A DNA stretch of 37,739 nt from Phyllobacteriaceae bacterium Water-Bin73. GTDB taxonomy: Bacteria; Pseudomonadota; Alphaproteobacteria; RS24. The stretch covers positions 1 through 37,739 of the forward strand of contig FZLQ01000005.1 of assembly GCA_900197605.1 (NCBI GenBank), in the 5' to 3' direction. The notes under the pieces are model-generated. The model was not told the DNA's origin and did not search any database. It worked only from the letters and a program-made list of their open reading frames with translations. Below, piece by piece: positions 1 to 37,739 of this stretch. Both the position numbers and the translations under genes were made by a program. The stretch's first letter is position 1; every line of letters starts with the position of its first letter.

Positions 1-95
1 GGCGCGCTGAGCGTGTCGCGATTTTTTGGCTGCGCGTGAAAGGCTATCGCATTGTCGCGCCGCCTAAGTCGATGCGCGCGGTTTTCGCGGTATAA
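1..95 (+). pseudogene. yraN: Probable 3'-truncated yraN (UPF0102) remnant, cut by the window start
   Basis: The frame beginning at base 3 is open from the window edge to TAA at 93-95. Its first residues (RAERVAIFWLRVKGYRIVA) look like the N-terminal part of the YraN/UPF0102 predicted-nuclease family, which has a conserved AE pair and a KGYRI segment. Right after this, where the family should continue with basic residues and the GEIDL catalytic motif, the frame reads an unrelated tail of about 11 residues and stops. No GEID-like continuation appears in the other plus-strand frames before gshB. yraN is a usual upstream neighbour of gshB in Alphaproteobacteria, which supports the identification. 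The true start lies outside the window. This is a resemblance judged by eye over about 19 residues. Confidence 0.45.
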
Positions 96-96
96 T
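91..96 (+). promoter_or_regulatory. Consensus -10 box upstream of gshB
   Basis: TATAAT, a perfect sigma70-type -10 hexamer, lies 72 bases before the preferred gshB start at 168 and overlaps the stop codon of the yraN remnant. No convincing -35 hexamer is present 16-18 bases upstream, so promoter activity is inferred from the -10 alone. Confidence 0.4.
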
Positions 97-167
97 GCTC
101 ACCGCCCCGCTTTCCGCTTGAGCCGCAGCGCGATATGCCCGAAACTGTCGTCACTGAAGGAGCGTTT

Positions 168-1115
168 ATGAGCTTGAAAATCGCCATTCAAATGGACCCG
201 ATTGCCGATATTGATATTGTCGGTGATACGACTTTTGCGCTGGCTTTGGCGGCGCAGGGGCGCGGCCATCAATTATTTTATTATACCCCCGACGCGCTTT
301 CCATGCTGGACGGCATTGTGTCGGCGCGTCTCAGCCCGTTAAAAGTGGCTGATAAAAAAGACGCGCATTTCAAGCTGGGCGAGGCCCGACTGACGGATTT
401 GCGTGAGATGGATGTGGTCTTGATGCGCCAAGACCCGCCTTTTGACATGAATTATATTTCCGCGACGCATTTTTTAGAGCGTATTCACCCTGAGGTTTTG
501 GTGGTGAATGACCCGGTCGCCGTGCGTAATGCGCCGGAAAAAATATTCCCCGTGCGCTTTGAGGGTTTGCTGCCGCCGACGCTGATGACGCGCGACCGAC
601 AAGCCCTGACCGATTTCCGCGCACAGCATGGCGATATTATTCTGAAACCGGTTTTCGGCAATGGCGGGGCGGGCGTGTTTCGTTTGCGCGGTGATGATGA
701 AAATTTCGGGGCGCTGATGGATGCGCTTCTGGATGGTGCCGCCGCCCCCGAGCCGATAATCGCGCAAGCCTATTTGCCGGCCATTCGCGCCGGTGATAAG
801 CGGGTGATTTTGGTTGAAGGGGAGGCTGTCGGCGCCTTGAACCGTGTGCCTGCCGATGGCGATGCGCGCGCCAATGTGCATGTGGGCGGCGCGCCGCAAG
901 CCATTGAGCTTGATGCGCGCGACAAGGAAATCGCCGCGCAAATCGGCCCGACGCTGAAAAATATGGGCATTATTTTTGCCGGCATTGATGTGATTGGCGG
1001 ACAGTTGACAGAGATTAATGTCACCTCCCCGACCTGTATTCGCGAAATTAAGGCTTTTGGCGGCCCCGATATTGCCGAGATGATACTCGATGCCATTGAA
1101 GCGCGCCGCGCCTGA
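168..1115 (+). CDS. gshB: Glutathione synthetase
   Basis: ATP-dependent ligase that joins gamma-glutamylcysteine to glycine, the second step of glutathione synthesis, in the cytoplasm. The start at 168 is preferred over an in-frame ATG at 135 because GAAGGAG (156-162) sits five bases before it and because the resulting N-terminus ([12 protein letters not shown]) is the canonical GshB start. This gives 315 residues, the usual family length. Recognisable segments include the N-terminal substrate domain, the [11 protein letters not shown] segment, the ATP-grasp glycine-rich loop (GNGGAGVFR) and the C-terminal [13 protein letters not shown] motif. gshB normally sits between yraN and comM; here both neighbours appear reduced to fragments while gshB itself looks intact. 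Confidence 0.96.
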
Positions 1116-1198
1116 TACAGGGTTTGGGCCTATTGGCCGGTCGCGAGGCTTTGGCGGATAAGGATATTGCCACCGCGCTGGTCTGGCGCGGGCATTAG
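1112..1198 (+). pseudogene. Possible comM/yifB C-terminal remnant
   Basis: A frame overlapping the gshB stop codon reads 28 codons to TAG at 1196-1198. The last part (LAGREALADKDIATALVWRG) matches, with the same spacing, the C-terminal helix pattern of ComM/YifB Mg-chelatase-like proteins: a DLAG-like segment, then xIAxAL, then an aromatic residue followed by Arg. comM is a common downstream neighbour of gshB in Alphaproteobacteria. The rest of the roughly 500-residue protein is absent, and no start codon or ribosome binding site precedes the fragment, so this would be a deletion scar, not a gene. It is a short resemblance judged by eye. Confidence 0.4.
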
Positions 1199-1230
1199 TT
1201 TTCATCGCGCGGCCAAAGACCCGAAAATGA

Positions 1231-3501
1231 CTAAATGGTTTCCAGCCCATAAGCGGCCAGCGCCGCCATGTTCAATACTTCCGTTGCGGTCGCGCCGATG
1301 CGGGCAATTTGCACCGGCCGCTCAAGGCCGATCAAAATCGGTCCGATAAGCGTGGCTTGACCAAGCTCTTCAAGCATTTTGGTTGATATGGAAGCCGAGT
1401 GAATGGCCGGCATGACCAGCACATTGGCCGGTTCTGTCAGGCGACAAAACGGATAACGCTGCATGGCTTCGCGGTTCAGCGCGACATCTGCCGCCATTTC
1501 GCCTTCATATTCAAAATCAACGCCGCGCTCATCAAGCAGTTTAACCGCCTCGCGCACATAGACCGAACGGTCGCCCTCAGGATGACCAAAGGTCGAATAA
1601 GCCAGCATGGCGACGCGGGGCTCATGGCCCAGCGCCCGCGCCGTGGCCGCGCTTTGGCAGGCTATATCGGCCAGCTCTTCGGCGCTTGGCATATCAATAA
1701 CATTTGTGTCGGCAACCATGACCGTGCGCCCGCCGCGCGCAATCAGCATGGAAACCCCCATGACGCGCTGTCCGGCGCGCGGGTCAATCACTTTCGACAC
1801 CTCTTCCAGCGTGATGGAATAAGACCGCGTAACGCCGGTGACCATCGCATCGGCATCGCCGCGCGCCAACGCACAGGCCCCGAAAATATTGCGGTCATTG
1901 GATACCATGCGCTCGCAATCGCGCATCAACATGCCCTGGCGTTGCAGCCGCTCAAACAAAAATGCGCTGTAATCGCCAATGCGGTCAGAGGCGCGTGTGT
2001 CGCGAATTTCAATATCATCGCGCGCGTCAAGTCCCAGCGCGCTCATATTTTCTCGGACGATATTTTCCGTGCCGACCAGCACCGGCTCGCCCAGCCCCAA
2101 ATCCTTATAGGCAATGGCGGCGCGGATAACTTGTTCTTGCTCGCCTTCGGCAAAAATCATCCGCTTCGCATTTTGCTTGGATTTATTCATGATGATTTGT
2201 ATCGAACTGGCGGTCGGGTCGAGGCGCGCTTTCAGGCGGGCTTGATAGCCGTCCATATCGACAATCGGCGCGCGCGCAACCCCGCTATCCATCGCCGCAC
2301 GCGCCACAGCCGGCGGGATTTCGCTAATCAAGCGCGGGTCAAACGGCACCGGAATAATATAGCGCGGGCCAAAACGCGGACGCTCGCCATCATAGGCGGC
2401 GGCCACTTCATCGGGCACATCTTCACGCGCCAACATGGCCAGCGCCTCGGCGCAAGCGATTTTCATATCATCATTAATTGTCGTGGCGCGCACATCGAGC
2501 GCCCCGCGAAAAATATAGGGAAAGCCCAAAACATTATTCACCTGATTGGGATAATCCGAGCGACCGGTCGCCATAATGGCATCATCGCGAATGGCGGCGA
2601 CTTCTTCGGGCGTAATTTCCGGGTCCGGATTGGCCATCGCAAAAATAATCGGATTATCGGCCATCGCTTTGACCATATCCTCGGTCACCGCGCCCTTCAC
2701 GGACAGACCCAAAAATACATCTGCATCTTGCATGGCGTCGCTCAGGCTGCGCGCTTTGGTGTCAGCGGCATGGGCTGATTTCCATTGGTTCATGCCCTCT
2801 TTGCGGCCTTTATAAATCACGCCTTTCGTGTCGCATAAAATCGCATTATTGGCGCCGACACCCATGGCTTTAATCAGCTCCAAACAGGCAATGCCGGCCG
2901 CGCCCGCGCCATTCACGCAGACTTTAATCTGTTTAATATCCTTGCCCGTCAGATGCAGCGCATTGATGAGACCGGCGGCGCAAATAATCGCCGTACCGTG
3001 CTGGTCATCATGGAAAACCGGAATATCCATCAGTTCGCGCAACTGGCTTTCAATGATAAAGCAATCGGGCGCTTTAATGTCTTCCAGATTAATGCCGCCA
3101 AAGCTGGGGCCCATAAATTTCACCGCATCGACAATTTCTTGCGGGTCTTCCGTGTCCAGTTCGAGGTCGATACTGTCAACATCGGCAAAACGTTTGAACA
3201 AAACCGCCTTGCCCTCCATCACCGGTTTGGAGGCCAGCGCGCCCAAATTGCCCAAGCCCAAAATGGCTGTGCCATTGGAAACCACGGCGACCATATTGCC
3301 GCGCGCGGTGAGGTCATATGAAGCATCAGGATTATCGGCAATGGCTTGCACCGGCACGGCGACACCCGGCGAATAGGCCAGCGAGAGATCCCGCTGGGTC
3401 GCCATCGGTTTGGTGGGGCTGATTTCAAGCTTGCCCGGCTTGCCGCGTGTATGGAAGCGCAGCGCTTCCTCATCGGTGAAGTTTTTTTCCGTATCACTCA
3501 T
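1231..3501 (-). CDS. maeB: NADP-type malic enzyme fused to phosphotransacetylase-like domain
   Basis: Oxidatively decarboxylates malate to pyruvate with NAD(P), linking the TCA cycle to pyruvate and NADPH supply. At 756 residues it is the long MaeB type. The malic enzyme domain fills roughly residues 15-425 and includes the FHDDQHGT motif (163-170) and the nucleotide-binding loop NGAGAAG (197-203). The C-terminal half from about residue 430 resembles phosphate acetyl/butyryltransferase and in related enzymes is thought to be regulatory, responding to acetyl-CoA. Only a weak AGAGA-like ribosome binding site precedes the ATG. The gene is convergent with gshB and divergent from mutS, sharing a 169-base intergenic region with it. 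No terminator is evident between gshB and maeB. Confidence 0.95.
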   Translation of the reverse strand: MSDTEKNFTDEEALRFHTRGKPGKLEISPTKPMATQRDLSLAYSPGVAVPVQAIADNPDASYDLTARGNMVAVVSNGTAILGLGNLGALASKPVMEGKAVLFKRFADVDSIDLELDTEDPQEIVDAVKFMGPSFGGINLEDIKAPDCFIIESQLRELMDIPVFHDDQHGTAIICAAGLINALHLTGKDIKQIKVCVNGAGAAGIACLELIKAMGVGANNAILCDTKGVIYKGRKEGMNQWKSAHAADTKARSLSDAMQDADVFLGLSVKGAVTEDMVKAMADNPIIFAMANPDPEITPEEVAAIRDDAIMATGRSDYPNQVNNVLGFPYIFRGALDVRATTINDDMKIACAEALAMLAREDVPDEVAAAYDGERPRFGPRYIIPVPFDPRLISEIPPAVARAAMDSGVARAPIVDMDGYQARLKARLDPTASSIQIIMNKSKQNAKRMIFAEGEQEQVIRAAIAYKDLGLGEPVLVGTENIVRENMSALGLDARDDIEIRDTRASDRIGDYSAFLFERLQRQGMLMRDCERMVSNDRNIFGACALARGDADAMVTGVTRSYSITLEEVSKVIDPRAGQRVMGVSMLIARGGRTVMVADTNVIDMPSAEELADIACQSAATARALGHEPRVAMLAYSTFGHPEGDRSVYVREAVKLLDERGVDFEYEGEMAADVALNREAMQRYPFCRLTEPANVLVMPAIHSASISTKMLEELGQATLIGPILIGLERPVQIARIGATATEVLNMAALAAYGLETI

Positions 3502-3655
3502 GACAGTCTCTGACTTATCTCTAATTTACGGCTTTTACGGGGTCGGGGCGGTAAAAACAAGGCGAGGCGGAAAAGAAAAACAAAATAAATTCAACAGCTT
3601 TTTACTGATTTCGGCCTTTATCGGCGTGTTGGCGCGTGTTTCATGTCGCCAGCTT

Positions 3656-3664
3656 TGCTAAACT
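3656..3664 (+). promoter_or_regulatory. Possible extended -10 promoter directly before mutS
   Basis: TGCTAAACT fits the extended -10 pattern (TG, one base, then a TATAAT-like hexamer). Transcription would start six or seven bases downstream, at or next to the A of the mutS ATG at 3671. No good -35 lies at normal spacing. The remaining divergent region between maeB and mutS (3502-3655) holds A-rich sequence but no other signal I can support. Confidence 0.3.
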
Positions 3665-3670
3665 CTTTGT

Positions 3671-6493
3671 ATGTCACCTGCCGCACCAGAAGCTGAAAAG
3701 CCGAAAAAACCCGCCGCATCGAAATCGCCCGACCGGGTGACCCCGATGATGGCGCAGTTTTTGGAGATTAAGGCGGCACATGCCGACGCGCTCTTATTCT
3801 ATCGCATGGGCGATTTTTACGAATTGTTTTTTGACGATGCCGTGGCTGCCGCCGCCGCATTGGACATTACCCTGACCCATCGCGGCACGCATTTGGGGCA
3901 AGCCGTGCCGATGTGCGGCGTGCCATATCATGCCAGTGAGGGTTATTTACAGCGCCTCATTAAGGCCGGTTTCAGGGTCGCCATTTGCGAGCAGACCGAG
4001 GACCCGGCAGCCGCCAAAAAGCGCGGCGCCAAATCCGTGGTGCGCCGCGAGGTGGTGCGCTTGGTAACAGCCGGCACGCTGAGCGAAGAGACGCTGCTGG
4101 ACGCCAAGACAGATAATTTTATTGCCGCCATTGCCTGCCTGGGCAATGTCGCCGCAGATGCGGGGCACGGCAAAACGGCAGGCCAATGGGCGGTGGCCTG
4201 GGCCGATATGTCGACCGGCGGATTTTTTGTCGCCAAGACAAATCGGGCTGATTTATCGGCATTGCTGGCGCGTTTGGCGCCGCGTGAAATCATCATTCCC
4301 GATGCCGTCGCGCAGGCGTTTTCAGATGCCTCGGCTGACAGCTTGGAGGTCAATGCGTCCATCAATGCATCTGCCAATCCGCCTATGCTGTCGCCGGTTG
4401 GCGATTTGGCGTCACCGGCTGCTGCCGATGCGATGCGCGCGCGCTTTGGGGTTGCCTGCCATGATGCCTTAACGGCAGAAGGGGCAGCAGAGGGCGCGGT
4501 GGTCACGCTCGCTTGCGCGCATATTCTCGCCTATTTCGAGGCCACCCAATATGCCACGCAAATCACGCTCAGCGCGCCGCGCCTTGAGGGTGACGCACAA
4601 ATTATGGCGCTTGATGCGGCAACGCGAAGCAATCTTGAACTGAACCGCACCCTATCGGGCACGCGCGAGGGCAGTCTGTTGGCGGCCATTGATGAGAGCG
4701 TCACTGCCGCCGGGGCGCGGCTTTTGGCAGCGCGCCTCAATGCGCCTTTAACCGAGCGCGCCTTGATTGAGGCGCGGCTGGCGGCGGTTGGCGTGTTTGT
4801 CGCAGATGCCGATTTGGGCGCCGATATCAGAGCGCACTTAAAGACCACACCGGATATGGCGCGCGCGCTTAATCGTTTGGCCATGCAACGCGGCGGGCCG
4901 CGCGATGTGGCCGCCATCGCGCAAGGATTGGGCGCGGCGCGTGCGGTTGCGGCGCGGCTGCTGGCCGCTTCGGTGGAAACCTCGCATGGGGCGGCGGGCG
5001 AATTGGCGACGCAAATTGAGACGCTGGGGCGCGAAAGCCAAAAGCTTGCCGATATGGGCGCTCATTTAAGCGCAGCGCTTGACGACAGCCTGCCGCTTTT
5101 GGCGCGCGATGGCGGATTTATTCGCGACGGCTTTCATGCCGGTCTTGATGAAGCGCGGGCTTTGCGCGATGAAAGCAGACGCATTATTGCGGCTTTGCAA
5201 AACCGCTATGGCGAAGAAACCGGCATTAAGGCGCTGAAGATTAAACATAATGGCGTGTTGGGATTTCATATTGATGTGCCCGCCGCGCATGGCGATAAGC
5301 TGATGCGCGCGCCGCATGATGGCGTGTTTATCCATCGCCAAACCCTGGCCAGCTCGGTGCGGTTTTCGTCCGCCGAATTGGCCGAACTGGCCGGACAAAT
5401 ATCGCGCGCCGGTGAAACCGCTTTGGCTTTGGAGCTGGATATATTGGCCGATTTGACGGCGCAGGTTTTGGCCGCGCGTGACGGGCTTGACGCGCTGGGC
5501 GCGGCGTTGGCGATTGTCGATGTAAGCACCGCATTGGCGCAAAAAGCGCGCGCCGAAAATTGGGTCGCGCCAAAACTTTATGATGATTGCCGATTTGTGA
5601 TTGAGGGCGGTCGCCATCCGGTGGTGGAGGCGGCTTTGCGCGCGCAAAGTGCTGCGCCCTTTATCGCCAATCCTTGCGTGCTGGATGCCGCCGGCCAAGA
5701 AGGCCCGCGCATGAGCTTGCTCACCGGTCCGAATATGGCGGGTAAATCGACCTTTTTGCGGCAAAATGCGCTGCTCGCCATCATCGCCCAAATGGGCAGT
5801 TTTGTGCCTGCCGCCAAAGCCGATATCGGCATTGTGGATCGGGTTTATTCGCGGGTCGGGGCGGCTGATGATTTGGCGCGGGGACGCTCGACCTTCATGG
5901 TTGAAATGGTGGAAACCGCCGCGATTTTGACCGGCGCAGGCCCGCGCGCGCTCGTTATATTGGACGAAATCGGACGCGGCACAGCGACCTTTGACGGCTT
6001 GTCTTTGGCTTGGGCGGCGGTTGAATATTTGCATGAAGTGATCGGCTGCCGGACTTTATTTGCCACGCATTATCACGAATTGACCGCGCTGGCCGACCGC
6101 TTGGACGGGCTGGCCAATGCCTCGATGAAAGTGCGCGAGCATGAGGGCAAATTGGTGTTTTTGCATGAGGTCGGGGCCGGTGCGGCTGACCGCTCTTATG
6201 GGATTCATGTCGCTGAATTGGCCGGCCTGCCCGATACGGTGACGGCGCGCGCGCGCCATGTCTTGGCGCAGCTTGAAGAAAATAACGCCGCCGGCACATC
6301 GACGCAAAATGGAACAGCCAATAATTTGGCTGACGCCTTGCCGCTATTTGAAGCCCGCCCACCGCAACCGCCCAAAAGCAATGCCTTGCATGATGCGGTG
6401 ACCGGCATTGACCCCGACCGGCTGAGCCCGCGTGAAGCATTGGATTGGTTGTATCGCTTGCAAGAAATTGCCGATAATAAGGGCGATGATTAG
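3671..6493 (+). CDS. mutS: DNA mismatch repair protein MutS
   Basis: Recognises base mismatches and small loops and, with MutL, starts mismatch repair on newly replicated DNA. The N-terminal mismatch-binding domain carries the Phe-Tyr-Glu wedge motif (F49, E51 in GDFYELF). The C-terminal ABC-type ATPase has Walker A GPNMAGKS (686-693), Walker B VILDE (762-766) and the FATHYHEL segment. Its 940 residues are slightly longer than enterobacterial MutS because of a Pro/Lys/Ala-rich N-terminus and insertions. There is no Shine-Dalgarno sequence before the ATG, and a -10-like box lies only six bases upstream, so the message may be leaderless. It is the first plus-strand gene after the divergent maeB and is followed by glnD, the usual alphaproteobacterial order. 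Confidence 0.97.
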   Translation: MSPAAPEAEKPKKPAASKSPDRVTPMMAQFLEIKAAHADALLFYRMGDFYELFFDDAVAAAAALDITLTHRGTHLGQAVPMCGVPYHASEGYLQRLIKAGFRVAICEQTEDPAAAKKRGAKSVVRREVVRLVTAGTLSEETLLDAKTDNFIAAIACLGNVAADAGHGKTAGQWAVAWADMSTGGFFVAKTNRADLSALLARLAPREIIIPDAVAQAFSDASADSLEVNASINASANPPMLSPVGDLASPAAADAMRARFGVACHDALTAEGAAEGAVVTLACAHILAYFEATQYATQITLSAPRLEGDAQIMALDAATRSNLELNRTLSGTREGSLLAAIDESVTAAGARLLAARLNAPLTERALIEARLAAVGVFVADADLGADIRAHLKTTPDMARALNRLAMQRGGPRDVAAIAQGLGAARAVAARLLAASVETSHGAAGELATQIETLGRESQKLADMGAHLSAALDDSLPLLARDGGFIRDGFHAGLDEARALRDESRRIIAALQNRYGEETGIKALKIKHNGVLGFHIDVPAAHGDKLMRAPHDGVFIHRQTLASSVRFSSAELAELAGQISRAGETALALELDILADLTAQVLAARDGLDALGAALAIVDVSTALAQKARAENWVAPKLYDDCRFVIEGGRHPVVEAALRAQSAAPFIANPCVLDAAGQEGPRMSLLTGPNMAGKSTFLRQNALLAIIAQMGSFVPAAKADIGIVDRVYSRVGAADDLARGRSTFMVEMVETAAILTGAGPRALVILDEIGRGTATFDGLSLAWAAVEYLHEVIGCRTLFATHYHELTALADRLDGLANASMKVREHEGKLVFLHEVGAGAADRSYGIHVAELAGLPDTVTARARHVLAQLEENNAAGTSTQNGTANNLADALPLFEARPPQPPKSNALHDAVTGIDPDRLSPREALDWLYRLQEIADNKGDD

Positions 6494-6524
6494 CAGGCCG
6501 TGATTTGGCCGCAATTCGTGCTAT

Positions 6525-6536
6525 ATGTTCGAACAT
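6525..6536. promoter_or_regulatory. 12-bp perfect palindrome upstream of glnD
   Basis: ATGTTCGAACAT is a perfect inverted repeat in the mutS-glnD gap. It overlaps a possible extended -10 (TGCTATATG, 6519-6527), a location suited to a repressor operator. It does not match the alphaproteobacterial LexA direct repeat GTTC-N7-GTTC. The binding protein is unknown. Confidence 0.3.
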
Positions 6537-6537
6537 G

Positions 6538-6554
6538 AGGGGCAACAGACCCCT
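6538..6554 (+). other. Short hairpin in the glnD leader
   Basis: AGGGG (6538-6542) and CCCCT (6550-6554) can pair around a seven-base loop, 47 bases before the glnD start. No T-run follows on the plus strand, so this is not a typical terminator. Confidence 0.3.
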
Positions 6555-6601
6555 AAAAAGCGTAATTAAGGCAGCAGAGCTTGCAAGAAAGGGTTGCCCT
6601 T

Positions 6602-9511
6602 ATGACAAAAGAGGCGGCAAAACAGGCGGCGAAAAAACCGGTAAAAAAAGCGGCAAAAAAAGAGGCCCAAAAAGAAGCCCAAAAAGAGGCTAAGACATCC
6701 GTGCCGCATGCCCGCCCTCATTCGAGGGTGGCTTTGCGCGACACCTTGCGCGGCTTGGCCGCCACCCATCAAGGTGATGATAAAGCCCTGCGCATGGCCG
6801 TGCTCGAGACCTTGCGCGCGCAATTGACCCAAGACCGCGCTCAAGCGCGTGACGGTTTGGAAGCAAAGAAATTAAAAGGCGCAAAATGTGCCGAACTCAT
6901 CTCGGCGCGCATGGATGATATGCTGGCGGCGCTGGCCGATTTTGTCACTCAAGATGTGCTCTATATCGCCAATCCGACCGATGCCGAACAAGTTACCGTG
7001 GTGGCGGTTGGCGGCTATGGGCGGGGTCGCTTGGCGCCCCATTCGGATATCGATTTACTGTTTTTACTGCCCTATAAGCGCAATGCCACAAGCGAGAGTT
7101 TTGTCGAATATATTCTCTATATTCTGTGGGATTTGGGGCTGAAAGTCGGACACGCCACGCGCTCCATCAGCGATTGCGTAAGCCAAGCCCAAGCCGATAT
7201 GACAGTGCGCACAGCGATGCTGGAAAGTCGCTTTTTATGGGGCAGCGGCGCGGTTTATGACAGCTATCGCGAGGCTTTTCAGACAAAAATCATGCGCGGT
7301 TCGGCGCGCCAATTTGTGACCGCCAAGCTGGCGGAGCGCGATGAGCGGCATGAAAAAACCGGTCGCTCGCGCTATTTGGTGGAGCCGAATTTGAAAGAGG
7401 GCAAAGGCGGATTGCGCGACTTGAATACGCTGTTTTGGATTGCCCGATACAGCTATCAGGTCGAGGCGCTGGATGATTTGGTCGGGCTTGGTGTGTTGAC
7501 GGCAGATGAGTTGAAGCTGTTTCGAAAATGCGATGATTTTCTTTGGCATGTGCGCTGCCATTTGCATTTTTTGACCGATATGGCGCAGGAGCGTTTGAGC
7601 TTTGATTTGCAAAAACCCTTGGCTGAGTTTTTCTATCCGGCTGAGGAAGCCAAAGATGCGGCGGCGATGAAGCCGGTTGAGAAGTTCATGCGGCGTTATT
7701 TTCTGGTGGCCAAAAATGTCGGCGATCTGACAGCCATTTTTTGTGCCTCGCTGGAAGCGGCGCAAAAAAAGCCGCGTGCTGCGGCGCGCCTGCCGGCCTT
7801 GTTTCGGCGGCAAAAACAGGTTGATGGCTTCACCATTGGGGCGGGTCGGTTGCAAATGGAAGTCGAAGACGGCTTTGCGCGTGACCCGGTCAATCTCATT
7901 CGGGTGTTTCATCTCTCCGACAGCACCGGCCTTGATATTCACCCCGATACGCTGCGTGCCATTACCCAGAACACGTATCTCATTAATGCGGCGCTGCGCG
8001 ATGACGCGACGGCGAATAAATTATTTCTCGACTTGCTGACCTCAAAGCGCGACCCGGAACGGATTTTGCGACGGATGAATGAAGCCGGTGTTTTGGGGCG
8101 TTTCATTCCCGATTTTGGCCGCATTGTCGCGCTGATGCAGTTTAATATGTATCACCATTATACGGCTGATGAGCATTTGCTGCGCGCCCTTGGTTTGCTG
8201 CGCGAAATTGAAAGCGGCGCGGTGCGCGATGAACACCCGCTGGCCACCAGCCTGCTAAACAATGGCGCGGTCAATCGACGGGTCATTTATCTGGCGACAT
8301 TGCTGCATGATATTGCCAAAGGCCGCCCCGAAGACCATTCGGTTGCGGGCGCGCGCATTGCGCGCAAATTGGGCCCGCGTTTGGGTTTCTCAAAAGCCGA
8401 AACGGCGCTTACTGAATGGCTGGTGCAGGAACATTTGGTGATGAGTGATGTTGCCCAGCGGCGCGATTTATCTGACCCGCGCACAGTTGAGGATTTTGCC
8501 AAAACGGTGAAAAGCATGGAGCGTCTCAATCATTTATTCGTGCTGACGGAGGTGGATATTAAGGCCGTCGGGCCGGGCGTTTTTAACGGCTGGAAGGCGC
8601 AGCTTTTGCGCGAGCTTTATGGCGAGACGGCGTCTCGGTTTAATGCCGGCACCGCATTGGCAGCGCGCGGCGAAAGGCTGGACGGGGCCAAAACCGCCTT
8701 TGCTCAAATGCTGGATAAGGATTGGAGCATCCGCAAAACCAAAGCCTATATTCGCCGCCAATCCGACGCCTATTGGCTGAGCTTTCCGACCGAGGCCCAG
8801 CTTCGCCATGCCGATTTGATTACCGATATGGAAGATGGCGGGCATTTGCTGGCTCTGGAAGTGCATGATGATACGCTGCGCGATTGTTCCGAGATAACGA
8901 TTATCTGCCAAGACCATGCCGGTCTGTTTGCCCGTCTTGCCGGCGCATGCGCTTTGGCCGGTCTGACGATTTTGGATGCGCGCATTACGACAACCCATGA
9001 CGGGCTGGCCATTGATGCGCTGCATGTCGCTGACCGCGACAGAAGCGGCCCGCTGGCGCAGGATAAAGCCACGCGTTTGAAACAGACCATGCGCGATGTT
9101 TTGGCGGGCAAGGTGATTGTGCCCGACCGGTTGGGCGGCGCGCCGCGCCGCGCCCATATTGAGGCGTTTGATTTGCGCCCGCAATTGCGCATTGACAATA
9201 ATCTGGCCGATGATGCCAGCATTATTGAGGTCAGCGGTCTCGACCGGCCGGGGCTGCTTTATGCGCTATTGCGCGCGCTTTATGAGCTTAATCTCTCAGT
9301 CTCGGCGGCGCGGATTGCGACTTTTGGCGAGCGTGTCGTCGATGTGTTTCACGTCACGGATTTGGCCGGTGGGCAAATTACCGATGCGGCCCGCAAGAAA
9401 AAACTGCGCGCCGTTTTGCGCCGCGTCATCAATAATCCGGTAAAGGCGGCACAACCTAAAAAGCAGTCCAAAAAGCGGTCCAAAAAACCTCATCGACATG
9501 AGGCGGCCTGA
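6602..9511 (+). CDS. glnD: PII uridylyltransferase / uridylyl-removing enzyme
   Basis: Bifunctional nitrogen sensor that uridylylates PII proteins when glutamine is low and removes UMP when glutamine is high. The ATG at 6602 is preferred over an in-frame TTG at 6581 because an AGAAAGGG ribosome binding site lies eight bases before it; this gives 969 residues. In order: an Ala/Lys-rich tail (residues 3-31); a nucleotidyltransferase domain with GGYGRGRLAPHSDID (137-151, metal-binding Asp149 and Asp151); an HD domain with LLHDIAKG (H569, D570); and two C-terminal ACT domains that bind glutamine. It ends in a second Lys-rich stretch. The N-terminal tail is built of six 12-base units and is not part of the conserved enzyme. 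The gene overlaps the region around the murJ start. Confidence 0.96.
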   Translation: MTKEAAKQAAKKPVKKAAKKEAQKEAQKEAKTSVPHARPHSRVALRDTLRGLAATHQGDDKALRMAVLETLRAQLTQDRAQARDGLEAKKLKGAKCAELISARMDDMLAALADFVTQDVLYIANPTDAEQVTVVAVGGYGRGRLAPHSDIDLLFLLPYKRNATSESFVEYILYILWDLGLKVGHATRSISDCVSQAQADMTVRTAMLESRFLWGSGAVYDSYREAFQTKIMRGSARQFVTAKLAERDERHEKTGRSRYLVEPNLKEGKGGLRDLNTLFWIARYSYQVEALDDLVGLGVLTADELKLFRKCDDFLWHVRCHLHFLTDMAQERLSFDLQKPLAEFFYPAEEAKDAAAMKPVEKFMRRYFLVAKNVGDLTAIFCASLEAAQKKPRAAARLPALFRRQKQVDGFTIGAGRLQMEVEDGFARDPVNLIRVFHLSDSTGLDIHPDTLRAITQNTYLINAALRDDATANKLFLDLLTSKRDPERILRRMNEAGVLGRFIPDFGRIVALMQFNMYHHYTADEHLLRALGLLREIESGAVRDEHPLATSLLNNGAVNRRVIYLATLLHDIAKGRPEDHSVAGARIARKLGPRLGFSKAETALTEWLVQEHLVMSDVAQRRDLSDPRTVEDFAKTVKSMERLNHLFVLTEVDIKAVGPGVFNGWKAQLLRELYGETASRFNAGTALAARGERLDGAKTAFAQMLDKDWSIRKTKAYIRRQSDAYWLSFPTEAQLRHADLITDMEDGGHLLALEVHDDTLRDCSEITIICQDHAGLFARLAGACALAGLTILDARITTTHDGLAIDALHVADRDRSGPLAQDKATRLKQTMRDVLAGKVIVPDRLGGAPRRAHIEAFDLRPQLRIDNNLADDASIIEVSGLDRPGLLYALLRALYELNLSVSAARIATFGERVVDVFHVTDLAGGQITDAARKKKLRAVLRRVINNPVKAAQPKKQSKKRSKKPHRHEAA
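6617..6688 (+). repeat. Six in-frame 12-bp units coding the Ala/Lys tail of GlnD
   Basis: Six successive four-codon units of the form Ala/Val-Lys/Gln-Lys/Gln-x (GCA AAA CAG GCG, then GCG AAA AAA CCG, and so on to GCC CAA AAA GAG) encode residues 6-29 of GlnD. The last two units differ only at one third codon position. The product resembles the AAKKP-type tails of bacterial histone H1-like proteins. The size of each unit keeps the frame. Confidence 0.7.
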
Positions 9512-9512
9512 T

Positions 9513-11123
9513 ATGGCGACACAAAAAGCGGGCTTATTATCCAATGCCGCGCTGGTCGGCATGGCGACGATGGCCAGCCGCGTGACCGGTTTTATCCGAG
9601 ATATTTTTCTCGCCGCGCTATTGGGCGCCGGGCCATTGGCCGAGATTTTTGTCATTGCCTTTCGGCTGCCCAATTTGTTTCGCCGCCTGTTTGCCGAAGG
9701 CGCCTTTAACGCGGCCTTTGTCCCGCTATTTTCAAAACGCTTGCAACAAGAAGGCCGCACCGCCGCTTTGGCCTTTGCCGGACAAATATGTTCCGTGCTG
9801 CTGGCCGCGCTGGCCCTGTTTACCCTCTTGGCAGAAATTTTCATGCCCGCTTTGGTGTTGGCATTGGCGCAGGGCTTTGCCGGTGACGCTGAAAAATTCG
9901 ACCTTGCCGTGCATTATGCGCGCATCAGTTTTCCCTATCTGATTTTCATGTCGCTGATGGCGTTATTTGCCGCCATGCTGAACGCGGTTAATCGGTTTCT
10001 CGCCGCATCGCTCGCGCCGGTGCTGCTCAATCTGGTATTGATTGCGGCAATGGCGGTGTTGGTGCTGGATAATGGCGGCTCAGTGGCGGCGGCTTCTGCC
10101 GATGGGCGGGTTTTGGATTATGTCATTTATGCCGTCACGCTGGCCGGTCTGGCGCAATTTTTATGCGTGTTCATCGCCGCTTGGCGCGCCGGTTTACGCA
10201 CCCCGCTGGCCGCGCCGGTTCTCTCTGATGATGTGCGCAAGGTTTGGCGGCTGGCCGTGCCGGGCATTTTGGCCGCCGGTATCGGGCAAATCAATTTGCT
10301 GGTCGGCACCTCTATTGCCACCGGTCAAGCCGGGGCGGCGGCGTGGCTTTATTATGCCGACCGGTTGTATCAATTGCCGATGGGGGTGATTGGGGTCGCA
10401 TTGGCGGTGACGCTTTTGCCTGAATTGGCGCGCCGTTTGGCTGACGGGCAAGAAGCGGGCGCGCGCGAGGCGCAAAATATCGCCGTGCTGGCGGCCGGTG
10501 GCCTGACCCTGCCCGCGGCGGTCGGCCTGATGGTGCTGGCCCAGCCGATTGTCGCCTTATTATTCGAGCGCGGCGCCTTCACCGCCGCCGATAGCGCCAT
10601 GACGGCGCAAATAATTTTCGTCTTTGCTTTCGGCTTGCCGGCTTTCGTGTTTATCAAAGCCCTGCAACCCTCTTTCTTTGCGCGCCAAGATACGCGCGCG
10701 CCGTTTATTGACGGGGCCATCGGCGTCGGCGTGAATATTGCTTTATCGCTGAGCCTGTTTGCGAGCTATGGCGCACCGGCCATTGCCTTTGCGACAGTGG
10801 TGGCGGGCTGGGTGACATTGGGCTTAATGCTGGGGCGCATGGCGCGGCGCGGCATTTATGCCTTATCGGCCAATCTGCTGCGGCGCCTCGCCGGACAAAT
10901 CGCAGCGGCGGTTTTGATGGGCGTGGCTTTGGTTTATCCGGCCTCTTTATTGACGGCAGCGCAGCTCAGCGCCAGCCAAAGCGGTGCGCCGCTTGGCGCG
11001 CTCATATTGGCTGTCTGGCTGGGCGGGCTGATTATGGGCGGGGCGATTATATATGCCATTGCGGCGGTTTTATTGGGCGCGGTGCGGCGCGCCGATATCG
11101 ACCTCTTGCGGGGGGCGGATTGA
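9513..11123 (+). CDS. murJ: Lipid II flippase MurJ
   Basis: Integral inner-membrane protein of the MOP superfamily that moves lipid II across the cytoplasmic membrane for peptidoglycan synthesis. The conserved N-terminal block includes SRVTGFIRDI, FRLPNLFRRLFAEGAF and NAAFVPLF, followed by many hydrophobic segments (about 14 expected for the family). The ATG at 9513 is preferred over one at 9498: GAGG (9500-9503) lies nine bases before it and it follows the glnD stop (9509-9511) by one base, suggesting translational coupling. The predicted length is 536 residues, normal for MurJ. The neighbouring order glnD-murJ-trpS is conserved in Alphaproteobacteria. Confidence 0.95.
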   Translation: MATQKAGLLSNAALVGMATMASRVTGFIRDIFLAALLGAGPLAEIFVIAFRLPNLFRRLFAEGAFNAAFVPLFSKRLQQEGRTAALAFAGQICSVLLAALALFTLLAEIFMPALVLALAQGFAGDAEKFDLAVHYARISFPYLIFMSLMALFAAMLNAVNRFLAASLAPVLLNLVLIAAMAVLVLDNGGSVAAASADGRVLDYVIYAVTLAGLAQFLCVFIAAWRAGLRTPLAAPVLSDDVRKVWRLAVPGILAAGIGQINLLVGTSIATGQAGAAAWLYYADRLYQLPMGVIGVALAVTLLPELARRLADGQEAGAREAQNIAVLAAGGLTLPAAVGLMVLAQPIVALLFERGAFTAADSAMTAQIIFVFAFGLPAFVFIKALQPSFFARQDTRAPFIDGAIGVGVNIALSLSLFASYGAPAIAFATVVAGWVTLGLMLGRMARRGIYALSANLLRRLAGQIAAAVLMGVALVYPASLLTAAQLSASQSGAPLGALILAVWLGGLIMGGAIIYAIAAVLLGAVRRADIDLLRGAD

Positions 11124-11169
11124 TGCGCCATAACCGACGCATATTGGCGAAGGGCTGGGGATTAAGGAT

Positions 11170-12183
11170 ATGAGCGAGCATAAACCACGCGTGCTGTCGG
11201 GGGTGCAACCGACGGGTAATTTGCATTTGGGCAATTATCTCGGTGCCATTCGCAATTTTGTCGCCCTGCAAGAAAGCCATGAATGTCTTTATTGCGTGGT
11301 CGATTTGCATGCCATTACGGTGTTTCAAGACCCGGCTGAGCTGGCCGCCAATACGCGCGAAGTTGCCGCCGCCTTTATCGCCGCCGGTGTGGACCCGAAA
11401 AACCATATTGTTTTCAACCAAGCGCAAGTGCCGCAGCATGCCGAATTGGCCTGGGTGCTGAATTGTGTGGCGCGCATGGGCTGGCTTAACCGCATGACCC
11501 AGTTCAAAGAAAAAGCCGGTAAGGATCGCGAGAAAGCCTCGGTCGGGCTTTATGTTTATCCCAATCTGATGGCGGCTGATATTTTGCTGTATCAAGCGAC
11601 CCATGTGCCGGTCGGGGAAGACCAAAAACAGCATCTCGAATTGGCCCGCGATATTGCTCAAAAATTCAATAATGATTTTAACGCGGAAGGGTTTTTCCCG
11701 CAGCCTGAGCCGCTGATACAAGGGCCGGCGACGCGGGTGATGAGCCTGCGCGATGGCAGTAAGAAAATGTCAAAATCCGACCCGTCTGATTTATCGCGCA
11801 TCACCATGCTCGACAGCGCCGATGAGATTGCCAAGAAAATTCGCAAAGCCAAAACCGACCCGCATGAGCTGCCTGAAAATGAGGCCGCGCTGGACGGGCG
11901 GCCTGAGGCAGCCAATCTATTGGGCATTTATGCGGCTTTGGCGGCGCAGGATTTATCGACCACGATTGGCGCATTTGCCGGTCAGCAATTCTCGGTCTTG
12001 AAAGAGGCATTGGCTGAATTGGCGATTGCCAAAATAGCCCCCATTGGCGATGAGATGCGCCGCTTGAATGATGACCCGGGCACGGTTGATGCGATTTTGG
12101 CCGATGGCGCCGCCCGCGCCCGCGCGCTGGCTGAGCCGGTGATGGACGATGTGCGCAAGCTGGTCGGGTTTCTGGGCAGCTAG
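11170..12183 (+). CDS. trpS: Tryptophanyl-tRNA synthetase
   Basis: Class I aminoacyl-tRNA synthetase that charges tRNA-Trp with tryptophan. The HIGH-equivalent HLGN is at residues 19-22, after the typical [14 protein letters not shown] start, and KMSKS is at 199-203. The total of 337 residues is normal for the family. AAGGA sits unusually close (one base) to the ATG, with GGGG a little further upstream, so the ribosome binding geometry is not standard. The gene follows murJ by 46 bases and precedes the universal stress protein. I see no tryptophan leader peptide or attenuator upstream. Confidence 0.96.
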
Positions 12184-12250
12184 GCGCGCCCGACAGATCG
12201 TCCATTTATTTTTCTTGTTTCAATGCGCCCGCGCTGGCAGCATGCGGGGC

Positions 12251-12727
12251 ATGGATATAACCCAACATTTACAACGCAAGTTTCTGATTGTCGTTGACGG
12301 CACGCCGGAAAGCCATGCGGCTTTGCGCTTTGCCGCGCGCCGCGCCCACGGCACAGGCGGCAGCGTCGCGCTATTGCTGGTCATTGAGCCTGAAAGCCAT
12401 GACCATTGGCTGGGCGTCTCGACCCTGATGAAAGAAGAGGCCGAAATGGAGGCCGAGAGAATTCTCACCGAATCGGCGGCATTGGTTGAAATGCTGGGCG
12501 GCGAGAAGCCGAAAACCCATATTCGTCACGGCCAATTGGCTGAAGAAATAGCCCGCTTGATTGATGAAGACCGGTCGATTTCGACATTGGTCTTGGCGGC
12601 GGCCGTGGGCGGCGCAGGCCCCGGCCCCTTGGTTTCAGAAATCGGCGCGGGCAAATCAGCCGTGCATATTCCGGTCACCATTGTGCCGGGTGATTTATCT
12701 GATGACGAGATAGACGCGCTGACCTAA
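12251..12727 (+). CDS. Universal stress protein (UspA family)
   Basis: Small cytoplasmic UspA-fold protein, probably nucleotide-binding; no specific role can be assigned. The core begins FLIVVDGTPESHAALRFAARRA, a typical first beta strand followed by an Asp and helix alpha1, and the C-terminal half ends in the hydrophobic IPVTIVPG strand of the family. The glycine-rich ATP loop (normally GxxGxxxxxxxxGS) is only partly recognisable around VGGAGPGPLVSEIGAGKS. The start at 12251 gives 158 residues; an ATG at 12242 would add three. Neither has a strong ribosome binding site. A usp gene after trpS is common in Alphaproteobacteria. Confidence 0.85.
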   Translation: MDITQHLQRKFLIVVDGTPESHAALRFAARRAHGTGGSVALLLVIEPESHDHWLGVSTLMKEEAEMEAERILTESAALVEMLGGEKPKTHIRHGQLAEEIARLIDEDRSISTLVLAAAVGGAGPGPLVSEIGAGKSAVHIPVTIVPGDLSDDEIDALT

Positions 12728-12766
12728 AGCGGCTGATTTAGGCGGCTGATTTAGGCGGCTGATTTA
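12728..12766 (+). repeat. Three tandem copies of a 13-bp unit
   Basis: The unit GGCGGCTGATTTA occurs at 12741-12753 and 12754-12766, with a first copy at 12728-12740 that differs only in its first base. A partial copy follows. The array starts one base after the usp stop codon, at the left edge of the inserted two-gene segment. Together with a candidate weak promoter (TTTCAA 12788-12793, 17 bases, TATGCT 12811-12816) it fills the 110-base gap before the hydroxylase. Confidence 0.85.
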
Positions 12767-12837
12767 GGGGGCTGGGGCAACAATCTCTTTCAACATAGTC
12801 AAAGGCGGTTTATGCTGCGGCCAAAGGGAGAGAGCCC

Positions 12838-13764
12838 ATGCAGATTGAAGAGCTGATTGCGGTCAAAGTGACCTTAACCGCCATTCCGGTGTTTTTTCTG
12901 GCGATTGCCATTGAACTGGTCGCGGTAAAATTTTTCGCGCAACGCGGCAGCCTGAACGCCAAAGATGATGGCGTGAGTATTTTCATGGGGCTGTTTTCCG
13001 TCATCACCAATGGCGCGGCGGCGTTTTTAACTGTCGGCATGTTATATTGGGCGCAAAATTATCAGCTGACAATATTGCCGCTCACGGTCACGACTTTGGT
13101 GGCGTGTTTTGTCCTTGATGATTTGCGTTATTATCTGCATCACCGGATTGCGCACCGATGCCGCTGGCCTTGGGCGATGCATATTATTCATCATTCCAGC
13201 CGCCGGTTTTCTATGGCGGTTGCTTTGCGTCAGGGCTGGACCAAGCATTTTACCGGCACAACATTGCTCAAAGTGCCGCTGGTGCTGGTCGGTTTTGACC
13301 CGCTTATGGTTATTTTCTGCGGCGCGCTCAATGCGGTTTATCAATTCTTTCTGCATACGGAAACCGTCGATAAAATGCCGCGCTGGTTTGAGGCGGTGTT
13401 CAATACGCCATCGCATCACCGCGTGCATCACGGCAATAATCCGCAATATCTCGACGCCAATTATGCCGGCACATTGATTATTTGGGATAAAATGTTCGGC
13501 ACATTTGCGGCGGAAGACGACGCCGATCGTCCCAATTACGGGCTGGTGAAGGATTTTGAGCATTATAATCCCTTCCGCATTTTCATTCATGAATATTGGG
13601 GCATTGTCAAAGATGTGCTGCGCCCGGGTCTTAGTCCGCTCCAGCGTTTGCTGTATATCATCGCCCCGCCGGGCTGGAGCCATGACGGCTCGCGTTTGAC
13701 CTCAACGGATATAAAACGCGAGGCCGGTCTGCTCGATGACACGCCGCGTGCACCGGCCGAATAG
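12838..13764 (+). CDS. Sterol desaturase / fatty acid hydroxylase family protein
   Basis: Membrane-bound non-heme di-iron oxygenase of the fatty acid hydroxylase superfamily. Histidine clusters expected to hold the two irons are at HHRIAH (101-106), HIIHH (115-119), H173 and HHRVHH (193-198), in the family order and spacing. Hydrophobic segments occupy roughly residues 10-32, 48-70, 78-96 and 145-170. The protein has 308 residues. A GGGAGAG ribosome binding site precedes the ATG. The substrate cannot be read from sequence; related proteins act on sterols, carotenoids, fatty acids or alkylglycerols. The gene is not part of the conserved backbone order and sits between usp and nfuA with an unrecognised membrane protein, which suggests that the two were gained together. 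Confidence 0.88.
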   Translation: MQIEELIAVKVTLTAIPVFFLAIAIELVAVKFFAQRGSLNAKDDGVSIFMGLFSVITNGAAAFLTVGMLYWAQNYQLTILPLTVTTLVACFVLDDLRYYLHHRIAHRCRWPWAMHIIHHSSRRFSMAVALRQGWTKHFTGTTLLKVPLVLVGFDPLMVIFCGALNAVYQFFLHTETVDKMPRWFEAVFNTPSHHRVHHGNNPQYLDANYAGTLIIWDKMFGTFAAEDDADRPNYGLVKDFEHYNPFRIFIHEYWGIVKDVLRPGLSPLQRLLYIIAPPGWSHDGSRLTSTDIKREAGLLDDTPRAPAE

Positions 13765-13823
13765 GCCGGCAAATTAAGGCCGAATAGGCCGGAGAATTAA
13801 GGCTGAGTAAGCCGGAGAAAACA
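13755..13823 (+). repeat. Three tandem copies of a 23-bp unit spanning a stop codon and the next ribosome binding site
   Basis: Copies lie at 13755-13777, 13778-13800 and 13801-13823; the first two are nearly identical and the third is diverged. Copy one contains the stop codon of the hydroxylase (13762-13764). Copy three supplies the GCCGGAG ribosome binding site of the following gene (ATG at 13827), and copy two carries the same GGAG. The next gene's translation signal is therefore embedded in the repeat. Confidence 0.8.
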
Positions 13824-13826
13824 AGC

Positions 13827-14432
13827 ATGCCCCATTTTGCCCTGTCTGAATTATTGATTGTTGTGGTCGGCCTGTGGGCGGCGCGTCGCCTGTATGGCGC
13901 GGGGCGCGGCGCAGCGGCTTTGGCTCTTATCTTGTTTTCTGCCGCTGCCGGTATTGGTGTTATTCGTTTCGGCCTTGACCGCGACGGCGCGCTGATAGCG
14001 GCACTGGCCGATATTCATCGTTTCGCCGGTACGCTGGGTGGCACGGCGGCAATGATGGCGCTGGTTTATGATTTATTGCAGCGGCGCGCGCCAAATCCGG
14101 TTTGGCAGGGGCGGTATATGGCGGCCTGCGCGATTGCGCTGGCGCTGGCTCTGGCTTTTCCTGTGCTCAGCGTGCCGTTTTTTATCTGGTGGTCGGTCGC
14201 CTTTATCGGGCTGGCGGCCATTTTGGCCGATAGGCTGGGACCGGCTTCCGGCATGACACCCTTCATGGCCATGTCTATCGCCGGTTTGATGCTGGTTAAT
14301 GCGGTGGTGTTTCGCCAAGCGTCCTGGCTCAGCGTGTCGATGAGTTGGCATATTTTTCATGTGCTGGTCGCGGTTTGGGCTTTTGGTTTGGCGCATTTGC
14401 TGGCCGCAGCTCCAAATAGAAGCGCCCCATAA
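13827..14432 (+). CDS. Unrecognised multi-pass membrane protein
   Basis: I do not recognise this 201-residue protein. It consists almost entirely of hydrophobic segments, about six or seven probable membrane helices, starting directly at the N-terminus (LLIVVVGLWAARRL) without a cleavable signal. Polar or charged residues inside or between helices include RFGLDRDG, the DIHRFAGTLGG segment and a C-terminal SWHIFHVL...AH histidine cluster. The C-terminal cluster faintly recalls CREST-superfamily hydrolases (ceramidase/hemolysin III type), but its histidine spacing differs (HxxH, not HxxxH) and I would not assign it. A GGAG site from the upstream 23-bp repeat precedes the ATG by nine bases. Adjacency to the hydroxylase suggests a shared lipid-related role, which is inference only. 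Confidence 0.8.
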   Translation: MPHFALSELLIVVVGLWAARRLYGAGRGAAALALILFSAAAGIGVIRFGLDRDGALIAALADIHRFAGTLGGTAAMMALVYDLLQRRAPNPVWQGRYMAACAIALALALAFPVLSVPFFIWWSVAFIGLAAILADRLGPASGMTPFMAMSIAGLMLVNAVVFRQASWLSVSMSWHIFHVLVAVWAFGLAHLLAAAPNRSAP

Positions 14433-14458
14433 AGCCGCTCGTTTTTTATCGCCAGATT

Positions 14459-14472
14459 GCCTATATAAAGGC
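14459..14472. promoter_or_regulatory. Small inverted repeat upstream of nfuA
   Basis: GCCT (14459-14462) and AGGC (14469-14472) flank ATATAA in the 78-base gap before nfuA. A weak -10-like TACACT follows at 14473-14478. This could be a small operator or chance. Confidence 0.2.
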
Positions 14473-14510
14473 TACACTCTTGCCAATCATAAAAGCTGAG
14501 GAAAACGCGC

Positions 14511-15083
14511 ATGTTTATCCAGACTGAAGACACACCCAATCCGGCCAGCCTGAAGTTTTTGCCGGGCCGCGAAGTGACGGGCAGCGCGCCGCCGGTTGAT
14601 TTTCCCAATCAAGATGCGGCTGAGGCCTCGCCTTTGGCGGCGGCTTTATTTGCCATTGAGGGCGTGACCTCGGTGTTTTTCGGGGCCGATTATATTGTTG
14701 TGTCAAAGGCCGAGGGGCTGGAATGGCAATTGGTAAAACCGGCCATTTTGACCGCCATTATGGAACATTTTATTGCCGAGCGTCCGCTCATGGCTGCCGG
14801 ATTTACGGGCACGGCGAGCGATGCAGGCGAGGCTGAGGTGGCTGAAGAGGATGCCGAAGTGGTCGCCATCATCAAACAAATTCTCGATACACGGGTGCGC
14901 CCGGCTGTCGCGCAAGATGGCGGTGACATTGTTTTTCACGGCTTTGAAGACGGCATTGTCTCCTTGCATATGCGCGGGGCATGCGCCGGATGCCCGTCGG
15001 CCACGGCGACATTGAAGCAGGGCGTTGAAAATCTGTTGAAACATTATGTGCCATCGGTCAGCGAAGTGCGCGCTGTTATTTAG
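14511..15083 (+). CDS. nfuA: NfuA/NifU-type iron-sulfur cluster carrier
   Basis: Carries and delivers Fe-S clusters to target proteins such as radical SAM enzymes. The N-terminal Nfu domain opens with MFIQTEDTPNPASLKFLPG, a highly conserved start, and covers roughly residues 1-90. An acidic linker follows at about 103-116. The C-terminal NifU domain (about 117-190) has the cluster-binding CxxC at C158 and C161 (GACAGCPSA). Its 190 residues are typical of alphaproteobacterial and mitochondrial-type Nfu. GAGGAAA precedes the ATG by six bases. Its position near miaB, a [4Fe-4S] enzyme that may be a client, is noteworthy, but the order is also simply conserved. Confidence 0.93.
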   Translation: MFIQTEDTPNPASLKFLPGREVTGSAPPVDFPNQDAAEASPLAAALFAIEGVTSVFFGADYIVVSKAEGLEWQLVKPAILTAIMEHFIAERPLMAAGFTGTASDAGEAEVAEEDAEVVAIIKQILDTRVRPAVAQDGGDIVFHGFEDGIVSLHMRGACAGCPSATATLKQGVENLLKHYVPSVSEVRAVI

Positions 15084-15112
15084 AGGCAAACCCTGATGCT
15101 CGGCTTTTGACG

Positions 15113-15838
15113 ATGCCTGCCAACACATCTGACCCGTCCCCGCTTATTCTGGCTTGTGACACCACGCAAGGCGCGTGTTCGGTTGCGCTATGGCGCGATG
15201 GTTTGCTGGCGTCACAATTGCACCCGATGCAAAAAGGCCATGCCGAGGCGCTGATGCCGATGATTGAAACATTATGCGATGACAGCGGGATTGAGATGGG
15301 CGCGCTGGACCGCCTCGCCGTGACGCATGGGCCCGGCACTTTTACCGGTGTGCGGGTTGGTCTCTCGGCCATGCGTGGTCTGGCATTGTCGCTGGCCATT
15401 CCGGTTAAAACCTATGGCACTTTGGCGGTTATGGCGCAGGCTTGCAGTGATGCCCTGCCGCTGATTGTGGCGGTTGATGCCAAGCGCGATACATTTTTTA
15501 CGCAAGGTTTTATGGCCGACGGCACGGCGCATGGCGACCCGCAAGCACTGAGCGCGGCGGCTGTCAGCGCGCTGGCGGTGACGCTTGCCGCCACTTCTGA
15601 GACAAAAGACGCGATTGCCCTTTGCGGCACGGGCGCACCGCTTTTGGCCGATGCGCTGAATGCGGCGGGCGTCCGTTTTTCGCCGGTCGATGCGCCGCCT
15701 TATCCCGATGCGGCCATGCTGGCCGCAATGGCCGCGCAAGATGCGGATTGGGATAATCTTCCCGCCGCCGAGCCGCTTTATTTGCGCCCACCCGATGCGA
15801 CCCTGCCCGACCCGAGCAAACGCATTAAATGGCGCTGA
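15113..15838 (+). CDS. tsaB: tRNA t6A biosynthesis protein TsaB
   Basis: Non-catalytic partner of TsaD in the complex that puts threonylcarbamoyl groups on A37 of ANN-decoding tRNAs. It belongs to the ASKHA fold family. The N-terminal strand LILACDTTQGACSVAL and the signature THGPGTFTGVRVGLSAMRGL identify it, and the 241-residue length is usual. The ATG at 15113 is preferred over an in-frame TTG at 15107; neither has a clear ribosome binding site. It is separated from rimI by four bases, the usual tsaB-rimI pair. Confidence 0.93.
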   Translation: MPANTSDPSPLILACDTTQGACSVALWRDGLLASQLHPMQKGHAEALMPMIETLCDDSGIEMGALDRLAVTHGPGTFTGVRVGLSAMRGLALSLAIPVKTYGTLAVMAQACSDALPLIVAVDAKRDTFFTQGFMADGTAHGDPQALSAAAVSALAVTLAATSETKDAIALCGTGAPLLADALNAAGVRFSPVDAPPYPDAAMLAAMAAQDADWDNLPAAEPLYLRPPDATLPDPSKRIKWR

Positions 15839-15842
15839 TGCG

Positions 15843-16325
15843 ATGCGATTGGAAGAAGTAACAGATGCACAAAAACATGCCCAAAAACTGGCGGCGCTTC
15901 ATGCCAAGTCTTTTGCGGCGCGCGCTGAGCGGGCTTGGTCGGCGCAAGAATTTGGTGATTTACTGGCGCAAAAAAATACCCATGCCTTTGTCGGCGGTCA
16001 AGATGATGCGCAAGGATTTATCCTGTTGCAAAACCAACCCGATGGTGCCGAGATTTTGACCCTTGCCGTGCTGCCTGCGGCGCGGCGCGCGGGGCTGGCG
16101 CGGGCCTTAATGGCGCATGCCCAAAAGGCGTTAAAGGCCGATAAGCTGTGGCTTGACGTGGCCGAGGATAATGAAGCTGCTCTGGCACTTTATGCCGCGA
16201 CAGGGTTTCGCCGCACCGGTCGGCGCAGCAAATATTACAAAAGGGCTGGAAATTTCTCCGTCGATGCGCTTTTAATGGAACGAGACAGGCAGGAAGGGGA
16301 GAGCGATGAGCCCGAAAGCATCTGA
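15843..16325 (+). CDS. rimI: GNAT acetyltransferase, RimI-like
   Basis: Acetyltransferase of the type that modifies the N-terminus of ribosomal protein S18; other substrates are possible. The 160-residue protein has a GNAT core with LTLAVLPAARRAGLARALM, where the ARRAGLARAL stretch fits the acetyl-CoA pyrophosphate loop (R/QxxGxA/G), then VAEDNEAALALYAATGFRRTGRR and a following YYKR, the classic RimI C-terminal pattern. The ATG lies four bases after the tsaB stop, and its 3' end overlaps fur by 20 bases. This tsaB-rimI-fur order is characteristic of Alphaproteobacteria. Confidence 0.9.
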   Translation: MRLEEVTDAQKHAQKLAALHAKSFAARAERAWSAQEFGDLLAQKNTHAFVGGQDDAQGFILLQNQPDGAEILTLAVLPAARRAGLARALMAHAQKALKADKLWLDVAEDNEAALALYAATGFRRTGRRSKYYKRAGNFSVDALLMERDRQEGESDEPESI

Positions 16326-16737
16326 TATTGAAACATTGGCGGCAAAAGCCGGCATGCGTATGACCGACCAAAGGCGCGTTATTGCCCGCGTTTTGAGCGA
16401 AGCGCAAGACCATCCTGATGTTGAGGAAGTTTATCATCGTGCGGTTTCTGAGGATGAGGCGATTTCCATCGCCACTGTCTATCGCACCGTCAGACTGTTT
16501 GAAGAGGCCGGTATTTTGACCCGCCATGATTTTGGCGATGGCCGCGCGCGCTACGAACCGGCACCCGATGACCATCATGACCATCTCATTGATATTCAAT
16601 CGGGCAAAGTCATTGAGTTTACCAATGATGAAATTGAACGCTTGCAACATGAAGTGGCTGAGAAGCTGGGCTATAAGCTGGTTGACCACCGCCTTGAGCT
16701 TTATGCCGTGCCGCTTGATGCGGAAGATAAATCATAA
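16306..16737 (+). CDS. fur: Fur-family metal-responsive regulator (cysteine-free, Fur/Mur type)
   Basis: Winged-helix metalloregulator of 143 residues. The DNA-recognition helix region ISIATVYRTVRLFEEAGIL is intact, as is the HHDH metal-binding motif at 90-93 and H128 in the C-terminal domain. The protein contains no cysteine at all: where classical Fur has the CxxC structural zinc site it reads DHLIDIQSGKVIEF. This is typical of alphaproteobacterial Fur/Mur proteins, several of which respond to manganese. Metal specificity cannot be decided here. It overlaps the end of rimI by 20 bases and has a strong AGGAAGGGGAG ribosome binding site inside rimI. Confidence 0.93.
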   Translation: MSPKASDIETLAAKAGMRMTDQRRVIARVLSEAQDHPDVEEVYHRAVSEDEAISIATVYRTVRLFEEAGILTRHDFGDGRARYEPAPDDHHDHLIDIQSGKVIEFTNDEIERLQHEVAEKLGYKLVDHRLELYAVPLDAEDKS

Positions 16738-16743
16738 AACCCA

Positions 16744-17589
16744 ATGCGGGCTTTGCGGTTAGCATGGCGACTGAGTGGCTTTTTGGCTGCGCTGACAATC
16801 CTGCTGGTGCCGCATCTTCTGCTGTTTTTTGTGCCGGTTTTGCGCCATGTCATGCCGCTCTTGTTTTTCCGCTTCATGGTTTGGTTGCTGGGTGTGCAGA
16901 TTGATGTGACCGGCCCTTTGCCCCGGCGCGGCTCACTGATTGTGTCCAATCATGTGTCATGGTTCGACATTATGATTATCGGCGCGCTGATGCCGCTTTC
17001 CTTTATTGCTAAAAGCGAGGTGAAAGCCTGGCTGTTTTTCGGCCATTTGGCGCGTCTCCATCACAGTGTATTTGTGAACCGCCGCATTGGGCGTCATACG
17101 CTGAAAGAACGCGCGCAATTGGCGGCACGGCTGCATCGCGGCGACAGTCTGGTGCTTTTTGCCGAGGGCACATCAAGCCACGGCCTGCGCGTCTTGCCGT
17201 TCAAATCAAGCCTGTTTTCGGCCATTGAATATCTGAATAATGAGATTTTGCATGACGCGCCGAACCGGCAAGATAAGGCACCGGTTTCTGTTCAGGCCAT
17301 GACGCTGGCTTATACGCGGCGGCATCATATCGCCATGGGACGCCGCCAGCGCATGGCTTATGGCTGGGTCGGCGATATGACTTTATTACCGCATTTCTTT
17401 TTCATGCTGGCCGGCCCGCCTTTGACGGTGGAGATTATTTTCCATCCGCCGCTTGAAAATGTCGCGCAATTAAGCCGCAAGCAAATGGCGCAAATCCTGC
17501 ATCATCAGGTCAGCGCAGGCCTTGAGGCATTGACGCGCGGCGCACCGCATCCCGTCGCGCCTCTTGAAATGACCGGTCAAAAAAGCTAA
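16744..17589 (+). CDS. plsC: 1-acyl-sn-glycerol-3-phosphate acyltransferase
   Basis: Membrane-associated acyltransferase of the PlsC family, which makes phosphatidic acid from lysophosphatidic acid; a related role such as ornithine-lipid acylation is possible. An N-terminal hydrophobic region (about residues 8-50) leads to the catalytic HxxxxD (H70, D75 in NHVSWFD), and FAEGTSS (139-145) is the conserved glycerol-phosphate-binding motif. Its length of 281 residues fits this subgroup. No clear ribosome binding site lies before the ATG, and the start is six bases after the fur stop, so translation may be coupled. Confidence 0.9.
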   Translation: MRALRLAWRLSGFLAALTILLVPHLLLFFVPVLRHVMPLLFFRFMVWLLGVQIDVTGPLPRRGSLIVSNHVSWFDIMIIGALMPLSFIAKSEVKAWLFFGHLARLHHSVFVNRRIGRHTLKERAQLAARLHRGDSLVLFAEGTSSHGLRVLPFKSSLFSAIEYLNNEILHDAPNRQDKAPVSVQAMTLAYTRRHHIAMGRRQRMAYGWVGDMTLLPHFFFMLAGPPLTVEIIFHPPLENVAQLSRKQMAQILHHQVSAGLEALTRGAPHPVAPLEMTGQKS

Positions 17590-17598
17590 GGCCAAGCC

Positions 17599-18993
17599 AT
17601 GAGCATGAATGAGCAATCCGGTGACGCGGCCAAAAGCAGTAATGAGAAAACCTGCTTTATCAAAACCTATGGCTGCCAAATGAATGTCTATGACAGCCAG
17701 CGCATGGAAGAAGCGCTGGCCGCTGCCGGTTATCGACCGGTCGCCTCGGCTGAAAATGCCGATATGGTGATTTTGAATACTTGCCATATTCGCGAGAAGG
17801 CGGCTGAGAAAGTCTATTCCGAATTGGGACGATTAAAGCCGCTCAAGCAACAAAACAAGGATATGGTTATCGGTGTTGCCGGTTGTGTGGCGCAAGCCGA
17901 AGGGGCTGAAATTATCGCCCGCGCACCGGTGGTCGATATGGTTTTTGGCCCGCAAACCTTTCAGCAATTACCGGCCATGTTGGACGAAATTGACGATGGC
18001 CGCGCGCGCGGCGACAAGCCCAAATTAGTGCGTACGGAATTTCCGGCGGCTGAAAAATTTGACGCCCTGCAAGCCATTGCCCGAAAACCCGTCACCCGCA
18101 GCCCATCGGCTTTTGTTACCGTGCAAGAGGGCTGTGATAAATTCTGCACATTTTGTGTCGTGCCCTATACGCGCGGCGAAGAAGTGTCGCGCGCGCGCGC
18201 CGATATTATCGCCGAGGCGCGCGCTTTGGTGGCGGAGGGGGTGAGCGAAATCACCCTATTGGGACAAAATGTCAATGCGTGGGAACATGACGGCACCCGC
18301 CTTGACGGCTTGCTGGCGCAGCTTGGTGAGATTGAGGGGCTGGAGCGTTTGCGCTTTACCACCAGCCATCCGCGCGACATGGACGCCGCGCTGATTGCGG
18401 CGCATGGTGACAATAAAAAGCTGATGCCCTATTTGCATTTGCCGGTGCAGTCGGGCTCTGACACTGTTTTGAAGGCGATGAATCGCAAGCACAGCGCCAG
18501 TGATTATATTGAGCTGGTCAAAAAATTCCGCGCCGCGCGGCCTGATCTGGCGCTCTCCTCGGATTTCATTGTCGGTTTTCCGGGGGAAACGGAAGTAGAT
18601 TTCGCCGCCACAATGGCCTTGGTTGAAGAGGTCAATTATGCGCAAGCCTTTTCGTTCAAATATAGCCCGCGCCCGGGCACACCGGCAGCCGATGCCGCGA
18701 CGCAAATTGATGAAGCGGTAAAGGCGGCGCGTTTGGCGCGCTTGCAAGAACTGCTAAATGCCCAGCAGATTGCGTTTAATCAAGCGCAAAAGGGGCGCGT
18801 CTTGCCCGTTCTATTTGATAAGCCGTCCAAAAGCGGCGACCAGATGAGCGGGCGCAGCCCTTATTTGCAACCGGTTCATGTGCCGTTTGACAGTCTCGGC
18901 AATCATGATGCGGCGGCCTTGCGCGGACGCATTTTGCCGGTTGAAATTACCGGCGCCCATGCCAATTCGCTGAGCGGCATATTGGCGCTATGA
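17599..18993 (+). CDS. miaB: tRNA-2-methylthio-N6-dimethylallyladenosine synthase
   Basis: Radical SAM methylthiotransferase that converts i6A37 to ms2i6A37 in tRNA. The N-terminal UPF0004 domain has the three auxiliary-cluster cysteines C26 (YGCQMN), C62 and C96. The radical SAM motif CxxxCxxC is C179, C183 and C186 (CDKFCTFC). The C-terminus includes a TRAM domain. Its 464 residues are normal. TAAGG precedes the ATG by seven bases. A Fe-S donor such as NfuA, encoded 2.5 kb upstream, may supply its clusters. The phoH-ybeY-corC-lnt run follows. Confidence 0.97.
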
Positions 18994-19056
18994 GCTTTTC
19001 GGCGGCGGCTTTCGGCGCGCAATTAAGGGGGTCTTTTGCAGGGCTATTTGAAAGGC

Positions 19057-19085
19057 TTGCCAAGCCGGTCTTTTGCCCCGATACT
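19057..19085 (+). promoter_or_regulatory. Promoter for phoH-ybeY-corC-lnt
   Basis: TTGCCA (19057-19062), exactly 17 bases, then GATACT (19080-19085) is a good sigma70-type arrangement (five of six and four of six consensus bases). Predicted transcription start is near 19092, about 43 bases before the preferred phoH start. The 141-base gap between miaB and phoH holds nothing else I can identify. Confidence 0.5.
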
Positions 19086-19134
19086 CTTAAGCAATGATAG
19101 ATTCAATCAGGTTCACAAAAACGGGAGCGCGCGG

Positions 19135-20382
19135 TTGAGCGGTTCTGACAAAAACAATGGCGGCACGATTGGCGAGCCGCTGGTTCTTGAATTCGACAAT
19201 AACCGATTGCTGCCCGAGCTTTATGGCGAGCACGGCAAGCATTTGTCGCGCATTGAGCAGACGCTTGATGTGTCTTTGGCCAATCGCGGCAATCAGGTCT
19301 ATGTCTCCGGCCCGGCTGAAAATTGCGCTCGCGCCGAACAAGTTTTGGGTGCGCTTTATGCCCATTTGGAACGCGGCGCTGAAGTGACCGGCGGCGATGT
19401 TGACGGGGCCTTGCGCCTCAGTCTCGGCACGCGGCGCGGTGATGACGGCGCGGGCGAAACATCAGATGATGCAGATGAGCCGGCCGATGCGCGCCAAGCG
19501 GCCGGCAAAGGAAATGCTAAGGGCAATGGTAAAGCCACCGGAAAAAAGACCGGCAAAAGCAATGGTAAAGGCACAAAAGCCAAGCAGCTATATGGCGGGG
19601 TCGCGCTGCGCACACAACGCCGCGAAGTGCTGCCCCGCTCTGCCACACAGGCCGATTACATAAAGGCATTATTGGAAAATGAATTGGTCGTCGGGCTGGG
19701 CCCGGCGGGTACTGGTAAAACCTATTTGGCGGTTGCCGCGGCGGCGACCATGTTGGTTGACGGCAAAGTCGATCGCATTATTTTGTCGCGTCCGGCGGTT
19801 GAGGCGGGTGAGAATTTGGGCTTTTTGCCCGGCGATATGCGCGACAAGGTTGACCCTTATTTGCGCCCGCTTTACGACGCGCTTTACGACATGTTGCCCG
19901 GCCCGCAAGTAACGCGCTCGCTGGAAAGCGGCGAGATTGAAATCGCGCCTTTGGCCTTTATGCGGGGCCGCACCCTGTCCAATAGTTTTGTCATTCTTGA
20001 TGAAAGTCAGAATGCGACGCCGATGCAGATGAAAATGTTTTTGACCCGCATGGGCGAAAATTCGCGCATGGTCATTACCGGCGACCCGAGCCAGATTGAC
20101 CTGCCCTTTGGCGCGAAATCCGGTCTCAAGGACGCGATGGAAATCCTGCCCAAAGTGCGTGGTGTCGATATTATCCGTTTCGGTGAAGAAGATGTGGTGC
20201 GCCATGATATGGTGACGCGCATCGTCAAAGCCTATAATCGCCGCGATGCGACTTTGCCTGCCGCAAGCCGCGATGGCGACCGCAATGGCGCGCGCAAGCG
20301 TCGCCCATCTGCCGAAGCCAAGCCGGCCGAGTCACAATATGAAAAACAAGATGACAAACATGAAGAGACCCCAAATGACTGA
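19135..20382 (+). CDS. phoH: PhoH-family ATPase
   Basis: Cytoplasmic P-loop ATPase of the PhoH/YbeZ type, linked to RNA metabolism and the partner of YbeY. From TTG at 19135 the protein has 415 residues. This start is preferred over an in-frame TTG at 19036 because GGGAG lies seven bases before it and a promoter lies between the two. However, the 19036 codon also has an AAGGGG site, so a 448-residue form cannot be excluded. Walker A is GPAGTGKT (189-196) and Walker B is FVILDESQNATP. Two low-complexity stretches stand out: an acidic segment followed by a Gly/Lys-rich linker at about 120-150, and a charged C-terminal tail. Its 3' end overlaps ybeY by eight bases. Confidence 0.93.
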   Translation: MSGSDKNNGGTIGEPLVLEFDNNRLLPELYGEHGKHLSRIEQTLDVSLANRGNQVYVSGPAENCARAEQVLGALYAHLERGAEVTGGDVDGALRLSLGTRRGDDGAGETSDDADEPADARQAAGKGNAKGNGKATGKKTGKSNGKGTKAKQLYGGVALRTQRREVLPRSATQADYIKALLENELVVGLGPAGTGKTYLAVAAAATMLVDGKVDRIILSRPAVEAGENLGFLPGDMRDKVDPYLRPLYDALYDMLPGPQVTRSLESGEIEIAPLAFMRGRTLSNSFVILDESQNATPMQMKMFLTRMGENSRMVITGDPSQIDLPFGAKSGLKDAMEILPKVRGVDIIRFGEEDVVRHDMVTRIVKAYNRRDATLPAASRDGDRNGARKRRPSAEAKPAESQYEKQDDKHEETPND

Positions 20383-20956
20383 ATCTGCTTCTGAGCACAG
20401 TCGTGATGCTGACCCGGTATCCGATTTGGAGCCTGACAGTCCCGCCCCGTCTTTGGGCGGTGATATGTTAACCCTTGATATTGATATGCGCTGCGCCGAT
20501 TGGCAGGGCGAGGTCGCGACGCTTGAAGCGCAGGCGAGATTTGTCTGGGCTCATTTGGCCATGCCGGCGGCTGAAATATCTCTGGTTTTGGCGCAGGGCG
20601 ATTTTCTGGCCAGCCTCAATGCGCAATATCGCGACAAGCAAGGGCCGACCAATGTGTTGTCTTTTCCGGCGCAAGATTTTACCACCATCGCCACGCCGGA
20701 GGACATCGCTGCTTTGCCTGCGCCGCGCCTTATCGGGGATATTGTCTTGGCCCATGATGTGCTGATGGCCGAGGCCGCCGCCCAAGATAAAACACCGGCG
20801 CATCATACGCGCCATTTGCTGACGCATGGCCTGTTGCATCTTTTGGGGCATGACCATATGGCCGAAGACACGGCGGCACAGATGGAGCAATTGGAAACCG
20901 AAATTCTGGCCGCGCAAGGTCTGGCTGACCCCTATCAAGAGGTGGCGTCATCATGA
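20375..20956 (+). CDS. ybeY: Endoribonuclease / rRNA maturation factor YbeY
   Basis: Zinc-dependent endoribonuclease needed for 16S rRNA 3'-end maturation and ribosome quality control. The signature HGLLHLLGHDH (151-161) supplies the three metal-binding histidines H151, H155 and H161. The ATG at 20375 is chosen because an AAGAG site precedes it; it overlaps the phoH stop by eight bases and gives 193 residues. Upstream in-frame ATGs lie within phoH and lack such sites. Residues 1-30 form an acidic Ser/Asp/Glu/Pro-rich extension not found in short YbeY proteins. The phoH-ybeY-corC order is widely conserved. Confidence 0.95.
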   Translation: MTESASEHSRDADPVSDLEPDSPAPSLGGDMLTLDIDMRCADWQGEVATLEAQARFVWAHLAMPAAEISLVLAQGDFLASLNAQYRDKQGPTNVLSFPAQDFTTIATPEDIAALPAPRLIGDIVLAHDVLMAEAAAQDKTPAHHTRHLLTHGLLHLLGHDHMAEDTAAQMEQLETEILAAQGLADPYQEVASS

Positions 20957-21837
20957 GTGCGAGCAAACCCAATAATGGCAATGGCGGTTTTTGGCAGGGG
21001 CTGATGCGGTTGTTTGGCGGCCAAGAGGCGAATTTACGCGAAAGCCTTGAAGATGTGTTGGAAGAAGCCGGTGGCGCGGAAGATGATTTCTCCGATGAAG
21101 AACGCCATATGCTGAAAAACCTGCTGGGCTTTCGTGACGTTACGCTGAGCGATGTGATGGTGCCGCGCGCCGAGATTGACGGGCTGGAAATCGACACCGA
21201 CCCGCCCGTCCTGTTGCAGCGTTTTGCCGAATGTGGCCATTCGCGCATGCCGATTTATCGCGAGACCTTAGACCAGCCTTTGGGCATGTTGCATGTCAAA
21301 GATTTACTGTCTGTGCTCAATCAGCAAAGCGGGCTTGAGGCGGTTGACCTGACGACGCTTATTCGCCCGCTCCTATTTGTGCCGCCCTCCATGTCGGCAA
21401 TGGATTTGCTGCTGAAAATGCAGACCACGCGCAGCCATATGGCTTTGGTGATTGACGAATATGGCGGCACGGACGGCTTGGTGACCATTGAAGATTTGAT
21501 TGAGGAAATCGTCGGCGAGATTGAAGACGAATATGATGAGGAAGAAGTGTTGTTGCGCCCGCATGCCGAAAAGGGCGACGGCCATTGGCGCGCCTCAGCG
21601 CGTTTGCCGCTGGAAACGCTGCAAGATGAATTGGCGGTCGATTTCAGCGCCATTGAAGAACTTGACGATATCGACACGCTGGGCGGTCTGGTGTTTGCTT
21701 TGGCCGGACGTGTGCCGGAGCGCGGCGAGCTTATCGGCTGCGATTTGGGCGATGGACGCGAGGTTGAGTTTATTATCCGCGATGGCGATCCGCGGCGCAT
21801 TAAAAGTCTTGATATACATCTTGTCGCGACGGGCTGA
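20953..21837 (+). CDS. corC: CBS-domain protein CorC/HlyC type
   Basis: Soluble protein with a tandem CBS (Bateman) module, including VMVPRAEIDGLEID and the GMLHVKDLL segment in the first repeat and MALVIDEYGGTDGLVTIEDLIEEIVGEI in the second, followed by a C-terminal CorC_HlyC transporter-associated domain (about 205-290). It has 294 residues and no DUF21 membrane domain. The family is associated with magnesium/cobalt efflux, but the exact role is poorly known. Its ATGA start overlaps the ybeY stop by four bases and its stop overlaps the lnt start by one, indicating tight translational coupling. Confidence 0.93.
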   Translation: MSASKPNNGNGGFWQGLMRLFGGQEANLRESLEDVLEEAGGAEDDFSDEERHMLKNLLGFRDVTLSDVMVPRAEIDGLEIDTDPPVLLQRFAECGHSRMPIYRETLDQPLGMLHVKDLLSVLNQQSGLEAVDLTTLIRPLLFVPPSMSAMDLLLKMQTTRSHMALVIDEYGGTDGLVTIEDLIEEIVGEIEDEYDEEEVLLRPHAEKGDGHWRASARLPLETLQDELAVDFSAIEELDDIDTLGGLVFALAGRVPERGELIGCDLGDGREVEFIIRDGDPRRIKSLDIHLVATG

Positions 21838-23555
21838 TGTCTGCCGCGCTTACAGTCATGAACCGGTTTTGGACGCGCTATGTGTTGACGCCGTCCGTGC
21901 GCCATCCGGCATGGGCGGCGCTGCTGGCCGGTCTGGCCCTGCCGCTGGCCTATCCGCCTTTTTATCTCCTGCCGGTTTTTTATCTGGCCACCGGATTGGT
22001 TTTTTATCTGGCCGTGCGCATCGGCACGGCAGCGCCGCCAACCGCTTCAGACACGACCCTTTGGCCGGACGCCGAGGGACGCAAAAAGCTGTGGCGTTTG
22101 GCGTTTTTGGGGTGGTGTTTCGGCTTTGGGCAATTTGCCAGCGGCATGGCTTGGATTGGCGAGGCGTTTTTGGTCGAGGCCGAATTATTTCTCTGGGCGC
22201 TGCCCTTTGCCGTCACCGGCCTACCTGCCGGTTTGGGTTTGTTTCATGCGCTTGCTTTTGCGGTTTTCGGTTTGGCGGTGCAACGCTTTCGCCTGCCCGG
22301 GCTGGCGGCGTTTTGCCTTTTGGCTCTGCTGGTCGCGCTCAGTGAATATGCGCGCGGCCATGTGCTGACCGGCTTGCCGTGGAACTTGCCGCTCATGGGC
22401 TGGGCGGGCTGGCTTTATTTGGCGCAACCGGTCGCGCTTGTCGGGATTTATGGCGTGTCGCTTCTGGCCTTGCTCAGCGCGGCTTTGCTGGCCGGGGCAC
22501 CGGCCTTGTCTCAGCGCGGTGCTTTATGGGGCGGGCTGGGCCTGCCGCTGGCGGCTTTGGTCTATTCAAGCTTTGTCCTGCATGGCGCAATGACACCGGC
22601 CCCATCAATTAAGGCCGGGTTGAAAGTCACCGTGGTGCAGCCCAATTTGGCGCAGCGCGAAAAATGGGACCCTGCTTTGCAGGCGCAACATATTGAGAAA
22701 ACCTTCAAAATGACGGCTTTGGGATTGCAATATGCCCCCGATACCCAGCTTATTATTTGGCCGGAAACCGCCATACCGGCTTTGATTGATGAGGGGACGG
22801 GATTTGCTGAACGGCTGGCGGCGGCTTTGCCGCGCTTTCAAGATTCCGAGAAAAAAGCCGATAATAAGACGTCACCCAATCCGTCACTCAATCCGGCACT
22901 CAATCCGGCACCCTATTTATTAACCGGCGCCATTCGCCGCGAGACAGGCCTCAATGGCACGGCTTATTTTAACAGCGCCATGTTGTGGTCGGGCGCGGGC
23001 ATGTTATTGGCGCGCAGCGACAAGCATCATCTTGTGCCCTTTGGTGAATATCTGCCCCTGCAAAATTTTCTCGAAGCGATTGGCCTTGAACAATTGACGC
23101 GCTTGCGCGGCGGCTATTCGGCCGGGCCTCAAAAAGCGGTTTTAACGGCGGCGCGCTTGCCGCGCATGGCACCGCTTATTTGTTATGAGGCGGTGTTTCC
23201 GCATTTGGCGCAACATGGCGATGCGACGCGTCCGGCGGTGTTTATCAATCTGACCAATGATGGTTGGTTCGGCAAAAGTTTCGGCCCTTACCAACATTTG
23301 GCGCAGGCGCGCTTGCGCGCGATTGAGCAGGGCATACCGCTTTTGCGCGCCGCCAATACCGGCATGTCGGCGGCTTTTGATGCGCGCGGTCGCCAGCTTG
23401 AGCGTTTGCCTTTGGCTGAGGCGGGCGTGTTTTCCCTACCCCTGCCACCGGCGCTTGCCCCGACATTTTACGCGCGGCATGGCGATAGGGGCTTTGCCGC
23501 GCTGGCTTTCTTATTATTGATTTTTGTGTGGGCAAAGCCGCGCCGCCGCCCTTAG
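21837..23555 (+). CDS. lnt: Apolipoprotein N-acyltransferase
   Basis: Inner-membrane enzyme that adds the third acyl chain to the N-terminal cysteine of lipoproteins. About six hydrophobic segments (residues 15-260) are followed by a periplasmic nitrilase-like domain with the catalytic triad Glu310 (WPETA), Lys396 (DKHHLVPFGEYLP) and Cys449 (LICYEAVFP). The 572-residue length is slightly above the usual 510-540, partly because of an insertion near residue 347 made of three 12-base repeats (NPSL-NPAL-NPAP). The final C-terminal hydrophobic helix ends in a basic tail. The start overlaps the corC stop (TGATG) with no strong ribosome binding site. Confidence 0.95.
   Translation: MSAALTVMNRFWTRYVLTPSVRHPAWAALLAGLALPLAYPPFYLLPVFYLATGLVFYLAVRIGTAAPPTASDTTLWPDAEGRKKLWRLAFLGWCFGFGQFASGMAWIGEAFLVEAELFLWALPFAVTGLPAGLGLFHALAFAVFGLAVQRFRLPGLAAFCLLALLVALSEYARGHVLTGLPWNLPLMGWAGWLYLAQPVALVGIYGVSLLALLSAALLAGAPALSQRGALWGGLGLPLAALVYSSFVLHGAMTPAPSIKAGLKVTVVQPNLAQREKWDPALQAQHIEKTFKMTALGLQYAPDTQLIIWPETAIPALIDEGTGFAERLAAALPRFQDSEKKADNKTSPNPSLNPALNPAPYLLTGAIRRETGLNGTAYFNSAMLWSGAGMLLARSDKHHLVPFGEYLPLQNFLEAIGLEQLTRLRGGYSAGPQKAVLTAARLPRMAPLICYEAVFPHLAQHGDATRPAVFINLTNDGWFGKSFGPYQHLAQARLRAIEQGIPLLRAANTGMSAAFDARGRQLERLPLAEAGVFSLPLPPALAPTFYARHGDRGFAALAFLLLIFVWAKPRRRP
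22877..22912 (+). repeat. Three in-frame 12-bp repeats within lnt
   Basis: CAATCCGTCACT, CAATCCGGCACT and CAATCCGGCACC follow one another and encode NPSL-NPAL-NPAP between the catalytic Glu and Lys of Lnt. The frame is kept and the insertion lies in a region that varies in the family. Confidence 0.8.
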
Positions 23556-23631
23556 GCCGGCTAAAGCGGTTGCTCTCATCTCCAAGCTGCCCCATAGTTT
23601 TGACATAAAAATAATAAAAAGGGGGGCCGTC

Positions 23632-24066
23632 ATGCCACGGAATAAGGAACGCACGCTCGACGCCTATATTGGCGCAAAAGTGCGCATGCGACGATTAATG
23701 CTGAATATGAGCCAGGAAACACTGAGCGGTAAATTGGGCGTGACTTTCCAGCAAGTGCAGAAATATGAAAAAGGCTTGAACCGTATTTCAGCCAGCCGCT
23801 TGTTTGAACTGGCGCTGGCTTTGGGCGTACCGGTTGGCTATTTTTACGAGGGGCTTGAGGAAAGCGACGCGCTGGCGCGGGTCAATGGTGCCAAAGAGGG
23901 TCTGCAAGACAGCCCCGCCGTGTCACCGCTGATGGAGTTTATTTCCAGCGGGCCGGGGGTGGAGCTTAATCAGGCTTTTTTGCGTATTGATGACGATAAA
24001 ATGCGTCGCCGCTTATTGGCTATGGTTAATGATATCGCCCGCGTCACTGGTGAGCCGAAAGCCTAA
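23632..24066 (+). CDS. XRE/Cro-CI family transcriptional regulator
   Basis: A 144-residue protein with an N-terminal helix-turn-helix (about residues 10-68; MSQETLSGKLGVTFQQVQKYEKGLNRIS with the recognition helix at FQQVQKYEKG) and a C-terminal helical region of unknown ligand. The ATG at 23632 has a strong AAAAAGGGGGG site; upstream in-frame codons overlap lnt and do not look conserved. A regulator of this type between lnt and metK is common in Alphaproteobacteria; in Sinorhizobium the acid-inducible phrR lies beside actA (lnt). A related role in envelope or acid stress is possible, but the target genes are not known from sequence. Confidence 0.9.
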   Translation: MPRNKERTLDAYIGAKVRMRRLMLNMSQETLSGKLGVTFQQVQKYEKGLNRISASRLFELALALGVPVGYFYEGLEESDALARVNGAKEGLQDSPAVSPLMEFISSGPGVELNQAFLRIDDDKMRRRLLAMVNDIARVTGEPKA

Positions 24067-24092
24067 GGGCAAGCATAATTTGCGCTTGACCC
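24067..24092 (+). other. Hairpin after the XRE gene, upstream of metK
   Basis: GGGCAAGC (24067-24074) pairs with GCTTGACCC (24084-24092), leaving one bulged base and a nine-base loop. It starts directly after the XRE stop codon. No T-run of terminator type follows. The 5' arm can alternatively pair with TTGCCC at 24100-24105. Confidence 0.35.
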
Positions 24093-24116
24093 AATCTATT
24101 TGCCCTGCCAAACAAT
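24087..24116 (+). promoter_or_regulatory. Candidate metK promoter
   Basis: TTGACC (24087-24092), 18 bases, then AACAAT (24111-24116) gives five and four consensus bases of six. Transcription would begin near 24123, leaving a leader of about 40 bases. I recognise no SAM-sensing riboswitch in the 95-base gap before metK. Confidence 0.35.
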
Positions 24117-24161
24117 ACCAACCAGTCACCTTTCTCACCAAAATAAGGGTTTAAAAAGCTC

Positions 24162-25325
24162 ATGTCTTCATATGAATTTACCTCTGAGTCCGTTTCGGAA
24201 GGCCATCCGGATAAAGTTTGCGACCGTATTTCAGATACGATTTTGGACGCGTTTTTGGCGCGCGAGGCACAAGCCCGCGTTGCTGTCGAAACCCTGACAA
24301 CGACCAATTTGATTGTCTTGGCCGGTGAAGTGCGCCCCGATGGCTTGGTTTCGCATGACGAGATGGAAGCTCTGGCGCGCGCTGCCGTCAAAGATATTGG
24401 CTATGAGCAAGACGGGTTTCATTGGCAAAATGCTGAAGTGATGGTGCGCGTGCATGGTCAGTCGGCGCATATCGCGCAAGGCGTTGACAGCGATGGCGGC
24501 AATAAGGATGAAGGGGCGGGCGATCAGGGCATTATGTTCGGCTATGCATGCCGTGAAACCGAGCAATTAATGCCCGCACCGATTGCCTTTTCGCATCAAA
24601 TTCTGGCCGATATGGCGCAGGCGCGCAAATCCGGCGCGGTCACGGGCTTTGGCCCTGATAGCAAAAGCCAGGTCACTTTGGCCTATGAAAACGGCAAGCC
24701 GGTGCGCGCCAGCTCGGTTGTGGTGTCAACCCAGCATGATGAGGGCCTGAGCCAAGATGATGTGCGCGCTTTGGTGCGCCCATTTGTCGAAACGGTGTTA
24801 CCCGATGGCTGGATGTGCCCTGAGGAGGCGTTTTACGTCAATCCGACCGGCACTTTTATTATTGGTGGGCCTGATGGCGATGCCGGTTTGACGGGACGCA
24901 AAATTATTGTCGATACTTATGGCGGCGCAGCACCGCATGGCGGCGGCGCGTTTTCGGGCAAAGACCCGACTAAGGTTGACCGCTCCGCGGCTTATGCGTC
25001 GCGCTATTTGGCCAAAAATGTTGTTGCGGCCGGTCTGGCTGAACGCTGCACCATTCAATTGTCTTATGCCATTGGCGTGTCGCAGCCGCTGTCGATTTAT
25101 GTCGATATGCATGGCACGGGCACAGTAGAGGCCGCCGCTTTGCAAAATGCGCTGGGCGCGGTGATGGATTTAAGCCCGCGTGGTATTCGCGAACATTTGG
25201 GGCTGAATAAACCGGTTTATGCCCGCACGGCGGCTTATGGCCATTTTGGTCGCGCGCCGGAGGCCGATGGTGGCTTTAGCTGGGAACGCACGGATTTGGC
25301 AGATGCCATTAAGGCGGCTTTGTAA
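24162..25325 (+). CDS. metK: S-adenosylmethionine synthetase
   Basis: Makes S-adenosylmethionine from methionine and ATP, supplying methyl groups to TrmB and SAM to MiaB, both encoded nearby. Motifs include GHPDK (14-18) in the ATP-binding N-terminus, GAGDQG (118-123) and the phosphate-binding loop GGGAFSGKD (260-268). At 387 residues it is the normal bacterial length. AAGGG lies about 11 bases before the ATG, a rather long spacing. The XRE-metK-trmB order is conserved in Alphaproteobacteria. Confidence 0.97.
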
Positions 25326-25368
25326 TCAGGAAATTGGCTGGGCCAGCAAGCTCAAGAGAGGCGGTGAT

Positions 25369-26103
25369 ATGGCGGATGAGCCAAATAATGACCTCCATGA
25401 ACGTGATACTGCCTCAGATAAGGTCAATAAGCGGCTGATTTATGGCCGCCGTCAGGGGCATCGCCTGCATAAAAAACAAGCGCGTCTGGTTGACGAGACG
25501 CTGCCGCGCCTGACCCCTGATTTAGCGGCAGACAATGTGCCGGCCGATTGGTTTGCCAAAAAATGCGATGATTATGTTTTGGAAATCGGTTTTGGTGGGG
25601 GCGAGCATTTGGCGGCGCGCGCGCTGGCCAACCCGCAATCCGGTTTTATTGGCTGCGAGCCGTTTCTCAATGGCGTCGCCAAGCTGGTCGCTCTGGTGGC
25701 TGATGAGGGGCGCGACAATATCGCCATTTATCAAAATGATGCGCGCACGATTTTGGACGCGCTGTCCGATGCGGCATTGGGAGCGGTCTATCTGCTTTAT
25801 CCCGACCCCTGGCCGAAAAAGCGCCATCATAAACGCCGCTTTGTCAGCGCCGAAAATCTGAGCGCCATTCACCGGGTCTTGCGTCCCGGCGGGATGTTTT
25901 TTCTGGTCAGTGATATTGCCGATTATATTGACTGGTCGCTTATTCAAATCGGCGCGCATGGCGGCTTTGCTTGGACGGCTGAAAAGGCCGATGATTGGCG
26001 TGTGCCGCCATCGGATTGGCCGAGCACGCGCTATGAGGCGAAAGCTCTGGCGGCGGGTCGCCGACCGGTCTATCTCCACTTTACCAAAACCGCGCGAGAT
26101 TGA
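25369..26103 (+). CDS. trmB: tRNA (guanine-N7-)-methyltransferase
   Basis: Rossmann-fold methyltransferase that forms m7G46 in tRNA variable loops using SAM. The alphaproteobacterial N-terminal signature YGRRQGHRLHKKQ is present, then the SAM-binding loop VLEIGFGGGEHL, the acidic residue in GCEPF and the catalytic-region motif YPDPWPKKRHHKRRF. The ATG at 25369 has an AGAGAGG site about eight bases upstream and gives 244 residues; longer in-frame readings overlap metK and lack conserved residues. It is separated from metK by 43 bases. Confidence 0.95.
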   Translation: MADEPNNDLHERDTASDKVNKRLIYGRRQGHRLHKKQARLVDETLPRLTPDLAADNVPADWFAKKCDDYVLEIGFGGGEHLAARALANPQSGFIGCEPFLNGVAKLVALVADEGRDNIAIYQNDARTILDALSDAALGAVYLLYPDPWPKKRHHKRRFVSAENLSAIHRVLRPGGMFFLVSDIADYIDWSLIQIGAHGGFAWTAEKADDWRVPPSDWPSTRYEAKALAAGRRPVYLHFTKTARD

Positions 26104-26127
26104 GTTTGGGCAAATGTGATGAAGGGC

Positions 26128-26155
26128 TTGCACCCCATCGCTAAATCGCTATAGT
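26128..26155 (+). promoter_or_regulatory. Promoter of the rimP-nusA-infB operon
   Basis: TTGCAC (26128-26133), 16 bases, then TATAGT (26150-26155; five of six consensus bases). Transcription would start near 26162 and give a leader of about 150 bases before rimP, containing the hairpin at 26188-26207 and the T-tract array. Confidence 0.5.
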
Positions 26156-26187
26156 GATCGCACATTGATGCTGCTTTTGAAACAAGT

Positions 26188-26216
26188 GGGATGGCCTTCC
26201 GGCCCCCGCTTTTTTT
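26188..26216 (+). terminator. Terminator-like hairpin between trmB and rimP
   Basis: GGG, two unpaired bases, GGCC (26193-26196), loop TTCC, GGCC (26201-26204) and CCC (26205-26207) form a stem that is followed by seven Ts at 26210-26216. It could end trmB transcription. Because a promoter lies upstream of it at 26128-26155, it could also act as an attenuator in the rimP leader. Confidence 0.5.
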
Positions 26217-26278
26217 CTTGGCTTTTTTAGGAAGTTTTTTGGAAAGCTTTTTTGGGGAAGTTTTTTCGAGATGTTTTT
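26210..26278 (+). repeat. Six T-tracts at about 13-bp intervals in the rimP leader
   Basis: Runs of five to seven Ts begin at 26210, 26223, 26235, 26248, 26261 and 26274, that is, spaced 13, 12, 13, 13 and 13 bases apart and separated by purine-rich linkers (GGAAG, GGAAAGC, GGGGAAG). The regularity suggests a tandemly amplified 13-base unit. In RNA it would be an array of U-tracts just ahead of the rimP ribosome binding site. Confidence 0.75.
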
Positions 26279-26311
26279 CCAAAACCAAGCGGGCGGCGTG
26301 AGAGGACGGCT

Positions 26312-26917
26312 ATGACAGATCATGTCATTAAGGCAGACGCGTCTTTAGAAGACGCTGCGCGCGCGCCAAGTGACGCGCTTGACGGCACGGCTCATTTGCT
26401 GGCGCCCGGTCCGGCGCGCCCCTATCTCGATTTGGTGCAACCGCTGATTGAAGGGCTGGGTTTCCAGCTTTTGCGTATTCGCATGACCGGCGATGACGGC
26501 AAAATGGTGTTGCAGATTATGGCTGAAAATGACGATTTCGGCCTGACGATTGAGCAATGCGAAAGCATTAGCCATGCTGTTTCCGATATGCTGGATGTGG
26601 AAAATCCGATTGCCGGTGCTTATGCGCTGGAAGTCTCGTCGCCCGGTGTGGCGCGCCCCTTAACCCGCGCTGTTGATTTTGAACGTTGGGTCGGATATGA
26701 GGCCAAATTGGGTCTCAAGCAAGCGATTGAGGGTCAGCGGCGCTTTCGCGGTTTGGTTGAGGGCTTTGCCGATGGCGAGGCGCGCCTGCGAGTCAAGCTG
26801 GACGGCTATGATGACCCGCAGATTTTGGGTTTTGCGTTGGACAATATTGCCGAGGCGCGACTGGTGCCCGATGAAACGGAATTAAAGGCGAGCTTGCGGG
26901 CCGCTAAGGGAAAATGA
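26312..26917 (+). CDS. rimP: Ribosome maturation factor RimP
   Basis: Assists 30S ribosomal subunit assembly. The conserved core runs from LVQPLIEGLGFQLLRIRM through ISHAVSDMLDVENPI and YALEVSSPGVARPLTRAVDFERWVG to a C-terminal SH3-like domain. The ATG at 26312 has AGAGGA about five bases upstream and gives 201 residues; an upstream in-frame TTG at 26252 lies in the T-tract array and adds no conserved sequence. A roughly 30-residue non-conserved N-terminal extension (acidic and Ala-rich) precedes the core. It is the first gene of the rimP-nusA-ylxR-infB-rbfA-truB-rpsO operon. Confidence 0.94.
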   Translation: MTDHVIKADASLEDAARAPSDALDGTAHLLAPGPARPYLDLVQPLIEGLGFQLLRIRMTGDDGKMVLQIMAENDDFGLTIEQCESISHAVSDMLDVENPIAGAYALEVSSPGVARPLTRAVDFERWVGYEAKLGLKQAIEGQRRFRGLVEGFADGEARLRVKLDGYDDPQILGFALDNIAEARLVPDETELKASLRAAKGK

Positions 26918-26919
26918 TT

Positions 26920-26945
26920 TATCCCCGCTCAAAACGGGCGGGATA
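26920..26945 (+). other. Hairpin between rimP and nusA
   Basis: TATCCC (26920-26925) pairs with GGGATA (26940-26945), and after one bulged C two more G-C pairs close a nine-base loop. It lies just before the nusA ribosome binding site. TTTT follows six bases later, so it could be a weak terminator or an RNA-processing site. Confidence 0.35.
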
Positions 26946-26965
26946 GCCAATTTTAGGAGATGAAA

Positions 26966-28735
26966 ATGGCGAGTGGAATTAGTGCAAATAAGCTGGAATT
27001 GCTGCAAATTGCTGATGCGGTCGCGCGCGAAAAAGGCATTGAAATGGATATTGTGCTGTCGGCGATGGCCGACGCTATCCAGAAAGCGGCGAAAGCGCGC
27101 TATGGTCAAGAAAATGATATTCGTGTCGATATTGATGCGAAGACCGGCGAGACCAAATTGCTGCGCGTCGTGACCGTTGTTGAGCTGGTTGAAAATGACG
27201 ATACCGAAATTTCATTGGCGATTGCCCAGCGCGATAACCCGCAAGCCAAATTGGGCGATGAAGTCATTGATGAATTGCCGCCGGTTGAATTTGGCCGCAT
27301 TGCGACACAAGCCGCCAAGCAGGTGATTGTGCAGCGCGTGCGCGAAGCCGAGCGCGAGCGTCAATATGAAGAATTTAAAGACCGTGTTGGCGAGATTATC
27401 AGTGGCGTCGTCAAACGTGTGGAATATGGCAATGCCGTGCTCGATTTGGGCCGCAGCGAAGCCGTGGTGCGCCGCGATAATCTTATTCCGCGTGAAGTGT
27501 TTCGCCCGGGCGACCGTATTCGTGCCTATATCCAAAATGTGCGCCGCGAACAGCGTGGCCCGCAGGTGATTTTGTCACGCACCGACCCGGCCTTCATGTC
27601 GAAACTGTTTATGCAGGAAGTGCCTGAAATTTATGATGGCGTGATTGAAGTGCGCGCCGTCGCCCGCGACCCGGGCAGCCGCGCCAAAATCGGCGTTATC
27701 TCAAATGACCCGGGCATTGACCCGGTCGGCGCTTGCGTGGGTATGCGCGGCAGCCGTGTGCAGGCTGTGGTCAATGAATTGCAGGGCGAAAAAGTCGATA
27801 TTATCCCCTGGTCGTCCGACCCGGCGGCGTTCATCGTCAATGCTTTGGCACCGGCAGAAGTCACCAAAGTGGTGTTGGACGAAGATGTGCAGCGCATTGA
27901 AGTGGTCGTGCCCGATGAGCAATTGAGCTTGGCGATTGGCCGCCGCGGCCAAAATGTGCGCCTCGCCTCGCAGCTGACCGGCTGGGATATTGATATTATG
28001 ACGGAAGCGCAGGAAAGCGAGCGTCGTCAAACCGAATTTGCCGAACGCACGGCTTTGTTCATGGACGCGCTTGATGTCGATGAAATGATTGCCCAGCTTT
28101 TGGCGTCTGAGGGTTTTGCGACTGTCGAAGAAGTGGCCTATGTGCCGGTCGAAGAGATTACCTATATTGAGGGCTTTGACGAAGAAACCGCTCAGGAAAT
28201 TCAAAACCGTGCCCGCGACCATCTTGACCGCGAAAATGAGAAACTCGACGCGCAGCGCAAAGAAATGGGCGTTGGCGATGATTTGGCGGCGATGGAAGGG
28301 CTGACCCCGGCCATGTTGGTGCGTTTGGGCGAAAACGATATTAAATCACTGGAGGATTTCGCCGGTTGTGTGACCGATGATTTGACCGGTTGGTTTGAAA
28401 CGGTTGAGCGTCGTCGCGTCCGCCAAGAGGGTATTTTGGACGGCTTTGATATTAACGCTGAGGAAGCTGAGAATATGATTATGGCCGCGCGGGTTGAGGC
28501 CGGTTGGATTACCCAAGCCGAGCTTGACCAGCAGCGGGCTGATGAAGCGGCGCGCGCCGCTGAAGAAGCCGCCGCTGCGGCTGCCGAAGAAGCCGGTGAT
28601 GGCGCGCAAGACGATAAGTCGGCGGCGCAAACCGCCAGTGATGTTTTTGGCGATAAACCGACCGCCGCCAATAATGAGGCTGCATCTGAAGCTGCCGGCG
28701 ACGCCGCAGAGTCAACCCAGCCATCGGCAGAATAA
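26966..28735 (+). CDS. nusA: Transcription termination/antitermination factor NusA
   Basis: RNA polymerase-binding factor that controls pausing, termination and antitermination. In order: NusA N-terminal domain (about 1-125), S1 domain (about 130-200, with [22 protein letters not shown]), KH1/KH2 (about 225-345, with [16 protein letters not shown]), then two acidic helix-hairpin-helix repeats typical of proteobacterial NusA. It ends in an Ala/Glu/Asp-rich tail. The second of two close ATGs (26966) is preferred because GGAG (26956-26959) lies six bases before it, whereas the ATG at 26960 directly abuts that site. The protein has 589 residues. The stop codon overlaps an ATG at 28735. Confidence 0.96.
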
Positions 28736-28784
28736 TGGCCCGTCGGCGCACCCCGTCAGATAAACCAGAAAGCAGAACGCGTTT

Positions 28785-29342
28785 ATGCACAAAACATGTC
28801 ATATCTCCGGCGCACAAGATGAAGCAGATAATATGCTCCGCTTCGTTCACGCGCCTGATGACGGGTTTTTAACCCCCGATCTGGCAGCGCGTCTGCCGGG
28901 CGATGACATCTGGTTGGCCAATCGCAAAGAATTGGTCGAAAAATTGGCCGCGGCCAGGGACGATGCGCCGAGCGATTTGGCGGCGCGGGTCGAAACCCGC
29001 ATGCGCCGCCATTTAGGGTCTTTATTTGCTCTGGCGCGCAAAGCCGGCGCATTGGTTATCGGCTTTACCAAAACCGAGGCGGGTCTGAAAGCCGGACGCG
29101 TCAAGCTGCTCATCGCGGCCCATGATGGCGCGGCAGATGGGCGGCGCAAATTGGCGCATAAGGCAAAAGCCGCCGGAATTGGCTGTTTCACGCTTTTGAG
29201 CAGTGATGAATTGGGCATGGCCTTAGGCCAGTCAAATGTGATACATGCAGGGCTCACCGATGTTGGCTGGGCCAAGCGTATTAACCGCGATGCCGGGCGG
29301 CTTGCCGCCTATTTGGGCGACACGGAATGGGAGACTGAGTGA
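28785..29342 (+). CDS. YlxR (DUF448) fused to an L7Ae-like RNA-binding domain
   Basis: Probable RNA-binding protein of the nusA-infB operon. The YlxR domain has the conserved Cys at residue 5 (TCHISG), the LRFV segment at normal spacing, and PDLAARLPGDDIWL. From about residue 70 an L7Ae/YlxQ-like domain follows (FALARKAGALVIGFTKTEAGLKAGRVKLLI). Such fusions are usual in Alphaproteobacteria. The ATG at 28785 lacks a clear ribosome binding site and leaves only four residues before the conserved Cys, where the family normally has 10-25. An ATG at 28735 overlapping the nusA stop opens a different frame that reads a plausible family-like N-terminus, so the 5' end may be shifted. Confidence 0.85.
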   Translation: MHKTCHISGAQDEADNMLRFVHAPDDGFLTPDLAARLPGDDIWLANRKELVEKLAAARDDAPSDLAARVETRMRRHLGSLFALARKAGALVIGFTKTEAGLKAGRVKLLIAAHDGAADGRRKLAHKAKAAGIGCFTLLSSDELGMALGQSNVIHAGLTDVGWAKRINRDAGRLAAYLGDTEWETE

Positions 29343-31838
29343 ATGAGCGACGCAGAAACCGGCGATGAAGGCCAAAAAGAAGACGGCGGCAAGGGCAAAA
29401 CCCTGTCACTGAAGCGCACTGTCGAAAGCGGACAAGTGCGCCAAAGCTTCTCGCATGGCCGTTCGAAATCCGTGCTGGTTGAAAAACGCCGCAAGCGCAT
29501 TGTCAAACCGGGCCAAGAAGGGGCCGACGCTGCCGGCGAGGTATCGGAAGATAAGAGCGCCGCGCCTGCCGAAGCGGCACCGGCGCAACCGCAAATGCCC
29601 GATGGGCTTTCCAAAGCCGAACAAGAAAAGCGTCTGGCCGCCGTAGCCGAGGCCAAAACGCGCGCCGTTGAAGAAGCCAAGCAGGCAGAGATTGATGCGC
29701 AACGCCGCGCTGAGGAAGATGCGCGCCGCGCTGAAGAGCGGGTGCAAATGGAAACCGAAGAAGCGCGTCTGGCGGAAGAAAAGGCGCGCAAAGCCAAAGC
29801 CAAGCCGGCCGTTGAAGCCGCGCCTGAGGCCGACCGCTCGGTTAAGCCGGCTGTTCGTCGTCCGGCTGATGAAGAAAAACGCCGCGCCGAAGAGAAAAAA
29901 CGCACCACAGCCGAAAAACGCGGAGCCGCCGGAGAGCGTCGCCGTCGCGCCGGTAAGCTGACCATTAATGATGCGCTGAATGATGAAGAGCGCGTGCGTT
30001 CTTTGGCCTCTATGCGCCGTCGCCGTGAGCGCGAAAAACGTCAAGCCACCACCGGTGACAGTAGTGAAAAAGTCGCCCGCACCGTGCAATTGCCCGATAC
30101 GATTACCATTCAAGAATTGGCCAATCGCATGGCCGAGCGCGCCGTCGATGTGATTAAAGTGCTGATGCAGCAAGGCGTGATGGCGCAGATTAATGATGTG
30201 ATTGATGCCGATACGGCGCAGATTGTCGCCGAGGATTTGGGCCATAAAGTGCGCCGCGTATCGGAAAGCGATGTCGAGGATTCGATTGTCACGGCTGATG
30301 ATGATGATGGCGATAAAGCCCCGCGTCCCCCTGTGGTGACAGTGATGGGTCACGTTGACCACGGCAAGACCTCGCTTTTGGACGCGTTGCGTAAATCGAA
30401 AGTGGCCGATGGCGAAGCCGGTGGGATTACCCAGCATATTGGCGCCTATCAAACCGAAGCGACCAATGGCGATTTAATCACTTTTATTGACACGCCGGGC
30501 CATGCCGCCTTTACCGCCATGCGCGCGCGCGGTGCCAAAGTGACGGATATTGTTATTCTGGTGGTTGCCGGTGATGACGGGGTGATGCCGCAAACCATTG
30601 AGGCGATTAATCACGCCAAAGCGGCTGAGGCCCCGATGATTGTGGCGATTAATAAAATGGACAAGCCGGAGGCCGATGCATCGCGGGTGAAAAATGAACT
30701 TCTGAGCCAAGAAGTCATTTCCGAGGATATGGGCGGCGACACGCAAATGATTGAAGTCTCGGCGCAAACCGGCGACGGGCTTGATAATTTGCTGGAAGCT
30801 GTGGCGCTGCAAGCCGAACTGATGGAATTGAAAGCCAAAACCGATCGCGATGCTGAGGGCATTGTGATTGAAGCCAAGCTCGATAAAGGGCGCGGCGCGG
30901 TGGCGACGGTTCTGGTGCAACGCGGCACGTTGAATGTCGGTGATATTTTTGTCGTCGGGCAAGAATCCGGTCGCGTGCGTGCGCTGGTTAATGACCGCGG
31001 CGAACAAGTGAAATCTGCCGGACCGGCGACGCCGGTTGAAGTGCTGGGCGCCGGTGGCGCACCGGGCGCGGGCGAATTGCTGACAGTTGTCGAAAATGAG
31101 GCAAGCGCGCGTGAAGTGGCTGATTATCGGGCGCGCAAAGCCCGCGAACAAGCCACAATGGCCGGTCCGAAAGCGGCCTCGCTCGACCAGATGATGAACC
31201 AATTGCAAAATGCCGAGCGCGCTGAAATGGCCTTGGTTGTTAAAGGCGATGTGCAAGGTTCGGTTGAGGCGATTGCCCAAGCGGCTGAGAAGCTGGGCAA
31301 TGATGAAGTATCGGCGCGCATTGTGCATACCGGCGTGGGCGGCATTACCGAAAGCGATGTCACTTTGGCGGCGGCCTCCAATGCAGTGGTGATGGGCTTT
31401 AATGTGCGCGCCAATGGCCAAGCCCGCCAATCGGCGGAAGCGGCGGGTATTGAAATTCGCTATTACAATGTGATTTACGACCTTGTTGATGACCTGAAAG
31501 CGGCGATGGCCGGCATGTTGTCGCCCGACTTGCGCGAAACCGCTTTGGGTAAAGCCAAAGTGCTGGAAGTATTTGCCGTCGGCAAAGGCGATAAGGCGGC
31601 GGGTTGCTTGATTGAGGATGGCATGGTGCGCCGTGGTGCGAAAGTGCGCCTCATTCGCGATGATATTGTTATCCATGAGGGCGAGTTGTCTTCCTTGCGC
31701 CGCTTCAAAGACGAGGTCAAGGAAGTGCCGTCCGGCCAAGAATGCGGCATGGCGTTCGAAAATTATGCCGATTTGAAAGCTGGCGATATTATCGAATGTT
31801 ATGAAGTCGAAGAAGTCGCCCGCACGCTGGACGATTAG
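29343..31838 (+). CDS. infB: Translation initiation factor IF-2
   Basis: GTPase that places initiator tRNA on the 30S subunit and promotes subunit joining. The N-terminal third is charged and helical (Ala/Glu/Lys/Arg-rich, about residues 85-220), as is typical. An IF-2 N-terminal conserved segment ([20 protein letters not shown]) leads to the G domain with G1 GHVDHGKT (336-343), G3 DTPGHAAF, G4 NKMD and G5 SAQTGDG. Domains II to IV complete the 831 residues. The ATG directly follows the ylxR stop, with GGGAG upstream. Confidence 0.97.
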
Positions 31839-31855
31839 CGCGCGGCTTTAGGGCA

Positions 31856-32260
31856 ATGAATAAGCAAAGAAGCGGTCGAGAAGCAAGCCAGCGGCAATTG
31901 CGGGTTGGCGAGGTGCTGCGCCAGCGTTTGAGCGATGTGCTGCATCGCTTTGATTTTGAACCAAAAGCCCTGAAACGCGCGACCCTGACTGTCACCGAAG
32001 TGCGTATCAGCCCGGACCTTAGACGCGCCACCGCCTTTGTTATGCCGCTGGGCGGTGACAATGCGGCGGCGATTGTTACCTTGCTCAATCAGGAAGTGCC
32101 GCGTTTGAAAAAGCCGGTGCTGAGTGGCTTGCATTTGAAATATGCGCCGGATTTCAGCTTTCGTGTCGATGACAGTTTTGACCGCGCTGCCGAGATGGAC
32201 GATTTATTGGCGCAAAATGACGTGCAGCGCGACTTGTCGCAAGATGAAAAGGACGGTTAA
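31856..32260 (+). CDS. rbfA: Ribosome-binding factor A
   Basis: Small KH-fold protein that binds 30S subunits during 16S rRNA 5'-end maturation and cold adaptation. Recognisable segments are RVGEVLRQRLSDVLHR, LTVTEVRISPDLRRATAFVMPLGG and LKYAPDFSFRVDDSFDRAAEMDDLL. The protein has 134 residues. An AGGG site lies very close to the ATG. The stop codon overlaps the truB start (TAATG), so truB is probably coupled to it. Confidence 0.95.
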   Translation: MNKQRSGREASQRQLRVGEVLRQRLSDVLHRFDFEPKALKRATLTVTEVRISPDLRRATAFVMPLGGDNAAAIVTLLNQEVPRLKKPVLSGLHLKYAPDFSFRVDDSFDRAAEMDDLLAQNDVQRDLSQDEKDG

Positions 32261-33177
32261 TGGGGCGGCGCAAAAAAGGCCGCGCCATTTCCGGTTGGGT
32301 CAATCTCGACAAGCCGCTGGAACTGGGCTCAACGCCTGCCGTCAGCCAAATCCGTCGCCTATTTGACGCGCAAAAAGCCGGTCATGCCGGCACACTCGAC
32401 CCGCTGGCCACCGGCATTTTGCCGATTGCGCTGGGCGAAGCCACCAAAACCGTTTCCTTCATGCAAGACGCCGCCAAAACCTATGAGGTGCTGGTGGTGT
32501 TTGGTGCCGCGACCGCCACTGATGACCGCGAGGGCGCGGTGATTGCCAGCAGCGAAGCGCGGCCCGAAACGGGCGATATTGAAGCTGCATTGGCGCAATT
32601 TACCGGCGATATTTTACAGCCCCCGCCGCAATTTTCGGCGCTGAAAAAAGACGGTAAGCGGGCTTATGATTTGGCGCGGGCCGGACAAAGCGTTGCGCTG
32701 AAACCCCGCCCGGTGCGCATTGATGCGATTTCGCTGCTCGCGCGCCCCGATAAAGACCATGTCAGGCTGCAAATTGAGTGCGGCAAAGGCGTTTATATTC
32801 GGTCGCTGGCGCGCGATTTAGGCACGTTTTTGGGCGGTTTTGCGCATGTTGGGGCGTTGCGGCGCACCCGCGTCGGGCCATTTCTCGAAAAAACCGCTTT
32901 AGGGCTGGAAAAGCTCACCGCTTTAGGCCATATTGCCCCCGATTTGGCGGCTCTGGATGCCTGCCTGTTACCGCTTGAGACCGCGCTGGACGACATCCCG
33001 GCATTGGCCTTAGACGATGACACAGCCTCCCGCATTAAGCAGGGGCAAGCCATATCACCGCCGGACCCGGTAATTGCGGGTCATGTGCTTCTCACCCATC
33101 ACGGGCAGGCTTTGGCCATTGCCGCTATGGATGACGAAGCCGGTTTGTTAAAACCGCGGCGTGTTTTCAATCTCTAA
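32260..33177 (+). CDS. truB: tRNA pseudouridine-55 synthase
   Basis: Makes pseudouridine 55 in the T-loop of tRNAs. The catalytic Asp is D47 in GHAGTLDPLATG; motifs SGWVNLDKP near the N-terminus, FSALKKDGKRAYDLAR and CGKGVYIRSLARDLG are also present. Its 305 residues and C-terminal PUA-like end fit bacterial TruB. The gene overlaps the rbfA stop by one base and is followed by rpsO after 30 bases, the usual order. Confidence 0.96.
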   Translation: MGRRKKGRAISGWVNLDKPLELGSTPAVSQIRRLFDAQKAGHAGTLDPLATGILPIALGEATKTVSFMQDAAKTYEVLVVFGAATATDDREGAVIASSEARPETGDIEAALAQFTGDILQPPPQFSALKKDGKRAYDLARAGQSVALKPRPVRIDAISLLARPDKDHVRLQIECGKGVYIRSLARDLGTFLGGFAHVGALRRTRVGPFLEKTALGLEKLTALGHIAPDLAALDACLLPLETALDDIPALALDDDTASRIKQGQAISPPDPVIAGHVLLTHHGQALAIAAMDDEAGLLKPRRVFNL

Positions 33178-33207
33178 TGCGGGGCCAATGTCCCGAAGGA
33201 GGCTATG

Positions 33208-33477
33208 ATGTCGATTACGCTTGAGCGCAAAGCTGCGCTGATTAAAGAATATGCCACTGTTGACGGCGACACAGGGTCGCCCGAAGTCCAAGTGGCGATT
33301 TTATCGGAACGCATTTCCAATTTGACTGAGCACTTCAAAACCCATGCGAAGGATAATCACTCGCGCCGCGGTTTGTTGAAGCTGGTCAGCCAGCGTCGCC
33401 GTCTTCTCGATTATGTGAAAGACCGTGACAATGCACGCTATCAAGACCTGATTAAGCGTTTGGGCTTGCGTCGATAA
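33208..33477 (+). CDS. rpsO: 30S ribosomal protein S15
   Basis: Primary 16S rRNA-binding protein of the 30S subunit. The second of two adjacent ATGs is chosen: AAGGAGG (33196-33202) lies five bases before 33208 but only two before 33205. This gives the canonical 89 residues beginning [15 protein letters not shown]. Conserved features include [17 protein letters not shown], the [21 protein letters not shown] helix and the C-terminal [13 protein letters not shown] strong terminator follows immediately, separating it from pnp. Confidence 0.98.
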
Positions 33478-33481
33478 GCTT

Positions 33482-33510
33482 AAAGCCGGCTCTTTTGAGG
33501 GCCGGCTTTT
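33482..33510 (+). terminator. Rho-independent terminator after rpsO
   Basis: AAAGCCGGC (33482-33490) pairs perfectly with GCCGGCTTT (33501-33509), with inner CTC/GAG pairing possible around TTTT. The downstream T-run is short, four Ts including the end of the stem, so readthrough into pnp is plausible. Confidence 0.75.
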
Positions 33511-33519
33511 GCCGTTTGG

Positions 33520-33525
33520 CATAAT
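33520..33525 (+). promoter_or_regulatory. Possible -10 box for a pnp promoter
   Basis: CATAAT matches five of six -10 bases and lies between the rpsO terminator and the first pnp leader hairpin; the predicted start is near 33532. No convincing -35 is present. Confidence 0.25.
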
Positions 33526-33548
33526 TTATTGCGTCTGGGCCAGACGGG

Positions 33549-33571
33549 TTTTTCGACATGGGGTCGAAAAA
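33549..33571 (+). other. pnp leader hairpin 1 (9-bp perfect stem)
   Basis: TTTTTCGAC (33549-33557), loop ATGGG, then GTCGAAAAA (33563-33571). It is the strongest of four inverted repeats in the 190 bases between the rpsO terminator and pnp. Confidence 0.6.
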
Positions 33572-33581
33572 TCATATGGAT

Positions 33582-33606
33582 GAGAACCGGCCCTTTTGAG
33601 GTTCTC
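33582..33606 (+). other. pnp leader hairpin 2 (7-bp perfect stem)
   Basis: GAGAACC (33582-33588) and GGTTCTC (33600-33606) flank an 11-base loop containing CTTTTGA. Confidence 0.55.
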
Positions 33607-33614
33607 TAAGATAT

Positions 33615-33630
33615 GCCGCAGGGAAGCGGC
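33615..33630 (+). other. pnp leader hairpin 3
   Basis: GCCGC (33615-33619) and GCGGC (33626-33630) flank the loop AGGGAA. Confidence 0.4.
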
Positions 33631-33655
33631 TTTGGCGATGGCTGTCACTTGATGA

Positions 33656-33672
33656 TGCCTTGATGTGAGGCA
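33656..33672 (+). other. pnp leader hairpin 4
   Basis: TGCCT (33656-33660) and AGGCA (33668-33672) flank a seven-base loop, 28 bases before the pnp start codon. Confidence 0.35.
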
Positions 33673-33700
33673 AAGCAGCATCGCCGTGAAGGAAAATTGG

Positions 33701-35839
33701 ATGTTTGATATTACCCGTGAAGAAATTGAATGGGGCGGTCGCACGCTGACACTGGAAACCGGACGCATTGCGCGTCAGGCTGATGGTGCGGTGCTGGCCA
33801 CTTATGGGGAAACCTCAGTATTGGCGACCGTGGTTGCCGACAGAAGCCCGAAGCCGGGCCTCGACTTCTTCCCCCTGACTGTGAATTACCAAGAAAAAGC
33901 CTATGCCGCCGGTAAAGTACCGGGCGGCTATTTTAAGCGCGAAGGGCGTCCGAGCGAAAAAGAGACATTGGTCTCGCGCCTCATTGACCGACCCATTCGC
34001 CCGCTTTTTGTCAAAGGCTTTAAAAACGAAACCCAAGTGATTGCGACCGTGGTCAGCCATGACCTTGAAAACGATGCCGATATTGTCGCTTTGGTGGCTG
34101 TATCTGCGGCCTTGACCATTTCCGGTGTGCCTTTTCAAGGCCCGATTGGGGGCGCGCGCGTCGGCTTTATTGACGGCGAATATGTGCTCAATCCGACCAT
34201 TGAACAAATGGCGGAAACCTCTTTGGACCTGATTGTCGCCGGTACGCAAGACGCTGTGCTGATGGTGGAATCTGAGGCTGATGAGCTGTCTGAGGACATT
34301 ATGCTGGGCGCGGTCATGTATGGCCATAAAGAGTTCCAGCCGGTGATTGATGCGTGTATTCGCATGGCTGAAAAAGCCGCTAAAGAGCCGCGCGATGTGC
34401 CGCAAAATGATGATAGCGCGCTGCAATCAAAAGTCGCCGATATGGCGCAAGACGGTTTGAAAGCGGCTTATCAGGAAGCTGACAAGCAAACCCGTCAGGG
34501 CAAAATCGCTGAATTGCGCGATATGGTGACCGCCGAGCTTGTTGCCGATGATGCCAGCCCGGACGAGAAAAATGCCGTTTCCGGTGCCTTTAAGGGTCTG
34601 GAAAGTGACATTGTGCGTGGCGGTATTCTCGATACGGAAAAACGTATTGACGGTCGCGGCCTTGCCGATGTGCGCTCGATTATGTCTGAAGTCGGTGTGC
34701 TGCCGCGCACCCATGGCTCCAGCCTGTTCACGCGCGGTGAAACCCAAGCTCTGGTCGTGGCCACTTTGGGCACGGGCGATGATGAGCAATTTGTCGATGC
34801 GCTGGAAGGCACATATCGCGAAAACTTTATGCTGCATTATAATTTCCCGCCCTATTCGGTGGGTGAAACCGGCCGCGTCGGCTTTACCGGTCGCCGCGAA
34901 ATCGGTCACGGCAAGCTCGCTTGGCGCGCGCTGAAAGCCATGCTGCCAACAAAAGATGAGTTCCCTTACACTTTGCGCCTCGTATCTGAGGTCACGGAAA
35001 GCAATGGGTCGTCCTCTATGGCGACGGTTTGCGGCTCGTCTCTGGCGATGATGGATGCCGGTGTGCCGCTGAAAAAGCCGGTCGCGGGTATTGCTATGGG
35101 TCTGATTAAGGAAGGCGATCGTTTCGCTGTTCTGTCCGATATTTTGGGCGATGAAGACCATTTGGGTGATATGGACTTTAAAGTGGCGGGCACACAAGAC
35201 GGTGTCACCTCGCTGCAAATGGACATTAAAATCACCGGCATTACCGAAGAGATTATGCAAGTGGCGCTCGACCAAGCCAAAGGTGGCCGCACGCATATTC
35301 TGGGCGAAATGTCGAAAGCGCTGACCTCGGCGCGCGATGAAATGGGTGAATATGCGCCCAAGATTGAAACCATTCAGGTGCCGCAGGATAAAATCCGCGA
35401 AGTTATCGGCACGGGTGGCAAAGTCGTGCGCGAGATTGTTGAAACCTCGGGCGCGAAAATTGATATTGGCGATGACGGTTTGATTAAGGTTGCTTCATCT
35501 GATGCGGCGGCGATTAAATCGGCGCTTGACCAGATTAATTCGATTGTTGCCGAGCCGGAAGTTGGCGTGATTTATGAAGGCACGGTTGTGAAGACGATGG
35601 ATTTTGGCGCTTTTGTCAATTTCTTCGGCAAGCGCGACGGGCTGGTGCATATTTCGCAACTGGCCGACCGCCGCGTAGAGAACACAACCGATATCGTGAA
35701 AGAAGGCGATACGGTGAAGGTGAAGCTGGTTGGCTTTGACGACCGCGGCAAGGTGCGCTTGTCGATGAAAGTCGTTGACCAAGAGACCGGCGAAGACCTC
35801 GAAGGCAAAGCCTCAGAGGCGTCAGACGACGCTGAGTAA
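33701..35839 (+). CDS. pnp: Polynucleotide phosphorylase
   Basis: 3'-to-5' phosphorolytic exoribonuclease, part of the RNA degradosome. Two RNase PH domains (about 10-140 and 310-470, with [16 protein letters not shown] and [14 protein letters not shown]) are joined by a helical domain; a KH domain with VIGTGGKVV (568-576) and a C-terminal S1 domain ([26 protein letters not shown]) follow. The ATG at 33701 has AAGGA seven bases upstream and gives 712 residues, matching the family; a GTG at 33665 would add 12 residues and cut into leader hairpin 4. The long structured leader suggests post-transcriptional self-regulation, as known for enterobacterial pnp. Confidence 0.97.
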
Positions 35840-35865
35840 GCTTTCAAAAACTAATACGGCATGAG

Positions 35866-35895
35866 AAAGGGCGGGATTTTAATCCCGCCCTTTTT
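35866..35895 (+). terminator. Strong terminator between convergent pnp and fabB
   Basis: AAAGGGCGGGAT (35866-35877), loop TTTA, ATCCCGCCCTTT (35882-35893) is a 12-bp perfect stem ending in a five-T run on the plus strand. On the minus strand the stem is followed by TTTCTC, so it may also serve fabB, less efficiently. Confidence 0.85.
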
Positions 35896-35918
35896 ATTAT
35901 TGCCTTATGCGATTTGGG

Positions 35919-37127
35919 TTAAACCCGGCTCATCACCAAAGTGGCGTTGGTGCCGCCAAAGCCGAAGCTGTTGGACATGACATGGTTCAGTGTCGCGTCG
36001 CAGGTTTCTTGCACAATCGGCATATCGGCAAAATCCGGGTCCAGCTCTTCAATATGGGCTGAGCCGGCAATGAAATTACCTTGCATCATCAACAGCGCAT
36101 AAATCGCCTCTTGCACGCCGGCCGCGCCGAGCGAATGGCCCGACAGCGATTTGGTGGCCGAGAAAGCCGGACAATCTGCGCCAAACACGTCGCGCAAAGC
36201 TTCGATTTCTTTAACGTCACCAACCGGTGTCGAGGTGGCGTGCGGGTTGATGTAGTCAATCGCATTGTCATTGGTTTTCATGGCCATTTGCATACAGCGC
36301 ACCGCGCCCTCGCCCGATGGCTGCACCATATCATGGCCGTCTGAGGTGGCGCCATAGCCGGTAATTTCAGCGTAGATTTTGGCGCCGCGTTTTTGGGCGC
36401 GTTCCATTTCTTCCAGCACCAAAACGCCCGCCCCACCGGCAATCACGAAACCGTCCCGGTTTTTGTCATAGGCGCGGCTGGCGGTTGCCGGCGTGTCATT
36501 ATAATTCGCGCTCATCGCGCCCATGGCGTCAAACAGCACAGACAAAGCCCAATCAAGTTCTTCGCCGCCACCGGCAAACATCACATCTTGCTTGCCCCAT
36601 TGAATCATCTCCGCCGCATTGCCAATGCAATGCGAGGAGGTGGCGCAAGCCGATGAGATGGAATAATTAATTCCCTTAATGCCGAACGGCGTGGCCAAAG
36701 TGGCAGAGTTTGTCGAACTCATGGCTTTCGGCACGGCAAATGGGCCGACCCGTTTCGGGCTGGCATTGCGCGCCGTATCAGCCGCCGCAATCAGCGCTTT
36801 GGTTGACGGCCCGCCCGAGCCCATAATCAGACCGGTCATCGGGTTTTGAATGGTATCTTGTTCAAGTCCGGCATCGGCAATGGCTTGCTCCATGGCGACG
36901 TAATTCCACGCCGCGCCATCGCCCATAAAGCGGCGCACGCGTTTATCGATCGCTTCTTCAATATTCAGCGTGGGCTGTCCGGCGACTTGGCTGCGAAAAC
37001 CAAGCTCGGCAAAGTCAGCCATCGCTGAAATGCCCGATTTGCCCTCGGCCAATGCGCTTGCAACTTCATTTGCACTATTGCCGAGGCTCGACACAATGCC
37101 CATTCCGGTAATGGCGACACGACGCAT
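35919..37127 (-). CDS. fabB: 3-oxoacyl-ACP synthase I
   Basis: Condensing enzyme that elongates unsaturated acyl-ACPs from the FabA branch as well as saturated chains. Catalytic Cys161 (SSACATSSH), His296 ([11 protein letters not shown]), Lys326 and His331 ([12 protein letters not shown]) are all present. Its 402 residues and overall pattern fit FabB rather than FabF. AAGGAG lies about seven bases before the ATG. It follows fabA by 25 bases on the minus strand, so both are probably on one message; the order fabA-fabB is conserved. Confidence 0.96.
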
Positions 37128-37152
37128 GAGCGTTCTCCTTCAGCTTCTCAAA

Positions 37153-37662
37153 TTACATTTGTTCGGGACGGAACAGGCCGACCCGCAGGCCCTCGGCCTC
37201 ATAAATCATTTTATCATCGGCATAAAGACGCGCATCGCCGATGCCCATCACCAGCTTACCGGCCATGACCCGTTTCATATCCACTTCATAGCGCACCAGC
37301 TTGACATCGGGCATCACCTGACCGGTGAATTTAATCGCGCCGCCCAGCGCACGACCGCGACCCGGATGGCCCAACCAGCCGAGATAAAAACCGATAAGCT
37401 GCCACATGGCATCAAGCCCCAAACAGCCCGGCATCACCGGATCGGTTTTGAAATGGCAGTCGAAAAACCATAAGCCCGGGTGAATATCCAATTCGGCTTC
37501 CATATGGCCTTTATCAAATGCGCCGCCATCGTCAAAAATTTTGGTGATGCGGTCAAACATCAGCATCGGGGGCGCGGGAAGGCGCGCATTGCCATCGCCG
37601 AAAACCGTGCCGTCGCCGCAGGCAATCAATTCGTCATAGGCATATGAATTTTGTCGTGACAT
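37153..37662 (-). CDS. fabA: 3-hydroxydecanoyl-ACP dehydratase/isomerase
   Basis: Bifunctional dehydratase and trans-2/cis-3 isomerase that starts anaerobic-type unsaturated fatty acid synthesis. The active-site His70 and Asp84 ([24 protein letters not shown]) fall at the same positions as in E. coli FabA. The ATG at 37662 has GAGGG about eight bases upstream and gives 169 residues; an upstream ATG at 37707 would add 15 non-conserved residues. A near-palindrome lies about 50 bases upstream of the start. The next gene upstream is outside the window. Confidence 0.96.
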
Positions 37663-37710
37663 GTTTTTTCCCTCAAAATGGCTCGCGGATTTCGGAGAAA
37701 TTAGCACGGT

Positions 37711-37730
37711 TTTAAGGCATATGCCATAAA
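37711..37730. promoter_or_regulatory. 20-bp near-palindrome upstream of fabA
   Basis: TTTAAGGCATATGCCATAAA is self-complementary except for one symmetric position pair, with the perfect core GGCATATGCC at 37716-37725. It lies 49-68 bases upstream of the fabA start codon on the minus strand, a normal place for an operator. The binding protein is unknown; it does not match the Irr iron-control box pattern. Confidence 0.4.
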
Positions 37731-37739
37731 ACTTGGCCT

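Follow-up and report, generated by a model that had tools for sequence, protein, structure and literature searches.

NusA is autoregulated in E. coli. In B. subtilis, NusA stimulates termination within its own 5′ leader and thereby controls its own expression (reviewed in PMC12288461). The rimP-leader is reported to be the most ubiquitous attenuator and to have NusA as its likely regulator, and consists of a G-rich 5′ arm, a C-rich 3′ arm and a T-stretch located 4–130 nt from the gene (PMC2965389). Two terminators, t1 and t2, lie upstream of rimP in E. coli (PMC6511841). To place a further rimP leader among these systems, we analyzed a window of 37,739 nucleotides, the whole stretch of DNA under study (contig FZLQ01000005.1, positions 1 to 37,739, forward strand), from the alphaproteobacterium Phyllobacteriaceae bacterium Water-Bin73. 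The leader was compared with those of 28 genomes of the order and of further Alphaproteobacteria. Pfam assignments give the gene order trmB, rimP, nusA, an unassigned ORF, infB, rbfA, truB, rpsO and pnp, and the features of the leader are collected in Table 1.

Table 1. Features of the rimP leader and of the two genes that follow it, in window coordinates.
Feature	Position	Strand	Basis or remark
trmB stop codon	26103		leader follows trmB
sigma-70-type promoter CTTGCA-N17-TATAGT	26127..26155	+	boxes recur across the order's leaders
CTGCTTTT, conserved initial-transcribed element	26171..26178	+	leader sequence comparison
terminator hairpin, rimP-leader attenuator	26186..26209	+	GTGGG/CCCGC and GGCC/GGCC stems, AT bulge, TTCC loop
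terminator U-tract T7	26210..26216	+	conserved through the class
CTTGGC, post-U-tract motif	26217..26222	+	with T7 a 13-nt unit, exactly repeated in relative G011
five further T-runs (T6, T6, T6, T6, T5), species-specific tandem array	26223..26278	+	
Shine-Dalgarno-like GAGAGGA of rimP	26300..26306	+	read from sequence
rimP, at the head of the rimP-nusA-infB-rbfA-truB-rpsO-pnp cluster	26312..26917	+	PF02576, E 1.6e-23
nusA, presumed feedback regulator	26960..28735	+	PF08529, E 4.8e-38, and PF13184

A sequence-only reading of this DNA had placed a promoter at 26128–26155. We find a −35 box (CTTGCA, 26127–26132) and a −10 box (TATAGT, 26150–26155) separated by a 17-nt spacer, and transcription is predicted to start at ~26162. 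The same boxes with a 17–18 nt spacer, lying 23–31 nt from the hairpin, occur at 27 of the 28 leader loci of the order. The GC stem with seven Ts that had been described downstream is also present: GTGGG(AT)GGCC-TTCC-GGCCCCCGC folds into a 9-bp GC stem (−13.5 kcal/mol) with the T7 directly 3′ of it (26186–26216 in all), 95 nt from the rimP ATG. Neither promoter nor terminator was picked up by a generic scanner, whose rules do not admit a −35 box reading CTTGC or a stem with a bulge. At the position of the Shine-Dalgarno-like site of rimP, close relatives have AGGA.

The hairpin is widespread in the class. Taking hairpins 16 nt or longer, of −6 kcal/mol or lower and with an adjoining T5 or longer, we detected one 5′ of rimP at no fewer than 73 of 114 alphaproteobacterial loci. 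This is a conservative figure, as many Rhodobacterales have a shorter GGGC...GCCC version, and it covers a few genomes that are recorded more than once. The antisense strand and shuffled controls each gave 2/114. Additionally, the T7 is invariant in 24/24 alignment rows from Alphaproteobacteria. Promoter, hairpin and T7 are a conserved unit. The T7 is followed across Alphaproteobacteria by a motif, T7-NNTG, in which the T is invariant (24/24 rows) and the G reaches at least 90%; the E. coli counterpart 3′ of its rimP terminator reads T7ATGTCTTGG. Rhodobacterales rimP leaders (L041-L112) have an extra conserved stretch, CAACAGCGGC...CCACCGG, before the terminator, which looks like a separate structured element.

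By its structure and position, the hairpin with T7 is assigned to the rimP-leader attenuator of Naville and Gautheret (2010), and is thus already known in kind. Shared features include the operon, the GGG 5′ arm and CCC 3′ arm, the T-stretch, a distance to rimP (95 nt) inside the published range and the lack of a convincing antiterminator (PMC2965389). The c/g pair beside GGG/CCC is not kept, the window having an AT bulge and then G-C pairs; as this pair is in lower case in the published consensus, we did not treat it as defining. The window also differs in its five additional T-runs and in matching no Rfam family: scanning the whole window at the gathering threshold, and the leader at E values up to 10, returned no credible family. 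The E. coli metY-rimP-nusA-infB leader (NC_000913.3) is similar in having GGGCTTTAGGCCC, a GGGC..GCCC hairpin with T7 just 5′ of rimP, but it also holds a tRNA gene, metY, along with several promoters and another terminator upstream, and is without a T-run array. The B. subtilis NusA leader likewise has an intrinsic terminator 5′ of the NusA operon, although NusA dependence is demonstrated there (PMC12288461) and inferred in the window.

These comparisons suggest how the leader would operate. RNA polymerase starting near 26162 would reach the intrinsic terminator after ~55 nt, where some polymerases would stop while others read through into rimP-nusA-infB. By analogy with the autoregulation of B. 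subtilis and E. coli, NusA would strengthen termination, such that the amount of this operon product would be set by the product itself. The sequence-only reading had proposed that the NusA level could set readthrough on this leader; this is well founded for the hairpin and T7 but not for the T-runs that follow. Rather than being built as a ladder, the T-runs probably arose by tandem duplication of the 13-nt unit U7 + CUUGGC with subsequent divergence of the linkers, and in the readthrough leader they would be neutral or, at the most, have a modest influence on elongation. We give this whole explanation, attenuation with NusA feedback plus a probably neutral array made by tail duplication, a probability of roughly 0.7.

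The array itself is as had been described, with six runs of five or more Ts (26210–16, 26223–28, 26235–40, 26248–53, 26261–66 and 26274–78) at steps of 13, 12, 13, 13 and 13, the last run stopping 33 bases 5′ of the rimP ATG. The earlier doubt about DNA curvature was well placed. In the five extra runs the T positions are intact while the linkers between them (AGGAAG, GGAAAGC, GGGGAAG and CGAGATG) have diverged. Chance does not explain the array: TTTTTTN7TTTTTT occurs four times in the window, three of them in the array (shuffle mean 0.06), and in a pattern search of the 1.79-Mb draft genome, three T6 spaced at 13-nt steps turn up at a single place. An assembly error is unlikely, because independently assembled relatives have similar arrays. 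A stable hairpin stands only before the first run; there is none before runs 3–6 and a pairing of −0.6 kcal/mol before run 2, and the post-terminator region folds no more strongly than shuffles (z 0.67). We considered a second hairpin around the array, formed by CUUGG/CCAAG in three species and CUUGCC/GGCAAG in three others, but do not claim it since the post-terminator region is not clearly above dinucleotide shuffles in any relative (z −1.4 to 2.2).

The sequence-only reading had named a lack of T-tract periodicity in closely related genomes as a refutation, and by that standard the array fails. The closest relatives have the same hairpin and T7 with differing tails. The sister species G008 has two runs (T7CTTGG-T8), G005 has three (T7CTTGGG-T7AGGGG-T7) and G011 has four (T7CTTGGC-T7CTTGGC-T7GGGAAAAGC-T7), while most congeners (G002, G006, G007 and G009) have one T7 each. 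Genus g3 has T7ATTGG-T7, to which G013 adds a third run, and nearly all remaining relatives have a single run. Where arrays exist the steps vary from 11 to 16; therefore the 13-nt spacing has not been preserved. On a tree built from TrmB, RimP and NusA, which joins the window (six runs) with G008 (two runs) as sisters, four switches between one run and several are required, no fewer than three of these on well-supported branches.

Because the unit in G011 is an exact 13-mer repeat, TTTTTTTCTTGGC, the array is best read as the tail of the terminator duplicated in tandem, recently and in this lineage, with a copy number that varies by species. Comparable arrays with 12–13-nt units follow other hairpins in relatives, and a mutational origin is therefore sufficient. 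In G010 (C2) the array stands behind the unrelated hairpin GGCCGACAG..CTGTCGGCC and reads T7CTCTA-T7CTGCA-T7CTGCCC, and in G012 (C165) a GGGGGCG..CGCCCC hairpin precedes T8ATGCCCC-T6ATGCCCC-T7ATGCCCC. The array itself may be functionless. On its face, however, neutrality does not predict intact T-runs beside diverged linkers. Moreover, pattern searches found three T6 at 13-nt steps at 10 places in 28 genomes (overlapping rows merged by hand), and four of these are rimP leaders, a fraction far above their share of the DNA, which calls for either a local mutational hot spot or selection. Either selection or a hot spot at a long perfect T7 could account for both the enrichment at rimP and the conservation pattern. 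Our search of the open literature found no report of tandemly duplicated terminator U-tracts, which only weakly indicates that there is none.

The majority of the T-run arrays elsewhere in the family, with 12- or 15-nt steps, resemble lysine-rich coding sequence on the opposite strand and were set aside. Within the window, A6-7 runs at 11–12 nt steps (6606–6690) lie at the start of the ORF at 6581–9511, which has a TTG start, and are probably lysine-rich coding sequence. Two intergenic tandem repeats were also found. A 23-nt repeat at 13755–13816, GGCCGAATAGGCCGGAAAATTAA, is present in 2.7 copies, making this spacer ~60 nt long in the window vs ~15 in the sister G008; together with the rimP array it suggests that tandem duplications between genes are frequent in this genome. 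At 12729–12774 a 13-nt repeat, GCGGCTGATTTAG, is present in 3.5 copies where G008 and G006 have ~1 kb more DNA, which in G008 includes a LysR-like regulator ORF (L138:330-1223, −). This looks like gene loss with the repeat at the junction.

An active role for the array would be conceivable if the T-runs formed a ladder of NusG-dependent pause sites, with TTNTTT as the signal on the non-template strand. Such a ladder would hold polymerase back after the attenuator and ahead of the rimP ribosome-binding site, leaving time for ribosomes to load or for NusA and NusG to exert feedback. In B. subtilis, T-rich pausing at TTNTTT needs the NT dipeptide of NusG (PMC8060035). The T6 runs fit this motif, and the NusG of the window's genome, which was examined for an NT or HT dipeptide and reads HLVKNTPKVTGF (L117:1495-2025, −), contains NT. 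The persistence of intact runs between changing linkers and the repeated gain of arrays at rimP point the same way. However, a single run is found in most congeners that share the operon, and the spacing is not kept. Unlike the known signals, the window is without a pause hairpin before most runs: none precedes the last four, and only the terminator's T7 has a stable one. Pausing here is a candidate only, and we consider such a ladder unlikely. Less likely again is the broader proposal that the rimP-nusA attenuator of this lineage repeatedly grows a variable array of NusG/NusA-responsive pauses whose run number tunes NusA and IF2 output by species.

Readthrough might be decided by an antiterminator, a possibility compatible with attenuation by the hairpin and T7 and only a shade less probable than the pause ladder. 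Here CUGCUU near the 5′ end of the transcript would pair with AAGUGG and block the terminator's 5′ arm, with a factor or the folding rate determining the outcome. The conserved element CTGCTTTT is able to pair with AAGTGG (26184–26189), giving a weak upstream helix that would compete with the terminator. The 6-bp helix is found in most family members, and CUACUU and CACUU variants still pair. It is nonetheless weak, with two G-U pairs and single-sequence p values mostly of 0.02–0.16 among related sequences, and it is absent in genus g5 and some outgroups. Additionally, the published survey found no antiterminator for the rimP-leader terminator (PMC2965389). We regard the helix as a lead only.

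Two further readings of the T-runs fare worse. As each run is a strong U-tract just 3′ of a terminator, the array could act as fail-safe tandem terminators that back up the first, and the fourth run of G011 is indeed preceded by a weak hairpin, GCUUUUUUUGGGAAAAGC (−4.1 kcal/mol). We reject the additional terminators as improbable, since a hairpin of its own was not found for each U-tract: the window has only the marginal pairing before its second run and nothing stable at the last four, in a region folded like shuffles. Least probable are Rho or Hfq binding sites, as the U-rich RNA and an encoded Hfq are offset by the base content of 26210–26279 (16 G and only 5 C, which makes Rho unlikely, as a rut site is C-rich, G-poor RNA) and by a copy number that is not conserved.

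With the hairpin and T7 assigned to the rimP-leader, a little-studied marine alphaproteobacterial order is now placed in the most widespread known attenuator family. Promoter and terminator form a compact module in the leader, on which NusA feedback could be tested in Alphaproteobacteria, for which there is no matching Rfam family. Additionally, the array constitutes a natural experiment, in which sister species with a common promoter and hairpin have from one to six U-tracts.
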